Assembly: GCF_017255185.1 (NCBI RefSeq)
Contig: NZ_JAFKCZ010000020.1
Span: 1 to 64,000, forward strand
Direction: 5' to 3'
DNA from: Parahaliea mediterranea
Lineage (GTDB): Bacteria; Pseudomonadota; Gammaproteobacteria; Pseudomonadales; Halieaceae
Length of the DNA stretch: 64,000 bases
The position numbers and the translations under genes are program-made. Positions 1-64,000 of the stretch are shown piece by piece. Under the pieces are notes generated by a model, which saw nothing but the letters and a program-made list of their open reading frames with translations, had not been told where the DNA came from and did no database searches. Numbering within the stretch: position 1 is the first letter of the stretch; the number at the start of each line of letters is the position of its first letter.

Positions 1-6
1 AGAAAC

Positions 7-130
7 AAGTCCGTATGGACTTACGTCGATAATCTGAAGATGGCACAACTTGGGCCAGCCTTCTAAGAAGGCTGGCTTCACAGCCCCCTTATAGGGGGCT
101 AAAAGCAAGTCTGCGTTCTAAGAACGCAGA
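7..130. repeat. Chain of short perfect palindromes at the window edge
   Basis: Four clear hairpins lie within 124 bases. At 7-22 AAGTCC pairs with GGACTT around GTAT. At 54-76 ten-base arms (GCCAGCCTTC and GAAGGCTGGC) flank TAA. At 82-100 AGCCCCC pairs with GGGGGCT around TTATA. At 110-130 TCTGCGTTC and GAACGCAGA flank TAA. A shorter ATCT-GA-AGAT sits at 32-41. The second and fourth share the core TTCTAAGAA. None is followed by a T-tract, so they are poor intrinsic terminators, and no gene is apparent here. The chain probably continues upstream of the window. Its right edge abuts a truncated REP copy at about 137. Function unknown. Confidence 0.7.
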
Positions 131-137
131 TGTTTAC

Positions 138-345
138 TCGACCACCGGGTGCGTGGCGCAATGAATTGCGCCCTACAGGGAGCGCACGCCACCCCCCTGT
201 AGGGTCGAATTCATTCGACCACCGGGCGCGTGGCGCAATGAATTGCGCCCTACAGGGAGCGCACGCCACCCCCTGTAGGGTCGAATTCATTCGACCACCG
301 GGCGCGGCGCAATATTGGGTCCGTGACCCTACAATATGGGCGCAA
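138..345. repeat. REP/REPIN-like palindrome array I (period about 76 bp)
   Basis: Alternating 22-base elements, each a GTAG head followed by an 18-base hairpin. Forward copies are at 199-220 and 275-296 with hairpin GGTCGAATTCATTCGACC. Reverse copies are at 155-176 and 232-253, with arms GGCGCAAT and ATTGCGCC. A truncated forward remnant (TCGACC) is at about 138-143, and a degenerate copy at 303-345 overlaps the 3' end of the cardiolipin synthase gene. Same-strand copies repeat every 76-77 bases. The GTAG-plus-hairpin layout is that of REP elements moved by RAYT enzymes (established knowledge); assignment to that class here is inference. Confidence 0.8.
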
Positions 346-1768
346 ACAAGCGCGCGATACCCATGCCCAGCGGAAACCAGGGCGGTTTGTCCGCGATCTC
401 CTGCGGAGTGACCCGCCTGGAGTGATTGATGTCTTCCTCCAGCATGGTCTGAACCTGGTCGCAGAACTCCGCGTTGTGCACCAGCAGGGTGATTTCGAAA
501 TTCAGGCGGAAGGAACGGTTGTCGAAATTCGCAGTGCCCACCCCGGCGACGGTGTTGTCCATGAGCAGCACCTTCTGGTGCATGAACCCGCCCTGGTAGC
601 GGTAGACCTTGACCCCGGCGGGCAGCAGTTCCCGGGTGAAGGCCCAGTTGGCCATGCCCACCACCGGGCCGTCCGGCTGGTCGGGAATGATGAGCCGCAC
701 GTCCACCCCGCGCAGCGCGGCCAGCTGCAGCGCTGAAATGATGCCGCGGTCGGGTACGAAGTAGGGGCTGGCGATCCAGATACGGTGCCTCGCTTCCACG
801 ATCACCTGGTGGAACATCAACCCGGCTTCTTCCATGGTGCTCGCCGGGTCCGAGGCGAAAACCAACACGTTGGCGTCGCCGCAGGGGCGGGATTCCAGGC
901 GCAACTGGATATCCAGCGGCGAGCGGGTGGCCCAGCGCCAGTCGGTGGCGAAGGCCAGCTCTGTGCCCAGTACCGCGGGCCCCCGCAGGCGCAGGTGTGT
1001 GTCCCGCCAGAAGCCGTGGCGCTTGCTCAGCCCCAGGTATTCGTCGCCGATATTGTGCCCCCCCACCCAGGCCTGCTCGCCGTCCACCACCACAATTTTG
1101 CGGTGGTTGCGGAAGTTGAGCTGAAAGCGGTTGCGGTGGCCCTGGGTGGTGTTGAAGGCCGCCACCCGGACGCCGGTCTGGCGCAGCTGCTTGCACATGC
1201 GGGTGCGGTGGAAGTTGCGGCTGCCGATTTCGTCGTACAGCAGGAATACTTTGACCCCGGACTGCGCCTTCTGCGACAGGATGCGGGTGAAGCGTGCGCC
1301 GAGGTCGTCGTCGCGGATGATATAGAACTCAATCAGTATGTAGCGTCGGGCGGTTTCCAGTCCGCCCAGAATGCTGTCGAAAGTGGCCTGGCCATTGATC
1401 AGCAGCTCGACGTGATTGCCGCGGGTGGCCGGTGTGCGGCTCAGATTGTACAGGCTGTTGTACAACGGGAGGTCGTTGGGGTAGTCGAGCAGGTAGTCGT
1501 CCAGGGCGTTATGGGTGCGCTGCAGCAACTGGCGGGTCTGCCGCTCGATTTCCTGTTTCTGTTCCAGATAGCCCTCGAACTTGGTGCGACCGAATATCCA
1601 GTAGCAGGGCAGGGCGATGTAGGGCACGGTCAACAGGGAAATGGCCCACGCAATGGCGCCCTGGGCGGTGCGCACCCTCATGATGGCCTCGACCGCGGAC
1701 AGGATGGCCGTGAGGTAGAACAACACGGCGACCGCGGCGATGACCTCGCTGTACATTTGCAGGTTCAT
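329..1768 (-). CDS. cls: Cardiolipin synthase (phospholipase D superfamily)
   Basis: Makes cardiolipin at the inner membrane by phosphatidyl transfer between phosphatidylglycerol molecules or a related donor pair. The 479-residue protein has two N-terminal membrane segments (about 5-30 and 38-60) and two HKD motifs: H222-x-K224 with D229, and H397-x-K399 with D404, each followed by the usual GG.N/GT.N..R element. Length is normal for the ClsA type. It is transcribed away from dps. The stop codon TAG is the TAG of a degenerate REP head (GTAGGG) from array I, so its 3' end merges with the repeat. Identification is secure at family level; ClsA versus another paralogue is not resolved. Confidence 0.95.
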   Translation of the reverse strand: MNLQMYSEVIAAVAVLFYLTAILSAVEAIMRVRTAQGAIAWAISLLTVPYIALPCYWIFGRTKFEGYLEQKQEIERQTRQLLQRTHNALDDYLLDYPNDLPLYNSLYNLSRTPATRGNHVELLINGQATFDSILGGLETARRYILIEFYIIRDDDLGARFTRILSQKAQSGVKVFLLYDEIGSRNFHRTRMCKQLRQTGVRVAAFNTTQGHRNRFQLNFRNHRKIVVVDGEQAWVGGHNIGDEYLGLSKRHGFWRDTHLRLRGPAVLGTELAFATDWRWATRSPLDIQLRLESRPCGDANVLVFASDPASTMEEAGLMFHQVIVEARHRIWIASPYFVPDRGIISALQLAALRGVDVRLIIPDQPDGPVVGMANWAFTRELLPAGVKVYRYQGGFMHQKVLLMDNTVAGVGTANFDNRSFRLNFEITLLVHNAEFCDQVQTMLEEDINHSRRVTPQEIADKPPWFPLGMGIARLFAPIL

Positions 1769-1921
1769 GCCGTGCCTAGTCTAGCCGTTAACCGTCGCCG
1801 ATACATCCGCCAATTGAGCTGGCGCAAGGCAGCGCCGGTTGAACTGCGTTAACATTGCACATGCACACTGATTGTTCGCGGGTCAATATGGTCCCGCCGT
1901 TACACGAGGAGACAAGCCACC

Positions 1922-2392
1922 ATGACTACGATCGATATCGGTATCAACAAGGAAGACCGGCTGCAAATCGCCGAGGGCCTGAGCCGCCTGCTGGCCGATT
2001 CCTACACGCTTTACCTGCAGACCCATAATTTCCACTGGAACGTTGTCGGGCCGAAGTTTCGCGAATTGCACTTGATGTTCGAGGAGCACTACACGGAGCT
2101 GGCCACCGCCGTGGACGAGATCGCCGAGCGTATTCGCACCCTGGACGTGGCCGCGCCGGGCACCTACAAGGAATTTGCCCGCCTCAGCGCCATCGAGGAG
2201 GTCGATGGCGTGCCGGAAGCGGAGCGCATGGTGGATCTTCTGGTCAAGGGGCACGAGCAGGTGGTGAGGACCTGCCGCGATGTGCTGCAGCTGGCCCAGG
2301 ACGGGGACGACGAGTCCACCGCGGCGCTGGTTTCCGATCGCATGCGCATCCACGAGAAAACCGCCTGGATGCTGCGCGCCCTGAACAAGTAG
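1922..2392 (+). CDS. dps: Dps-family ferritin-like DNA-protection protein
   Basis: A 156-residue Dps-type miniferritin. Dps dodecamers oxidise Fe(II) with peroxide, store iron and protect DNA in stress. The ferroxidase ligands align: H38 (in THNFHWN), H50 and E54 on one side, D65 and E69 on the other. The N-terminus is short with only one lysine, so DNA binding by a basic tail is not evident. A GAGGAG ribosome-binding site precedes the ATG. It is monocistronic and divergent from cls with a 153-base intergenic region in which I could not identify an OxyR or Fur site with confidence. Confidence 0.93.
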
Positions 2393-2460
2393 GCGCTCCC
2401 TTCGCCACCGCCGGGCGTGTCGCTCACCCGGCGAGCTGGCGTATCCGTTGCGCCGGCGAA

Positions 2461-3357
2461 TCAGTAAAGTAGCTGGGCCTTGAGTGCGGCGATATCCGCG
2501 GGGGCCAGCTCCAAGCCGTCGCGCGCGTAGTTGTCGAACCCGCCCCAGTGCTCGTCGATGGCGGCGAATGCCGCCTCTAGCCAGTGGGCCTCCACGCCCA
2601 TGATGACGCGGATATTGTCCGCGGCCTCCTCGCCCTTGAACAGCCGGAGCATCAGCAGGTCCCTGCCGTGGGCCTCCAGGGCCGGCTCGCGGCTCGCCAT
2701 GTAGTCCGCCATGATCTGTTCCCGGGGCACGCCCAGCAGGCGCAGCAGGATGGCGGCGGCGTAACCGGTGCGGTCCTTGCCGGCGGTGCAGTGCCACAGC
2801 ACGGGTTTGCCCCCGGCCTGCAGCACGCCGCGCACGAATTGGCGGAACTGGGGGGTGAAGGTGGTGGCGAACTGGCGGTTGGCCTCGACCATCAGCGCGT
2901 CGGGGTCGAAGCCGTCGAAGTTTCCGCTGTCGATTCGCGCCATGACCTCGCCGACCATGGCGGAGTTGCCGGCGTCCAGGGTCGGGATCTCCAGCACCTG
3001 GAAACCGGGCGGTTCGGGAAGTTTGTCGGGGGCCTCCGCCTTTTCCTGCCGCGAGCGGAAGTCGATCAGCAGCGCGAGATCCAGCCGCTGCAATTGATCG
3101 AGGTCCCAGCGGCTGGCCTCGTCCAGCGCGCCCGAGCGGTACAGCCTGCCCCAGCGCACCTGTTTGCCGTCCTCGGTGCGGTAGCCCCCCAGGTCGCGGA
3201 AGTTGTCGATCCCCTCGAAGCCCAGCACGCGGTGGTCGGCGCGCTGTGCCTCCGGTAGCGCCGCGGGCACCGCCACCGGTGTGGACGGTACGAACTGGAT
3301 GGCGCTAAACAGCAGCAGCGCGGCGGCAAAGCCCGCCCACAGAATTGGTTTCTTCAC
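2461..3357 (-). CDS. Exported tyrosine-protein phosphatase (Y_phosphatase3-like)
   Basis: A 298-residue protein with an N-terminal hydrophobic segment (about residues 5-25) and a protein-tyrosine/lipid phosphatase domain of the bacterial PtpB-like family. The catalytic P-loop is HCTAGKDRTG (C-x5-R), and the upstream NFRDLGGY element is typical of this family. The start is taken as GTG at 3357, preceded by AGGCGG; an upstream ATG at 3456 would add 33 residues rich in charge ahead of the signal-like segment and lacks a good ribosome-binding site. The domain is probably periplasmic or membrane-tethered. The substrate could be phosphotyrosine or phosphoinositide and is not predictable here. Confidence 0.85.
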   Translation of the reverse strand: MKKPILWAGFAAALLLFSAIQFVPSTPVAVPAALPEAQRADHRVLGFEGIDNFRDLGGYRTEDGKQVRWGRLYRSGALDEASRWDLDQLQRLDLALLIDFRSRQEKAEAPDKLPEPPGFQVLEIPTLDAGNSAMVGEVMARIDSGNFDGFDPDALMVEANRQFATTFTPQFRQFVRGVLQAGGKPVLWHCTAGKDRTGYAAAILLRLLGVPREQIMADYMASREPALEAHGRDLLMLRLFKGEEAADNIRVIMGVEAHWLEAAFAAIDEHWGGFDNYARDGLELAPADIAALKAQLLY

Positions 3358-3495
3358 ATCCGCCTCGTGGTTGTCTGCGATGCGGCCATCGGTGGTCCGT
3401 CGGCCCGGTGACAGTTGAACCGGCGCAGGATAGCACCGCCCGCGCAATCGGGGCACCCCGATCGCGCGGGCGGCGGGAAAAAGCCGCGGCGCGGT

Positions 3496-3855
3496 TTAGC
3501 CTTTGTGGACGTTGTCCGGGCCCCAATAGGCTTTCATGCTGGCGATCTTGCCGGCGTCATTGAATTCGAACACGTCGATCACGTCCAGGCTCATGCCGGG
3601 CATGCGCACCTGGAAGGGGAACGCGACCGCGTTGCCGGCGCAGCGCGGGACGCCGCTCAGTGCCAGTGTGGGGCCGGCGCCCAGGGCGCCTTCGTAGAAG
3701 GCGCAGATCGCCTCGATACCGCGGTGAATATCGCTGCCCACCGGGTCTTCGACGGTGGCGTCATCGGCGAACAGCTCGCGAATGATACCCAGGTCGTTGT
3801 TGGCGAAGGCTTCGACGTAGCGGTCGACGATGGCGAGTTTGTCCTGGCTTTCCAT
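3496..3855 (-). CDS. Delta5-3-ketosteroid isomerase homologue (NTF2-like fold)
   Basis: A 119-residue protein that matches steroid delta-isomerases closely, not only the generic SnoaL fold. The segment FADDATVEDPVGS is near-identical to the active-site segment of characterised isomerases. The catalytic residues align: Y13 (Tyr14 of the Comamonas enzyme), D37 (Asp38, the proton shuttle) and D94 (Asp99, oxyanion hole). Those enzymes move the C5-C6 double bond of 3-ketosteroids into conjugation. It lies just downstream of two acyl-CoA dehydrogenase genes on the same strand, which fits a steroid or terpenoid catabolic role. Homology is clear; the true substrate is inference. An AAGGA ribosome-binding site precedes the ATG. 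Confidence 0.82.
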   Translation of the reverse strand: MESQDKLAIVDRYVEAFANNDLGIIRELFADDATVEDPVGSDIHRGIEAICAFYEGALGAGPTLALSGVPRCAGNAVAFPFQVRMPGMSLDVIDVFEFNDAGKIASMKAYWGPDNVHKG

Positions 3856-3897
3856 GGGTTTGTGTCCTTATCCCGTTTGTAGGCGTGAATGTTTCAA

Positions 3898-5037
3898 TCA
3901 ATAGCCACAGAGGCTGGCGTAGCGGTCCTTGTGGTAGCCGGTATCGCCCAGCAGCTGCATCGCCACCCGGGCGCGCTTGAGGAAGAAGCCGATCTCCAGC
4001 TCATCGGTGACACCGATGCCGCCGTGCATCTGCACCGCCTCGTTGGTCACCCGCTTCGCCAGCTCGTTCAGCCTGGCCTTGGCGAGACTGGCCAGCAAAG
4101 GCAGTTGTTGCGGATTGTCGTCGACGCTGGACAGGGCTTGCAGCACCACCGAGTGGCACAGCTCGATATCCGCCTGCAGCTGCGCCGCCCGGTGTTGCAG
4201 GGCCTGGAAGGAGCCGATGTGTACGCCGAACTGTACCCGTTCCTTCAGGTAGGCCACGGTGCGCTCGAACGCTTCCCGGGACAGGCCCAGCATTTCCGCC
4301 GCCAGGGCCACCCGGCCGCGGTCCAGGACCTGCTCCAGCAGGGGCCAGGCGGCGCCGGCCTCACCGATAATGGCGTCCTCGGCGATCGCCACATCCTCGA
4401 AGCGCAGGTTGGCCGCGTTGCGGCTGTCGGCCATGATTGTGCGCTGGCACCGCACCCCGGGCGCGTCGCGCGCCACCAGCGCCAGGCTGAGGCCGTCGCG
4501 GTCGCCGGTATCGCCACTGCTGCGGGCCACCACCAACAGGTGGTCGGCGCTGTGACCGTCGGCGACGAAGCATTTGTGGCCGTTGAGCCGGTAGCCGTTG
4601 TCGCCGCGCTCCAGCGTGGCGGCGATATGGTGGGGGCGGTGGTGATGAGTTTCCTCCAGCGCCAGGGCGAGGGTGGTATCGCCCGCCGCCAGCGATGGCA
4701 GCAGGGCCGCCTTCTGCGCCTCGCTGCCCCCCAACAGGATTGCCGAGGCGCCCACCACGGCGGTGGCGAACAAGGGCGAGGCGCTCAGGCTCCGGCCGCA
4801 TTCCTCAAGCACCACGCCGAGCCCGGTGAAGCCAAACTCGAGGCCTCCGTACTGTTCCGGCAGGATAATGCTGGCCCAGCCCAGCTCCGCCATGTCCCGC
4901 CACAGGGCCGGGTCGTAGCCGGTGGCGTCGCGGCTGTCGCGCAGTTTACGCAGCGCCGCCACCGGGGCCCGCTGGTCCAGGAACTCGCGGGCGGTATCCC
5001 TGAGCAGTCGCTGTTCTTCATTCAAGACAAGTGCCAT
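3898..5037 (-). CDS. Acyl-CoA dehydrogenase family protein (smaller partner)
   Basis: A 379-residue flavoprotein of the acyl-CoA dehydrogenase superfamily. The N-terminal helical domain, the middle beta domain and a C-terminal domain carrying QMHGGIGVTDELEIG are all present. The middle domain is divergent, with a histidine-rich stretch (ETHHHRPHH) where most family members have the Q-x-T-E-P-x-A-G-S-D type element, so it may be a non-catalytic or half-site partner. It sits 20 bases downstream of a second acyl-CoA dehydrogenase gene, as in heteromeric enzymes of steroid side-chain degradation (ChsE1-ChsE2 type). The ATG at 5037 has AGAGG upstream. Family is certain; substrate and partnering are inference. 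Confidence 0.88.
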   Translation of the reverse strand: MALVLNEEQRLLRDTAREFLDQRAPVAALRKLRDSRDATGYDPALWRDMAELGWASIILPEQYGGLEFGFTGLGVVLEECGRSLSASPLFATAVVGASAILLGGSEAQKAALLPSLAAGDTTLALALEETHHHRPHHIAATLERGDNGYRLNGHKCFVADGHSADHLLVVARSSGDTGDRDGLSLALVARDAPGVRCQRTIMADSRNAANLRFEDVAIAEDAIIGEAGAAWPLLEQVLDRGRVALAAEMLGLSREAFERTVAYLKERVQFGVHIGSFQALQHRAAQLQADIELCHSVVLQALSSVDDNPQQLPLLASLAKARLNELAKRVTNEAVQMHGGIGVTDELEIGFFLKRARVAMQLLGDTGYHKDRYASLCGY

Positions 5038-5057
5038 GTTTTCTACCTCTGTTGGGC

Positions 5058-6245
5058 TCAGGATTGGGGTAACCGCAGTACGTTCTTGGCGATCACGTTG
5101 AGCTGAACCTCGGAGGTGCCGCCGGCGATGGTCATGGCCTTGGACATGGCCCACAGTCGCAGGGTATCGAGTTCCGCGGCGGTAAATTCGTCGCCCTCCC
5201 AGCCGAGACCGCGACTGCCCATGATGGCCAGCAGCAACTCGCTTTTGACCTTTTCCGCCTCCGTCCCCAGGTATTTCATCACCAGCGGCGCCGGACTCTG
5301 CACGCCGGCGGCTTTTTCCTCGAAGCAGCGGAAGTGGGTCAGGCCGATGGCGTGCATCTGCATGTCGTAGTCCACCAGGTCCGAGCGCAGTTGCGCGTCG
5401 GCGATACGGCCGTTGTCGAAGGCCAGGTATTCCCTGGCTGCGGCGGTGGGGGCCACCTGCTGGCGGGGCGAGTCGCTGCCCAGTTCGGACATGAGCTTGC
5501 GTTCGTGGACCAGCAGCGCCTTGGCGATGCTCCAGCCCTGGTTCAGTTCGCCGACCAGGTTTTCCTTGGGTACCTTGACGTTGTCGAAGAAGGTTTGGCA
5601 GAACTCGGATTCGCCGCTGATCAGTTCGATCGGGGTCACGCTGACCCCCGGGCTCGCCATGTCGATCAGCAGGAAGCTGATGCCCTCCTGTTTCTTGGCC
5701 GCGGGATCGGTGCGCACCAGGCAGAATATCCAGTCGGATTTGTCGGCGGAGGTCGTCCAGATCTTGCTGCCGTTGACCAGGTAGTGATCGCCCCTGTCCT
5801 CGGCCCGGGTCTGCAGGCTGGCGAGGTCCGAGCCCGAGCCCGGTTCCGAGTAGCCCTGGCACCAGCGAATTTCACCGTTGACGATGGCGCGGATATGCCG
5901 CTGTTTTTGCGCTTCGTTGCCGAACTCCAGCAGGGCCGGACCCAGCATCCACACCCCCAGGCTGTACAGCGGGGTGCGGGCCTGGATGCGCTTCATCTCC
6001 TCCTTGAGCACCCGCGCCTGCCGCGGGTCCAGGCCGCCGCCACCGTAGGCCTCGGGCCATTCCGGGGCGGTCCAGCCGCGATCGCGCATGTGTTCGAACC
6101 ACAGCCGGGCGTCGTCGCTGGGGAAGTGGCCGCCGCGGCCCCCCCAGTACTGTTCTTCCGGGGTGGCGGGTTGGCGCTGGCTCTCGGGGCAGTTGTCCTG
6201 CAGCCACTGGCGCACTTCCAGGCGAAACTGTTCCAGGTCTTGCAC
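5058..6245 (-). CDS. Acyl-CoA dehydrogenase (larger partner)
   Basis: About 395 residues, with the full acyl-CoA dehydrogenase architecture: QGYSEPGSGSDLAS and KIWTTSADKSDW in the FAD-binding beta domain, and MTIAGGTSEVQLN near the C-terminus. It oxidises an acyl-CoA to the 2-enoyl-CoA, passing electrons to ETF. The start is taken as GTG at 6245, which has AGGAG nine bases upstream. An ATG at 6329 would add 28 residues but has no ribosome-binding site. It is first in an apparent operon with the smaller dehydrogenase gene and the isomerase homologue, and divergent from an SDR gene across 235 bases. Confidence 0.92.
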   Translation of the reverse strand: MQDLEQFRLEVRQWLQDNCPESQRQPATPEEQYWGGRGGHFPSDDARLWFEHMRDRGWTAPEWPEAYGGGGLDPRQARVLKEEMKRIQARTPLYSLGVWMLGPALLEFGNEAQKQRHIRAIVNGEIRWCQGYSEPGSGSDLASLQTRAEDRGDHYLVNGSKIWTTSADKSDWIFCLVRTDPAAKKQEGISFLLIDMASPGVSVTPIELISGESEFCQTFFDNVKVPKENLVGELNQGWSIAKALLVHERKLMSELGSDSPRQQVAPTAAAREYLAFDNGRIADAQLRSDLVDYDMQMHAIGLTHFRCFEEKAAGVQSPAPLVMKYLGTEAEKVKSELLLAIMGSRGLGWEGDEFTAAELDTLRLWAMSKAMTIAGGTSEVQLNVIAKNVLRLPQS

Positions 6246-6480
6246 GCGGAGGGTCTCCTGCTCGGGTTGTTGGGGACGGTCGTCGATCCGGGCCAGCTTA
6301 ACGGCCGCCCCCGCCGAGGCAATGACCATATCAGTCACCGCTGGTGACAATACAGCACAGGCGGGGCCCGCGCGGGCAATTGGCGGGGCGCGGTACAGTG
6401 CCGCGAACCGGGCCGCGTTGACCCCTATGGCGGGCGGGCGCATGCTGCCGGGAGTGAATAATCATAAAAAGGAGTGCGCG

Positions 6481-7230
6481 ATGGGCCGATTCGAAGACAA
6501 GGTGGTACTGGTGACCGGAGCCGGCAGCGGTATCGGCAAGGGCAGCGCCCTGCGTATTGCCGCCGAGGGTGGCTCGCTGTTCTGCGTCGACCTGGATGCC
6601 GGGACCCTGGCGGCGACCGTTGCCGAAATCGCCGAGGCCGGAGGCACCGCTACCGCCCATGCCTGTGACGTCAGTGACGAGGCGCAGGTGATCGCCTGCG
6701 TCGAAGCCTGTATCGAGCACTACGGCAGCCTGTACGCGCTGATCAACATGGCGGGCATACTGCGTTTCGACGACGCCCGCGAGATCGAGCTGGCGCAATG
6801 GCGGCGGGTGCTGGATATCAACCTCACCGGCACCATGCTGCTGTGCCGCGAGGCGCTGCCCCACCTGGTGAAAACCGGCGGCAGTATCGTCAATGCCGCC
6901 TCCACGGCGGCGCTGTCGGGCCTGCCCTGTGGCGCCGCCTATTGCGCCAGCAAGGGTGGGGTGCTCGCCATGACCCGCAGTATCGCGGTGGATTTCGCCA
7001 AGCAGGGCGTGCGCGCCAATTGCGTTTGCCCGGGGGATATCAATTCGGGAATGACCGAGGGCATCGACTGGCCCGACACCATGGATTTCGAACTCATGCC
7101 CCGCATCATGTCCCTGTCCGGCCCCAAGGGGCCGGAGGCCATCGCCGGGGTGATCGCCATGCTCGCTTCCGAGGACGCGATTCACATCACCGGCGAGGAT
7201 GTGCGGGTGGACGGCGGCACCCTGTCCTGA
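6481..7230 (+). CDS. SDR-family NAD(P)-dependent oxidoreductase
   Basis: A 249-residue classical short-chain dehydrogenase. The cofactor motif TGAGSGIG is near residue 12, NMAG follows at about 88, the catalytic serine lies in NAASTAA and the Y-x-x-x-K pair in YCASK. An acidic residue after the second strand (CVDLD) favours NAD over NADP. AGGAG lies eight bases before the ATG. It is divergent from the acyl-CoA dehydrogenase pair, suggesting one catabolic module in which it could act on a hydroxyacyl-CoA or hydroxysteroid. The substrate is not determinable from sequence. Confidence 0.9.
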   Translation: MGRFEDKVVLVTGAGSGIGKGSALRIAAEGGSLFCVDLDAGTLAATVAEIAEAGGTATAHACDVSDEAQVIACVEACIEHYGSLYALINMAGILRFDDAREIELAQWRRVLDINLTGTMLLCREALPHLVKTGGSIVNAASTAALSGLPCGAAYCASKGGVLAMTRSIAVDFAKQGVRANCVCPGDINSGMTEGIDWPDTMDFELMPRIMSLSGPKGPEAIAGVIAMLASEDAIHITGEDVRVDGGTLS

Positions 7231-7266
7231 CCGGGCCCTATTGCCCCGGCAGGGGTGTGGGGTCCC

Positions 7267-8334
7267 TTACTGTGGTTCCGTGAGTACCACCGTGGCGCTG
7301 CGGGTGTCGCGCCCCCGGCGCAGCTCCACCTCCAGGCGATCGCCGGGCTGGTGCTTTTCCAACACGCTCAGGAAGTCGTCGTTGCTGTCGATTTCCCGAT
7401 CATCGATGCGGGTGATGATATCCCCCAGTACGACCTCCCCGCGGCTGTTGCGGTAGGCGCCGCTGATCCCGGCCTCCGCCGCCGGCAGTCCCGGGAATAC
7501 CCGGACCACTGGCACGCCGTCGATGCGGTAGCGGCGAATCCAGCGATCGCTGGCCAGTTCCAGGCCCATTACCGGGCGCTGCATGCGCCCGTAGGCGATC
7601 AGTTGCGGCACCACGTCGCGCACCGTATTGACCGGGATTGCGAAGCCGATGCCGGCGCTGGCCCCGCTGGGGCTGTAGATGGCGGTGTTCACCCCCACCA
7701 GCTGGCCCAGGGAGTTGAGCAGGGGGCCGCCGGAATTGCCCGGATTGATCGCGGCGTCGGTCTGGATCACGCCGCGGATGGTGCGGTTGCTGGGCGCCTT
7801 GATCTCGCGGCCGAGGGCGCTGACCACGCCGGTGGTGAGGGTGGTGTCCAGGCCGAAGGGGTTGCCGATGGCGAGCACCTTGCGGCCCACGGTCAACTCC
7901 GAGGAGTCGCCCAGGGGCAGGGTGACCAGGTCCTTCGGCGGGTCGGTGATGCGCAGCACCGCGAGGTCTTTTTCCGGGGCGATGCCCACCACCTCGGCGT
8001 CGTGCTCGCTCTGGTCCTGGAGGGTAACGGTCAGCCGGTGGGCGCCGGCGATCACGTGGAAATTGGTGACGATCAGCCCGCTGTCGTCCCACACGAAGCC
8101 GCTGCCGGAGCCGCGCGGAATTTCATGGATGTCCAGCGAGAAAAAGTCCCGGCGCAGGGCCTTGTTGGTGACGTAGACCACCGCGGGGCTGGCCTTGCTG
8201 AAGATTTCAGTGCTGTTGGCCTCGTCCTCGGTGGCGAAGCTCAGGTAGTCCGGCGCGGCGAGGGTGGACGCCGGGCCCAGCAGGGCCGCCAGCAGTGCGA
8301 ATAGGCTGAACAGGGTGCGCATGGTGTTTGTCAT
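7267..8334 (-). CDS. Periplasmic S1C serine protease with one PDZ domain (DegS/AlgW-like)
   Basis: A 355-residue HtrA-family protease with an N-terminal hydrophobic signal or anchor (about 6-27). The catalytic triad is visible: H93 (TNFHV), D123 (EKDLAVL) and S201 (PGNSGGP). A single C-terminal PDZ domain spans about 255-350. One PDZ and an N-terminal anchor resemble DegS/AlgW, which starts the sigma-E cascade on outer-membrane stress; a DegP-like role cannot be excluded. The ATG overlaps the stop of the upstream DUF1499 gene (ATGA), so the two are translationally coupled. Confidence 0.9.
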   Translation of the reverse strand: MTNTMRTLFSLFALLAALLGPASTLAAPDYLSFATEDEANSTEIFSKASPAVVYVTNKALRRDFFSLDIHEIPRGSGSGFVWDDSGLIVTNFHVIAGAHRLTVTLQDQSEHDAEVVGIAPEKDLAVLRITDPPKDLVTLPLGDSSELTVGRKVLAIGNPFGLDTTLTTGVVSALGREIKAPSNRTIRGVIQTDAAINPGNSGGPLLNSLGQLVGVNTAIYSPSGASAGIGFAIPVNTVRDVVPQLIAYGRMQRPVMGLELASDRWIRRYRIDGVPVVRVFPGLPAAEAGISGAYRNSRGEVVLGDIITRIDDREIDSNDDFLSVLEKHQPGDRLEVELRRGRDTRSATVVLTEPQ

Positions 8335-9059
8335 TCTCCTTGTGAATACTGCTCGATAAACGCGCGGATTCGCGCCGCGTTGGCGCCGAGGTCACCGACC
8401 CCGACCCGGGACACGGAGCGCAGGTCCACCCGCGTGCCGCCGTCCCCGGACGGGCGAAGGCGAATCGCCACGTCATCCTTGAAACCCATAATGGGGGTGG
8501 TTGCCACGGCTTCAAGCTCGCCCTTTCGGGGGGCCTGATAGACCACCTCCCAGCCCAGCTGCTCGGCGGTCGTCACGGCCCGCGCATAGGCGGCCTCCGG
8601 GGCCAGCGAGCTGCGCAGTGGCTGGATATCGGCATAGGCGGCACGTTGGGCCGCGTGGGTTTGCGGGTTGGGTTCGAGGGAGTTGGCCTCGCGGCCGCGC
8701 AGGGCCGGCGCGTGGGAGAACACCGGCGGTCGCGTCAGATCGGTGCTGATATCGTGGATGGGCGGATGATCCCCGCGCCCCGCCAGCACCGTGGCGAGCA
8801 GCACGCTGCCCGGTAGCGCCGCGAGGACCGGGGTCAGCAGGGCGCCGCGATGTCGCCGCAGTCGCGGCAACAGGCCGGCGATCACCGCCAGGGCCAGCGC
8901 CGCCACCGATACCAGGCAGGCGGCGGCGTAGAGCAGCAGGCCCGGCTGCCACCAGCCGAGTCGTACCACGAGTACCGAGGCCGGGAGGGTGAGCAGGGCG
9001 GCGATCGCCGCGCCGCGCAACCATGTCAGTCCCGCGGGACTGCGCGCTGTTGTGTTCAT
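8331..9059 (-). CDS. DUF1499 membrane protein
   Basis: A 242-residue protein with three N-terminal membrane segments (roughly within residues 10-100 of this start) and a C-terminal globular DUF1499 domain (about 115-240). No enzymatic function is established for the domain. The ATG at 9059 is preceded by AGGAGG eight bases upstream; the ATG at 9134 would add 25 residues without a ribosome-binding site. It shares a four-base overlap with the downstream periplasmic protease gene, so an envelope role is plausible but unproven. Confidence 0.8.
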   Translation of the reverse strand: MNTTARSPAGLTWLRGAAIAALLTLPASVLVVRLGWWQPGLLLYAAACLVSVAALALAVIAGLLPRLRRHRGALLTPVLAALPGSVLLATVLAGRGDHPPIHDISTDLTRPPVFSHAPALRGREANSLEPNPQTHAAQRAAYADIQPLRSSLAPEAAYARAVTTAEQLGWEVVYQAPRKGELEAVATTPIMGFKDDVAIRLRPSGDGGTRVDLRSVSRVGVGDLGANAARIRAFIEQYSQGE

Positions 9060-9275
9060 CGCCTGTTCCTCCTCGCCCCACTGTACCAGAGCGGCGTCAT
9101 GTACAGGGACAGCGCCGTTGCGTGAATGGTTCAACAGTACTCGCCAGCGACGGGCGATCCCTTCGGGCCGATTGAGCTTGCGCCGACCAGCTGTTCTACT
9201 CGGGCACTGGCCCCGCCGCGCGACGGTCGTCGCGGCGATGGCGGGCGTGGTTTGTGAGCGGATCGAGGAGGCGAC

Positions 9276-9986
9276 ATGGAAAAACTGGTTTATCCCCTGT
9301 GGGCGCGGGCGGGGACCGATGGGGACGCGCTGCGCGACCGGCTGCTGGGGGAGACCATTCCCGCCCTGCGGGCCCTGCCGGGCACCCGGGCGGTGCGCCT
9401 GACGGTGGCCGATGGCGCGGTGGCCGCGGCGGCGGGCAAGCGGGTGGCGCGCCGCGAGCCGCTACCGCAGGCGGTGTTGTCGCTGTGGCTGGATAACGGC
9501 GGCGAGCGCGCGGACCAGGAGGCCCTGCTCGCCGCTGCCTGCGAGGACTTCCACACCCTGCTGGTCACCGAGGCGGAGCCCATCGTCAATACCACGCAGC
9601 CGCCGGCCGCCGACGGACGCGTGCCGGGGATGTGCCAGGTGGTATTTCTGGAGATTCCACCGCGCCTGGGCCGCGACGAGTGGCTGTCGGTCTGGCAGGG
9701 CAGCCACACCCGGGTGGCCATCGACACCCAGGGCACCTTCGGCTATCGCCAGAATGTGGTGGTGCGGGTACTGCGTGGCGACGACGCGGTGCCCGCGGTG
9801 CCCGCGGCGATAGTGGAGGAAAACTTCCCCGCGGCCGCGATGACCTCCGACCACGCCTTCTACGGCGCCGCGGACGACACCGAGCTGGCCGCGCGGGTCA
9901 AGGCGATGATGGACAGCTGCGCCCGCTTTATCGACTTCGACCGGATCGACGTGATACCGATGAGCGAGTACGTGTTCGGCGGGTGA
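9276..9986 (+). CDS. EthD-domain-like dimeric alpha/beta-barrel protein
   Basis: A 236-residue soluble protein with two related halves. The second contains VFLEIPPRLGRDEWLSVWQG, then HTRVAIDTQGTFGYRQN, then HAFYG, which is the EthD/dimeric alpha-beta barrel pattern. Members accompany catabolic gene sets in aromatic, steroid and ether degraders, mostly without known activity. A strong GAGGAGG ribosome-binding site precedes the ATG. No co-directional neighbour; it converges on htpX with a shared hairpin between them. Family is fairly clear, function unknown. Confidence 0.7.
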   Translation: MEKLVYPLWARAGTDGDALRDRLLGETIPALRALPGTRAVRLTVADGAVAAAAGKRVARREPLPQAVLSLWLDNGGERADQEALLAAACEDFHTLLVTEAEPIVNTTQPPAADGRVPGMCQVVFLEIPPRLGRDEWLSVWQGSHTRVAIDTQGTFGYRQNVVVRVLRGDDAVPAVPAAIVEENFPAAAMTSDHAFYGAADDTELAARVKAMMDSCARFIDFDRIDVIPMSEYVFGG

Positions 9987-10009
9987 CTGCTGCGGGCCGA
10001 CGACTGAGC

Positions 10010-10045
10010 ACAGCGCCCGGCCGGCTTGTGGCGGCCGGGCGCTGT
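10010..10045. terminator. Perfect 14-bp hairpin between convergent genes
   Basis: ACAGCGCCCGGCCG at 10010-10023 pairs perfectly with CGGCCGGGCGCTGT at 10032-10045 across an eight-base loop. It lies between the 3' ends of the EthD-like gene and htpX, which converge. There is no T-tract on either side, so it is either a bidirectional terminator of the GC-rich type or a 3' stabilising hairpin. Confidence 0.65.
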
Positions 10046-10051
10046 ATGAGG

Positions 10052-10930
10052 TTAACCGCCCAGCGCGCGAATCCGGTCTTCCAGCGGCGGGTGGGAGCGG
10101 AACAGGTTGGACAGGCCCTCTTTCATCTTCTCGGTGATGCCGAAGGCGGTCAGCTCCCCGGGCAGGTCCTGGGGCAGCCCCTGTTCCGCGCGCAGGCGCT
10201 GCAGGGCGGCGATCATGGCCGCGTTGCCCGCCAGTTGCCCGCCGGCGTGGTCCGCGCGGTACTCGCGCCAGCGCGAGAACCAGAACACGATCATGCTGGC
10301 CAGGAAGCCGAGTACGATTTCGGTCACGATGGTTACCGCGTAGTAGCCGATGCCGTAGCCGCGTTCGGTCTTGAACACCACCCGGTCCACGGTGTGGCCG
10401 ATAATACGGGCCAGGAACATCACGAAGGTGTTCACCACGCCCTGGATCAGGGTCAGGGTGACCATGTCGCCATTGGCGACGTGGCCGATCTCGTGGGCCA
10501 GCACCGCGCGCACCTCCTCGGGGCGAAAGCGTTGCAACAGGCCCGCGCTCACCGCCACCAGGGCGTCGTTGCGGTTCCAGCCGGTGGCGAAGGCATTGGC
10601 CGCCTCGGAGGGGAAGATGCCCACTTCGGGCATGCCGATTCCCGCTTCCCCGGCCAGTTGGGCCACGGTGTCCACCAGCCATTGTTCCTCGCGGTTGCGG
10701 GGCTGTTCGATGATGTAGGTGCCGGTGCCGCGCTTGGCCATCCACTTGGACAGGAACAGCGAGATCAGCGAGCCGCCGAAACCGAACAGGGCGCAGAACA
10801 CCAGCAGCGGCCCGAGATTCAGGTCCACCCCGTTGGCGGCCAGGATGCCCTCCAGGCCGAGCAGGTTGAACACGATGCTGACCAGAACCAGCACCGCGAT
10901 ATTGGTTGCCAGGAAAAGCAGGATTCTCAT
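10052..10930 (-). CDS. htpX: Membrane zinc metalloprotease HtpX
   Basis: A 292-residue M48 protease that degrades damaged inner-membrane proteins with FtsH. Four membrane segments are visible (about 5-22, 38-58, 155-175 and 190-210). The zinc motif HEIGH is at 146-150, and the distal glutamate ligand lies in [10 protein letters not shown]. Length matches Escherichia coli HtpX (293). Monocistronic; the Cpx-type regulatory site seen in enterics was not recognised. Confidence 0.97.
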
Positions 10931-11050
10931 CGCTGGTTTGCTACCTTATGACGCCCGTTCGCGGGCCTTGTGATCCATTGAATATGACGCCATTGGGGGC
11001 TTTTTCAAGTGCCCGCCTGCGGGCGCCTTTCGCGGGAAATGATTGCCGGG

Positions 11051-11359
11051 CTACGCTTCGGCACCCCTGGCGGCGCTGTCGCTGTCGCCAGCGTCGGCCC
11101 CGCCGTCAGCTTCCGCGACGGGTTGGGGCAGGGGAGTGTCGCTGACCTCCAGCACTGGCTCGCCCTTGGGGCCCAGTTCGGCTGGCATCACTTCGCCGCG
11201 CAGCGTCACGTCCTTGGCGCTGAGTTCGACCAGGGTGTTGATGCCCTCGTCCTGGTGCTTCACGCGCAGCACCGCGCGCGGGTCGGAGCCGTCGACCCAG
11301 GCCTTGCTTTTGCCCCAGTAGTGTCCATGCTGGTTGCGGATGACAAACACGTCGCTCAT
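11051..11359 (-). CDS. Small conserved acidic protein of unknown function
   Basis: 102 residues. An N-terminal globular part (1-72) begins MSDVFVIRNQHGHYWGKSKAWVDG-like and contains several aromatic and charged residues. The tail (73-102) is low-complexity, rich in Asp, Ala, Gly and Ser. No signal peptide, membrane segment or cysteine. I do not recognise a named family. It is separated by about 95 bases from the J-domain gene and by about 120 from htpX, so its operon status is unclear. Confidence 0.65.
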   Translation of the reverse strand: MSDVFVIRNQHGHYWGKSKAWVDGSDPRAVLRVKHQDEGINTLVELSAKDVTLRGEVMPAELGPKGEPVLEVSDTPLPQPVAEADGGADAGDSDSAARGAEA

Positions 11360-11452
11360 GGTGGAATGCTGTGCTCCTGTCGATAAATGTGCGGCGGGCA
11401 GTTTACGTGCAATCGCACGGCCTGTCAGGCGGTGCGCTCCACCCGCCCGGGA

Positions 11453-12172
11453 CTATCCCAGCAGGAAGTCCTTGGCCTCGTTGATCTTGGCCGCCAGGTA
11501 GCCGCTGCCGCCGCGGTCGGGGTGCAGCTTCTGCATCAGGGTGCGGTGGGCGGCGACGATGTCGTCGTCGCTGGCGCTCTCGTCGAGGCCCAGGATGGAC
11601 AGGGCCTCGCGGCGGTTCATGCCGCCATCGCTTCCGCCATTCCCTTGCTGCTGCCCGGTGCCGGTGTCGCCAGCCCCGCCCGGAAAGCGCTGCTCCATGT
11701 AGCCCTGCAGCAACTGGGCCGAGTCGGCGTCCTGCTGTTGGCAGTAGGCCATCAGCTCGTCCAGCTGGTCGCGGTCCATTTCATCGAGGTACCAGTCCTG
11801 GTACGGCCCCTTGAGCACGTCGCCGCTGAGGTTGCCGTTGCCGTGGTCGAGGCGCATGCGCAGCACCTCGGTTTCCACCGTGGATTGCTGGGGCCCGCCC
11901 TGGCCGGCGCGTGATTTCAGCGACGACAGCATCGGGAACAGCCGCACCAGGGTGGGCAGTAGCTGGCGCATGGCCACCAGCAGGCCGGTCAGCGCCGCTC
12001 CCACCCAGTGCATGCGGCCGGTCAGGGTGAGGCCGATGACCACCACCACGGCCACCGCCAGCCCCAGCTTGATGTACTCGGCCCGGCGCTTGTGGGGCGG
12101 CTGGTTGCGTGCGCGCTGGTAAAGGATGTAGACGACGGCCGCGATGGCCAGCAGTAGGAGAAGACGGGACAC
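11453..12172 (-). CDS. Membrane-anchored protein with C-terminal J domain
   Basis: 239 residues. Two hydrophobic segments lie near the N-terminus (1-18 and 36-70 region). A central helical part contains [19 protein letters not shown] and is followed by a glycine-rich linker (about 165-185). The C-terminal J domain has the HPD motif in [22 protein letters not shown], a form resembling mitochondrial Pam18/TIM14. J domains stimulate Hsp70 (DnaK) ATPase, so this protein probably recruits DnaK to the inner membrane. It is followed upstream, on the same strand, by a VWA-like gene nine bases away, suggesting an operon. Confidence 0.85.
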
Positions 12173-12180
12173 CGGTTTCC

Positions 12181-12867
12181 TCAGGGTTTGAGTTGCTGGA
12201 GCAGCAGTTTAGCACTCTGTGAGGGATTGTTTTCCAGCGCCTTGCGGCCGCCGCTGGCGTAGCGGGCCACCGCGCCGAGCAACTCGGCCAGGGTGTGCGC
12301 GCTGGCGCTGTCAAACCGGGCCCAGGCGCCGCCGGCAAGGCGCGCCATGCGCTGGAAGGTTTCCCGTACCGGGACGATATCACCCTCCTGGAACAGGAAC
12401 AGGGGCAGCTGGCGCAGGCCGCATTCCCCCGCCAGTTGGCACAGGGCGTCGGGGCTCTCCTCCATGGCATCGCCGATGAACACCAGCGCCCGCAGCGGGT
12501 TGCGCCGGTGTTCCTCCAGGGCGTGGCGCAGCAGGCGGGCGATCTGCGTATGTCCGCCCTCGCAGTATACCCCGGCCATCAGCTTCGCCAGGGCCTGGCT
12601 GTCGTTCAGCCAGGGGCTGGCGAAGAATTCGCCGAAGCCCCGGTAGTAGCACAACTGGACGGACAGGGTGGCGATATCCCGGGTAGAGCGGAACATCTGC
12701 TGCTGCAGGTGGCTGGCGGTGTCCCAGGTGGGTTGGCGGCTGGCGGTGGCGTCGATGGCGAACAGCAGGCGCGGCTGGTGCCGGGCGACCTGGCTGATGG
12801 CGCGACTGGCGCCGAGGAAGCGGGTGATGTCGGCGGAACTGGCGCGGCGCGAGGGGGGGCGGGCCAT
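12181..12867 (-). CDS. VWA-like (von Willebrand factor A fold) protein
   Basis: 228 residues. The segment [15 protein letters not shown] resembles the D-x-S/T-x-S/T metal-ion-dependent adhesion site of VWA domains, and [11 protein letters not shown] later in the chain could supply a further metal ligand. No signal peptide, so it is likely cytoplasmic. It lies between a 60-residue gene and the J-domain gene on the same strand with gaps of 21 and 8 bases. Cytoplasmic VWA proteins often act with ATPases or in complex assembly; the partner here is not evident. Confidence 0.72.
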
Positions 12868-12888
12868 GGGAACTGGGTGTTGCCTTGG

Positions 12889-13071
12889 CTAGTGCTGCCC
12901 CAGTTTGCCGATTTGCTGCAATTCCTGGAGGTAGTGGCGGCGCTCGGTCAGCTCGTGCACGGCCTGCCGCAATTCGCGCTCGCCGATGGCGTGTTCGCGG
13001 TTGTTCACCAGCTGCCACAGCTTGCGGCTGCACAGCTCGGTGGCGTCAAATGATCTGTTACCTGTGTTCAT
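12889..13071 (-). CDS. Small hypothetical protein (60 aa)
   Basis: A short, charged, mostly helical protein with a coiled-coil-like C-terminal half (ERELRQAVHELTERRHYLQEL). The start is the ATG at 13071, with AGGA ten bases upstream; a longer reading frame upstream lacks such a site. It is likely the first gene of the VWA-like/J-domain operon. I do not recognise a family. Coding status rests on the ribosome-binding site, the position and sensible composition. Confidence 0.6.
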   Translation of the reverse strand: MNTGNRSFDATELCSRKLWQLVNNREHAIGERELRQAVHELTERRHYLQELQQIGKLGQH

Positions 13072-13239
13072 GGGGTTTCCTGTTGTCTTTTCTTCCGTGC
13101 CCGCAGCGCGCAAGTCGCGCCGCGGTGGCTCTATCCTGGCCCGCCGGGGGCGGGCGGCCGTCGCAGTACCAGCCTAGTACCTGATTGTGACAGCGCTGTG
13201 ATAGCGGAAGTTCGCGTTGCCGCCGGATTTTTAGCCAGC

Positions 13240-15243
13240 TTACCCGCTCGTGGGTGAAAAGGGAAAGGGGGGCTCGCCGAGGAAATCCGGGCCCTGCAGG
13301 CGGGGCGGCTCCCCGGCCCGCCACAGCGGCAGGGTGAAACGCGCGGTGTAGCGCGCCGGCGGCGCCACCTCGAAGGTGCGGTCCACCTCCGCGACACAAA
13401 CCAGCGATACCCGCAGTTGTTCCGCGCTGAACTCGGCGATGCCATAGCCGTGGGCGGTGCTGTCAACGAAGGCCAGGCCGGGGTTGGCGGCATTGGGGCC
13501 GAGCCACCGCGCCAGGCGCGGGCTGCCGGTGCGGTGGAAGCTGTAGGCGGCGAGTACGCCCTGCAGCAGGGTCATGTTCCAGTTGGGGAAGGTGCGGCCG
13601 TCGTGGCTGGCCTCGACCAGTGCGGCAAAATCGGGATGGTCCTCGCCGGCGATGGCGTGGACGTTGTCGTACAGGGAGGAGGAGCTGATGCCGGCGCAGC
13701 TGAAATCGGCGATCACCGGTGCTGCCGCGGGGTCGTGCCCATCGGCGTGGATGAGCCCGGCGCCGTGCATGTGGTGGTCTCCCGAGAGGGACACCAGCCC
13801 GGTGACGCCGGCCTGTTGCAAGGCATTGACAATTCGCGTCGCCTCGCCCGGGTAGCCCTGCCAGGCGTCGATACTGAACACGCTGTCCTCGTAGTCGGTG
13901 AAGGGGACACTGGACAGGTCGACGCGCAGTGGCAGCAGGGGGATGGAGTTCCCCCAGAGTTTCCAGGTGGCGCTGGAATCCCTGGCGCTGGCGAGCAGCC
14001 AGTCCCGCTGTTCGGCTCCCAGGCAGGTGCCGGGAGGGCGCGCCATGGCGGGGTTGGGGGTGGCGCCGTCGCCGTAGGGCAGTCGGGCCGGTGGCTGGCC
14101 GCCGTCGTAGCCGCTGCCGCCATCGGCGATAGCGATCAGCGGTACCGTATTCATCGGCAGCCCCAGCTTTTCCGCCATGCCGGATTCCAGGCAGGGCGGG
14201 CTGCGGTAGCTGCGGGCGTCGGTCAGCAACAGATCGAGGTGCCTGCCCCAGCGCAAGCGACGGTAGATGCGCAGGCTGTCCCGGGCGCGCTGGTTGTCGG
14301 TCTGTTCGTCGCCGGTGAATTCGGTGGGCCGCAGGTCGTGGGCGGGCTGGCCGTCGAGTTGGTCCAGCACACTGGGAACATACTCGAACCAGGCGCGGTT
14401 GGCGGCGAGTTTGCGCTGGGCCTCCAGCTTTGGTTGGTGGTGATAGGAACTGTAGCTCTGGAAGTTGTCGTCGCTGAACTCGTGATCGTCCCAGGTGCTC
14501 ACAAAGGGCCAGCGCGCGCGGGCGGCCTGCAGCCAGGGGTCGCTCAGGTAGGTGCGGTAGAGATGGCGATAGTCCGCCAGGGAAACCGCATGGCGGTTGT
14601 CCTCGCCGTGCTTGCCATCGGGGAAGGGGGGCAGTACGCGTGGGTTGGGTGAGCCGTCCAGGCGTTTGTGCCAGCTGCGCTCGTAGATGAAATCGCCCAG
14701 GTGTAGCACGAAATCAATCTGCTGGTCGGGCGCTGCCGCCTCGTCGTCGGCGAGCATGCGCGCCCACGCGCCGTAGTAGCCCTGTTCATAGTTCTGGCAA
14801 CTGGCGAAAGCCACGCGAACCCGCCGCGGCTGGCCGGGTTCCGGCGCGGTGCGCGTGCGTCCCACGCGCGAGACCGTGGCGTCGGCGCCGAGGAAGCGGT
14901 AGTAGTAGCGGGTATCCGGCTGCAGGCCATCGACGTAGGCGCGCAAGGTGTAGTCGTTGTCGGCGCTGGCCGCCAGCGTCGATACCAGTAGTGGATTGGC
15001 GAAGTCCGCCGCGGTGGCCACTTGAAGCTGCACCTCCGCGCGGGACTCGCCGGCGGGGGGTACCGCGCGCGTCCACAGCATCACCGCGTCGGGCCTCGGG
15101 TCGGCCGAGGCAACGCCCTGGGGAAAGCGCAGCGGCAGGGCCGCGGCCGGTGCCGGCGCAAAAGGCGCGGCCAGCCCGCGGGTGCTGACAACAAAGGTAC
15201 CGCTGGACATCAGTGCCAGCAATTGGCGTCGGGAGAGGGGCAT
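13240..15243 (-). CDS. phoD: PhoD-family alkaline phosphatase/phosphodiesterase
   Basis: A 667-residue secreted metallophosphatase. The N-terminus (MPLSRRQLLALMSSG) contains a twin-arginine-like signal, as in known PhoD proteins. The PhoD N-terminal beta domain spans about 35-145. The catalytic domain shows FASCQNYEQGYYGAW, HLGDFIYE, WDDHEFSDD and SGDHHMHG, which supply the Fe/Ca ligands. PhoD enzymes release phosphate from mono- and diesters in the periplasm or outside the cell. It is divergent from a TonB-dependent receptor gene across 283 bases; no Pho box was recognised in that gap. Confidence 0.93.
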   Translation of the reverse strand: MPLSRRQLLALMSSGTFVVSTRGLAAPFAPAPAAALPLRFPQGVASADPRPDAVMLWTRAVPPAGESRAEVQLQVATAADFANPLLVSTLAASADNDYTLRAYVDGLQPDTRYYYRFLGADATVSRVGRTRTAPEPGQPRRVRVAFASCQNYEQGYYGAWARMLADDEAAAPDQQIDFVLHLGDFIYERSWHKRLDGSPNPRVLPPFPDGKHGEDNRHAVSLADYRHLYRTYLSDPWLQAARARWPFVSTWDDHEFSDDNFQSYSSYHHQPKLEAQRKLAANRAWFEYVPSVLDQLDGQPAHDLRPTEFTGDEQTDNQRARDSLRIYRRLRWGRHLDLLLTDARSYRSPPCLESGMAEKLGLPMNTVPLIAIADGGSGYDGGQPPARLPYGDGATPNPAMARPPGTCLGAEQRDWLLASARDSSATWKLWGNSIPLLPLRVDLSSVPFTDYEDSVFSIDAWQGYPGEATRIVNALQQAGVTGLVSLSGDHHMHGAGLIHADGHDPAAAPVIADFSCAGISSSSLYDNVHAIAGEDHPDFAALVEASHDGRTFPNWNMTLLQGVLAAYSFHRTGSPRLARWLGPNAANPGLAFVDSTAHGYGIAEFSAEQLRVSLVCVAEVDRTFEVAPPARYTARFTLPLWRAGEPPRLQGPDFLGEPPFPFSPTSG

Positions 15244-15526
15244 AGTGCGCGCCGTGCAGGAACTTTAATCGCTAATGTATCCCAGCGGCCCGGGGATTGA
15301 AACGCCGGGCGGGGAATCGCGGCGTCGCCGCTCGGTTGCGATAGTTGAACCAGTCTGGATCGTTAGCATGATCATTTGCGGTGGTCCCGGTAGCGGGCGG
15401 GTTTGAGTCTTGTTGCCGCTGTGGAAACTGGTTCTAATGTGGGCAGGCAATTACCGAAGCTGTGGCGGTGCGGCATTTGCCGTGCACCGCGTACAGCGAA
15501 ACATAACGATAACGTCGAGGTGTGCC
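15244..15526. other. Divergent intergenic region phoD/TonB-dependent receptor
   Basis: 283 bases holding the promoters of both genes. It is less GC-rich around 15340-15400 (GTTAGCATGATCATTTGCGG). The palindrome GCATGATCATTTGC-like core TGATCA at about 15368 is noted, but no Pho box or Fur box could be assigned. Confidence 0.4.
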
Positions 15527-18007
15527 ATGCCCGTTTTACCGTGTATCCCCAAGTCCCTGTTCGCGCCCAGGCCCTGTGTATTGCTTGCGGCGGCGGTGGC
15601 CTCCGCCCTTCAGGTCACGCCCGCCGGCGCGCAGGACCTGGTGCTGGAGGAGGTCGTGGTCACCGCGCGCAAGCGCGCCGAGAGCCTGCAGGAAACACCG
15701 GTGGCGGTCACTGCCCTCGACGCCTCGGCGCTGCGCGACGCCGGGGTGCGCAACCTGGCGGACCTCAACCAGATCGCCCCGAGCATCGATGTCGCCAGCG
15801 CCAATGGCAATGCGCCGCTGGCCAACGTCTATATCCGCGGCGTGGGGCAGCGCAACTCCGGCGCCAATATAGACTCGGGGGTGGGCATTTATATCGACGA
15901 GGTGTACGTGGGGCGGCCGGACGGTGCGCTGCTGGATCTCAACGATGTGCAGTCGGTGCAGGTGCTGCGTGGTCCCCAGGGCACCCTGTTCGGCAAGAAC
16001 ACCACCGGCGGCGCCCTGGTGTTCACCACCAACAAGCCCACCGACGTGTTCGAGGGCTCCGTCGGCATGCGGGTGGGCAACCTGGATCGCCTGGACGGCG
16101 ATTTCGTGGTCAATGTCCCCGTGACCGATACGCTGTGGACCCGCCTGTCCGGCGTCGCCCGCTCCCGCGACGGCTACATCGATAACCTGTTCGATGGCGA
16201 GAACTACATGGACGAGGATCGCCAGAGCCTGGTCTGGCAGACCCGTTTCGTGCCCACCGACGACCTCACCCTGGACCTGAACCTGAACTGGGCCAAGACC
16301 GACCAGACCATGCGCCCGCAGAAATGCCAGCTGGTGCCGAGTGTGGAGGGCTGGCAGGCCGCGGTCTTTAACACCCTGGCAATTGTGCCGGCCACCGGCA
16401 AGACCGTGGACGAACACTGCCAGGAAGCCGCGGAAGCGGGGGATGGCAACACGGTGATCTCCGACCTCGGCGGCGACTACGAGTCGGAGAACAAGGGCGC
16501 CTCGCTGACCGCGGAATGGGCGATCAATGACAGCCTCAGCCTGAAAAGCATTACCGCCTGGCGCTACACCGAGGCCTCGCAAAACGATGAACTCGATCAT
16601 ATTGGCGTACCCTTCCTGCACCGCACCAACAGCGTGCACCCGAGCTTGAGCGGCCCGGCGGAAACCGACCAGTACAGCCAGGAGCTACAGCTGGTGGGCA
16701 GCGCTTTCGACGAGCGCCTGCAGTATGTCACCGGCCTGTACTGGTTTAGCGAGGAAACCCAGGGGCGGATCAACCTGAACTACCTCGGCCCTTTCGATCC
16801 CGCGATCGGCAACCTGTTTTTCCTCAATGCCACCGCCACGGGCCTGGCGGCGGATAACTCGGCCTGGGCGGCCTTCAGCCAGGTGGAGTGGGAGTTCAAC
16901 GACAACTGGCGGGCTACCCTGGGGCTGCGCTACACCGACGAGGAGCGCGAGCTGGAGCGGGTAAACTGGAATCTGGATCCGGCCACACTGGACGCCAATG
17001 GCGGTCCGGTGGTGGCCCTTGGCGGCGGCCTGTTTTCCGTTCAGCGCCCCTCCTTTGAGTACAATCCCGATTTCGACATGGTCGTTACGGACCGTGCGCG
17101 CGGCAAGACGGACAACAGTGACGTGACCCCGATGGCCAGCCTGCAGTACCTGATGGGCGAGTCCGACTGGATCGACCAGGGCAGCCTGTACCTGACCTAC
17201 AGCGAGGGCTTCCTCTCCGGCGGTTTGTCCGAGGCGCCCACCGGTGATCTGGAGGAGTTCGAGCCCGAGGAGGTGGAGAACTGGGAACTGGGCTTCAAGC
17301 TGGACCTGCTCGAGCGGCGCCTGCGGATCAACGGCGCGCTGTTCTCCACCGACTACACCAACCGCCAGCTGACCACGCTGGTGATCAATCCCCAAACCAA
17401 CTCCCCCACCGGGGCGACCATCAATGCCGCCAAGTCCAGCATCGATGGCCTGGAACTGGAAACCACCTGGCTTGCCACCCGGAACCTGCTGGTCACCTTC
17501 AATATGACCCTGGCCGATGGCGACATCCAGGAGTTCGACGATACCCAGCTTCAGGTAGCGGATACCACCGTGCCGCCGCCGCCCGGTTGTACCCGGGCCA
17601 ACCTGACCCTGTTGGAGGTGGATGCCTGCCCGAAGGATCGCTCGGACGAGAACCTGCCCCGCCTGGCGGAGCAGACCTACATGCTGGCGGCCCAGTACAC
17701 CCTGGAAACCGGTGTTGGCGTGTTTATGCCGCGGGTGCAGGCCAGCTGGAAGCTGGACATGGACTTCTGCTTCGACGCCACCAGCTGCGAATCCGGACTG
17801 TGGTTCGAGGACGAGCAGTTTGAACTGAGCGCCCGGCTAACCTGGATTTCCAATGACGAGCGCTGGGTGGGTTCCCTCTACGGCACCAACCTGACCGACG
17901 AGGAGTACATTGTCGGCGGCACCGCCCTGGTGGAATCCGAAGGCGTGGGCGGCGTGGCCTACGCGCCCCCGCGGATGTACGGCGCGGAGCTGGAGTACCG
18001 CTTCTAA
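15527..18007 (+). CDS. TonB-dependent outer-membrane receptor
   Basis: 826 residues. Signal peptide about 1-35 (cleavage after AGA/QD), TonB-box-like segment LEEVVVTARKR, plug domain with IRGVGQR and VQVLRGPQGTLFGKNTTGG, then a beta-barrel ending in the aromatic LEYRF. The start is the ATG at 15527 with GAGG upstream; the frame is open further 5' but lacks a ribosome-binding site. This plug type is common in marine gamma- and alphaproteobacteria for uptake of siderophores, glycans or other large organics. The substrate is unknown. The neighbouring divergent PhoD gene could hint at a phosphorylated ligand. Confidence 0.93.
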   Translation: MPVLPCIPKSLFAPRPCVLLAAAVASALQVTPAGAQDLVLEEVVVTARKRAESLQETPVAVTALDASALRDAGVRNLADLNQIAPSIDVASANGNAPLANVYIRGVGQRNSGANIDSGVGIYIDEVYVGRPDGALLDLNDVQSVQVLRGPQGTLFGKNTTGGALVFTTNKPTDVFEGSVGMRVGNLDRLDGDFVVNVPVTDTLWTRLSGVARSRDGYIDNLFDGENYMDEDRQSLVWQTRFVPTDDLTLDLNLNWAKTDQTMRPQKCQLVPSVEGWQAAVFNTLAIVPATGKTVDEHCQEAAEAGDGNTVISDLGGDYESENKGASLTAEWAINDSLSLKSITAWRYTEASQNDELDHIGVPFLHRTNSVHPSLSGPAETDQYSQELQLVGSAFDERLQYVTGLYWFSEETQGRINLNYLGPFDPAIGNLFFLNATATGLAADNSAWAAFSQVEWEFNDNWRATLGLRYTDEERELERVNWNLDPATLDANGGPVVALGGGLFSVQRPSFEYNPDFDMVVTDRARGKTDNSDVTPMASLQYLMGESDWIDQGSLYLTYSEGFLSGGLSEAPTGDLEEFEPEEVENWELGFKLDLLERRLRINGALFSTDYTNRQLTTLVINPQTNSPTGATINAAKSSIDGLELETTWLATRNLLVTFNMTLADGDIQEFDDTQLQVADTTVPPPPGCTRANLTLLEVDACPKDRSDENLPRLAEQTYMLAAQYTLETGVGVFMPRVQASWKLDMDFCFDATSCESGLWFEDEQFELSARLTWISNDERWVGSLYGTNLTDEEYIVGGTALVESEGVGGVAYAPPRMYGAELEYRF

Positions 18008-18025
18008 TTATGGGAATTCGGGGGA

Positions 18026-18745
18026 CTATGGGGCCGGCAGTAGCCGGCCCAATACGCTGCTGACCGCGTTTTCCACCCGCAGGATGCGGGGGCCCAGGGC
18101 GACCGCCTCGAAGCCGCTATCGAGCAGTTTTTCCACCTCGTAGGGAATGAAACCGCCCTCGGGGCCGATGGCCACCACCAGCGCGTCCCGGTTGTCTGTC
18201 GGGGGCAGGGGGGCGTCGTCCCGGGGGTGTGCCAGTAATGCCCGCCGGCCGGCCAGCAGCGCCGGCAGGCGGTCTTCGACGAAGGGCTTGAAGCGCGGTT
18301 CCAGGTGCACCGCCGGCAGTACCGTGTCGCGGGCCTGCTCCAGCCCCTGCAGCAGGTAGTCGCGTACGGTGCCGGGCTGTAGCACCGGCGTCTGCCAGTA
18401 GCTTTTCTCCACCCGGTAGCTGTTGATCAGGACCAGGGATTCGACGCCGAACTCGGCGGCACTGCGCAGGATGCGCCGCAGCATTTTCGGCCGCGGCAGG
18501 GCCAGCAGCAGGGTGACCGGCAGTTTGGCGGGCGGCGGGGTGTCGAGGCTGAATTCGATCACCGCGCGCTGGCGGTCCAGTTCGACCAGTACGCCCTGGC
18601 CCATCAAGCCTCCGGTTTCTCCCACCCGCACCGTGTCGCCGGGCCGGGCGCGGTGCACCGTATGCAGGTGTTGCAGGCGGCGGTCGCTGACCGCCAGGCG
18701 GCCGGGGGCCAGCAGGTCGTCGGCGGTGAACAGCAGCAGGTTCAA
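18026..18745 (-). CDS. rsmE: 16S rRNA (uracil-1498-N3)-methyltransferase RsmE
   Basis: A 239-residue SPOUT-class methyltransferase that modifies U1498 of 16S rRNA. An N-terminal PUA-like domain includes HLHTVHRARPGDTV. The C-terminal SAM-binding trefoil knot contains VVAIGPEGGF and LGPRILRVENAV, both diagnostic. The only sensible start is a TTG at 18745, giving the expected Met-Asn-Leu-Leu-Leu beginning; in-frame ATG codons further upstream fall inside rimO. It begins seven bases after the rimO stop, so translation is probably coupled. Confidence 0.93.
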   Translation of the reverse strand: MNLLLFTADDLLAPGRLAVSDRRLQHLHTVHRARPGDTVRVGETGGLMGQGVLVELDRQRAVIEFSLDTPPPAKLPVTLLLALPRPKMLRRILRSAAEFGVESLVLINSYRVEKSYWQTPVLQPGTVRDYLLQGLEQARDTVLPAVHLEPRFKPFVEDRLPALLAGRRALLAHPRDDAPLPPTDNRDALVVAIGPEGGFIPYEVEKLLDSGFEAVALGPRILRVENAVSSVLGRLLPAP

Positions 18746-18752
18746 GAGCTGC

Positions 18753-20069
18753 CTAGCCCGCCCAGAGGTCGTACTCGTCGGCGGCGGTGACTTCCGCCTC
18801 CACGAAATCGCCGGGCTGCAGATCGGTGATGCCGTCGAGGTAGACCTTGCCGTCGATCTCCGGCGCATCCGCGGTGGAGCGCCCCACGGCGCCCTCGGCG
18901 TCGACTTCGTCAATCAGGATTTCAATGGTCTTGCCCACCTTGGCCTGCAGTTTGTCGGCGCTGATCTGCTGTTGCAGGGCCATGAAGCGTTCCCAGCGCT
19001 CCTGCTTCACCTCTTCCGGCACCGGATCCGGCAGGTCGTTGGCGGCGGCGCCGGTTACCGGGGAGTACTGGAAACAGCCCACCCGGTCCAGTTGCGCCTC
19101 GCGCAGGAAGTCGAGCAGGATCTCGAAATCCTGTTCGGTCTCGCCGGGAAAGCCGACGATGAAGGTGCTGCGCAGGGTGAGGTCTGGGCAGATGCCGCGC
19201 CAGTGCTGGATGCGGTCCAGCACCTTTTCCGCGGCGGCGGGGCGCTTCATGCGCTTGAGCACCGCCGGGCTGCCGTGCTGGAAGGGGATGTCGAGGTAGG
19301 GCAGGATTTTGCCCTCGGCCATTAGCGGGATCACATTGTCGACGTGGGGGTAGGGGTAGACGTAGTGCAGGCGCACCCACACGCCGAACTCGCCCAGCGC
19401 CTCGCACAGTTCCTGCATGCGCGTCTTCAGCGGCCGGCCGTTCCAGAAGCCGGTGCGGTATTTCAAGTCCACGCCGTAGGCGCTGGTGTCCTGGGAGATC
19501 ACCAGCAGCTCGCGCACGCCGGCCTTCACCAGCCGCTCCGCCTCTTCCATCACATCGCCGATGGGCCGGCTTACCAGGTCGCCGCGCATACTGGGGATGA
19601 TGCAGAAGGAACAGCGGTGATTGCAGCCCTCGGAGATTTTCAGGTAGGCGTAGTGGCGGGGGGTCAGCTTCACGCCCTGGGGCGGCACCAGGTCCACGTA
19701 GGGGTCGTGCACCGGGGTGTGGGGCACGTACTGGTGCACCGCGCCCACCACCTCCTCGTAGGCGGCCGGGCCGGTGACGCTCAGTACCTTGGGGTGCAGC
19801 GCGCGGATGGCCGCGGCGTCGTCGCCCTTGCCCATGCAGCCGGTGACGATCACCTTGCCGTTCTCGCTCAGGGCCTCGCCGATGGCGTCCAGGGATTCCT
19901 GCTTGGCGCTGTCGATAAAGCCGCAGGTGTTGACCACCACCAGCTCCGCGTCCTGGTAGCTGGGCACGATGTCGTAGCCGTCCAGCTTGAGCTGGGTGAG
20001 GATGCGTTCGGAATCGACCAGGGCCTTGGGGCAGCCGAGACTGACAAAGCCAACCTTGTTGCTGGACAT
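18753..20069 (-). CDS. rimO: Ribosomal protein S12 methylthiotransferase RimO
   Basis: A 438-residue radical-SAM enzyme that adds a methylthio group to the conserved aspartate of ribosomal protein S12. An N-terminal UPF0004 domain carries three cluster-ligating cysteines (one in NTCGF, one in TGCMG). The radical SAM motif C-x3-C-x2-C is in [11 protein letters not shown], and a C-terminal TRAM domain ends at about residue 438. [21 protein letters not shown] at the N-terminus is characteristic of RimO rather than MiaB. The ATG at 20069 follows AGGTTATCCC. Confidence 0.97.
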
Positions 20070-20270
20070 GGGATAACCTGCGGGATTTGAGCCGGAAAAG
20101 GGGCGCGAATTATACCGGCCGCGGCTGCCACTGTCTGTAGCGGTATTGCTCGCTGAACCACGGCTTGCGGCCTGGCGGCGGGGGGCGGCTGACCGCTGCG
20201 GGGCCGTCGGCGCGGCTGCTATAGTGGCCTCACAACAATAACAGCGGGGGATACCCGGGTGAGGGATGCC

Positions 20271-21371
20271 ATGACTGAGGGCCGGCGCGCCGCGGTTGGC
20301 ACGGGTTACTGTATCTTCGCCAGCCGCGTCGGCGCGACATTGCGCCACCTGGAAAGCCTGGGGCTGGATGCGCCGGTGTTGCTGCGCGGCAGCGGTTTGA
20401 CCGCGTCCGACGTGGACGGCGGCGACGATCCCCGTGTGGTGGATGCCGGTGCGCTGTTGCGGGTCTACGAGAACGCAGTGGCGCAGAGCGGCCGCGCCGA
20501 TCTCGGGCTGTGCTACGGCGAGGCGGCGGGGGTGACCGAGTACGGGCCGATCGGCTACGCGATGCTGAGCGCCGCCACCGATCTGCAGGCGGTCAATCTG
20601 GCGCTGACCTTCCAGCGCCTGTACTACGGCACCATGGCGCGCATGAGCCTGCACCACGAGCAGGGGCGGGGGCTGATCCGCATTGACGAGGCCCTGCCCG
20701 GTACAACCGGCCGCCGCTTCTTCCTGGAAATGCTGCTGGCCGGGTTCCTGCGCTTCAATCACGCGCTGGTGGGCAGCCAGACCCAGCTGCTGGAACTGCG
20801 CCTGGCCTACCCCGAGCCCGACTACGGCGCGCGCTACCCGCAACTGTTCGGCTGCCCGGTCCGCTTTGCCGCGGCCACCACCGAACTGGTGTTCGATACC
20901 GGCATCCTCGCCCGGGCGCTGCCCAATTCCGACGAGATCACCGCCCGGGCCTGCGAGCGGGTGTGTCGGGAGCTGCTGGCGGAGTTCGACCGCGGCGAGC
21001 CCATGGCTGCCCGGGTGCGGCGCATGTTGGCCGAGTGCGCGGGGCCGGCGCCGTCGATGGCGGAGGTGGCCCGGGCGCTGGGTTGCCACGAGCGCACGCT
21101 GCACCGCCGCCTGCGGGACGAGTCCAGCAATTTCCAGCAGCTCAAGGACGAGGTGGCGCGCGATCGCGCCCTGCTGCAGTTGCGGGACCCGGGGCGCAGC
21201 GTCAACACCGTGGCCCGGGACCTGGGCTTTGACTCCCCGTCCAATTTCCGCCGCGCGGTGCGCCGCTGGACCGGATTCACGCCCCAGGAGTGGCGGCGGC
21301 GCTGGCGCGCCGGCGGCGGGGCCCGGGTATCGAAAGCGGACAGCGTGCCCGGGATGCCTGTCTGGAATTGA
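20271..21371 (+). CDS. AraC-family transcriptional regulator
   Basis: 366 residues. The N-terminal region (about 20-210) is the Arabinose_bd-type ligand domain found in OruR/ArgR-like AraC proteins. The C-terminal double helix-turn-helix (about 265-350) contains [19 protein letters not shown] and [25 protein letters not shown]. The ATG at 20271 has GAGGG eight bases upstream; an in-frame GTG lies four codons earlier. It is divergent from rimO and co-directional with the downstream secreted flavoprotein gene, which has a clear promoter of its own, so it is a candidate regulator of that gene (inference). Confidence 0.9.
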
Positions 21372-21434
21372 CACCCGGCCGGAGTCTTTTCAAAAAATCT
21401 ATATAAATCAATTGGATGAGTTGTATTTTTGCGA

Positions 21435-21462
21435 TTGACCGGGACGCCTCGCGCGCTATGGT
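21435..21462 (+). promoter_or_regulatory. Sigma70-type promoter of the secreted flavoprotein gene
   Basis: TTGACC (21435-21440) and TATGGT (21457-21462) are separated by 16 bases. The region just upstream (21385-21430) is strikingly A/T-rich for this GC-rich genome and could act as an UP element. The predicted start of transcription is near 21469, giving a leader of about 100 bases. Confidence 0.6.
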
Positions 21463-21465
21463 GGA

Positions 21466-21480
21466 AGGTGCCTGGCACCT
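21466..21480. promoter_or_regulatory. Operator-like perfect palindrome over the predicted transcription start
   Basis: AGGTGCCTGGCACCT is a perfect seven-base inverted repeat around a central T, four bases downstream of the TATGGT -10 element. A protein bound here would block initiation. The symmetric form suits a dimeric repressor better than an AraC-type activator. No obvious second copy was noticed in the window. Confidence 0.5.
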
Positions 21481-21567
21481 GTCCGTGGGGATGGGCGGCC
21501 AACAACAATAACGACACGCTCCCGCTCCGGCGCACCGCCGGCGCGTGGGCGCAAGGAGACCGAGACC

Positions 21568-23955
21568 ATGCGATCACCCCTGGCACACTTCCCCTGGATG
21601 GCGGCGCTGTTCAGCCTCTGGCTGGTAGCCGCCGAGACCCAGGCGCAATCCTGCCCCGCGCTGTCGACCCTGGCGTCCTCCTGCCGCAACAACGATTGCG
21701 ACGCGGAGCTCGGCGAAAACGCGCTGAACTGCCCCGAGGATTGCGCCGATCCGGGCAGCCAGGTAATGGCCTATTACACCCAGGGCATGGCCTGCGCGCC
21801 GGCACCGATCTACGAGCCGCTGTCGGTGGCCGAGCTGCAGGAGGATGTGCGCGCGGTGGTGAGCTCCGGCCTCAAGGTCAAGCCCGCCGGGACCAGCCAC
21901 TCCGCCACCAGCATCATCTGCGGCGACGGCAATTCGGCGGTGATTCGCTCCACCCACCTCAACGCGATCGGCCCCGTCGAGAGCTTCGAGGCTTACAGCC
22001 ACACGGTGAATGTGGAGGCGGGGGTGGAGATCAACGACTTGCAGGAAAACCTCGCGGCCCAGGGCTTCAGCCACGGCTTCGGCGCCACCGGTTTCGGCGG
22101 CATCAGCGTGGGCGGCGCCATCGCCACCGGCGCCCACGGCTCCTCGCTGCAGTCCTCCTCCACCATTTCCTCGGCCGTCGTGGCGCTGGACGTGGTTGGC
22201 CCCGACGGCGCCCTTGCCACCTACTCGGAGGGCACGACCGGCGTGAGCGATCCCCAGCTGTGGTCGGCGCTGAAAACCAACCTCGGCCTGCTGGGCTATG
22301 TGGCGCGGGCGCGCCTGAAACTGGAGCCGCAGTTCAATATCGCCATGGAAGTGCGCTACGTGGATGAAACCAGCTTCGTCGCCGATGGCGGGGTGGACGC
22401 CGCGGTGGCCGGCTGTGATTACGTGTTCCTCACCTGGTTCCCGGGGCAGGACGAGGTGCAGTTGCTGTGCGGCAGCCGCACCGCCAACCCGGTGGACAGC
22501 CCCTATGCGCAAAACCAGCTGTTTACGCCCAACCTGTCGGGCATTGAAACCACCTTCGCGGTGCCTGGCTTGCAGTTCGCCATGTGCAACCAGGGCCAGC
22601 AGTGCAGCATCGAGAACACACGACTGGCGCTGTACCGCGACCAGCCGCCGCTGGTGATCACCGAGGGCCCGGAACCGCTGTCGCCGGTGGCCTCGCGGCA
22701 CACGGTGCTCACCGGGCCCTCCCACCGCATGATCACCCTGCAGCCGGAGAAATTCCTGGATAACCAGCCCAGCTTCTCCCAGCTCGAATACGAGGGCGCC
22801 ATGCCCTTCAGCCAGATCCAGGACGCGGTGCAGTACCTCAACAGCATCTACAACCGGGACGGCATCTGCCAGCCCCTGATCGGCACCATCATGCGCTTCG
22901 ACAACGCCGACGACGGCCTGTTGATCTCCGGCAACCACGCCCGCAACGGTATTGTCGACGGCGAGCGCATGGTGCACCTGGAGTTCGTGGAGTACTGGGG
23001 CTACGGCCTGGACGAGGCCGGGCTCGAGGCGCACGTCAACACCCCCTACCGGGAGATCGTGACCCACCTGGTGGAGAACTTTGACTACTGGCCGCACTGG
23101 GGCAAGAACGACGAGTGGGTGTTCCAGTTGCCCGCCCTGCAGGCGCGCAACGCCCCGGAGCGCAATACTTTTAACCAGGCGATTGCCCAGCTCGACCCCT
23201 ACGGCGTGTTCAGCAACACCTTCACCCGGGACGCCGGTTTCGTGTCGCCCCAGGAAGGCGGCGACTTCGCCCAGGCCTACTACGGCGCCTGCGCCGGCCT
23301 GGACAGCGATGGCGACGGCATCAGCGACTGCGCCGACAAGCACCCCAACAACTTCTCGGGTATGTACGCGCGCATCGACGATCTCGGCTGGGGCGACGGT
23401 TTCTTCGCCGACGGCAGCTGCGGCAACGCCGACGACTGGAATGAAATGAAAGGCAACTTCGGCGCCGAGCAGGCGCAGAACATGCGCGCCGGCTGGGACT
23501 ACGCCTCGGAAAATCACACCTACACCGCCGCCACCTTCAACTGGAACCCGGCCTGGGGCGGCAACGCGGGCAACTGGAACCGTTCCTGGGAGGTGATGTT
23601 CTCCGCCGAGTTCGTGGCGCCGGCCACGGGGCGCTACTGCTTCGGCACCGACAACGGCAGTCCCGGTACCACCATCGTCACCGGCCGCAACAGCTGTTCC
23701 TCGGTGTGGATCAACAAGTCGCAGGTGGCGGAAGTCGGCTACAACGCCAGCCCCCGCCGCCCCGCCGGCTGCGTGGACATGGTGGCCGGGCAGAGCTATC
23801 GCTACGACCTCTACAACCGGCACCACAACGCCAATGTCTCCAACAGCTTCGTGTCCCACCCCAGCTGGTGTTTTGGCGGCGACAGCGATTGCGAGCCGGT
23901 GCAGGCCCTCGACCAGAACGATTTTATCGCCAAGCCGGATACCGGCAGTTTTTGA
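21568..23955 (+). CDS. Secreted sugar-1,4-lactone oxidase-like flavoprotein with accessory domains
   Basis: 795 residues. Signal peptide 1-27. A cysteine cluster (29-59, ending GENALNCPEDC) resembles the secreted GEN..CP.DC motif. The FAD-binding PCMH domain (about 80-270) has AGTSHSAT with H111 as the likely covalent flavin site, then GAIATGAHGSS at 184-192. A lactone-oxidase C-terminal domain follows, with YWPHWGKND and LDPYGVFSN, as in gulono- and arabinono-lactone oxidases. Next come a calcium-type repeat (DSDGDGISDCADKHP) and a PA14-like region with GRYCFGTDNG and AGQSYRYDLY. AAGGAGA precedes the ATG. The enzyme class is well supported; substrate and PA14 assignment are inference. Confidence 0.8.
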   Translation: MRSPLAHFPWMAALFSLWLVAAETQAQSCPALSTLASSCRNNDCDAELGENALNCPEDCADPGSQVMAYYTQGMACAPAPIYEPLSVAELQEDVRAVVSSGLKVKPAGTSHSATSIICGDGNSAVIRSTHLNAIGPVESFEAYSHTVNVEAGVEINDLQENLAAQGFSHGFGATGFGGISVGGAIATGAHGSSLQSSSTISSAVVALDVVGPDGALATYSEGTTGVSDPQLWSALKTNLGLLGYVARARLKLEPQFNIAMEVRYVDETSFVADGGVDAAVAGCDYVFLTWFPGQDEVQLLCGSRTANPVDSPYAQNQLFTPNLSGIETTFAVPGLQFAMCNQGQQCSIENTRLALYRDQPPLVITEGPEPLSPVASRHTVLTGPSHRMITLQPEKFLDNQPSFSQLEYEGAMPFSQIQDAVQYLNSIYNRDGICQPLIGTIMRFDNADDGLLISGNHARNGIVDGERMVHLEFVEYWGYGLDEAGLEAHVNTPYREIVTHLVENFDYWPHWGKNDEWVFQLPALQARNAPERNTFNQAIAQLDPYGVFSNTFTRDAGFVSPQEGGDFAQAYYGACAGLDSDGDGISDCADKHPNNFSGMYARIDDLGWGDGFFADGSCGNADDWNEMKGNFGAEQAQNMRAGWDYASENHTYTAATFNWNPAWGGNAGNWNRSWEVMFSAEFVAPATGRYCFGTDNGSPGTTIVTGRNSCSSVWINKSQVAEVGYNASPRRPAGCVDMVAGQSYRYDLYNRHHNANVSNSFVSHPSWCFGGDSDCEPVQALDQNDFIAKPDTGSF

Positions 23956-24025
23956 CGCCGGCGGTGTTGCCCGGCGGGGGCGCGCAAGGGAGTGCGTCGA
24001 CCGCGCCGGGCAATACCGGCGCGTC
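23954..24025. terminator. Long imperfect inverted repeat between convergent genes
   Basis: A 23-base arm starting at the flavoprotein stop codon (23954-23976) pairs with 24004-24025 across a loop of about 27 bases. The inner ten bases (TTGCCCGGCG) pair perfectly, the outer part has one bulge and a G-T pair. It separates the flavoprotein gene from the convergent DUF2244 gene and probably terminates both. Confidence 0.5.
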
Positions 24026-24063
24026 AATTCCACGACTGGATAGTGGCCCGCCCCGGGCGGGTC

Positions 24064-24567
24064 CTAAAACAGGCGCTCCAGCCGGTCGCCGTGGCCGCGC
24101 ACGCGCAATTCCCCGCGCAGCAGGGTGAGTAGCGCCAGGCAGTCGTCGCGATTGAGGAAGTCCCCCACCGGCACGCGCTCGCTGCGGCTGTGCAGGCAGA
24201 TGCCGGGCCCCTCCCAGGGGTGGCGCTCGCGGTCGACGCTGATCCCGGTGTTCTCGCGGGGAAACTGCCAGCTCTGCCGGGGCAGGTAGTAGCCCTTTTC
24301 GATCCGCACCCGCTCGTCGTCGAAGGTGATGATGTGCCGGTACTGCAGCTTCCAGTTCACCAGGTAGAGCGCGCCGCCCAGGGCCGCGAGTTCCAGCCCC
24401 GCGATGGGCAGGATGGGCCAGGCCCCCGCCAGCGCGAAACCGGTGGCGATGCCGAGGGAGGGCACGGCCAGCACCAGCAGCACCAGTTTGTTCGCGCGCC
24501 AGCTGGCCGAGTGATTGGGCCTGGCGACGATGGTCAATCGGTGCTTGTGTCGGCGGGAGGTAACCAC
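24064..24567 (-). CDS. DUF2244 membrane protein
   Basis: 167 residues with two adjacent membrane segments (about 35-55 and 60-82) joined by a short turn, and a cytoplasmic C-terminal part containing LVNWKLQYRHIITFDDERVRIEKG. This is the DUF2244 pattern; members often neighbour cytochrome c oxidase genes, though none is seen here. The start is a GTG at 24567 with GGAAG upstream; the frame runs much further 5' through the antisense of the sulfurtransferase gene but without a supported start. Function unknown. Confidence 0.78.
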   Translation of the reverse strand: MVTSRRHKHRLTIVARPNHSASWRANKLVLLVLAVPSLGIATGFALAGAWPILPIAGLELAALGGALYLVNWKLQYRHIITFDDERVRIEKGYYLPRQSWQFPRENTGISVDRERHPWEGPGICLHSRSERVPVGDFLNRDDCLALLTLLRGELRVRGHGDRLERLF

Positions 24568-24636
24568 GGGGCGCTTCCGGTGACATTTCCTGTTAAGTTT
24601 AGCTGACTTACGGCATTGGAGCAGGAGGTATCCGTC

Positions 24637-25455
24637 ATGGTTGACAGTCTTGAGGCGCAGGCGTCGCTGGTGGCCCCGGATGACAGGGAGGCCCTGGCGC
24701 GGGCCCTGGTGGTGGACTGCCGCTACTCGCTGGCGGATCCGGACGCGGGCCGCGCAGCCTACGACGCGGGTCATGTTCCCGGGGCGTTCTACCTCGATTT
24801 GGGCAGGGACCTGTCGGCGCCGCCGGCCGAGCACGGCGGCCGTCACCCGCTGCCCGAGCCGGCGCGCTTCGCCGCGACCCTGGCGGGCCTGGGCATCCAT
24901 CGGGGCAGCGAGGTTGTCGCCTATGACGACAACGGCTTTGCCTTCGCCGCGCGGCTGTGGTGGATGATGCGCAGCCTGGGCTACCGGCCGCCGCGGCTGC
25001 TGGACGGCGGTTACAGCGCCTGGCTGGCGGCCGGTGGAGAGCCGGAAACCCTGGTGCCCGAACCCGATCCCTGCGAGGCGCCGGATGTCGGCCACTGGAC
25101 GGGCTGCTGTGATATCGCCGGCCTGCGCGAGGCCCAGGCCGCCGGGGCCTGGCTGATCGACTCGCGGGAACCCCGCCGCTACGAGGGCCTGGAGGAGCCC
25201 ATCGACCCGGTGGCCGGACACATCCCCGGCGCGCTCAACCGTCCCTGGCAGGGCGCCACCACGGCGGCGGGAGCCCTGCGCGATGCCGAGGGCCTGCGCG
25301 AGCACTGGGGGGAGGCGCTGGAGGCCGAGGCCCTGGTGGTCTACTGCGGCTCGGGGGTGACCGCCTGTGTCAATCTGTTCACCCTGGTCCGCCTGGGTCA
25401 CCACGAGCCACGGCTCTACCCGGGCAGCTGGTCGGACTGGTGTAGCTACCTCTGA
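24637..25455 (+). CDS. Rhodanese-type sulfurtransferase (thiosulfate/3-mercaptopyruvate)
   Basis: 272 residues forming two rhodanese domains, the first (about 20-135) inactive and the second (about 155-270) catalytic. The active cysteine is C237 in YCGSGVTA; this CGSGVTA loop is the 3-mercaptopyruvate sulfurtransferase form rather than the CRKGVTA thiosulfate form. It transfers sulfane sulfur to thiols or cyanide. The ATG at 24637 has AGGAGG upstream; another ATG seven codons earlier is less well placed. Monocistronic. Confidence 0.9.
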   Translation: MVDSLEAQASLVAPDDREALARALVVDCRYSLADPDAGRAAYDAGHVPGAFYLDLGRDLSAPPAEHGGRHPLPEPARFAATLAGLGIHRGSEVVAYDDNGFAFAARLWWMMRSLGYRPPRLLDGGYSAWLAAGGEPETLVPEPDPCEAPDVGHWTGCCDIAGLREAQAAGAWLIDSREPRRYEGLEEPIDPVAGHIPGALNRPWQGATTAAGALRDAEGLREHWGEALEAEALVVYCGSGVTACVNLFTLVRLGHHEPRLYPGSWSDWCSYL

Positions 25456-26121
25456 CTAAAAATCAGGGAGCGATTCGCCGCGCAGCCAGGTACCCGTGGC
25501 GGGGTGTTCAAAACCGATGCGGGTGGCGTGCAGCATCAAGCGATCGGCCATCGCCAGCGCCTCCGGGTGGGCGTACATGTCGCAGCCGAGGATGGGGTGG
25601 CCCAGTTCGCGCATGTGGATGCGCAGCTGGTGCGAGCGGCCGGTCACCGGCGACAGCTCCAGGCGGCTGCGATCGCCCCGCCGCTCCAGTACCTGGTAGC
25701 GGGTGAGGGCCTGCTTGCCGCGCTCGTGGCAGATCAGCTGCCGGGGACGGTTGTCCCAGTCGCAGGCGATGGGCAGGTCGATTTCGCCGCTGTCCCGCGC
25801 CGGCTCCCCCCACACCACCGCGGTGTAGGTCTTCTCCACCCGGCGCTGCTGGAACTGGCGGCTGATATGGGCGTGGCACTCGCGGGTCAGGGGAATGATC
25901 ATGATGCCCGAGGTGTCCAGGTCCAGGCGGTGCACGATACTGGCGCTGGGGTAATCCCGCTGCAAGCGCGTGATCAGGCAATCCTTGTTCAAGGGGTGGC
26001 GGCCGGGAACGCTCAACAGTAAATCCGGCTTGCGCACCAGCAACAGGTGCTCGTCCTCGTGCAGCACGAGGATCGGTTCCTGGCTGTGGGGGACGATGTA
26101 GGGGGGCAGGGCGTCGGACAT
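25456..26121 (-). CDS. rluA: RluA-family pseudouridine synthase
   Basis: A 221-residue synthase without an S4 domain, as in RluA, which modifies U746 of 23S rRNA and U32 of several tRNAs. The catalytic aspartate is in SIVHRLDLDTSG. Other family elements are KPDLLLSVPGR near the N-terminus and TGRSHQLRIHMRELGHPILG. The short length (E. coli RluA is 219) supports this assignment over TruC or RluC/D. It converges with the sulfurtransferase gene with no gap. Confidence 0.88.
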   Translation of the reverse strand: MSDALPPYIVPHSQEPILVLHEDEHLLLVRKPDLLLSVPGRHPLNKDCLITRLQRDYPSASIVHRLDLDTSGIMIIPLTRECHAHISRQFQQRRVEKTYTAVVWGEPARDSGEIDLPIACDWDNRPRQLICHERGKQALTRYQVLERRGDRSRLELSPVTGRSHQLRIHMRELGHPILGCDMYAHPEALAMADRLMLHATRIGFEHPATGTWLRGESLPDF

Positions 26122-26220
26122 GGCGCGCTATGCTAGCGGGATTCCCCGTGGCGGGCCACCCTGGCGCGCCGGGTCTCAGGCGCGGATAATGCCGCTCCCC
26201 GAAGACAGACCGAGCATCTT

Positions 26221-26913
26221 GTGAACGAAGCCCTCGCCCAGCTCCAGCGGCGCCTGTGCGCCATCCTGCCCGCGGCTCGACTGGAAACCACGCCGCTGCC
26301 CATTGCCGCGCCCCTGTCGCTGCAATTGCTAAACGCCGATTATCCCCAGGGCGAACTCGATGCCGACACTGTGCAGCGTGTGATGAACAACCCCCTGTAC
26401 TGGGTCTTTTGCTGGGCCTCGGGGCTGGTGCTGGCGGACTGGTTGCTCGCGAACCCGGACTGGGTGCGCGGCAAGCGGGTGCTCGACTTTGGCTGTGGAT
26501 CGGGGGTGGTGGCGATCGCCGCCGCGCTCGCCGGGGCGCGGGAGGTGGTGGCCTGTGATATCGATCCCGACGCCCTGGCGGCGACCGCCGCCAACGCCGC
26601 GCTGAACGGGGTGTCCCTGGAGCTTTGCGATAACTTTGATGCGGTGAAGGGGGAGGTCGAGCTGCTGATCGTGGCGGATGTACTCTACGACAGGGCCAAC
26701 CTGGCCTGGCTGGAGCGCTTCCTGCTGCGCGCGGACCGGGTGTTGCTGGCCGACTCCAGGGTCAAGGACTTCCGCGCCCCGGGCTACCGCCAGATCGCCG
26801 CCCGGGAGGCGCACACCCTGCCCGACCTGGACGAGTCGGCGGCCTTTCGCGATGTGCGCATCTACCTGGGGGAAGTGGTTACCGGTACTGGTGCGGCCCC
26901 TTGCCCCAATTGA
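26221..26913 (+). CDS. SAM-dependent methyltransferase (ETF-beta lysine methyltransferase-like)
   Basis: 230 residues, class I methyltransferase. The SAM site is VLDFGCGSGVVAIAAALAGA (about 80-100), followed by VACDIDPDA and a VLYD element after strand 4, the pattern of the METTL20/PrmA-like lysine methyltransferases that modify the beta subunit of electron transfer flavoprotein. The start is GTG at 26221 with only a weak ribosome-binding site. Its last 35 bases overlap the convergent SnoaL-like gene. Methyltransferase fold is secure; the substrate is inference. Confidence 0.75.
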   Translation: MNEALAQLQRRLCAILPAARLETTPLPIAAPLSLQLLNADYPQGELDADTVQRVMNNPLYWVFCWASGLVLADWLLANPDWVRGKRVLDFGCGSGVVAIAAALAGAREVVACDIDPDALAATAANAALNGVSLELCDNFDAVKGEVELLIVADVLYDRANLAWLERFLLRADRVLLADSRVKDFRAPGYRQIAAREAHTLPDLDESAAFRDVRIYLGEVVTGTGAAPCPN

Positions 26914-27445
26914 AGATCTCGAAAAAGCTGTAGGAGGGGTCCGCCTGTCCCGGCGTGCCGATACGCGAGCCCTCGATCATCGGGTGCTCGAGGTCCACCG
27001 TGGTTTCCGGGTCCACCTTTACCCAGTCGGCCACCACCGCGCGGTGGGTGTATTTCCATACGCCGTCGCGTTTTTCGTATTTGTCGAAGTAGCGTCCGCC
27101 AATCAGCACGTCCATGGCGCCGCCGTCCACCGCCACTTGGTGGAAAGCCAGGATATACACCTCGCCCTCCGCGCGATCGCCATCCAGCACGATGTTCAAT
27201 GTGGTGACATTGTGGTGCAGGATCAGCATGTTTTCCTGGATGCCCGGCAGCGCATCGATGAATTCCATCGCCGGGCCCTGGAAAAACTGGCCGTGCTCGT
27301 CGATGGCGTCCTCGTGATAGAGGCTGCGCATCTTGTCGTTGTCGTGGCGGTCGGCGGCGTTGCAATAGGCGTACACCAGTTCGGTGATGGCCTGTTTGTC
27401 GAGCAGCGCCTCGAGGCGCGGGTCCAGGGGGGAGGGGTCGGACAT
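26879..27445 (-). CDS. SnoaL-like/NTF2-fold protein
   Basis: 188 residues, one NTF2-like domain of the SnoaL_4 kind, with ITELVYAYCNAADRHDNDKMRSLYHEDA near the N-terminus and WKYTHRAVVADWV in the last strands. Relatives include small subunits of ring-hydroxylating dioxygenases and dehydratases, and many are found in steroid and aromatic catabolism. No partner large subunit is nearby. The exact reaction cannot be predicted. Confidence 0.78.
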   Translation of the reverse strand: MSDPSPLDPRLEALLDKQAITELVYAYCNAADRHDNDKMRSLYHEDAIDEHGQFFQGPAMEFIDALPGIQENMLILHHNVTTLNIVLDGDRAEGEVYILAFHQVAVDGGAMDVLIGGRYFDKYEKRDGVWKYTHRAVVADWVKVDPETTVDLEHPMIEGSRIGTPGQADPSYSFFEIFNWGKGPHQYR

Positions 27446-27500
27446 GGGGTATTCCTTGTGTCGCGTCCGGCCCCGTTGCGATGTGTCTAGGGATGCCGGC

Positions 27501-28268
27501 TCATGTTTTTCCGAGCGCGCGCTGGTAGGCGGCGACGGTTACCGCCAGGCCCATCCGCAGGGCGTCCACCGTCAAGGCGTGGCCGATGGAGACTTCCAGC
27601 AGGCCGGGGACCCCGGCGGCGAAACCAGGCAGGTTGTGCAGGTCCAGATCGTGCCCGGCGTTCACGCCGAGCCCTTGTTCCGCCGCCACCTCCGCGGCGC
27701 GCGCGAATTGCCCGAGTATGGTAGCCACATCGTCCCGGCGCTCATAGGCGCGGGCGTAGGACTCGGTATAGAGTTCTATACGGTCGGCGCCGGTTTGCGC
27801 CGCCAGCCGGATTTGTTCCTCGTCCGGGTCCATGAACAGGCTGGTGCGGATCCCCAGCGACTTGAGTTCTGCGATCAGGGGCGCCACGGTGTCGCCGTCG
27901 CGCTTGAGGTCGAAACCGTGGTCGGAGGTGAGCTGGGCATCACCGTCGGGTACCAGTGTGCACTGGGCCGGCCTGATTTCGCGCACCAGTTCCATAAAGC
28001 CCGGGTAGTCGCCGACCCCGTCCCGCCCGCTCTTGCGCGGGCCGGCCATGGGGTTGCCCTCGATGTTGAATTCCACGTTGAGCATGGCCGCCAGGTCAAA
28101 GCAATCGCTGGCGCGAATATGGCGCTGGTCGGGGCGGGGGTGGACGGTGATGCCGTTCGCGCCCGCGTCGATACACATCTGTGCGTGCGCGGGGATGTCC
28201 GGGTTGCGCGTATCCCGGGAATTGCGGATCAGCGCGATTTTGTTGAGGTTGACCGAGAGGGCGATCAC
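27501..28268 (-). CDS. pdxJ: Pyridoxine 5'-phosphate synthase PdxJ
   Basis: A 255-residue TIM-barrel enzyme that condenses 3-amino-2-oxopropyl phosphate with deoxyxylulose phosphate in vitamin B6 synthesis. Family signatures are visible: LSVNLNKIALIRNSR, GITVHPRPDQRHI, FNIEGNP, RIELYTESYA and VNAGHDLDLHNLP. The GTG start overlaps the stop of the upstream cyclophilin gene (GTGA), so they form an operon. This differs from the usual era-recO-pdxJ setting of gammaproteobacteria. Confidence 0.96.
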   Translation of the reverse strand: MIALSVNLNKIALIRNSRDTRNPDIPAHAQMCIDAGANGITVHPRPDQRHIRASDCFDLAAMLNVEFNIEGNPMAGPRKSGRDGVGDYPGFMELVREIRPAQCTLVPDGDAQLTSDHGFDLKRDGDTVAPLIAELKSLGIRTSLFMDPDEEQIRLAAQTGADRIELYTESYARAYERRDDVATILGQFARAAEVAAEQGLGVNAGHDLDLHNLPGFAAGVPGLLEVSIGHALTVDALRMGLAVTVAAYQRALGKT

Positions 28269-28837
28269 AGCAGGCTCTTGCGCTCGATGGTTTGAATGAT
28301 GATCGGCTCCACCGGCACGTCGCTGTGGCCGCCCACATTCCCCACCGGGGAGGTGGCGATGTAGTCCACCACGTTCATGCCGTCGGTGACCTCGCCGAAC
28401 ACGGTGTAACCGGGTTGGCCGGGGGCCCAGTCCAGGCGCAGGTTGGTGCGCTGGTTGATGAAGAACTGGGCGGTGGCGGAGTCCGGGTCCGCGGTGCGGG
28501 CCATGGCGACGCTGCCGCGGATGTTGTGCAGGCGGTTCCCCGACTCGTTGACGATGGGTTCGCCGGTCTCTTTTTCGCTCATGTCCGGCATGAAGCCGCC
28601 GCCCTGGATCATGAAGTTGGGGATCACCCGGTGGAAGATGGTGCCGTCGTAGTGACCGGCTTCCACGTAGTTCAGGAAGTTCTCCACCGTGACCGGTGCC
28701 TTGTCCCGGAACAGGCGCAGCGTGATGTTGCCCTGGCTGGTCTTGATCACCACCTGGGGGTTGGGCAGGCCGCTTTCGGCGGCGCCGGCGAAGGGCGCCA
28801 GCAATAGCGTCAGGGTGAGGGTCAGGGCTCTCAGCAT
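28265..28837 (-). CDS. Periplasmic peptidyl-prolyl isomerase (cyclophilin type)
   Basis: 190 residues with a signal peptide (about 1-19, cleavage near GAA) and a bacterial cyclophilin domain. Key segments are FHRVIPNFMIQGGG (catalytic arginine), SVAMARTADPDSATAQFFIN and PGYTVFGEVTDGMNVV. It catalyses proline isomerisation in exported proteins, as PpiA does. The ATG at 28837 has GAGGAAA upstream. Operon with pdxJ. Confidence 0.92.
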   Translation of the reverse strand: MLRALTLTLTLLLAPFAGAAESGLPNPQVVIKTSQGNITLRLFRDKAPVTVENFLNYVEAGHYDGTIFHRVIPNFMIQGGGFMPDMSEKETGEPIVNESGNRLHNIRGSVAMARTADPDSATAQFFINQRTNLRLDWAPGQPGYTVFGEVTDGMNVVDYIATSPVGNVGGHSDVPVEPIIIQTIERKSLL

Positions 28838-28883
28838 GTCGGGTTTCCTCGGGCCGTTCAATCGGTCAGTGTGGGTGGGTCGC

Positions 28884-29564
28884 TCAGGCCCAGCCGGAAC
28901 TGCGCCGGCGTTTGGGCCACAGCCGCGGTACCACCAGGGTGATGATCACCCCCAGTAACACCGCCAGGGCGCCGTCGATAAAGGCGCTGCTCTGCAGCTT
29001 GTCCTGCAGGCGCTGGTTTTCCGCTTCCAGGGTGTCGACTTCGGCCCGCAGGCTCTCGGATTCCTCGGCCAGCCGGCGATTGTCCGCGTCCAGTTGGACC
29101 GCCTTGCCGGAGATTTGTTTCAGGTGGGCCAGCTCCTCGGTGACCTGGGTCAGGTTGCTGCCGGTATCGCTGACCTGGGTACTCAGTTCGCTGCGTTCGG
29201 ATTGCAGGGCCGTCACCTGCTCGCCGAGCTCCCGGTTCTGTGCCTCAAGTTGCTCGGCGCGGGCCTGGACACGGCGCAGGCGGCTTTCGGCCGGCTCCTG
29301 CGTCATCAGGTACTGGGCTCGCAGCCAGCCTTCGTCACCGCCGGCGGTGGTAATGCGGGCCCATTCGCCATCGGCGCTTTCCTCGTGGACCGTCAGCCGG
29401 GTGCCGGAGGGCAGGCCGCGGTGCACGATGCGGTACTCGTTGCCCGCGCCGCTGCGCAGCGGGATGTATTGGGTGTCACTGATATAGCGGTTCTCTTGGG
29501 CCAGGGCGAGGCCGGCGCCCAGGCCGAGATACAGCAGCGCGAAAAGGGATGTAATGCGAAGCAA
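28884..29564 (-). CDS. SH3-domain and membrane-anchor protein (YgiM type, TIGR04211)
   Basis: 226 residues. Signal peptide 1-22, a bacterial SH3 domain (about 25-90) with YIPLRSGAGNEYRIV, a long coiled coil (about 95-190) and a C-terminal membrane helix (about 197-217) followed by a basic tail. The order SH3, coiled coil, membrane anchor defines the YgiM-like family, thought to act at the cell wall. It lies 46 bases upstream of the cyclophilin gene on the same strand. Confidence 0.88.
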   Translation of the reverse strand: MLRITSLFALLYLGLGAGLALAQENRYISDTQYIPLRSGAGNEYRIVHRGLPSGTRLTVHEESADGEWARITTAGGDEGWLRAQYLMTQEPAESRLRRVQARAEQLEAQNRELGEQVTALQSERSELSTQVSDTGSNLTQVTEELAHLKQISGKAVQLDADNRRLAEESESLRAEVDTLEAENQRLQDKLQSSAFIDGALAVLLGVIITLVVPRLWPKRRRSSGWA

Positions 29565-29637
29565 GACAGTTTCCTTGATCGATCGGTTGGTTGGGTCGAA
29601 TCCGTGGGCCCCTAGAATAACACGGTTTGCCCGCGGT

Positions 29638-29937
29638 TCAGGGCAGAACCCGCTTGTAGGGTTTAACCACCACGTGGCGGAACACGCCGGCGTCCACGTA
29701 GGGGTCGGTGTCCGCCCAGGTGGTGGCGTCCTCCAGGCTGTCGAACTCGGCGATGATCAGGCTGCCGGTGAAGCCCGCCTCGCCGGGCTCCTCGGTGTCC
29801 AGGGCCGGGTGGGGGCCGGCCACCAACAGGCGGCCCTCGTCGACCAGCGCCTGGATGCGCGCCAGGTGGGCCGGGCGGGCCTGCTGGCGCAGGGCCAGGC
29901 TGTTGTCGACATCCTCGCAGATGATGGCGTAGTACAT
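29638..29937 (-). CDS. yciI: YciI-family protein
   Basis: 99 residues, ferredoxin-like YciI fold with the conserved histidine-aspartate pair: H22 in [10 protein letters not shown] and the [12 protein letters not shown] segment near the C-terminus. The function of YciI is not settled; related proteins act as dehalogenase-like or stress enzymes. The ATG at 29937 has AGGAG seven bases upstream. It follows yciB directly, the usual neighbour in gammaproteobacteria. Confidence 0.88.
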
Positions 29938-29950
29938 GGCGTGGCTCCTG

Positions 29951-30586
29951 TTATTTGTTGGTGGCTTTGTCGCGGGCTTCGCCGCGGCCATCGCCGCCGG
30001 CCGGGTCGGGGTCGTCCTGGTCCTTCAGGTGGGGCCCGATCATCAGCGCGGTGATCACGGTCAGTACCACGGTGAAGCCGATGGCGGAGTAGAGTTTGTA
30101 GCTCACCCAGGCTTCCTCGCTGAAACCGTAGGCCACCACCAGGTTGAGCGCGCCGACAATAATGAAGTTGGCCACCCACAGCAGGTTGAGGCGGGCCCAC
30201 ACCGCGTGCGGCAGGCGCAACTGGCTGCCGAGGGTGCGCTCCATGAGGTTCTTGCCGCCGATGAATTGTGAGCCCCCGAACACCAGCGCCAGCACCCAGT
30301 TGAAGATGGTGGGCTTCCACTGGATGAAGGCCTCGTTGCGGAAGACCAGGGTGGCGCCGCCAAACACGCACACCGCCAGCAGCAGCCACAGCAGTCGGCG
30401 CTCCAGGGTGCGGGTGATCACCCAGGTGAGCAGCACCTGCAGCACGGTGGCGATCATCAACACCGCGGTGGCGCTGAAAATGCCGTCGATGGTATAGCTC
30501 CAGTCGCCAACGGCGAGGGTCTCGCCCTTCATCTGGTAGACAATGAAGAACAGGGCGATGGGAATAAATTCGGCGAGTTGTCTCAT
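29951..30586 (-). CDS. yciB: Inner-membrane-spanning protein YciB (septation protein A)
   Basis: 211 residues with five predicted membrane segments spread over residues 5-175. The start [18 protein letters not shown] and the segment [31 protein letters not shown] are diagnostic. YciB helps maintain envelope synthesis and osmotic stability in association with the elongation and division machinery. The hydrophilic Asp/Gly-rich tail (about 185-211) is longer than in E. coli (179 residues). Confidence 0.94.
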
Positions 30587-30708
30587 AGGGCTTGTGGCGG
30601 GCTCCGGCGTGTTACCATGCGCATTCTACACGGCCGTGGCGCGCCCCGTGGGCGCCCCGCAGCCGATACCGGCAACGCTGAATAATCGGGAACGAGAGTG
30701 TACGGTCT

Positions 30709-31566
30709 GTGCTGATTGACTTCCACACCCATTCTACCGCCTCTGACGGGGAGTTGAGCCCCGCCGACCTGCTGGCCAGGGCGGTGGCGCGCAATATCCG
30801 CTATTTTGCCATTACCGACCACGACACCGTGGAAGGTTACCTGGCGGTGCGCGACGCCGCCCTTGGCGAGGACCTGACCCTGGTGTCGGGGGTCGAATTC
30901 TCCTGTCGCTGGTCCGGGGTTACCGTGCATATCGTCGGCCTGGGCATGGATGTGGCGCACCCCGCCATGCGCGAGGGCCTGGCGCGTCTCGCCACTGCCC
31001 GCCACGAGCGCGGCGCCAAAATCGCCCGCCGGCTGGATAAACTGGGCTTTCCCGGGGCCCTCGACGGGGCCGTGGCGGAGGCCGGGGACAGCCAGCTGGG
31101 GCGGCCGCATTTCGCCGCCTGGATGTTGGCCCAGGGGCATGTGGCGACGGTTGGCGAGGCCTTCGACAAATACCTGGGCCAGGGCAAGCCGGGGGACGTG
31201 AAGGCGTTCTGGCCGGAGTTGGCGGAGGTGACCGGCTGGATCGTGGCCGCGGGCGGCGTCGCCATTGTTGCCCACCCCCTCAAGTACAAGCTGACCGCCA
31301 GTAAATTGCGCCGCCTGGTGGCGGATTTCCGGGCCGCCGGGGGGACCGCGCTGGAGCTGGTCAACGGCCGGCAGACGCCGGACCAGACCGCGCAACTGCG
31401 CCGTCTCGCCCGGGAGTGCTGCCTGGCGGTTTCCGCCGGCAGTGATTACCACCGCGACAGCACCTTCGGGCCGCAGCTCGGGGTGGAGTTCAGGGCGCCT
31501 GAGGGTTTGCCCTGCGTGTGGGAGCGCTGGCAGGGCCCCGCGACTTCCCGGGAGGCAGCGCTGTGA
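30709..31566 (+). CDS. rnm: PHP-domain nucleotide phosphatase/exoribonuclease (RnmA/YciV type)
   Basis: 285 residues of the PHP metallophosphoesterase family. Metal ligands are in FHTHSTASDGE, ITDHDTVEGY, GVEFSC and SAGSDYHRD. The E. coli homologue YciV hydrolyses 3',5'-nucleoside bisphosphates and trims 5' ends of small RNAs and rRNA. The start is GTG at 30709. Divergent from yciB across about 120 bases; its stop overlaps the start of yciO by four bases (GTGA). Confidence 0.9.
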   Translation: MLIDFHTHSTASDGELSPADLLARAVARNIRYFAITDHDTVEGYLAVRDAALGEDLTLVSGVEFSCRWSGVTVHIVGLGMDVAHPAMREGLARLATARHERGAKIARRLDKLGFPGALDGAVAEAGDSQLGRPHFAAWMLAQGHVATVGEAFDKYLGQGKPGDVKAFWPELAEVTGWIVAAGGVAIVAHPLKYKLTASKLRRLVADFRAAGGTALELVNGRQTPDQTAQLRRLARECCLAVSAGSDYHRDSTFGPQLGVEFRAPEGLPCVWERWQGPATSREAAL

Positions 31567-32186
31567 GCCAGTTTTTCCAGGTCCACCCGGAGAACCCGCA
31601 GGCGCGGCTGATCAGCCAGGCGGTGGATATCATCCGCGGCGGTGGCGTGGTGGTCTATCCCACCGACTCCGCCTACGCCCTGGGCTGCCACATCGGCGAC
31701 AAACAGGCCCTGGACCGTATCCGGCGTATCCGCCAGCTGGACGACCGCCACAATTTCACCCTGGTGTGCCGCGACCTGTCGGAAATTGCCACCTACGCGC
31801 GCGTGGACAACACGGTTTACCGCCTGCTCAAGCACGCCACGCCGGGGCCTTATACTTTCATACTGCGGGCCACCTCCGAGGTGCCGCGGCGACTGATGCA
31901 CGCCAAGCGCAAGACCGTGGGCCTGCGGGTGCCCGACAACGCCATCGCCCAGGCCCTGCTGGCGGACCTGGGCTACCCGCTGATGAGCGTGACCCTGATC
32001 ATGCCCGGCGATGAATACCCGCTGATCGACCCCTACGACATTCGCGAGTTACTGGAACACCAGGTGGACCTGGTGATTGACGGCGGCTACTGCGGCATGG
32101 AACCCACCACGGTGGTGGACCTGGCGGACGACCTGCCGGTGGTGACGCGCCAGGGCAAGGGCGACCCCGAGCCATTTGCGGTGTAG
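31563..32186 (+). CDS. yciO: YciO family protein (Sua5/YciO/YrdC fold)
   Basis: 207 residues of the double-stranded-RNA-binding YrdC fold. Segments YPTDSAYALGC, HNFTLVCRDLSEIATYARV and PGPYTFILRAT are typical of YciO, the paralogue of the threonylcarbamoyl-AMP synthase TsaC. The GTG start overlaps the PHP gene stop and has GGGAGG eight bases before it. The stop TAG is the TAG of the first GTAG head in palindrome array II. Confidence 0.92.
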   Translation: MSQFFQVHPENPQARLISQAVDIIRGGGVVVYPTDSAYALGCHIGDKQALDRIRRIRQLDDRHNFTLVCRDLSEIATYARVDNTVYRLLKHATPGPYTFILRATSEVPRRLMHAKRKTVGLRVPDNAIAQALLADLGYPLMSVTLIMPGDEYPLIDPYDIRELLEHQVDLVIDGGYCGMEPTTVVDLADDLPVVTRQGKGDPEPFAV

Positions 32187-32499
32187 GGTCGAATTCATTC
32201 GACCACGGCGGAATGAATTCCGCCCTACAGGGGAATACCCCCCCGACCGTGTAGGGTCGAATTCATTCGACCACGGCGGAATGAATTCCGCCCTACAGGG
32301 GAATACCCCCACGACCGTGTAGGGTCGAATTCATTCGACCACGGCGGAATGAATTCCGCCCTACAGGGGAATACCCCCCGACCGTGTAGGGTCGAATTCA
32401 TTCGACCACGGCGGAATGGATTCCGCCCTACAGGGGGAATGCACCCGGACCGCGTGGGGTCGAGGGCCGGCCCCGCTTTTTGGGTCATTCATTCGACCA
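32183..32499. repeat. REPIN-like palindrome array II (four 68-bp units plus a degenerate fifth)
   Basis: Units start at 32183, 32251, 32319 and 32386 (lengths 68, 68, 67, 68), with a decayed copy from 32454 to about 32499. Each holds a forward REP (GTAG head, hairpin GGTCGAATTCATTCGACC), a two-base AC spacer and an inverted REP (hairpin GGCGGAATGAATTCCGCC, then CCCTAC). The inverted pair spans 46 bases; a 22-base spacer follows. Two inverted REPs as one repeating unit is the REPIN arrangement. It fills the yciO-scpA gap (32187-32550) and overlaps the yciO stop codon. Confidence 0.88.
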
Positions 32500-32518
32500 A
32501 ATTCCCGCCGCGTTCAGG

Positions 32519-32524
32519 TATACT
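32519..32524 (+). promoter_or_regulatory. Possible -10 element for scpA
   Basis: TATACT lies 27 bases before the scpA start, just outside the last degenerate repeat. A -35 hexamer at the right distance is not convincing; TTCGAC of the decayed REP is about 21 bases upstream. If real, the repeat array would contribute to an scpAB-rluB promoter. Confidence 0.3.
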
Positions 32525-32550
32525 CGCCCCAATATATGGCAGGTGAACGC

Positions 32551-33399
32551 GTGAACGAGACCCATCCGCAGGCCCCGACCGGGGAGGAGACGCCGCAGCC
32601 CGGCGCCCAGGCGCCCCAGCAGGGCGAAATGCCATTCGCCGTGGTCATGGGCAAGGCGATTACCGAGCTGCCCAAGGACCTGTATATCCCGCCCCAGGCG
32701 CTGGAGGTCTTTCTCGAGGCCTTCGAGGGCCCGCTGGACCTGCTGCTCTACCTGATTCGCCGCCAGAACCTCGATATCCTCGAGATCGACGTGTCGAAGA
32801 TCACCGAACAGTACATGGCCTACGTGGACCTGATGGATGCCATGAAGTTCGAGCTGGCGGCAGAGTACCTGCTTATGGCCGCCATGCTGGCGGAGATCAA
32901 GTCGCGCATGCTGCTGCCGCGCTCCACCGATGTGGACGAGGAGGAAGAGGATCCCCGAGCCCAGCTGATCCGCCGTTTGCAGGAATACGAGCGCTTCAAG
33001 AAGGCCGCCGAGGACATCGAGGAGCTGCCGCGACAGGAGCGCGACACCTGGGTGGCGAGCGCCAACCCCCCCGACCTCAATCGCACCCGGCCCGACCCCG
33101 AAGTGGACATGCGCGAGCTGCTGTTGGCCCTGGGCGAGGTGCTGCGCCGGGCTGACATGTACGAGAGTCATCACATCCAGCGCGAGGCGCTGTCCACTCG
33201 CGAGCGCATGTCCGAGGTGCTGGAGAAACTGTCCGGTGTCCAGTTCGTGCCCTTTGTGGCGCTGTTTTCCGCGGACGAGGGGCGCCTGGGAGTGGTGGTT
33301 ACCTTCCTGGCGGTGATGGAATTGATCAAGGAGTCCCTGGTGGAAATCGTACAGAGCGAGCCCTTCGGGCCCATTCACGTGAAAGCCCGGTCCGAGTGA
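32551..33399 (+). CDS. scpA: Segregation and condensation protein A
   Basis: 282 residues, the kleisin subunit of the SMC-ScpAB condensin-like complex. The N-terminal SMC-binding part contains FEGPLDLLLYLIRRQNLDILEIDVSKITEQY, and the C-terminal winged helix ends about residue 275. A 45-residue Pro/Gln/Glu-rich N-terminal extension precedes the conserved part. The start is taken as GTG at 32551 with AGGTGA upstream; an ATG at 32536 lacks a ribosome-binding site. The stop TGA overlaps an upstream GTG of scpB. Confidence 0.94.
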   Translation: MNETHPQAPTGEETPQPGAQAPQQGEMPFAVVMGKAITELPKDLYIPPQALEVFLEAFEGPLDLLLYLIRRQNLDILEIDVSKITEQYMAYVDLMDAMKFELAAEYLLMAAMLAEIKSRMLLPRSTDVDEEEEDPRAQLIRRLQEYERFKKAAEDIEELPRQERDTWVASANPPDLNRTRPDPEVDMRELLLALGEVLRRADMYESHHIQREALSTRERMSEVLEKLSGVQFVPFVALFSADEGRLGVVVTFLAVMELIKESLVEIVQSEPFGPIHVKARSE

Positions 33400-33401
33400 G
33401 C

Positions 33402-34337
33402 ATGTCGGAAGTCAACCTGGTACAGATTATCGAGGGCGCCCTGCTGGCCGCCGGCAGGGCCCTGTCCGTGGCCCAGATCGGCGAGTTGTTCGAGGACCAT
33501 GAGCGCCCGGACAACACCGCCATCCGCGAGGCCCTGGCGGAGGTCGCCACGCGCTGCGAGGAGCGCGGCTTTGAGCTGCAGGAGGTGGCCAGCGGGTTCC
33601 GCTTCCAGGTGCGGCAGAACCTCAGCCCCTGGGTGGCCCGGCTGTGGCACGAGCGGCCGCAGCGGTATTCCCGCGCCCTGTTGGAGACCCTGGCCCTGAT
33701 CGCCTACCGCCAGCCCATTACCCGGGGCGAGATCGAGGAAATTCGCGGCGTGGCGGTGAGTTCCAACATCATCAAGACCCTGCACGAGCGGGAGTGGATT
33801 CGCGTGGTGGGGCATCGGGACGTACCCGGGCGGCCCGCCATGTACGCCACCACCCGCCAGTTCCTGGACTATTTCAACCTCAAGAACCTGGACCAGCTGC
33901 CCGCCCTGGCCGAGATCCGCGACCTGGAAACCCTCAACGCCGAGCTGGGCTTCTCCGACCCGGTCGGCTCCGAGGCCGCCAATGCGCCAGCCGAAGCGGA
34001 GGCCTCGCCCCAACAGGCCCTGGCGGTGGTCGGTGGCACCGATGTTGAGGGTGTCGGCGTGGCTGTCGAAGGCGCTGTCGCGGGCACCGGCAGCGACGAC
34101 CCGGATAGTGACAACGCCGATACCGGGCCCGGGGCCGCGGCCGTGGACCGCCACGGTGACGAACCGGCGGCGCCAGCCGTGGACGACATGGCGCAGGCGG
34201 GTGAAACCGTGATCCCGGCCGGGGCGCCCGACGCCGATACCGATACCGATACCGATACCGATGGCGACGAACCGCCAGCGGCAAACCCCGACCCGGCCGG
34301 CGCCGGGGACGGTGACGACCACCCCGAGCGCGCCTGA
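33402..34337 (+). CDS. scpB: Segregation and condensation protein B with long acidic tail
   Basis: 311 residues. The conserved ScpB core (two winged helices, about 1-180) includes [26 protein letters not shown] and [16 protein letters not shown]. ScpB pairs with ScpA in SMC complexes. The C-terminal 130 residues are a disordered Asp/Ala/Gly/Pro-rich tail absent from most homologues, including DTDTDTDTD encoded by four perfect GATACC repeats at 34236-34259. The start could also be the GTG at 33396 that overlaps scpA's stop. Confidence 0.92.
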
Positions 34338-35251
34338 TGCAGCCTATGTCAAAACAAGCCAAACCGGACCTCCCCGCCGACAAGAGCGGTGAGAAGTTAC
34401 AAAAAGTCCTGGCCCGCACCGGCCTCGGTTCCCGCCGGGAAATGGAGCGCTGGATCGAGGAAGGGCGCATCGCCGTCAACGGCAAGCCCGCCCGGCTCGG
34501 CGATCGGGTGGACGACAGCGCGCGCATCGCCATCGATGGCAGGCCCCTGGAGCGCCCGCCCGCGGAGGAAACCCGCTGCATTCTCTACCACAAGCCCACC
34601 GGCGAGGTGTGCAGCCGCAAGGATCCCCAGGGCCGGCGCACGGTGTTCGAGCGCCTGCCCAAGCTCAAGTCGGGCCGTTGGATTTCCATCGGCAGGCTCG
34701 ATTTCAATACCTCCGGCCTGCTGCTATTCACCACCGATGGCGAATTGGCCAACGCCCTGATGCACCCGTCCTCCAACATCGAGCGCGAGTACATGGTGCG
34801 GGTGATGGGCGATGTCCGCCAGGAGCATCTCGATGCCCTGCTGGAGGGGGTCATGCTGGAGGACGGCGTGGCGCGTTTCACCGATATCCAGGACGGCGGC
34901 GGCGACGGCATCAACCACTGGTACTACGTGGTGATCATGGAGGGGCGCAACCGCGAGGTGCGCCGGCTGTGGGAATCCCAGGGCCTGACCGTGTCGCGTC
35001 TCAAGCGGGTGCGCTACGGCGAGGTGTTCATTCCCTCCAGGGTCAAGCAGGGCCAGTGGACCGAGCTGGAATCGAAGGAAATCAAGAGCCTCTACCGCAT
35101 GGCGGACCTGCCCCAGAAGAAGGTGCGCCGCGCCTCCGGCAAGGAGCGCGAAAAGATGGAGCGCCAGTTCGGCAAGCGCGAGGGGCGGGGCGTGGCCAAG
35201 AAGCCCGGCCGTAAACCCGTAAAGAGCAAGCCCGGGAAGCGCGCCAGGTAG
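34337..35251 (+). CDS. rluB: 23S rRNA pseudouridine(2605) synthase RluB
   Basis: 304 residues. N-terminal S4 RNA-binding domain (about 20-75, [25 protein letters not shown]) and a RsuA-type catalytic domain with the catalytic aspartate in [15 protein letters not shown] basic Lys/Arg-rich tail (about 255-304) follows, as in RluB. It modifies U2605 of 23S rRNA. The ATG overlaps the scpB stop by one base (TGATG), so scpA-scpB-rluB is one coupled operon. Confidence 0.94.
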
Positions 35252-35272
35252 GTAGGGGAGGGGCTGCTCCCG

Positions 35273-35290
35273 GCGGCGGTTGTCCGCCGC
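35273..35290 (+). terminator. Possible terminator hairpin after rluB
   Basis: GCGGCGG and CCGCCGC form a seven-base stem around TTGT, 21 bases after the rluB stop. The following bases (tcgaggtttgcc) give only a weak T-tract, so termination here is tentative. Confidence 0.35.
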
Positions 35291-35376
35291 TCGAGGTTTG
35301 CCAGATTGCCAGGGGGCGCCGTGATTATTGTGCGCTGTAGCCTGTATGCTACTGAGATTGCTCCGGAGATCGTCCA

Positions 35377-36063
35377 ATGATTCGTCCGACTGAACCCGTT
35401 CTCCCGCGCGCGGGTGCGTGGCTCTTAGCCGCAGCGATCCTGACTATCGTCCCGCCCGCCCTGGCCGATAGCGTGGCCGCCCGCTGTGATATTTATTCCG
35501 CGGGCGAGGACCACAGCGACAACAGCGGCCCCTGCCGGTTTTCCCAACGGCAGGGTTATATCACCATTTCGCGAGCGGATGGCGTGGTCCATCGCCTGGA
35601 GCCGGTCGGCGATGCGCCCGGTAACTTTCGCGATGCGCAGGGCGGGGCGGTGTACCGGCAGTCCGGCCTCGGTAGCGCGGGACTGATCTTCCGGTTTCCC
35701 CATGAATCGGTCTACGTCTACTGGGATGCCGGTGAGGCCGATCAGGTCGCGGACGCCAATAATCCCACGGAGCCCTACACTACCGCGGACTACGACGCCA
35801 CGACTTTGCTGCCCTGCAGAACCCTGGACAGCGACGATATGGCCAGTTGCCCCGCGGGTATTCTGCGCATGGAGGGCGGCCAGGCTTCGATCGTGGTGAC
35901 CAGTCCCGGGGGCGAGGAATTTACGTTTAACTTTATGGCCGACTACGTGAATGCCACCAAGGGCAGGCAGGTCGACGCGCAGCTGTACGGTGACACCTGG
36001 CATGTGATCGTGGATGGCGCGGAGGAGTACCGGGTGCCGCTGGCCGCGATCGAGGGCGGCTAG
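35377..36063 (+). CDS. Secreted hypothetical protein
   Basis: 228 residues with a signal peptide (about 1-31, cleavage after ALA). The mature part has five cysteines or so (CDIYSAG, GPCRF, LLPCRTL, SCPAG) suited to disulfides, many aromatic residues and a beta-rich profile, with a repeated pattern of Gly/Asp turns. I recognise no named domain. A rather isolated gene between rluB and the MscS gene. Periplasmic or surface location is the only firm prediction. Confidence 0.7.
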   Translation: MIRPTEPVLPRAGAWLLAAAILTIVPPALADSVAARCDIYSAGEDHSDNSGPCRFSQRQGYITISRADGVVHRLEPVGDAPGNFRDAQGGAVYRQSGLGSAGLIFRFPHESVYVYWDAGEADQVADANNPTEPYTTADYDATTLLPCRTLDSDDMASCPAGILRMEGGQASIVVTSPGGEEFTFNFMADYVNATKGRQVDAQLYGDTWHVIVDGAEEYRVPLAAIEGG

Positions 36064-36119
36064 TGCCTCACCTCGTATAACCGGCGGCGGCCGGGCTGGC
36101 GCATCGCGGGGGGGCTGCT

Positions 36120-37463
36120 ATGATGGCCTCATTAAAACTACAAGCCAACAACGCCATGCCAGACCCTGCCGTGGGCGAACAGCCCGTTGAGGCCTTGATC
36201 GATACCCTGCCGGAGGCGGAGGCGCTACTGGCTTTTTTTTCCCACCTGGACGACACCGACCCCCTGCTGCGGCTGGTGATTGCCGCGTCGCTGGCCGGCA
36301 TTTCGATCTTGTTGTTGTTGCTTGCCCGCCTGCTGATCAGCCGGCGCCTGCACTTTCTGGAAGAGCTTCCAAGTGGCCGATTCAAGGCCCTGCGCTGGCA
36401 GGCGCAGGACCTGGTGTCCGCCGAGGAGATGAAGCACTTCTGGCTGAATGTCTGGCGCGGGGTCAGCTGGCTGCTGTCGCTGGTACTGGGCGTCGCCGCC
36501 CTGATTGGGGTTCTGCTGACCTCGGACTGGACCATGTCCCTGGCGGTGCAGTTGATATTGCTGGTCTATCACGCCCTGGAGTACGTGTGGACGGGCTTTG
36601 TGTCCTACCTGCCCAATCTGGTGACGATCGCGGTCATCCTGGTGGTGGCGCGCTACACCATCCGCATCATCGGCCTGGTGTTCGACGGCATCGCCGGGCG
36701 CCGGATTCACATCCGCAATTTCTACCCCGAATGGGCCCACACCAGCTTCGGCCTGATCCGCCTGCTGATCTACGCCCTTACCGCGGTGATTATTTTTCCC
36801 TACCTGCCGGGGTCCAGCTCCCCGGCCTTTCAGGGCATCTCGATCTTCGTCGGGGTGCTGGTGTCGCTCGGTTCCACCACCGCGGTGGCGAACGTGGTGG
36901 CGGGGGTGGTCCTTACCTACACCCGCGCCTTCCAGGTGGGCGACCAGGTCACGGTGTCGGATGTCCGCGGCCGGGTGGTGGAGCGCAGCACGTTCGTCAC
37001 CCGCATCCAGACCCTGAAAAACGTGATCGTGTCCATTCCGAATTCCATGGTGCTGAACAACAACGTCATCAACTACAGCAAGAACATGGGGCAGACCGGC
37101 CTGCTGGTCCACAGCTGTATCAGCATCGGCTACGACGTGCCCTGGCAGACCGTCAACGAGCTATTGATTAGCGCCGCCCGGCGCACCAGGGACATTTCGA
37201 GCCATCCGGAACCCTTCGTGCTACAGGTGTCCCTGGAAGACAATTACGTGGTGTACGAAGTGAATGGCTGGACCCGCAAGTCCGGGGAGCTTCCGCGCAT
37301 CTACTCCGAGCTGCACGCCAATATCCTGGACGAGTTCCACGGCCATAAGATCGAGATCACCTCGCCGGCCTATCGCGCGGTGCGCGACGGCAATGCCCCG
37401 GCAATCGCTTCGGTGATTGTGCCGGACGAGCCGGAGCAGGACGGTGGGCAGCAGCCCGCCTAG
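36120..37463 (+). CDS. Mechanosensitive ion channel of the MscS family
   Basis: Up to 447 residues. Membrane segments lie at about 48-72, 112-135, 140-190 and 215-285, the last being the pore helix with FVGVLVSLGSTTAVANVVAGVVLTYTRAFQVGD. The cytoplasmic beta domain includes VVERSTFVTRIQTLKNVIVSIPNSMVLNNNVINYS. It opens on membrane tension to release osmolytes. Start at 36120 or, more conservatively, at the ATG at 36156; neither has a strong ribosome-binding site, and TATGAT at 36119-36124 may instead be a -10 element. Confidence 0.9.
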   Translation: MMASLKLQANNAMPDPAVGEQPVEALIDTLPEAEALLAFFSHLDDTDPLLRLVIAASLAGISILLLLLARLLISRRLHFLEELPSGRFKALRWQAQDLVSAEEMKHFWLNVWRGVSWLLSLVLGVAALIGVLLTSDWTMSLAVQLILLVYHALEYVWTGFVSYLPNLVTIAVILVVARYTIRIIGLVFDGIAGRRIHIRNFYPEWAHTSFGLIRLLIYALTAVIIFPYLPGSSSPAFQGISIFVGVLVSLGSTTAVANVVAGVVLTYTRAFQVGDQVTVSDVRGRVVERSTFVTRIQTLKNVIVSIPNSMVLNNNVINYSKNMGQTGLLVHSCISIGYDVPWQTVNELLISAARRTRDISSHPEPFVLQVSLEDNYVVYEVNGWTRKSGELPRIYSELHANILDEFHGHKIEITSPAYRAVRDGNAPAIASVIVPDEPEQDGGQQPA

Positions 37464-37533
37464 TGCTGCTGCGGGGAAGACTTTCGATTGGAAAGACGGC
37501 TACCTATGTGGTCAGAATAGACCCATTGGGAAA

Positions 37534-37609
37534 TGGTGCCGGCAATAGGAGTTGAACCTACGACCTTCGCATTACGAATGCGCTGCTCTACCAACTGAGC
37601 TATGCCGGC
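37534..37609 (-). tRNA. tRNA-Thr (anticodon CGT)
   Basis: A 76-base cloverleaf on the minus strand including an encoded CCA end (37534-37536). The acceptor arm begins GCCGGCA and closes with TGCCGGC. The D arm has AGCTCAGTTGGTAGAGC, the anticodon loop TTCGTAA carries CGT at 37574-37576, and the T arm has GGTTCAACTCC. It reads the ACG codon. The 27-43 pair of the anticodon stem appears to be a G-A mismatch. Confidence 0.95.
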
Positions 37610-37619
37610 ATGGGCGCGA

Positions 37620-37647
37620 AGTTTACCGCACTGTACACCGGCGTCAA
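37620..37647 (-). promoter_or_regulatory. Promoter of tRNA-Thr
   Basis: On the minus strand, TTGACG (37647-37642) and TAAACT (37625-37620) are separated by 16 bases and lie ten bases before the mature tRNA end. The near-consensus -35 and correct position support it. Confidence 0.6.
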
Positions 37648-37870
37648 TCACCTGCCCCGTTTTCCGCCGCGAACCGCCACCGCTTCCCAATCCACCACAC
37701 TCCGCAAATTGGGGGCGGCGCTGGGTCGGGGCGCAGGCATGACGGAAAATGCTCATGGCCTGTTACCGCAAGGGGAGTATCCTTCGACCAAGGTAGGGTG
37801 GCTAGTGCCCCCGAGGCCTGTTTTACTGCCCCGGTCGGTCCCGACGGGGCCTTAGGAGATGCTAACCACC

Positions 37871-39484
37871 ATGACTGCGCAGTACGAATCGGCCCGGCGC
37901 GAGTTCGCCTGGGACCGCCCGGATCACTATAATTTTGCCCGCGATACCGTCGACCGGCTGGCGCGGGAACGGCCCGGCCAGCGGGCCATGCTCTGGGTTG
38001 ACGACAGCGGCACCGAGCGTGAGCTGGACTTCAACCACTTCAGCGAACGCTCGTCGCGAGTCGCCAATATGCTGGCCGCGGCGGGCGTCCGCCGGGGTGA
38101 TCGCGTCGTTGTGCTGCTTACCAGGCAGGTGGCCTGGTGGGAGGTGGTTACGGCCTGCCTGAAGATGGGCGCGGTGGCGGCGCCGGGCACCACGCAATTG
38201 TCGGCCAAGGATATCGCCTACCGTGTCGGTGCCGCCGAGGCGGTCTGCGTGGTTACCGATGCCTCCTGCGCCGACAAGGTCGATGCCGTGGCCGCAGACT
38301 GCGACACCCTGCACAGCCGTATCCTGGTGGGCGGGGCGCGCGAGGGTTGGATTGACTACGATGGCGCGAGCGTCTCGGCATCCGCGGCGTTCACCCCGGT
38401 CGACACCGCCGCCGAAGAGGATGCCCTGTGTTACTTCACCTCGGGAACCACCGGTTACCCGAAGATGTGCATTCACAATCACCTCTACGCCCTGGGGCAT
38501 GAAACCACCGGGCGCTACTGGCTGGACCTCTCGGACGATGACCTGCACTGGAACATCAGTGACACCGGCTGGGCCAAGGCGGCCTGGAGCAGCTATTTCG
38601 CACCCTGGTTGCGCGGGGCGGCGCTGTTCGTGCACCACACCTCCGGCTTCGACCCGGCTGCCAGCCTGGCGATGTTCGGGCGCTATCCCATTACCTCCTT
38701 CTGCGGCGCGCCGACGGTCTACCGGATGTTTGTACAGCAGCCGTTGGCGGACTATGCCTTTGACAAGTTGCGCAGCTGCGTGGGCGCCGGCGAGCCCCTC
38801 AACCCGGAAGTGATCGAGCGCTGGCGGCGGGCCACGGGCCTGACCATTCGCGACGGCTATGGCCAGACCGAAACCACCCTGCTGTGCGGCAACATGCTGG
38901 ACGTCGCGGCCCGGCCCGGGTCGATGGGCAAGCCGTCGCCGGGTATCGAGCTGGCGGTGATCGACGATGCCGGTAATCCCCTGCCCCCGGGTGCCGAGGG
39001 CGACGTCGCGGTGCGGGTGAAGCCGGCGCCGCCGCTGGGCCTGTTCAAGGAGTACCGGGGGCAACCGGAAAAAACCGCGGCCTGCTTCCGCGGCGACTGG
39101 TACATCACCGGTGATCGCGCGCGTTGTGACGAGGACGGTTACTTCTGGTTTGTCAGTCGCGCCGACGATGTGATTCTCTCCGCCGGTTACCGTATCGGCC
39201 CCTTCGAGGTAGAGAGCGCGCTGCTGGAACATCCGGCGGTGATCGAGTCGGCCGTGGTGGCCAGCCCCGATCCGGACCGGGGCGAAGTGGTGAAGGCCTT
39301 TATCGTGCTGGCTGGCGGCTATGAAGCGGGGCCCGAGCTGGAACGGGAGATCAAGGATCACGTCAAGCGGGTGACCGCGCCCTACAAGTATCCGCGTAAA
39401 ATTGCTTTTGTGGAGGAACTGCCCAAGACTGTCAGCGGCAAGATCCGTCGCGTGGAGTTGCGCGACGCCGAATGGAGGGAATAA
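37871..39484 (+). CDS. Medium-chain acyl-CoA synthetase-like AMP-binding protein
   Basis: 537 residues of the ANL superfamily. The P-loop is YFTSGTTGYPKM, followed by GYGQTETT, the hinge region ITGDRA and the C-terminal catalytic lysine in TVSGKIRRVELR. The sequence TGWAKAAWSSYFAPWL is typical of the AcsM/medium-chain group. It activates a carboxylic acid to the acyl-CoA with ATP. An AGGAG lies 12 bases before the chosen ATG; another ATG at 37859 is too close to it. It is followed two bases later by a second ligase gene. Confidence 0.9.
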   Translation: MTAQYESARREFAWDRPDHYNFARDTVDRLARERPGQRAMLWVDDSGTERELDFNHFSERSSRVANMLAAAGVRRGDRVVVLLTRQVAWWEVVTACLKMGAVAAPGTTQLSAKDIAYRVGAAEAVCVVTDASCADKVDAVAADCDTLHSRILVGGAREGWIDYDGASVSASAAFTPVDTAAEEDALCYFTSGTTGYPKMCIHNHLYALGHETTGRYWLDLSDDDLHWNISDTGWAKAAWSSYFAPWLRGAALFVHHTSGFDPAASLAMFGRYPITSFCGAPTVYRMFVQQPLADYAFDKLRSCVGAGEPLNPEVIERWRRATGLTIRDGYGQTETTLLCGNMLDVAARPGSMGKPSPGIELAVIDDAGNPLPPGAEGDVAVRVKPAPPLGLFKEYRGQPEKTAACFRGDWYITGDRARCDEDGYFWFVSRADDVILSAGYRIGPFEVESALLEHPAVIESAVVASPDPDRGEVVKAFIVLAGGYEAGPELEREIKDHVKRVTAPYKYPRKIAFVEELPKTVSGKIRRVELRDAEWRE

Positions 39485-39486
39485 CC

Positions 39487-41190
39487 GTGAGCAAGGCCGA
39501 ACCGTCACGTCCCAGCGCGGCCGAGGGGCCCCGCGACCAGCCGCTTCTTGAGGAAACCATTGGCGTCTGCCTCGAGCGCATCGCGCGACGGTACCCCGAC
39601 CAGCTGGCCCTGGTGGTGCGCCACCAGGGGGTGCGCTGGAGCTATCGGGAATACCTGCGGGAGGTGGACCGCCTGGCCACCGGGCTGTTGGCCCTGGGCG
39701 TCGAGCCCGGGGACCGGGTGGGCATCTGGGCGCCAAACTGTGTGGAGTGGTGCCTGACCCAGTTCGCCACTGCGCGTATCGGCGCGATCATGGTGTGCAT
39801 CAATCCCGCCTACCGGGTGCACGAGCTGGAGTACGCGTTGAACAAGGTGCAGTGCCGGGCGCTGGTCACCGCCGAGCGCTTCAAGTCCAGCGAGTACCTG
39901 GAGATGCTCTACAAGCTGGCGCCGGAGATGCGCGACGCCGATGCGGGCTCGCGAGTGGATTGCGCGCGCCTGCCGCACCTGGAGGTCGTGGTGCGCATGG
40001 GCGCCGAACCCTCGCCCGGTATGTTTAATTTCGATGGGGTCTGCGCCATGGGCGGCGAGGATCACTACCGCGAGCTGGAAGCCATCGCCGGCCGCCTGTC
40101 GCCGGACGACCCCATTAACATCCAGTTCACCAGCGGCACTACCGGCAACCCCAAGGGCGCCACCCTGAGCCACCGCAATATCCTCAATAATGGCAAGGTG
40201 GTCGGCGACGGCATGTTGCTCACTTCCGCAGACCGGCTGTGTATCCCGGTGCCGCTGTATCACTGCTTTGGCATGGTAATGAGCAACCTGGCCTGCGTGA
40301 CCCACGGCAGCGCCGCGGTGTTCCCTGCCGAGGCCTTCGAGCCGGAGGCGACCCTGGCGGCGGTGGAGGCGGAAGCCTGTACCGCGCTGCACGGGGTGCC
40401 CACGATGTTTATCGCCGAATTGGACTGCCCCAATTTCGGGCGGTATGACCTGTCGTCGCTGCGCACGGGCATCATGGCCGGGGCGCCCTGCCCGGTGGAA
40501 GTGATGAAGCAGGTCATCGGGCGCATGCACATGAGCGACATCCTGATCGCCTACGGCCAGACCGAAACCAGTCCGGTGAACCACATGACCGCGGTGGACG
40601 ACCCCCTCGACAAGCGGGTCAATACCGTGGGCCGCGCGGGGCCTCACCTGGAAGTGAAGCTGGTGGGGGAGGACGGCGCGGTGGTGCCGCGGGGAGAGCG
40701 CGGCGAGATATGTACCCGGGGTTATTCGGTGATGCGCTACTACTGGGACGACGACGCCCGCACCCGGGAGACCATCGACGCCGAGGGCTGGCTACATTCG
40801 GGTGATCTGGGGGTGATGGATGACGATGGCTATGTCGACATTGTCGGCCGCATCAAGGACATGATCATCCGCGGGGGTGAGAATATCTATCCCCGGGAAA
40901 TCGAGGAGTTTCTCTATACCCTGCCACAGGTCCAGGATGCCCAGGTGTTCGGTATCCCCGATGAAAAATACGGCGAACAGGTTTGCGCCTGGATTCACCT
41001 GAAGGAGGGCGAGAGTCTCACCGAGGAGGAGGTGCTGGCGCATTGCCGCGACCGCATCGCCCATTTCAAGGTGCCGGCGGTGCTGCGTTTCGTGGATGAG
41101 TTCCCGATGACGGTGACCGGCAAGATACAGAAATTCCGCATGCGCGAGCAGATGCTGGACGAGTTGTCCCGCCACGATAACAGCGCATGA
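39487..41190 (+). CDS. Fatty-acid/acyl-CoA synthetase (AMP-binding)
   Basis: 567 residues, ANL superfamily, of the FadD-like acyl-CoA synthetase type. Motifs: P-loop QFTSGTTGNPKGATLSHRNI, YHCFGMVMSNL, YGQTETSP, RGGENIYPREIEEF and catalytic lysine in VTGKIQKFRMRE. The GTG start at 39487 has GGAGGGA seven bases upstream and follows the first ligase gene by two bases, so both are co-expressed. Two adjacent ligases may serve acids of different size. Confidence 0.92.
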   Translation: MSKAEPSRPSAAEGPRDQPLLEETIGVCLERIARRYPDQLALVVRHQGVRWSYREYLREVDRLATGLLALGVEPGDRVGIWAPNCVEWCLTQFATARIGAIMVCINPAYRVHELEYALNKVQCRALVTAERFKSSEYLEMLYKLAPEMRDADAGSRVDCARLPHLEVVVRMGAEPSPGMFNFDGVCAMGGEDHYRELEAIAGRLSPDDPINIQFTSGTTGNPKGATLSHRNILNNGKVVGDGMLLTSADRLCIPVPLYHCFGMVMSNLACVTHGSAAVFPAEAFEPEATLAAVEAEACTALHGVPTMFIAELDCPNFGRYDLSSLRTGIMAGAPCPVEVMKQVIGRMHMSDILIAYGQTETSPVNHMTAVDDPLDKRVNTVGRAGPHLEVKLVGEDGAVVPRGERGEICTRGYSVMRYYWDDDARTRETIDAEGWLHSGDLGVMDDDGYVDIVGRIKDMIIRGGENIYPREIEEFLYTLPQVQDAQVFGIPDEKYGEQVCAWIHLKEGESLTEEEVLAHCRDRIAHFKVPAVLRFVDEFPMTVTGKIQKFRMREQMLDELSRHDNSA

Positions 41191-41275
41191 CAGAACCGCT
41201 CCCGGTATGGATGGCGCCGGGAGCCTCCGTTGGAGCTTTCGCGAATGCTGTCTGCGAGCCGCTGGTGGCAGCCTC

Positions 41276-42049
41276 TCAGGCTGTATTGAACTCGCTGCTC
41301 ATCAGTTTGCGCACCACTTCGGCCCGCTCGCGGGGCGGCATGGCCACGACCTGGGATACCAACTGGCCCATCTCCGCCGGGAAGGTGACTTCGTCCTGTC
41401 CCCGCGCCAGGCCCTCGACGATGAGTCGTCCGGCCTCATCCACCGCGATCGCCGAGGAGGAATCGAAGGCGTTGCCGGCGATCATCTCGGTGGCGACGAA
41501 GCCCGGGTAGATTCCGGTGACGCCGATCGGCGTATGCAGCAACTCCGCCCGCAGGCCGTCGATTAGCATTCGCGCTCCCGCCTTGCTGGCGTTGTAGGCG
41601 TGCTCATAGGGGCAGCCGGCGTAGGAGCCCAGGCTGGAGACTACCGCAAAACGCCCCGCGCCCCGCTCGAGCAGGCGGGGCAGCAGGCGCGCGGCGAACA
41701 CGTAGTTGGCGGTGAGGTTGGTGTCGATCTGCTGCCGGGCGATGCGCCAGTCAAAGGACTCGATGCGCTGCGGCCGGTCCAGTCCGGCGTTGAGAATAAC
41801 CAGGTCGATATCGGGATGGGCGTCGCAGATGTCCCCGAGCAGGGAGTCCAGCGCCTCAAAGTCAGTGACATCGATGTAGTAGGGGCTGATCGGCGCGGAG
41901 TCACCCAGGCTCTCGATCACCCCCTCCAGCGGTTCCCGGGAGCGGTTGAGGGCGACCAGCTCGATTGATCGTGCCGACAATTCACGGGCGACGGCCGCGC
42001 CGATGCCGCGGCCGCACCCGGTAACCAGTGCTTTGTTGAAGTTTTCCAT
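41276..42049 (-). CDS. SDR-family oxidoreductase
   Basis: 257 residues, short-chain dehydrogenase. Cofactor motif TGCGRGIG (about 10-17; the usual alanine is cysteine), NAG in LVILNAGLDRP, catalytic serine in VVSSLGSYAG and YNASK as the Y-x-x-x-K pair. Glycine-rich site plus arginine suggests NADP. It converges on the acyl-CoA ligase pair. The substrate is unknown. Confidence 0.86.
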   Translation of the reverse strand: MENFNKALVTGCGRGIGAAVARELSARSIELVALNRSREPLEGVIESLGDSAPISPYYIDVTDFEALDSLLGDICDAHPDIDLVILNAGLDRPQRIESFDWRIARQQIDTNLTANYVFAARLLPRLLERGAGRFAVVSSLGSYAGCPYEHAYNASKAGARMLIDGLRAELLHTPIGVTGIYPGFVATEMIAGNAFDSSSAIAVDEAGRLIVEGLARGQDEVTFPAEMGQLVSQVVAMPPRERAEVVRKLMSSEFNTA

Positions 42050-42174
42050 CGTGCCTGCCTGCTATCGCTCGGTGATTCACCCGGCCAGACAGTATAGGCA
42101 CTTGCTTGCATTGAAAATGTCGGCTCCCGGACAGAGCCCGGGTTTTCGGCCGGGGGCGCGGTGGCGGCGGTACT

Positions 42175-42933
42175 TTACTGCGCGTCCAGCGCCTGGCCGT
42201 GCACGCCGGCGCTGTCCGCTCCCATCAGGTAGAGATAGACGGGCATGATGTCCTCCGCCGAGGGGTTGTCGGTGGGGTTTTCCGCCGGGTAGGCCGAGCG
42301 GCGCATGGCGGTGTTGGTGGCGCCGGGATTGAGGCTGTTCACGCGTACCCGGGAGGTGTTTTCCAGCTCCGCCGCCAGTACCTGCATCAGGCCTTCGGTG
42401 GCGAACTTGGATACCGCGTAGGCGCCCCAGTAGGCCTTGCCGCGCCGGCCGACACCGGAAGAGGTGAAGACGATCGAGGCGGTCGGCGCCGCCTGCAGCA
42501 GCGGCAGCAGGTGGCGGGTGAGCAGGAACTGGGCGTTCACGTTGACCTGCATCACTTCCTGCCAGGCCTTGTAGGTGGCGCTCTCGATGGGGCGTCGCTC
42601 GCCCAGCACGCTGGCGTTGTGCAGCAGGCCGTCCAGGTGGCCGAAGTTCTCCTCCAGGGCCGCGGCCAGCTCGCGGCATTGCTCCTCGCCGGCGGTGGCG
42701 AGATCCATTGGAAAAATGGCGGGCTGGGGATGGCCGGCGGCTTCGATGGCGTCGTAGACCGCTTCCAGCTTCTCGACGGTGCGCCCCAGCAGGATGACCG
42801 TAGCGCCGTGGGCGGCGTAAGCCTGGGCCGCGACGCGGCCAATGCCGTCGCCGGCGCCGGTGACCAGGATGTGCTTGCCCGCCAGCAGGTCGGGCCGCGC
42901 CCGGTATTCCCGGGGATTGATGGTGCTGCTCAT
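42175..42933 (-). CDS. yciK: YciK-family SDR oxidoreductase
   Basis: 252 residues, short-chain dehydrogenase with TGAGDGIG, HNAS in place of NNAG, TSSGVGRRG and YAVSKFA. This variant set and its position after ubiG and mupP mark the YciK family. The activity of YciK is not established. It lies 28 bases after mupP on the same strand and is the last gene of the mtaD-ubiG-mupP-yciK operon. Confidence 0.9.
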   Translation of the reverse strand: MSSTINPREYRARPDLLAGKHILVTGAGDGIGRVAAQAYAAHGATVILLGRTVEKLEAVYDAIEAAGHPQPAIFPMDLATAGEEQCRELAAALEENFGHLDGLLHNASVLGERRPIESATYKAWQEVMQVNVNAQFLLTRHLLPLLQAAPTASIVFTSSGVGRRGKAYWGAYAVSKFATEGLMQVLAAELENTSRVRVNSLNPGATNTAMRRSAYPAENPTDNPSAEDIMPVYLYLMGADSAGVHGQALDAQ

Positions 42934-42961
42934 GTCTGTGGTCCTTGCGGATAGGGCGGGT

Positions 42962-43630
42962 TCAGAGAATCAGCGCTTGCAGGTCGCCGCTGCGTGCGAC
43001 GCTCTGGTGCGCGCCCCAGCTGGCCGGGTCGTCGCCCGGCTCAATATAGCCGTAGAGGGCGGCGATGGTGTGCATGCCGGCCCGGCGCCCGGCCTCGATG
43101 TCCCGGCGGTGGTCGCCAACGTAGATGGCCCCCGCGGGGCTACAGTCCAGCTGCCGGCAGTTCAGGTACAGCGATTCCGGGTGGGGCTTGCGCTGGGCCA
43201 CGTCGTCGGGGCACACCACGCTGCCGGCGGCGGGCCGAATGGCGAGGGCCTCCAGCAGGGGCGCGGTGTAGGCCCGGGGTTTGTTGGTGGAGATGCCCCA
43301 GCCGATGCCGCGCTCGGCCAGCGCGCCCAGCAACTCGGTAATGCCGGGATAGGGCGCGGCGGTGGTGCCCAGCACCTCGCTGTACAGTGCCAGCAAGCGC
43401 TGGCGCCGGTCCTCGAATTCCGGGGCGTCCTCGGTGATGTCCAGGGCCAGGGCCACCAGCGCGCGGGCACCGTTGGACACCGAGGCGCGGATGCGGTCCT
43501 CGGGCAGCGGTCCCAGGCCGTGCTCGGCGCGCAGGGCCTGCACCACCACCACGAATTCGCTGGCGGTGTCGATGAGGGTGCCGTCGAGGTCGAAGATAAC
43601 GGCTTGGAGAGGGTGTTTGCGGGCCATCAT
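42962..43630 (-). CDS. mupP: N-acetylmuramic acid 6-phosphate phosphatase MupP (HAD family)
   Basis: 222 residues, HAD-superfamily hydrolase. The nucleophile motif is [10 protein letters not shown], motif II is STNKP, motif III lysine is in QRKPHPE, and motif IV is [12 protein letters not shown]. In pseudomonads MupP dephosphorylates MurNAc 6-phosphate in the cell-wall recycling route that bypasses de novo synthesis. Phosphoglycolate phosphatase (Gph) is the close alternative; the ubiG-mupP-yciK context favours MupP. The ATG overlaps the ubiG stop. Confidence 0.88.
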
Positions 43631-44394
43631 GCGGGTTTCTCCGCGCGCACCATGTAGTTCACCGTTACGTCGGTGGGGTGCAGTTTGTAGCGCTTGCTGA
43701 GGGGGTTGTAGGTGAGCCCCGTCATCTCCCGGAGCTGCAGGCCGGCGTCGCGTATCCAGCCGGCCAGCTCCGAGGGTTTGATGAACTTGTTGTATTCGTG
43801 GGTGCCGGTGGGCAGGAGCTTGAGGATGTACTCCGCGCCGACGATGGCGAAGGCGAAGGCCTTGGGGTTGCGGTTGATGGTCGAGAAATACAGGTTGCCC
43901 CCGGGGGCGGCCAGTTCGGCGCAGGCGGACACCACCGAGGCCGGGTCCGGTACGTGTTCGAGCATTTCCAGGCAGCAGACGACGTCGAAACCGCCGGGCT
44001 GCTCCGCGGCCAGGGTTTCGGCGGTGCACTGGCGGTAGTCCACCTCGACCCCGGACTCCAGCTGGTGGATGCGCGCCACCGCGAGCGGCGCCTCCCCCAT
44101 GTCGATGCCGGTCACCTTTGCTCCGCGCTGGGCCATGGCCTCGGCGAGAATGCCGCCGCCGCAGCCCACATCCACCAGGCGCTTGCCCGCCACCGGCGAC
44201 AGTTCGTCGATGAAGTTCGCCCGCAGCGGATTGATCTCGTGCAGGGGGCGGAATTCGCTGTCGCGATCCCACCAGCGCGAGGCCAGGGCCTCGAACTTGG
44301 CGATTTCCTGGGGGTCGACGTTTCTGTCGCTAGCGTTGTCGGTAGGGCTATCGACAGTGTCGGCGCCGTCGGCGGTCGTGCTCTCGCTCATCAT
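43627..44394 (-). CDS. ubiG: Ubiquinone biosynthesis O-methyltransferase UbiG
   Basis: 255 residues. Catalyses both O-methylations in ubiquinone synthesis. Conserved parts: [29 protein letters not shown] motif [16 protein letters not shown] and ISTINRNP-like [11 protein letters not shown]. An acidic, Ser/Thr-rich N-terminal extension of about 25 residues precedes the core. Start and stop overlap the neighbouring genes (ATGATGA and ATGATG), giving translational coupling with mtaD and mupP. Confidence 0.97.
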
Positions 44395-45728
44395 GCGGTG
44401 GTCCTGTGTCCGGCAATGGCGCCCTGCCAGCGGGTAACCCGGGCATTGAGGGCGCGCGTGTCAATGGTGGTGAGCTGGCGCTCGGCCAGCAGGGGGCGGC
44501 CGGCCACCCAGCTGTGGGTGACCTGGCTGCCGTTGCAGGCGTAGACCAGCTGTGACAGCGGGTTGTACACCGGTTGGGTCTCGGGGCCGCCGAGGTCCAC
44601 CGCGATGAGGTCCGCCTGCTTGCCCGCTTCCAGGCTGCCGATGCGGTCGTCGAGGCCCAGCGCCCGGGCGCCGCCCAGGGTGGCCATGTGTAGGGCCGAC
44701 GCGGCGGGCAGGGCGGTGGCGTCGCCGCTGCGCAGCTTGGCGAGCAGGGCGGCGGTGTGCATCTCAAGGAACATGTTGAGCCCGTTGTTGCTGGCCGCCC
44801 CGTCGGTGCCCAGGCCCAGGTTGACCCCGGCGGCCTGCAACCTGTCCACCGGGCAGGAGCCCGAGGCTAGCTTCATGTTCGACTGCGGGCAGTGGATCAC
44901 ATGGGCGCCGCTTGCCGCCAGCAGGGCGATGTCCTGCTCCCCCAGGTCGGTCATGTGCACGCACTGGGTGCGCGGGCCCAGCAGGCCCAGGCGTTGCAGG
45001 CTGTCGATGGGGCGCTCGCCGCGCTCCTCCACCGCCTGCAGTACCTCGCCGGCGGTTTCGTGCAAGTGGATTTGCACCGGCAGGTCCAGTTCCGCCGCCA
45101 GGGTGGCGACCCGTTCGAGGTCCGGCTCCGGCACGGTATAGGTGGCGTGGGGGCCGAACACCACGGTGATGCGCTCGCGGTGCTTGAGCTCGTCCCGCAG
45201 CGCCAGCCCCTTGCTGATGCATTCCCGGGCGTCGCGGGCCCAGGCGGTCTGGAAACCGATAATGGGAATCGCCAGCTGGCAGCGCATGCCACTGGACTGC
45301 ACCACCCGGGCGGTGGCCTCGGGAAAGAAATACATGTCGCTGAAGGTGGTGGTGCCGCCGCGAATCATCTCCGCCACTGCCAGCTCCGCGCCATCGGCCA
45401 CGAACTGTTCGCTGACATGGGCCGCTTCCGCCGGCCAGATGTCCTCCTGCAGCCAGGGCATCAGGGACCGGTCGTCGGCAAAGCCGCGCAGCAGGCTCAT
45501 CGCGGCGTGGCCGTGGGCATTGACCAGGCCCGGCAGCACCGCGTGATCCGGCAGTTCCAGCTCCCGATCGGCCTGCCAGTGGCGGGTTTCCTCCCGGGGC
45601 AGCAGGGCGGCGATATGCTCGCCGCGGATGGCGAGGCTGTAGCCGGTGAGCACCTCCCCGGCGGGATTCACCGGGATGATCCATCCGGGATGGATGAGGG
45701 TGTCCACGGTTTCGGCAGGCGGCGACAT
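44391..45728 (-). CDS. mtaD: 5-methylthioadenosine/S-adenosylhomocysteine deaminase (TRZ/ATZ family)
   Basis: 445 residues, amidohydrolase superfamily. Metal ligands are in [27 protein letters not shown] region, HLHETAGEV and [14 protein letters not shown]. In pseudomonads the enzyme at this position deaminates methylthioadenosine to methylthioinosine. The ATG at 45728 follows AGGAAA; an ATG 17 codons earlier is less likely. First gene of the mtaD-ubiG-mupP-yciK operon, divergent from gyrA. Confidence 0.92.
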
Positions 45729-46072
45729 CGGTGCGGGTTTCCTGGCTGTAGTCGGGCTGGGTCGGCACGGTCTGTTCAAAATACGATCAATCGCGGCGGC
45801 CTTCTCGGCGCCGCTTCAGTACGCGCGCCAGTATAACCGCAAAAGGCCCCCGGCTGCCCGAACGGCGGCCAAAATCGGCAAAAGCATGGCGGCAGTTCCG
45901 CTTCTTCCGTATAATCGGCGGTTTGTGTCGAGGCGCGTGCGGCTCGTTTTATAGGCGAGTGGTTTGCTCTAGATGCGTGCGGCTTCGCCTTGGGGGCAGG
46001 CCCACATTCGCTGTAATCCCGCCTCGGGCGAACAATAAGGCCCCCTGCTTTCGCTGAAGGAATTCGCAGTAA
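45729..46072. other. Divergent intergenic region mtaD/gyrA
   Basis: 344 bases without a gene. It holds a perfect TATAAT for gyrA at 45910-45915 (separate entry), and the leader between it and gyrA has several GCG-rich direct repeats (GCGTGCGGCTcGt at about 45935 and 45972). No repeat-family copy or tRNA was found. Confidence 0.6.
45910..45915 (+). promoter_or_regulatory. -10 element of the gyrA promoter
   Basis: A perfect TATAAT 157 bases before the gyrA ATG. The -35 region (TGGCGG at 17-base spacing) is weak, a feature also known for supercoiling-sensitive gyrase promoters, so regulation by DNA topology is possible but inferred. Confidence 0.5.
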
Positions 46073-48634
46073 ATGGGTGAGTTAGCCAAAGAAATCCTGC
46101 CCGTCAATATTGAAGACGAGCTGAAACAGTCGTACCTCGACTATGCCATGAGCGTGATCGTCGGGCGCGCCCTGCCGGATGTGCGCGACGGCCTCAAACC
46201 CGTGCATCGCCGGGTGCTGTTCGCCATGAACGAGCTGAACAACGACTGGAACAAGGCCTACAAGAAATCGGCCCGCGTGGTCGGTGACGTGATCGGTAAA
46301 TACCACCCCCACGGCGACTCCGCGGTGTACGACACCATCGTGCGCATGGCCCAGCCCTTCTCCCTGCGCTACATGCTGGTGGATGGCCAGGGCAACTTCG
46401 GTTCCATCGACGGCGACAACGCCGCGGCCATGCGCTACACCGAAATCCGCATGCGCAAGATCTCCCACGCCATGCTGGCGGATCTCGACAAGGAGACGGT
46501 GGACTTCGTCGATAACTACGACGGTACCGAGCGCATCCCCGAGGTGCTGCCCACGCGGGTGCCCAACCTGCTGGTCAATGGCTCCTCCGGCATCGCGGTG
46601 GGCATGGCCACCAATATCCCGCCGCACAACCTCCGGGAGGTGGTCAGCGGCTGCCTGGCCCTGCTGGGCAACCCCGAGTTGACCGTGGATGAGCTGATGG
46701 AGCACATCCCGGGCCCCGACTTCCCCACCGGCGCCATCATCAACGGCCGCGCCGGCATCATCCAGGCCTACCGCACCGGCCGCGGTCGCATCTACGTGCG
46801 CGCCCGGGCCGAGGTGATCACGGACGAGAAAAGGGGCCGTGACATCATCATCGTGCACGAGATTCCCTACCAGCTGAACAAGGCGCGCCTGATTGAGCGC
46901 ATTGCCGAGCTGGTCAAGGAGAAGAAGATCGAGGGCATCACCGAGCTGCGCGACGAGTCCGACAAGGACGGCCTGCGCGTGGTCATTGAGCTGCGCCGCG
47001 GCGAGATCGGCGACGTGGTGCTCAACAATCTTTACGCCCAGACCCAGCTGCAATCGGTGTTCGGCATCAATATGGTGGCGCTGGTGGACGGCCAGCCCAA
47101 GGTGCTCAACCTCAAGCAGGTGCTGGAAGCCTTTATCCGCCACCGCCGCGAGGTGGTGACCCGGCGCACGGTCTACCTGCTGCGCAAGGCGCGGGAGCGC
47201 GGCCATATCCTCGAGGGCCTGGCGATCGCCCTGGCCAATATCGACCCGGTAATCGAGTTGATCAAGGCCTCGCCGAGCTCGGCGGAAGCCAAGGAGCAGC
47301 TGATAGCCCGTTCCTGGGCGCCGGGCGACGTCAACGCCATGCTGGAGCGCGCCGGCGACGACGCCTGCCGTCCCGAGGACCTGGAGCCCCACTACGGCCT
47401 GCGCGACGGGCAGTACTACCTGTCGCCGGCCCAGGCCCAGGCCATCCTCGATCTGCGCCTGCACCGCCTCACCGGCCTGGAGCACGAAAAGCTGCTCAAC
47501 GAGTACCAGGAGAAACTGGCGGAGATCGCCGACTACCTGGAGATCCTGGCCGATCCGGACCGCCTGAAGCTGGTGATCCGCGAGGAGCTGGAAGAGATCG
47601 TCACCGAGTACGGCGACGACCGCCTCACCGAGATCACCGCCTCCCAGCACGACCTGACCGTGGAGGATCTGATCACCGAGGAAGACCGGGTGGTGACCAT
47701 CTCCCACGGCGGCTACGCCAAGACCCAGCCGCTGTCGGACTACCAGGCCCAGCGCCGCGGCGGTACCGGCAAGTCGGCCCTGGCGGTGAAGGACGAGGAC
47801 TTCGTCGAGCACCTGCTGATCGCCAGCACCCACGCCAATATTCTGTGTTTTTCCAACCTGGGCAAGGTGTACTGGCTCAAGGTCTACCAGATCCCGCTGG
47901 CGGGGCGTAACTCCCGCGGCCGGCCGATGGTCAACCTGCTGCCGCTGGAAGACGGCGAGCGGGTCACCTCCATCCTGCCGGTGCATGAATACACCGAGGG
48001 CTATTACATCTTCATGGCTACCGCCAACGGCACCGTGAAGAAGACTTCGCTGCCGGACTTCTCCCGCCCCCGCAGCGTGGGCCTGCGCGCCCTGGAGCTG
48101 GAAGAGGGCGACGTACTGGTGGGCACCGCGATTACCGACGGCCAGAGCGACGTGATGCTGTTTTCCACCGAGGGCAAGGCGGTGCGCTTCAGCGAGAACG
48201 ACGTGCGCGCCATGGGCCGCACCGCCCGCGGCGTGCGCGGTATCCGCCTGGGCGAGGGCCACAAGATGATTTCGCTGATCATCCCGCAGGAGGGCGGCCG
48301 CGTGCTGACCGCCTCCGAGCACGGCTACGGCAAGCGCACCGACGTCACCGAGTTCCCCACCAAGGGGCGCGGCACCAAGGGCCTGATCGCCATGGCCACC
48401 ACCGAGCGCAACGGTCGCATGGTGGGGGCGGTGCAGGTCTTCGACGGCGACGAGCTGATGCTGATTTCCAACATGGGCACGCTGGTGCGCACCCGCGCGG
48501 ACGAAGTGTCCGTGCTGGGCCGCAACACCCAGGGCGTGCGCGTGATCCGCACCCGGGACGGCGAGTTCCTGGTGGGGGTCGAGCGGATTGAAGAGCCGGA
48601 GGAAGAGCCGGCGATCGAAGGGGACGAGGAATAG
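46073..48634 (+). CDS. gyrA: DNA gyrase subunit A
   Basis: 853 residues; the breakage-reunion subunit of gyrase. Catalytic Y122 lies in AAMRYTEIR. The quinolone-resistance region has the wild-type S83 and D87 ([12 protein letters not shown]), predicting no classical target-site resistance. The GyrA box is QRRGGTGK (about 560-567), and the six-bladed C-terminal domain is followed by an acidic tail. AAGGA precedes the ATG. One base separates its stop from serC. Confidence 0.99.
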
Positions 48635-48635
48635 A

Positions 48636-49715
48636 ATGAGCCGCAAGCACAATTTCTGCGCCGGCCCGGCAGCGCTGCCGGAGTCGGTCCTGCAAACCGC
48701 CCGCGAGGAGATGCTCGACTGGCACGGCGCCGGCCTGTCGGTGATGGAAATGAGCCATCGCAGCCCGGAAGTGGTGGGTATCGCCGAACGCGCGGAAGCC
48801 GCCCTGCGCGAATTGCTGGGCATTGGCGACGATTACGCCGTGCTGTTCCTGCAGGGCGGCGCCAGCACCCAGTTTTCCGCGGTACCGCTGAACCTGCTGG
48901 GCGACAAGCGAAGCGCCGACTACGTCAACACCGGGCAGTGGTCGAAGAAGGCCATCGCCGAGGGCAAGCGCTACGCCGAAGTGAATGTGGTCGCCAGCGC
49001 CGAGGACAGCAATTTCTCCATCATTCCAGCGCAAGAAAGCTGGCAGCTGGGCGCGGACGCGGCCTACTTGCACTACACCCCCAACGAGACCATCGGCGGG
49101 GTGGAATACTTCTGGGTGCCCGAGGTCGACGCGCCGCTGGTGGCGGACATGTCCTCCACCATCCTGTCCCGGCCCATCGACGTGTCGCGCTTTGGCGCGA
49201 TCTATGCCGGCGCGCAGAAGAACATCGGCCCGGCCGGCCTGACCCTGGTCATCGTGCGCCGCGACCTGCTGGGCCGCGCCTCGGAGCTGTGCCCGGCCAT
49301 GCTCAACTGGCAGGTGGCGGCCGACAACGACTCCATGTACAACACGCCGCCCACCTACGCCCTGTATCTCGCCGGCCTGGTGTTCGACTGGCTCAAGGCG
49401 CAGGGCGGCCTGGCGGCGATGGAGACGATCAATCGCCGCAAGGCGGAAAAACTCTACGCGGCCATCGACGGCAGCGGCTTCTACGCCAATCCGGTGGAGC
49501 TGGCCAGCCGTTCGCTGATGAACGTGCCCTTTACCCTGGCCGACGACAGCCTCGACAAGACCTTCCTGGCCGAGGCGGAGAGCGCGGACCTGCTGAACCT
49601 CAAGGGTCACCGCTCGGTGGGCGGCATGCGCGCCAGCATTTACAACGCGGTGAGCGAGGCCTCGGTGGACGCGCTGATCGCCTTTATGCAGGATTTCGAG
49701 CAGCGTTACGGCTGA
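48636..49715 (+). CDS. serC: Phosphoserine aminotransferase
   Basis: 359 residues, class V aminotransferase acting in serine and pyridoxine synthesis. N-terminus NFCAGPAALPESVL, substrate segment SHRSPEVVGIAERAE, PLP-binding lysine in YAGAQKNIGPAG and RASIYNA near the end are all typical. The ATG at 48636 directly follows the gyrA stop, with GAGGA upstream inside gyrA. Confidence 0.97.
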   Translation: MSRKHNFCAGPAALPESVLQTAREEMLDWHGAGLSVMEMSHRSPEVVGIAERAEAALRELLGIGDDYAVLFLQGGASTQFSAVPLNLLGDKRSADYVNTGQWSKKAIAEGKRYAEVNVVASAEDSNFSIIPAQESWQLGADAAYLHYTPNETIGGVEYFWVPEVDAPLVADMSSTILSRPIDVSRFGAIYAGAQKNIGPAGLTLVIVRRDLLGRASELCPAMLNWQVAADNDSMYNTPPTYALYLAGLVFDWLKAQGGLAAMETINRRKAEKLYAAIDGSGFYANPVELASRSLMNVPFTLADDSLDKTFLAEAESADLLNLKGHRSVGGMRASIYNAVSEASVDALIAFMQDFEQRYG

Positions 49716-49799
49716 TGCCGTTGGCAAGTATGCGAAACGGGGCTGGCCTCACCGAAGCCGGATTAAGCGCAACAACCATAGCGGTTTTGTAGAAAGCAG

Positions 49800-50918
49800 A
49801 TGGCTGACACGCGAACTCTCGAACAGGTCCGGGCGGATATCGACGCCATCGACCAGGAAATCCAGGCGCTGCTCAACCGCCGGGCGCAGTGCGCCCAGCG
49901 CGTGGCCGACATCAAGCTGGAGGAGGTGCGGGCGGCCCGGGAGCGGGGCGAGGCCGGGGCCGAGGTGGTTTACTACCGCCCGGAGCGGGAAGCCCAGGTG
50001 CTCAAGCGCATTATGGATCGCAACACCGGCCCCCTGGCGGGGGAGACCGTCGCGCATATCTTCCGCGAGGTCATGTCCGCCTGCCTGGCGCTGGAAAAGC
50101 CGCTGCAAGTGGCATACCTGGGCCCCGAGGGGACCTTCACCCAGGCCGCCACCATCAAGCACTTTGGCCACGCCGCCATTCCGGTATCGCAGAACACCAT
50201 CGACGCGGTGTTCTCCCAGGTGGAATCCGGTGACTGCAACTACGGCGTGGTGCCGGTGGAGAATTCCACCGAGGGCATGGTCAGCCACACTCTCGACAAT
50301 TTCATGGATTCGTCGCTGAAGATTTCGGGCGAGGTGGAGATGGCCATTGTGCACCACCTGCTGGTGCGGCCGGGCACCGAGCTGGGCGATGTGCGCAAGA
50401 TCTGCGCCCACCAGCAGGCCCTGGCCCAATGCCGCAACTGGCTCGATTTGCACTGGCCCAATGTCGAGCGCGAGGCGGTGAGCAGCAACGGCGAGGCGGC
50501 GCGCATCGCCGCCAGCACTCCCGGCGTCGCCGCGGTGGCGGGGGACATGGCCGCCGAGCTGTACGCGCTGGACAAGCTGGCTGAGCACATTGAGGACTAC
50601 CCCGACAACACCACCCGCTTCCTGGTGGTGGGCCGCGAGGAGGTGCCTCCCAGCGGCCGCGACAAGACCTCGATTATCGTCTCCAGCCGCAACAAGCCGG
50701 GGGCCCTGTTCAGCCTGCTGGACCCCTTCCGCAAGGCCGGCGTGAGCCTGACCCGGATCGATACCCGGCCCTCGCGCACCGAGAAGTGGGCCTATGTGTT
50801 CTTTATTGAGTTCGAGGGCCATTTGCAGGATGACAATATCCGTGCCATTGTCTCCGAACTCGAAGAGCAGTCCATATTGCTCAAACCCCTCGGCTCCTAT
50901 CCCCGGGCGGTTCTGTAA
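49800..50918 (+). CDS. pheA: Chorismate mutase/prephenate dehydratase (P-protein)
   Basis: 372 residues: AroQ-type chorismate mutase (about 5-85), prephenate dehydratase (about 100-275, with [13 protein letters not shown] and the catalytic TTRFLV) and an ACT regulatory domain (about 285-365, [25 protein letters not shown]) that senses phenylalanine. It commits chorismate to phenylalanine. The next gene, tyrA, starts 18 bases later; the hisC aminotransferase gene usual here in pseudomonads is absent. Confidence 0.98.
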
Positions 50919-50936
50919 GCGCCCGCATCGATTGTT

Positions 50937-51842
50937 ATGACAGCGCGTATCGACACCACGGTAATCCTGGGGCTCGGCCTGATCGGCGGCTCCCTGGCCC
51001 GGGCCCTCAAAGCCCGGGGCTTCAGCGCGCGGGTCATCGGCCACGGTCACCGGGAGGCTTCGCTGGCCCGCGGCGTGGAACTCGGGGTCATCGACGACTA
51101 CACCATGGACCTGAACGCCGCGCTCGAGGGCGCCGACGTGGTGGTGGTGGCAACCCCCACCCTGGTCGCCGCGGGCATGCTGGAGCGGATTTTGCCGCTG
51201 TACGCCGGCCGCGAGGAAGCGATGCCGGTGATCACCGACGTGGCCAGCGTCAAGGGCAACCTGCAGCGCGCCGCGCAAGGCGCGTGGGGGGGGCGCATGC
51301 CGCCGCGCCTGGTGCTCGGCCATCCGATCGCGGGATCCGAGCGCAGTGGCGTGGAGGCCTCGCGCGCCGACCTGTTCCGCAATCACCGGGTGATACTGAC
51401 CCCCGACGCGGACAACGAGCCCGCCGCCGTGCAGCTGGTGCGCGACATGTGGCTGGCCACCGGCGCGGAGGTGGTGGATATGAGCGTTGCCAGTCACGAC
51501 GCGGTGCTGGCGGCCACCAGCCACCTGCCCCACATGCTGGCCTATGCGCTGGTGGACGCCCTGGCCCAGAGCCCGGCGAGCGACGATATCTTCCGTTTCG
51601 CCGCCGGCGGTTTTCGGGACTTTACCCGCATTGCGTCCTCGGACCCGGTGATGTGGCGGGATATCGCCATCGCCAACCGCGAGGCGGTCCTCGCCACCAT
51701 CGACCAGTTCAGCGGCCACCTGGCGGCCCTGCGCAAGGCCGTGGATACGCAGGATGCCGAGGGCATGCTGCAGACATTCAGCCGGGCGAAAGCCGCCCGG
51801 GACGAATTTGCCGCCATGCTCGAGGCGCGACAGCGCAACTGA
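50937..51842 (+). CDS. tyrA: Prephenate/arogenate dehydrogenase
   Basis: 301 residues. NAD(P)-binding motif [13 protein letters not shown] at 11-23, then [27 protein letters not shown] and the [14 protein letters not shown] element typical of the TyrA family. It oxidatively decarboxylates prephenate for tyrosine synthesis. Unlike many Pseudomonas genomes, the gene is separate from aroA, with a 26-base gap. Confidence 0.95.
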
Positions 51843-51868
51843 GCCCGCGGCGGGATCTGGGAGAAACT

Positions 51869-53173
51869 ATGGAATTCAAACTGATGCCGGGTGGCGCCAT
51901 CACCGGCGAGGCCCGGGTACCGGGAGATAAGTCGATCTCCCACCGCGCCATCATGCTCGGGGCGCTGGCCGAGGGCACCACCCACGTCACCGGTTTCCTG
52001 GAGGGCGAGGATGCCCTGGCCACGGTGGCGGCCTTTCGCGGTATGGGGGTGCGCATCGACGGCCCCGAGGACGGCGAGGTGGCGATCGAGGGTGTCGGCC
52101 TGCACGGGCTGAAGGCGCCCGCCCACGCGATCGACCTGGGCAACTCGGGCACCACCATCCGCCTGCTCTGCGGCCTGTTGTCGGGCCAGGCCTTCGACAG
52201 CGAGCTCACCGGGGATGCCTCCCTGTGCAAGCGGCCCATGGGGCGGGTGATCGACCCGCTGGCCCGCATGGGCGCGCAAATCAGCAGCGCCGACGCGGGC
52301 ACCCCGCCGCTGCGTATCCACGGCGGCCACGCGCTGCAAGGCATCCACTACGACCTGCCCATGGCCTCGGCGCAGGTGAAGTCCTGCCTGCTGCTGGCGG
52401 GGCTCTACGCCTCGGGGCGCACCTCGGTCACCGAGCCGGCGCCCACCCGCGATCACACCGAGCGCATGCTGCGGGGCTTTGGATACGAAGTGAAAAGCGA
52501 CAACGGCGTGATCAGCCTCGCCGGCGGCGGCAGCTTGAAGGCCGCCGATATCGACGTGCCCGCGGACATTTCCTCGGCCGCCTTTTTCCTGGTGGCCGCC
52601 AGTATCGCTCCGGGTTCCGACCTGCTGCTTACCCATGTCGGCATCAATCCGACCCGCATCGGCGTGCTCAACATCCTCACCCTGATGGGCGCGGATATCA
52701 CCCTCAAGAACGAGCGCGAAGTGGGCGGCGAGCCGGTGGCGGATATCCGCGTGCGTCACGCGCCCCTCAAGGGCATTGAGATTCCCCCGGACCAGGTGCC
52801 GCTGGCGATCGATGAGTTCCCGGCGCTGTTCATCGCTGCCGCCTGTGCCGAGGGCCGCACCGTGTTGCGCGGCGCCGAGGAGCTGCGGGTCAAGGAGAGC
52901 GATCGCATCGCCGCCATGGCCGAGGGCCTGACCACCCTGGGCATCCGTAACGAGATCCTCGACGACGGCATCATTATCGATGGCGGCACCCTTGGCGGGG
53001 GTGTTATTCACACCTACCTCGACCATCGCATCGCCATGTCCTTCGCCATCGCCGCGCTGCGCGCCGAGCGCGAGATCCGCATCCTCGACTGCGATCACGT
53101 GGCCACGTCTTTTCCGGGCTTCGACGCCCTGGCCCGCGGCCTGGGCCTGCAAGTCTCGGCGCTGGCGGAATGA
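51869..53173 (+). CDS. aroA: 3-phosphoshikimate 1-carboxyvinyltransferase (EPSP synthase)
   Basis: 434 residues. Key elements: [16 protein letters not shown] (phosphoenolpyruvate lysine), [44 protein letters not shown] and YLDHRIAMS. The GNSGTTIR and KRPM forms group it with the Bacillus/pseudomonad type rather than with E. coli AroA. GGGAGA precedes the ATG at 51869. Its stop overlaps the cmk start (ATGA). Confidence 0.97.
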
Positions 53174-53850
53174 CAGCGGCCCCGGTCATCACCGTCGACG
53201 GCCCCAGCGGCGCCGGCAAGGGCACGCTCAGCCACATGCTGGCGGAGCGGCTGGGCTGGCACTTTCTCGACAGCGGCGCCCTGTACCGGGTGACCGGCCA
53301 GGCCTGCCTGATCGAGGGCGTGAGTTGGGGCGACGAGGCGGCGGTGGCCGCGGTGGCGCGGCACCTGGAGGTGAGCTTTAGCGCCGCGGACAGCGGCGAG
53401 ATCCTGGTGGCCTACAAGGGTTGCGATATCAGCCGTGACATCCGCACCGAGGAGGGCGGGCGCGGCGCGTCTACCGTGGCGGCGATTCCCGCGGTGCGCG
53501 AGGCCCTGTTGCAGCGCCAGCGGGAATTTCGTCGGCCCCCGGGCCTGGTGGCCGACGGTCGCGACATGGGAACCGTGGTGTTTCCCGACGCTCCGCTCAA
53601 GCTTTTCCTCACCGCCTCGGCCGGGGAGCGCGCCCGGCGGCGCTATGATCAGTTGCTAGCCAAGGGAGAAAATGTTAGTCTCCCGCGCCTTCTCGAGGAC
53701 ATCGAGGAGCGGGACGCGCGCGATAGAAGCCGTCCGGTCGCTCCCCTGTTGCCCGCCGAGGACGCCGTCGTGATCGACAGCACCGCGATTCCGGTCGCGG
53801 AGGTGTTTGCGATGGCCATGAGGGAAGTTGCGGCAAAAGGGCTTATTTAG
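53170..53850 (+). CDS. cmk: Cytidylate kinase
   Basis: 226 residues. P-loop [10 protein letters not shown] near residue 11, FLDSGALYR, the CMP-binding [15 protein letters not shown] and LID segment [17 protein letters not shown]. It phosphorylates CMP and dCMP. Coupled to aroA by a four-base overlap and followed by the rpsA leader, an order conserved widely in proteobacteria. Confidence 0.98.
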
Positions 53851-54038
53851 CCGCTATTTGCCTCGATCTCCTTCTAGATGAAGCAGTAAGCTGTGTCTGC
53901 GACCGGCCCAGAAGTGGTCCGGGCACGGTAATGATCATTGACCCCGGGCCGGCTGGCGGCACGGAGCAGGTAGCGCGGCGATTGTGTTATTGATCGATGG
54001 CCCCGCCACCGCAATCACTTTATTACAGGTAATGTGGA

Positions 54039-55715
54039 ATGAGCGAATCTTTCGCTGAACTTTTTGAAGAGAGTCTGAAAACCGTCGAGATGGAGCCGGG
54101 CAGCATTGTCACCGGCGTCGTTATCGACATCGACAACGAGTGGGTCACCGTCCACGCGGGCCTCAAGTCCGAAGGCGTGATTCCTCGTGCCCAGTTTACC
54201 GACGCTGCCGGGGAGTGTTCCCTGAGCGTGGGTGATGAAGTACAGGTGGCACTGGAAACCGTGGAAGACGGTTTCGGTGAAACCAAGCTGTCCCGCGAGA
54301 AAGCCAAGCGCGCCGAGGCCTGGAAAGAGCTCGAAGCCGCTTACGAGGCCGAAGAGGTGGTTACCGGTGTTATCAACGGCAAGGTCAAAGGTGGCTTTAC
54401 CGTCGACATCAACTCCATCCGCGCCTTCTTGCCCGGTTCCCTGGTGGATGTGCGCCCGGTGCGCGAAACCACCCACCTGGAAGGCAAGGACCTGGAGTTC
54501 AAGGTCATCAAGCTGGACCAGAAGCGCAACAACGTGGTCGTCTCTCGCCGCGCCGTGATGGAAGCGGCCAACAGCGAAGAGCGCGAGGCCCTGCTGGAAG
54601 CCCTGCAAGAGGGCATGACCATCAAGGGTATCGTGAAGAACCTGACCGACTACGGCGCCTTCGTCGATCTGGGTGGCGTAGACGGCCTCCTGCACATTAC
54701 CGATATGGCCTGGAAGCGTATCAAGCACCCCTCCGAGATTGTGGAAGTGGGCCAGGAAATCGAAGTCAAGGTCCTCAAGTTCGACCGCGAGCGCAACCGC
54801 GTGTCCCTGGGTCTCAAGCAACTGGGCGAGGACCCCTGGGTGGAAATCACCGGTCGTTACCCGGAAGGCAGCCGCGTCATGGCGCGGGTCACCAACCTCA
54901 CCGACTACGGCTGCTTCGCCGAGCTGGAAGAGGGCGTGGAAGGCCTGGTGCACGTGTCCGAGATGGATTGGACCAACAAGAACGTCCACCCCTCCAAGGT
55001 TGTCCAGCTGGGCGACGAGGTCGAGGTGATGGTGCTGGATATCGACGAAGACCGTCGCCGCATCTCCCTGGGCATCAAGCAGTGCCAGCAGAACCCCTGG
55101 GACGCTTTTGCCGCCACTTACAGCAAGGGCGACAAGATCTCCGGCAGCATCAAGTCGATCACTGACTTCGGTATCTTCATCGGCCTGGAAGGCAATATCG
55201 ATGGCCTGGTGCACCTGTCCGACATCAGCTGGAACGAAGCTGGCGAGGAAGCGGTGCGCAACTACAAGAAGGGCGACGAGATCGAAACCGTCATCCTGTC
55301 CATCGATCCGGAGCGCGAGCGCATCTCCCTGGGTATCAAGCAGCTGGACGGCGACGCCTTCTCCGACTATGTGGCCGAGAATGATCGCGGCTCCATCGTC
55401 AGCGGCGAAGTGGTCGAGGTTGAGGCCAAGGCGGTGATCGTGAAGCTGGCCGAGGACGTCGAGGGCGTACTGAAAGCCTCCGATATCAGCCGCGACCGCG
55501 TGGAAGATGCCCGCAATTCCTTCAAAGTTGGCGACACCGTGGAGGCGAAGATCATCTCCGTGGATCGCAAGAACCGTGTCGTTGCCCTGTCCGTGAAGGC
55601 CAAGGACTACGACGACGAGAAGGAAGCTGTGAAGTCCCTGAAGGACCAGGACGAGGCCACCTCTCCGGGCACCATTGGCGACCTGATCAAGGCGCAGATG
55701 GGCGAAAAGTCCTAA
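54039..55715 (+). CDS. rpsA: 30S ribosomal protein S1
   Basis: 558 residues, six S1 (OB-fold) domains at about 20-86, 105-171, 192-260, 277-347, 364-434 and 450-520, the canonical gammaproteobacterial form. The first two bind the ribosome, the rest mRNA. The 188-base leader after cmk lacks a strong Shine-Dalgarno sequence, as in E. coli where S1 controls its own translation; autoregulation here is inferred from that precedent. Confidence 0.99.
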
Positions 55716-55759
55716 GCGATGCACTGATCCTGAGGCGGCCGCCGTGCCGCCGATTCTGT

Positions 55760-55786
55760 AAAAAGGGCCCTTCGGGGCCCTTTTTT
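55760..55786 (+). terminator. Intrinsic terminator after rpsA
   Basis: A-rich lead, GGGCCC stem arms around a TTCG tetraloop and a run of six T. The A-run lets the stem extend to nine or more pairs. Strong classical rho-independent terminator. Confidence 0.93.
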
Positions 55787-55803
55787 CGTTAAAAAATAAC
55801 AAC

Positions 55804-55832
55804 TTGCGCAAATTGTCCCAGGCGTTCACAAT
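55804..55832 (+). promoter_or_regulatory. Weak candidate promoter of ihfB
   Basis: TTGCGC and CACAAT with a 17-base spacer lie about 50 bases before the ihfB start and after the rpsA terminator, where a promoter is needed. Match to consensus is modest. Confidence 0.3.
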
Positions 55833-55882
55833 ATCCTGCAATCGACGGGCAGTGGATAAGAACCGCGTGCGCAGGGGGCTGG

Positions 55883-56179
55883 ATGACCAAGAGCGAACTG
55901 ATTGAAACCATAGCGGCCAAGCAGACCCAGCTTTCCGCCAAGGATGTCGAGCTGGCGGTGAAGACCATTCTGGAGCACATGTCGCAGGCGCTGTCCGTGG
56001 GCGAGCGCATCGAGATTCGCGGTTTCGGCAGCTTTTCGCTGCACTACCGGGAGCCACGCCGCGGCCGCAACCCCAAAACCGGCGATACCGTGGAGCTCAC
56101 CGGCAAGTACGTGCCCCACTTCAAGCCGGGCAAGGAGTTGCGCGAGCGGGTCAACCTGGGCCTGCAAGGAGCACTGTAG
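55883..56179 (+). CDS. ihfB: Integration host factor subunit beta
   Basis: 98 residues of the HU/IHF family. The DNA-bending arm carries GRNPKTGD, and [24 protein letters not shown] is typical of IhfB. It pairs with IhfA to bend DNA sharply. The C-terminus ends four residues or so beyond the E. coli protein, with QGAL, and the stop TAG belongs to the first GTAG head of palindrome array III. Confidence 0.97.
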
Positions 56180-56334
56180 GGCCGAATTCATTCGGCCAGC
56201 CGGGCCATGAACGAAGCCCCCGTAGGGCCGAATTCATTCGGCCAGCCGGGCCACAACCGAAGCTCCCGTAGGGTCGAATGTATTCGGCCAGCCGGGCACA
56301 GCCGCAACTCCCGCGGGGCCGAATACATTCGGTC
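56176..56334 (+). repeat. REP-like palindrome array III (direct tandem, 46-bp period)
   Basis: Four copies at 56176-56197, 56222-56243, 56268-56289 and 56313-56334, all in the same orientation, with spacing 46, 46 and 45. The hairpin of the first two is GGCCGAATTCATTCGGCC. Copies 3 and 4 each carry one change that leaves a G-T type pair, and copy 4 has a decayed head (GCGG). The 24-base spacers are similar to each other (AGCCGGGC at their start). No inverted partner copies exist, unlike arrays I and II. Confidence 0.85.
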
Positions 56335-56408
56335 TCCGCCAGGCGGATAAAACTGAGACTACACGGGTATCACCTTCGCCCCCGACACATGCGAACAGGC
56401 CCCAGACC

Positions 56409-56714
56409 ATGAAACTGCTCCGCAAGCTCCTCTCCCTCCTGATCGTCCTGGCCATGCTCGCCGCCGGGGTACTGTTCGCGCTGCAGAACCGCGACCCCGT
56501 GCCGCTGGATCTGCTGGTTTACACTTTCGAGTCCCACAGCCTCGCCCTGTGGGTCTTGTCCGCTTTCGCTCTCGGCGGTGTTGCCGGCATGCTCGCCTCG
56601 GGCGCTGTCATCCTGCGACTGCGCGCCGGCCGCTCCGCGACCAGCCGCCAGTTGCAAAAGGCCAACGCCGAACTGGACCGCCTGCGCACCGCGGGGCTCA
56701 CAGGCAGTGAATGA
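56409..56714 (+). CDS. lapA: LapA-domain membrane protein
   Basis: 101 residues with two membrane segments (about 7-25 and 44-68), FALQNRDPVPLDLLVY between them and a C-terminal coiled coil, the DUF1049/LapA pattern. LapA works with LapB in controlling lipopolysaccharide synthesis through LpxC turnover. Its last eight bases overlap lapB. Confidence 0.92.
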   Translation: MKLLRKLLSLLIVLAMLAAGVLFALQNRDPVPLDLLVYTFESHSLALWVLSAFALGGVAGMLASGAVILRLRAGRSATSRQLQKANAELDRLRTAGLTGSE

Positions 56715-57921
56715 CCTGCTGCTGTTCGCCCTGCTGTTTGCCGCCATCGGCATTGGCTGGTACATGGGGCGGCGCAGCCGCGCGGTGCCGGCCCAGGGCG
56801 CCGCGAAAGATTTACCCAGCCAGTATTACCGCGGCCTGAACTACCTGCTCGACGGTCGCCCCGACGGTGCGGTGGATGCTTTCATCGACGCCCTGGAGGT
56901 CAACAGCGAAACCCTGGAGACCCATATCGCCCTGGGTAATCTGCTGCGCAAGCGCGGCGAGGTCGACCGGGCGATCCGCATCCACCAGAACCTGCTGGCG
57001 CGGCCCAGCCTGCCGCGGGTCCAGGTCCACCAGGCCCACCTGGAACTGGCCCGGGACTATATCAGCGCCGGCCTGCTGGACCGGGCGGAGCGCCTGCTGC
57101 TGGACCTGGTCAAGGAGTCCCCGGAGCAGCGCAGGGCCAGCCAGCGCTACCTGCTGGAGATTTACCAGAGCGAGCGGGAGTGGCCGCAGGCCATCGACGT
57201 GGCCACCGCGCTGCTGCCGCGCAAGTCGCTGCTGGGGGGGCAGGCCGAGGAGCCCTGCGGCGCGCAGAAGCAGCCGGTGAGCGTGGCATTGGCGCACTAC
57301 TACTGCGAGCTGGCGAGCGACAAGCGCGATGCCGGTGAGCTGGTGGAGGCGGCCCGCTTGCTGCAACAGGCCCTGGTGTACGATCGGCAGTGTGTGCGCG
57401 CCTCGATCATGCAGGGGGAGGTTGAGTACGCCGCGGGCAATTACAAGCAGGCGGTGAAAGCCCTGCGCCGGGTGCGACAGCAGGACCCGGACTATATCCC
57501 CGAGACCATTGCCACCTTGCGCAAGAGTTACCGCGAGCTGGACGATCACCGCGCCCTGCGCACTTACCTCAAGGATTGCCTGGCGGCGAATCCCTCGGCG
57601 CCGCTGGTGCTGGCGGTTGCCGAGGACTTGCGCGAGGCGGAGGGCGCCGACGCCGCGGCGGAGTTCCTGTCGGAACAACTGGCGGAGCGGCCTTCGCTGC
57701 GCGGCCTGGCGCGCCTGATCGCCCTGCAGATGGACGAAACCCGCGGCCGCGTGCGTGACAATCTCAGCCTATTGCAGGTGCTGGTGGATCGGCTGATCGC
57801 CGAGCGGCCGGCCTATCGCTGCGGCCACTGTGGTTTCGCCGGCCGACAGCTCCACTGGTACTGCCCCGGCTGTAAGCACTGGGGCACCATCAAGGCCATT
57901 CGCGGCACCCGGGTGGATTGA
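56707..57921 (+). CDS. lapB: Lipopolysaccharide assembly protein B
   Basis: 404 residues. One N-terminal membrane helix (about 2-18, ending GWYMGRRSR), nine or so tetratricopeptide repeats (about 35-350) and a C-terminal rubredoxin-like metal site (CGHCGF and CPGCKHW). LapB targets LpxC to FtsH and so balances lipopolysaccharide and phospholipid synthesis. The GTG start at 56707 lies inside the lapA end. Confidence 0.95.
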
Positions 57922-57991
57922 TCGCCCCGGCAAGCGGGCGCTGGAGACCACCGGGCGGGCCGCAACGTTATTCGCAACAAGAGGAAACCCC

Positions 57992-58681
57992 ATGACATCC
58001 CCGATACTGGTCGCCCTGGACTTCCCCGACACCGCACCGGCAGTGGCCCTGGCCGAGCGCCTGGCGCCGGAGCTGTGCCGCTTGAAGGTGGGCAAGGAAC
58101 TGTTCACCCGCGGCGGTCCGCAACTGGTGGAGCGCCTGCAGGGCATGGGTTTTGAAATCTTCCTGGATCTTAAATTCCACGATATTCCCAATACCGTAGC
58201 CGGCGCGGTGCGCGCGGCGGCGGACCTGGGGGTGTGGATGGTCAATGTGCATGCCGGGGGCGGGCGGCGCATGATGGAGGCGGCCGTGCAGGCCCTGCGG
58301 CCCTACGAAAAGCCGCCGCTGCTGATCGCGGTGACCGTGCTCACCAGCATGTCCGACGAGGACCTGGCTGAGTTGGGTTACGGCGAAAGCGCCGCCGAGC
58401 GGGTGCGGCGCCTGGCCGCGCTGGCCCAGGACTCGGGGATGGACGGGGTGGTCTGCTCGGCGCTGGAAGCGCGGGACCTGCGTACCCATCGCGGTCCCGA
58501 TTTCTGCCTGGTCACGCCGGGCATACGGTTGGCGGGGGACGACGCGGGCGACCAGCGGCGGGTGGTGACCCCGGCGCAGGCCCTCGCCAACGGCTCCGAC
58601 TACCTGGTGATAGGGCGCTCCATCACTGGCGCCGATGATCCTCTGGCGGCGCTGGAGAGGGTGCACGCGGAAATCGCGTAA
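57992..58681 (+). CDS. pyrF: Orotidine 5'-phosphate decarboxylase
   Basis: 229 residues, TIM barrel. The catalytic D-x-K-x-x-D array is in [12 protein letters not shown]; the phosphate-binding loop includes VTPGIRL and IGRSIT near the end. It makes UMP. GAGGAAA lies before the ATG at 57992. lapA-lapB-pyrF is a conserved order in gammaproteobacteria. Confidence 0.97.
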
Positions 58682-58786
58682 CATCAAATACGCCCGCGGC
58701 GGGGCGCGCGCAGCCCCCGCCTGCTAGGCTCTTACGTGGTACGGATGCCTGCAAGGACGCAGCCCTCGTAAATGGAGATTACCATC

Positions 58787-59170
58787 ATGAAGCACTCGAT
58801 TCTCAGCCCTCTGGTGTCAGTCGCGGCCCTTGGCGGCCGTCGTCTGGCAATGTTTGTCCGATCCACCTCGCTGGCCACCGCGCTGGCGGTGCTGGCCGGT
58901 TCATCGCTGCTGTTGCCCGCCGCGCCGTCGGTCCTGGCGCAGGAGATGGCCCAGGCGGCACAAGCGGCGCCGTCGACGGTGAACATCAATACCGCGGATG
59001 CCGAAACCCTGGCCGGCACCCTGAGCGGCATCGGCTTGTCGCGAGCCGAGGAAATCATTCGCTACCGGGAAGCCTATGGCCCCTTCAAGTCGATCGATGA
59101 ACTGGCCGACGTGAAGGGCATCGGGCCGGCTACCCTCGACAAGAACCGTGCGGTCATAACACTGGAATAG
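58787..59170 (+). CDS. ComEA-like helix-hairpin-helix protein
   Basis: 127 residues. A long N-terminal region with a hydrophobic signal (about 28-50, cleavage near VLA-QE) is followed by a double helix-hairpin-helix DNA-binding domain (about 62-127) with NINTADAETLAGTLSGIG and VKGIGPATLDKNR. Periplasmic ComEA binds incoming DNA in natural transformation and type IV pilus uptake. The n-region of the signal is unusually long (about 28 residues). Confidence 0.87.
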   Translation: MKHSILSPLVSVAALGGRRLAMFVRSTSLATALAVLAGSSLLLPAAPSVLAQEMAQAAQAAPSTVNINTADAETLAGTLSGIGLSRAEEIIRYREAYGPFKSIDELADVKGIGPATLDKNRAVITLE

Positions 59171-59192
59171 CGCCGGCGCATCCGTATCATGT

Positions 59193-59218
59193 GGGGGCTT
59201 CGGCCCCCCTTCGTGTTT
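59193..59218 (+). terminator. Terminator after the ComEA-like gene
   Basis: GGGGGC, TTCG loop, GCCCCC at 59193-59208, followed after a short C/T stretch by GTGTTTT. The stem is strong, the T-run short and offset. Confidence 0.65.
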
Positions 59219-59280
59219 TCGGGCCGGCCGTTTTGGACTGACACGGGGAGAGTGCGGGTGCCATCGAGGCTCGATTCATA

Positions 59281-60201
59281 GTGAAATGCCTGGTAACCGG
59301 GGCCACCGGTTTTATCGGCGGCGCCCTGTGCGCGCACCTGCGCGAAGCCGCGATCGAGCTGGTCCCCGTGAGCCGTTCGGGCGCTTCCCTGGCCGATGGC
59401 AGCCCGACCCTGGCCGCTGACCTGTTCGCCGCGCAAGAGTTACTGCGCGGCGTGGACAGTGTCTGCCACCTGGCGGGTATTGCCCACCAGCGCGCCGCGA
59501 GCGCCGACTACCAGCGCTTGAACGTGGATGCCACCCTGGCCCTCGCCCGGGCCGCCATCGAAGCCGGCGTGCGCCGCTTCGTCTTTGTCAGCAGCGTCAA
59601 GGCCATGGGGCCGGCAGGCGGTGATTCACCGCGCAATGAATCCATGGTGAGCGCGGCGGGCGATGCCTACGGGCGTTCCAAGTGGGAGGCCGAGCGGGGC
59701 CTGTTGGCGCTGTGCGAGGCGTCGGCGATGGACCTCTATATCCTGCGCCCCTGCCTGGTGTACGGCCCGTCGCCCAGGGGCAATCTGCGCCTGCTGGCCC
59801 GCGGCGCGCGCTGGGGCATGCCGCGGCCGCCGGCGGGAGGGGCGCGTTCCATGGTTGGCCTCGACGACCTGACAGCCTTGCTCTGCCAGTTGTTGCGGGG
59901 CGGCCCGGCCGGTGCGCACACCTGGATCGTGAGCGATGGTCAGCGCTACAGCGCGCGCTACCTGTACGACACCCTGCGCGGCGCGATGGGGCGAAACCCC
60001 GGCCCCGAATGGTTGCCGCCGCTTGCCTGGCGCGCCGCCGCCACGCTCCTTGATAGGTTGCTGGGCCAGGAGGCTGGCGCCACCTACGACAAGTTGTTTG
60101 GCACCGAACTCTACGATCACGGTGCGCTGTCGCGCGACCTGGGCTGGCGGCCGCGGCAGACGGTGGCGGATTTGGCCGCGCGCATGGTGGCCTCCCCGTG
60201 A
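59281..60201 (+). CDS. NAD-dependent sugar epimerase/reductase (WbpV-like)
   Basis: 306 residues, extended SDR fold. Rossmann motif TGATGFIGGALC at 7-18, serine in FVSSVKAMGP and catalytic YGRSK. Next to WbpL- and WbpM-like genes it resembles WbpV, which reduces UDP-4-keto-6-deoxy-GlcNAc to UDP-QuiNAc for O-antigen in Pseudomonas. GTG start; its end overlaps the next gene by four bases. A UDP-glucose 4-epimerase-like activity is an alternative. Confidence 0.85.
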   Translation: MKCLVTGATGFIGGALCAHLREAAIELVPVSRSGASLADGSPTLAADLFAAQELLRGVDSVCHLAGIAHQRAASADYQRLNVDATLALARAAIEAGVRRFVFVSSVKAMGPAGGDSPRNESMVSAAGDAYGRSKWEAERGLLALCEASAMDLYILRPCLVYGPSPRGNLRLLARGARWGMPRPPAGGARSMVGLDDLTALLCQLLRGGPAGAHTWIVSDGQRYSARYLYDTLRGAMGRNPGPEWLPPLAWRAAATLLDRLLGQEAGATYDKLFGTELYDHGALSRDLGWRPRQTVADLAARMVASP

Positions 60202-61181
60202 CCCTGTTGTGGTTGCCGCCACTGGCGGCCCTGCTGGCGGTGGCCGCCTGTGGCGCCTACCTGAAGCTGGCGCGTCACTGGCAGTTGCTCGATCACCCCA
60301 ATCACCGCAGTTCCCACAGCCTGCCCACGCCTCACGGTGGCGGCGTGCCGCTCCTGCTTAGCCTGGCGGTGGCTGTGCTTGCGGCCGGCGGGTTCGGCGT
60401 GGCCTGGTCCGCCGAATTGCGCTGGCTGCTGGGCTTTGCGTTGGCGTTGATGGCGCTGGGTGTGCTGGATGACCTGGTCGGCCTGTCGGTACGCTTGCGC
60501 TTCGCGGTTTACGCCCTGTGCTGCCTGGTCGCGGCGGCGCTCCTCATGGCGCCGCTGGGGCCCCTGGCCTGGTGGCTGCTGCTGCCGGTGGGGTTCGCCT
60601 TGCTGTGGGGCTTGAATCTGTTCAATTTCATGGACGGGATCGACGGCATCGCCGCGATACAGTGCTTCATGGCCAGCTGCGCGGCGGCGTTGTTGGCGTT
60701 TTTCCATACCGGTGCCGGGGAGTATGCGCTGTTCTGCCTGTTGCTGGGTTTTTGTCACCTGGGTTTCCTGGCGTGGAATTTTCCGCCGGCGCGGCTGTTC
60801 ATGGGGGATGCGGGCAGTGTGCCCACCGGCTTTTTGCTGGGTGCCCTGGCCGTGTTGGGGGAGGTGAGTGGCGCGCTGTCCGCGGCGACCTGGCTGGTGC
60901 TGTTGGCCGCTTTCGTGGCGGATGCGAGCTATACCCTGCTGCGGCGGTTGTTGCGTGGCGAGCGGATCACCGAGGCCCACCGCGAGCACCTGTACCAGCG
61001 TCTCAGCCGGCGCTGGCACTCCCACCTGGCGGTGGACCTTGCGCTGTTGGCAACGATGGCTTTATGGCTGTTTCCGCTTGCCTGGGCGGTACAGACGTTT
61101 GAACAATACCGATTATTCCTTGTAATTTTGGCCTATCTTCCACCCTTGATATACATGGCGAAATCGGCCGATTTCACGTAA
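60198..61181 (+). CDS. Undecaprenyl-phosphate sugar-1-phosphate transferase (WbpL/WecA family)
   Basis: 327 residues, glycosyltransferase family 4 with about ten membrane segments. Conserved aspartates are in LGVLDDLVGL and NLFNFMDGIDGIAA, and the cytoplasmic HREHLYQRL motif is near residue 260. It starts lipid-linked glycan synthesis by moving a HexNAc-type sugar phosphate to undecaprenyl phosphate. GTG start, coupled to the epimerase gene. Confidence 0.93.
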   Translation: MTLLWLPPLAALLAVAACGAYLKLARHWQLLDHPNHRSSHSLPTPHGGGVPLLLSLAVAVLAAGGFGVAWSAELRWLLGFALALMALGVLDDLVGLSVRLRFAVYALCCLVAAALLMAPLGPLAWWLLLPVGFALLWGLNLFNFMDGIDGIAAIQCFMASCAAALLAFFHTGAGEYALFCLLLGFCHLGFLAWNFPPARLFMGDAGSVPTGFLLGALAVLGEVSGALSAATWLVLLAAFVADASYTLLRRLLRGERITEAHREHLYQRLSRRWHSHLAVDLALLATMALWLFPLAWAVQTFEQYRLFLVILAYLPPLIYMAKSADFT

Positions 61182-61210
61182 TATCCAGGCTCCGGTTCCA
61201 CGCCCAATTC

Positions 61211-63286
61211 ATGCCAAAAGTGGGTCCGGTTTCGGCATTGGGAGTGGGAGGCATTTTGCGCTATCGGCTTGGCAAATACGCGCTGCAGGCATCGTCCGGT
61301 GTGCTCGAAAGCATGCGCGATGGCCTGGAAAAGTTGATAGAGCTGCCCCGCAATATCAAGCAGGCTTTCCTGCTGTCCATCGACATGGTTTTCGTCGCCG
61401 CCGCGATGTGGGCGGCGGTGGCCATACGCTGGGGCCACACCAACTTCCATTTGGGGCTGGTGGAGTATTTCTGCGCGGCATTCACGGTTATTGCCAGCGC
61501 GGTGGTCTTCCTGCGCCTCGGGCTCTACCGCGCGGTCATTCGGTTCATGGGCCAGCAGGCCATCTGGGCGGTTATCACCGCGGTGAGCTATTCCACCCTG
61601 ATTCTCGGCGCCACGGTCTTCTTTACCCGCGCCGAAGTTCCGCGTTCCATGCCCTTTATCTACTGGTGCCTGGCACTGCTGCTGATCGGCGGCTCGCGCC
61701 TGATCGTGCGCGCCTACTACCAGGCCAAACTGCGCTCGATGTCCAAGAACGTGATTATCTACGGTGCCGGGGAGTCGGGACGCCAGTTGCTGACCGCCCT
61801 GCACCACGGCGACCAGTACCGGGCGGTGGTCTTCGTCGATGACGACTCGCGATTGCAGCACTCGGTGATCAACGGCCTGCAGGTGGCGCGGCCGGAGGAA
61901 ATCGCCCAGCTCATCGACCAGCACAATATCACCCAGGTTCTGCTGGCCGTGCCCTCGGCCTCGCCCGAGCGGCGCCGGGAAATCATCGACTCCCTGGTGG
62001 GCCTGCCGGTGCACGTGCGCACGGTGCCCAAGATCAACGAGCTGGTGTCGGGACGCGCGAGCGTCAACCAGATCGAGGACATCGACCTCAACGACCTGCT
62101 CGGCCGCGAACCCGTGCCGCCCTACCCGGAACTGATTGACCGCTGCATTACCGGCAAGGTGGTCATGGTCACCGGCGCGGGCGGCTCCATCGGCTCGGAG
62201 CTGTGCCGGCAGATCCTGATGTCGGGCCCGGATGAATTGCTGCTGCTGGACAATTCGGAGTACGCCCTCTACCAGATCGAACGCGAACTGCAGGAGTTGA
62301 TGTTGGAGCTGGGCGTGCAGGTGGAGATGGTGACGCTGCTGGGGTCGGTCCAGGACCAGCGCCGGCTGGAGACCATCTACCGCACCTTCAAGGTGGAGAC
62401 CGTCTACCACGCCGCCGCCTACAAGCACGTGCCCATGGTCGAGTACAACGTCGCCGAGGGCGTGGCCAACAATGTTTTCGGTACCTGGTACGCCGCCGAG
62501 GCGGCGCGCAAGGCCGGGGTGGAAACCTTCGTGCTGGTGTCCACCGACAAGGCGGTGCGCCCCACCAACATGATGGGCGCGTCCAAGCGTTTTGCCGAAA
62601 TGATTCTCCAGGGCCTGGCCCAGCGCGAGACCGGCACTCGCTTCTGCATGGTGCGTTTCGGCAATGTGCTGGGTTCGTCGGGTTCGGTGGTGCCGCTGTT
62701 CCGCGAGCAGATCGAGGCCGGTGGTCCGGTGACCGTCACCCACCCCGAGGTGTCGCGTTACTTCATGAGTATCCAGGAGGCGGCGCAACTGGTCCTTCAG
62801 GCCGGCGCCATGGGCACCGGTGGCGATGTTTTCGTGCTCGACATGGGTGAGCCGGTGCGCATCATCGACCTGGCCCGGCGTATGATCCGCCTCAGCGGCT
62901 ACGAGATGCAGCACGATGGCCACGGTCCCGGGCAGATCGAGATCGAGTTCATCGGCCTGCGCCCCGGCGAGAAATTGCGCGAGGAGCTGCTGCTGGGCAG
63001 CAATGTCAGTGGCACCGGTCACCCGATGATCATGCGGGCCGAGGAGGAAAGCCTGCCCTACGGGCAGATGCAGCGTTATCTCACCGACCTGATGCACTAC
63101 TGCGATACCATGGACTGCGCTGGCATTACCTCGGTGCTGAGTTCGGCGGTCAGCGGTTTCGGTAGCCACGAGGTGCGCCATGACCACCTGTGGCGCAAGC
63201 AGGGCAAGGTGCCCCGCCAGCCGGCCGTCGCCAAGGTCGCGCCCGTCGGCTCCAACGTGCAGGAGCTGTTTCCCGAAAAAACCTGA
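61211..63286 (+). CDS. UDP-GlcNAc 4,6-dehydratase-type membrane protein (WbpM family)
   Basis: Up to 691 residues. Four N-terminal membrane segments (about 50-160), a first Rossmann domain (about 175-290, VIIYGAGESGRQLL) and the catalytic extended-SDR domain (about 310-600) with TGAGGSIGSELCRQI and STDKAVRPTNMMGASKR, where methionine replaces the usual catalytic tyrosine, as in WbpM. It makes UDP-4-keto-6-deoxy-GlcNAc. A TTG at 61256 has a better ribosome-binding site (GGGAGG) than the ATG at 61211 and may be the true start. Confidence 0.94.
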   Translation: MPKVGPVSALGVGGILRYRLGKYALQASSGVLESMRDGLEKLIELPRNIKQAFLLSIDMVFVAAAMWAAVAIRWGHTNFHLGLVEYFCAAFTVIASAVVFLRLGLYRAVIRFMGQQAIWAVITAVSYSTLILGATVFFTRAEVPRSMPFIYWCLALLLIGGSRLIVRAYYQAKLRSMSKNVIIYGAGESGRQLLTALHHGDQYRAVVFVDDDSRLQHSVINGLQVARPEEIAQLIDQHNITQVLLAVPSASPERRREIIDSLVGLPVHVRTVPKINELVSGRASVNQIEDIDLNDLLGREPVPPYPELIDRCITGKVVMVTGAGGSIGSELCRQILMSGPDELLLLDNSEYALYQIERELQELMLELGVQVEMVTLLGSVQDQRRLETIYRTFKVETVYHAAAYKHVPMVEYNVAEGVANNVFGTWYAAEAARKAGVETFVLVSTDKAVRPTNMMGASKRFAEMILQGLAQRETGTRFCMVRFGNVLGSSGSVVPLFREQIEAGGPVTVTHPEVSRYFMSIQEAAQLVLQAGAMGTGGDVFVLDMGEPVRIIDLARRMIRLSGYEMQHDGHGPGQIEIEFIGLRPGEKLREELLLGSNVSGTGHPMIMRAEEESLPYGQMQRYLTDLMHYCDTMDCAGITSVLSSAVSGFGSHEVRHDHLWRKQGKVPRQPAVAKVAPVGSNVQELFPEKT

Positions 63287-63329
63287 GCTGTTCGCTCATC
63301 CGGCAAACCGAATTACCCAATAGGTTCAC

Positions 63330-64000
63330 ATGACACACTTTGATGTTTTCAATGGCGATGCCGATGGCCTGTGCGCCCTGACCCAGTTACGCAATGCCGA
63401 GCCCCGCGAGGCCACCCTGGTGACCGGGGTGAAGCGCGACATCAAGCTGCTCCAGCAAGTGCAAGCCGAGCCGGGGGCGAAAGTCACGGTGCTGGATGTA
63501 TCCATGGACAAGAACATGCCGGATCTCCAGCGCGTGCTGGAGTCCGGGGCCGAGGTGTTCTACTGCGACCACCACTTCGCTGGCGACATCCCGGAGCACC
63601 CGCGGCTGCAGGCGGTCATCAACACCGCGCCGGACGTGTGCACCAGTCTGCTGGTCAACAACCACCTGGAGGGGGCCTTCCTGGGCTGGGCCGTGGTGGG
63701 TACCTTCGGCGATAACCTGCGGGACAGCGCGCGGCGCATCGCCCGGCCGCTGGGGCTGGACGATGCCAAGTTGGCGCAGCTGGAAAACCTGGGCATTTAC
63801 ATCAACTACAACGGCTACGGCTCCCGCCTGGAAGACCTGCACTTCCCGCCGGAGCACTTGTACCGGTTGATCAGCGCCCACGCCGACCCCTTTGCCTTCA
63901 TGGCGGAGGGCCGCGAGCACTTCCAGAAACTGGAGACCGGGTACCGCGAGGACATGGCCGCGGCCGCCGCCGTGGATCCGGAGTTTCGCGACGACGCCGT
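63330..64000 (+). CDS. DHH-family phosphoesterase (cut by the window end)
   Basis: The first 223 residues of a protein that continues past the window. It shows FNGDADGLCAL (motif I), VLDVSMDKN (motif II) and YCDHHFAGD (motif III, the DHH element), the metal-binding set of RecJ/NrnA-like phosphoesterases. A role in small-nucleotide or nanoRNA turnover is possible. AGG lies eight bases before the ATG, 43 bases after the wbpM-like gene. Confidence 0.88.
   Translation, partial: MTHFDVFNGDADGLCALTQLRNAEPREATLVTGVKRDIKLLQQVQAEPGAKVTVLDVSMDKNMPDLQRVLESGAEVFYCDHHFAGDIPEHPRLQAVINTAPDVCTSLLVNNHLEGAFLGWAVVGTFGDNLRDSARRIARPLGLDDAKLAQLENLGIYINYNGYGSRLEDLHFPPEHLYRLISAHADPFAFMAEGREHFQKLETGYREDMAAAAAVDPEFRDDA

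Follow-up and report, generated by a model that had tools for sequence, protein, structure and literature searches.

GTAG-type REP heads and the stop codons of flanking genes in Parahaliea mediterranea

REP sequences lie mostly between genes. The termini of GTAG-tagged REPs often supply the TAG stop codon of flanking open reading frames, and protein tails encoded by REPs have also been described (Di Nocera et al. 2013; PMC3733652). Characterised RAYTs cleave single-stranded DNA at C|T, with the GTAG tetranucleotide serving as guide (PMC8266576). The choice of landing site by REPs is poorly known, and an exact C|TG-TAG junction would tie the cleavage chemistry of the RAYT to the persistence of the REP. 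Here we consider a 64,000-nucleotide stretch of DNA from the marine bacterium P. mediterranea (the window), in which every REP array has an in-frame stop codon at one edge (3/3), together with the REPs of the genome and the C-termini of orthologous proteins.

REP arrays in the window and in the genome

The gene yciO, recognised like the others by its sequence, occupies positions 31518-32186 of the forward strand and ends in GTG followed by TAG (32181..32186), the last G and the TAG forming the head of an exact GTAG-REP, GTAGGGTCGAATTCATTCGACC (32183-32204). The closest matches to the YciO protein are in P. aestuarii and P. mediterranea (Halieaceae), at 90% amino-acid identity. The array that begins there (32183..32431, forward strand) holds eight exact copies in alternating orientation with a unit of about 68 bp, and is followed by a degenerate copy that extends up to about position 32500. 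The second case is ihfB (55883-56179, forward strand), where the last codon and stop, CTG TAG (56174..56179), again lie on an exact head, GTAGGGCCGAATTCATTCGGCC (56176-56197), the first of four tandem heads in one orientation, the last of them degenerate (56176..56335, forward strand). The third, cls, is read from the reverse strand (1768-329) and ends in TTG TAG (329..334) on a degenerate head, GTAGGGTCACGGACCC (317-332), which has the hairpin form GTAG-GGTC-ACG-GACC and belongs to a reverse-strand array with four exact copies besides (131..332). The first-pass annotation had the three genes stopping on a GTAG head, clear in two cases and degenerate at cls, and this is what we find. At positions 7-131, adjoining the cls array, are four palindromes in succession, each perfect or nearly so (AAGTCCGTATGGACTT, CCAGCCTTCTAAGAAGGCTGG, AGCCCCCTTATAGGGGGCT and TCTGCGTTCTAAGAACGCAGA); they have no match in Rfam, a search of which with the whole window returned a single tRNA and nothing else.

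The palindrome GTAGGGNNNAATNNATTNNNCC occurs in 644 exact copies in the 5.03-Mb genome (45 contigs), compared to none for a reversed control pattern. In a sample of 2.45 Mb, 444 REP copies could be grouped into 108 arrays, the gaps holding them being unidirectional in 55 cases, convergent in 39 and divergent in 5, against 869, 202 and 289 among all intergenic gaps; 6 of the 108 arrays fall within called genes, some of these being loose-threshold matches. The repeats thus have a short palindrome with GTAG at its 5′ foot, a high copy number, and a mostly intergenic distribution that avoids divergent gaps, all of which are features of the GTAG-REP superfamily, and they occur with linkers in alternating orientation, as doublets and as arrays, as expected of BIMEs and REPINs from their orientation patterns and array sizes. 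On these sequence features, they are GTAG-type REPs arranged as BIMEs. The expansion appears to be specific to the P. mediterranea lineage, since relatives are nearly free of copies: three genomes of the sister genus have 9, 19 and 0, and an order-wide search of 294 genomes found at most 38 copies of the motif in any of the 293 others. At many intergenic sites (G000:C1:738, C2:38372, C3:7260 and others) REP pairs are enclosed in a larger, MITE-like repeat of the form GAATGGCACTTACTTAAGTCAAAAACAGGGTATTTTGCCCTCT-REP-REP′-AACGGTTAAGTAAGTGCCATTC.

A single RAYT gene, encoding 159 aa, is present in the genome (L051:1453-1932), with a match to Y1_Tnp and a score of 146.9 bits against NF047646 (REP_Tyr_transpos), for which the cut-off is 80. 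REP arrays border it on both sides, the arrangement of a REPtron. The array downstream of the RAYT gene and the one after psd have a common linker, GCGATATCCCCCCTGTAGGGCGG. Of 401 REP copies considered, 233 have CT immediately before the GTAG, and about 90% have T.

Heads at the stop codon and the ends of the proteins

The head TAG was proposed to be an in-frame stop more often than expected near gene ends. In the 2.45-Mb sample, where a home-made hexamer caller gave 2083 genes, we took all heads that face outward and have a gene running towards them (n=64), and measured how far the head TAG lies from the stop of that gene. The head TAG is exactly the stop in 8 of the 64, or in 9 when the degenerate head at cls is included, and no head of the 64 lies 1-12 nt downstream of a stop. 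Against a background of 0.625 heads per position at 13-60 nt downstream, the Poisson probability of 8 or more is approximately 3e-7. The rate is thus far above chance, yet the overlap concerns a minority of arrays, about 8%, and the three of three in the window are unrepresentative. The genes at distance zero, named by sequence recognition, are those for what we take to be ProB, LptB, RibD, Psd, a MerR-family regulator, a GNAT protein, YciO and IhfB. Most other outward heads are preceded by a C-tract (CCCCT-GTAG), from which the gap at 1-12 nt partly arises, whereas the stop-overlapping heads mostly lack the tract; the spike at zero is independent of this effect. As a control, 8-bp hairpins of the AATNNATT type that start directly after a stop, head first, all follow G-TAG and none of them follows TAA or TGA, while one further stop-abutting hairpin of this type, at uvrD, has its tail against TAA. 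Across the sample TAG is an unusually common stop (615 of the 2083 called genes, 30%), few of these being at REPs.

The distance test has a built-in caveat, in that any in-frame landing within a coding region scores zero by definition, the gene then being called as ending there; therefore the ends of orthologues are the useful test. ProB, LptB, YciO, IhfB and Cls stop at exactly the same codon in three sister species, and wider relatives agree on these five protein ends with few exceptions. The ending VNLGLQxxL of IhfB is normal within its family, and so the suggestion that IhfB ends a few residues later than usual, and with it that of a mobile element setting the C-terminus at YciO, IhfB or Cls, is not borne out: orthologues that lack the element have their stop at the identical codon, and the three window proteins are unchanged by the overlap.

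Elsewhere the picture is different. Compared with the sister proteins, RibD lacks 1-6 residues, Psd has 2-4 more, and the MerR-family regulator has 5-9 more, with a tail that recurs in array linkers; the end of the GNAT protein is variable or ambiguous. The end of Psd is probably set by the element, because its last residues lie within the linker that is also found beside the RAYT gene. Two further proteins have tails that we read from their sequences as translated out-of-frame REP insertions, one of about 36 residues in Dxs (L232, dxs end; G000:C2:50116), which starts in a REP head and for which the sister genomes gave no match at the Dxs end, and one of about 16 residues, ending PPVGSNSFDQIPPPTD, in a YhdP-like protein (G000:C1:475477). 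In murJ (G000:C1:314319) and cysZ (G000:C1:461113) the stop, TAA or TGA, lies in the loop of an inverted REP (GGTCGAATAAATTC and GGTCGAATGAATTC), and both proteins run a few residues beyond most sister-genus ends. To judge by these comparisons REPs do rewrite C-termini in this genome, without changing the three proteins of the window. For annotators this is a warning that in REP-rich genomes TAG usage and short C-terminal tails can be repeat-derived. The gene that follows the MerR-family gene (G000:C4:161034) opens with CTTAGGGGGTATCTTTGAC, a motif known from the programmed frameshift of release factor 2, which is kept in a sister genome (L332).

Origin of the TAG and of the junction

At yciO, ihfB and cls the stop is TGA in all three sisters (9/9), with a last codon of CTC at ihfB (3/3, equal length) and CTC or CTT at cls (3/3, equal length). 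For comparison, among 10 TAG genes of P. mediterranea that have no REP on the stop, the sister also has TAG in 17 of 34 pairs. In the window genes, therefore, a native TGA has probably given way to the TAG of the element, though this contrast rests on few genes. That the TAG comes from the element is less clear at proB and lptB, where two of three sisters already have it, and LptB of G136 reads CTGTAGGGCC without a REP. Between genes the DNA has diverged too far from the sister genus to show, to the nucleotide, the sites as they were before insertion, lptB being a partial exception. The same TAG at the same place without the element, which the first-pass annotation took as counting against its proposal, is found in more distant relatives (CTG TAG of IhfB in G001 and G006, and of Cls in G001), but not in the sister species, which use TGA.

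The reading we prefer, tentatively and at a little under even chances, is that a GTAG-REP mobilised by the RAYT was attached at C|T within the last codon, silently replacing the stop. The single RAYT would mobilise GTAG-type REP/BIME arrays, and a cut at C|T just before GTAG would leave the moved strand beginning T-GTAG. If this strand were joined in frame to a last codon CTN (leucine), at its C|T, or at a comparable NT, the result would be (C)TG-TAG, a junction that would keep both the residue and the length while exchanging the native TGA, TAA or TAG for the TAG of the element. Such silent landings would persist, and most of the others would be purged, in-frame landings upstream causing truncation and out-of-frame ones adding REP-encoded tails. 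We infer both the joining step in P. mediterranea and purging as the cause of the rarity of the alternatives. The sister terminal codon is CTN in 4 of the 5 genes of exact length, compared to a background of 5.7% (P = 5e-5), and NTG-TAG occurs in 7 of the 8 P. mediterranea overlap cases compared to 27% of other genes ending NNG-TAG (P = 7e-4). Against this, the native last codon is GTC or ATC in YciO and CGG in Psd, that is, not CT, and the abundance of CT sites predicts, by a rough estimate, about 0.5 landings at terminal codons where 5-8 are seen. The C-tract found before most other outward heads, and the TAG of two sisters at proB and lptB, also count against it. Though case numbers are small, this amounts to a roughly 10-fold preference for terminal codons beyond CT abundance, and an extra preference, homology-driven fusion to CTGTAG stops, or selection are therefore possible. 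The first-pass annotation had raised insertion targeted to stop codons; joining at a CT dinucleotide agrees better with the data than recognition of the stop codon itself does. A bolder version, which we regard as speculative and rather improbable, is that the RAYT prefers terminal codons through the C|T of a last leucine, the 5′ TGTAG being a built-in leucine and stop that silences landings at gene ends; if true, it would explain both why the REP superfamily starts with GTAG and why its members lie at 3′ ends.

A possible though less likely explanation is that the (C)TGTAG stop was there before, and that the element inserted beside it, or that a deletion between two CTGTAG sequences, one at the stop and one at the head, joined a nearby array to it; the host TAG would be retained and the element would have supplied nothing. 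This accounts for the exact position, the unchanged proteins, the absent C-tract and the NTG-TAG bias, and it fits the REP-free orthologues of IhfB, Cls and LptB and the sister TAGs of ProB and LptB given above. It sits poorly with yciO, ihfB and cls, where the sisters have TGA and a third position other than G, so that each gene would have to have changed twice beforehand, and with the control TAG genes, which usually have a TAG sister.

More doubtful is random insertion near gene ends, with in-frame landings kept where the TAG restores termination and the element setting the C-terminus, as had also been proposed. The differing ends of RibD, Psd and the MerR-family regulator, the variable end of the GNAT protein and the linker residues of Psd are all in its favour, but 5 of the 9 genes have exactly the native length, highly conserved ends included, where some 0.6 landings are expected per position (P(>=5) approximately 5e-4). 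That the head TAG and the stop coincide by chance, in favour of which it can be said that 30% of genes stop with TAG, is contradicted by the distance distribution, with its sharp spike at zero and empty neighbouring positions (P approximately 3e-7), and is highly improbable.

Comparison with known REP systems

The arrays of P. mediterranea are like the GTAG-tagged REP superfamily (PMC3733652) in their GTAG head, palindromic stem and hundreds of copies, and in lying mostly between unidirectional or convergent genes near 3′ ends, though the stem, GGNCGAATNNATTCGNCC, differs. REPtron and RAYT (TnpAREP) systems likewise have one RAYT gene with REP arrays on either side (PMC2817692, PMC8266576); cleavage at C|T is known from the enzymes of E. 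coli, S. maltophilia and Marinomonas, and we attribute it to the P. mediterranea RAYT by analogy. The REPINs of Pseudomonas fluorescens (PMC3116915) are inverted REP pairs with linkers, found as doublets and arrays, as here; excision in populations is documented for them, whereas the P. mediterranea REPs are known from the sequence of one genome. Stop-providing REPs are thus an already known phenomenon. The earlier statement on stop codons (PMC3733652) was made without a distance test or a comparison of orthologues, and what is added here is both of these, in that the rate, the exactness and the orthologue C-termini have been measured for P. mediterranea, together with a testable model of the junction.
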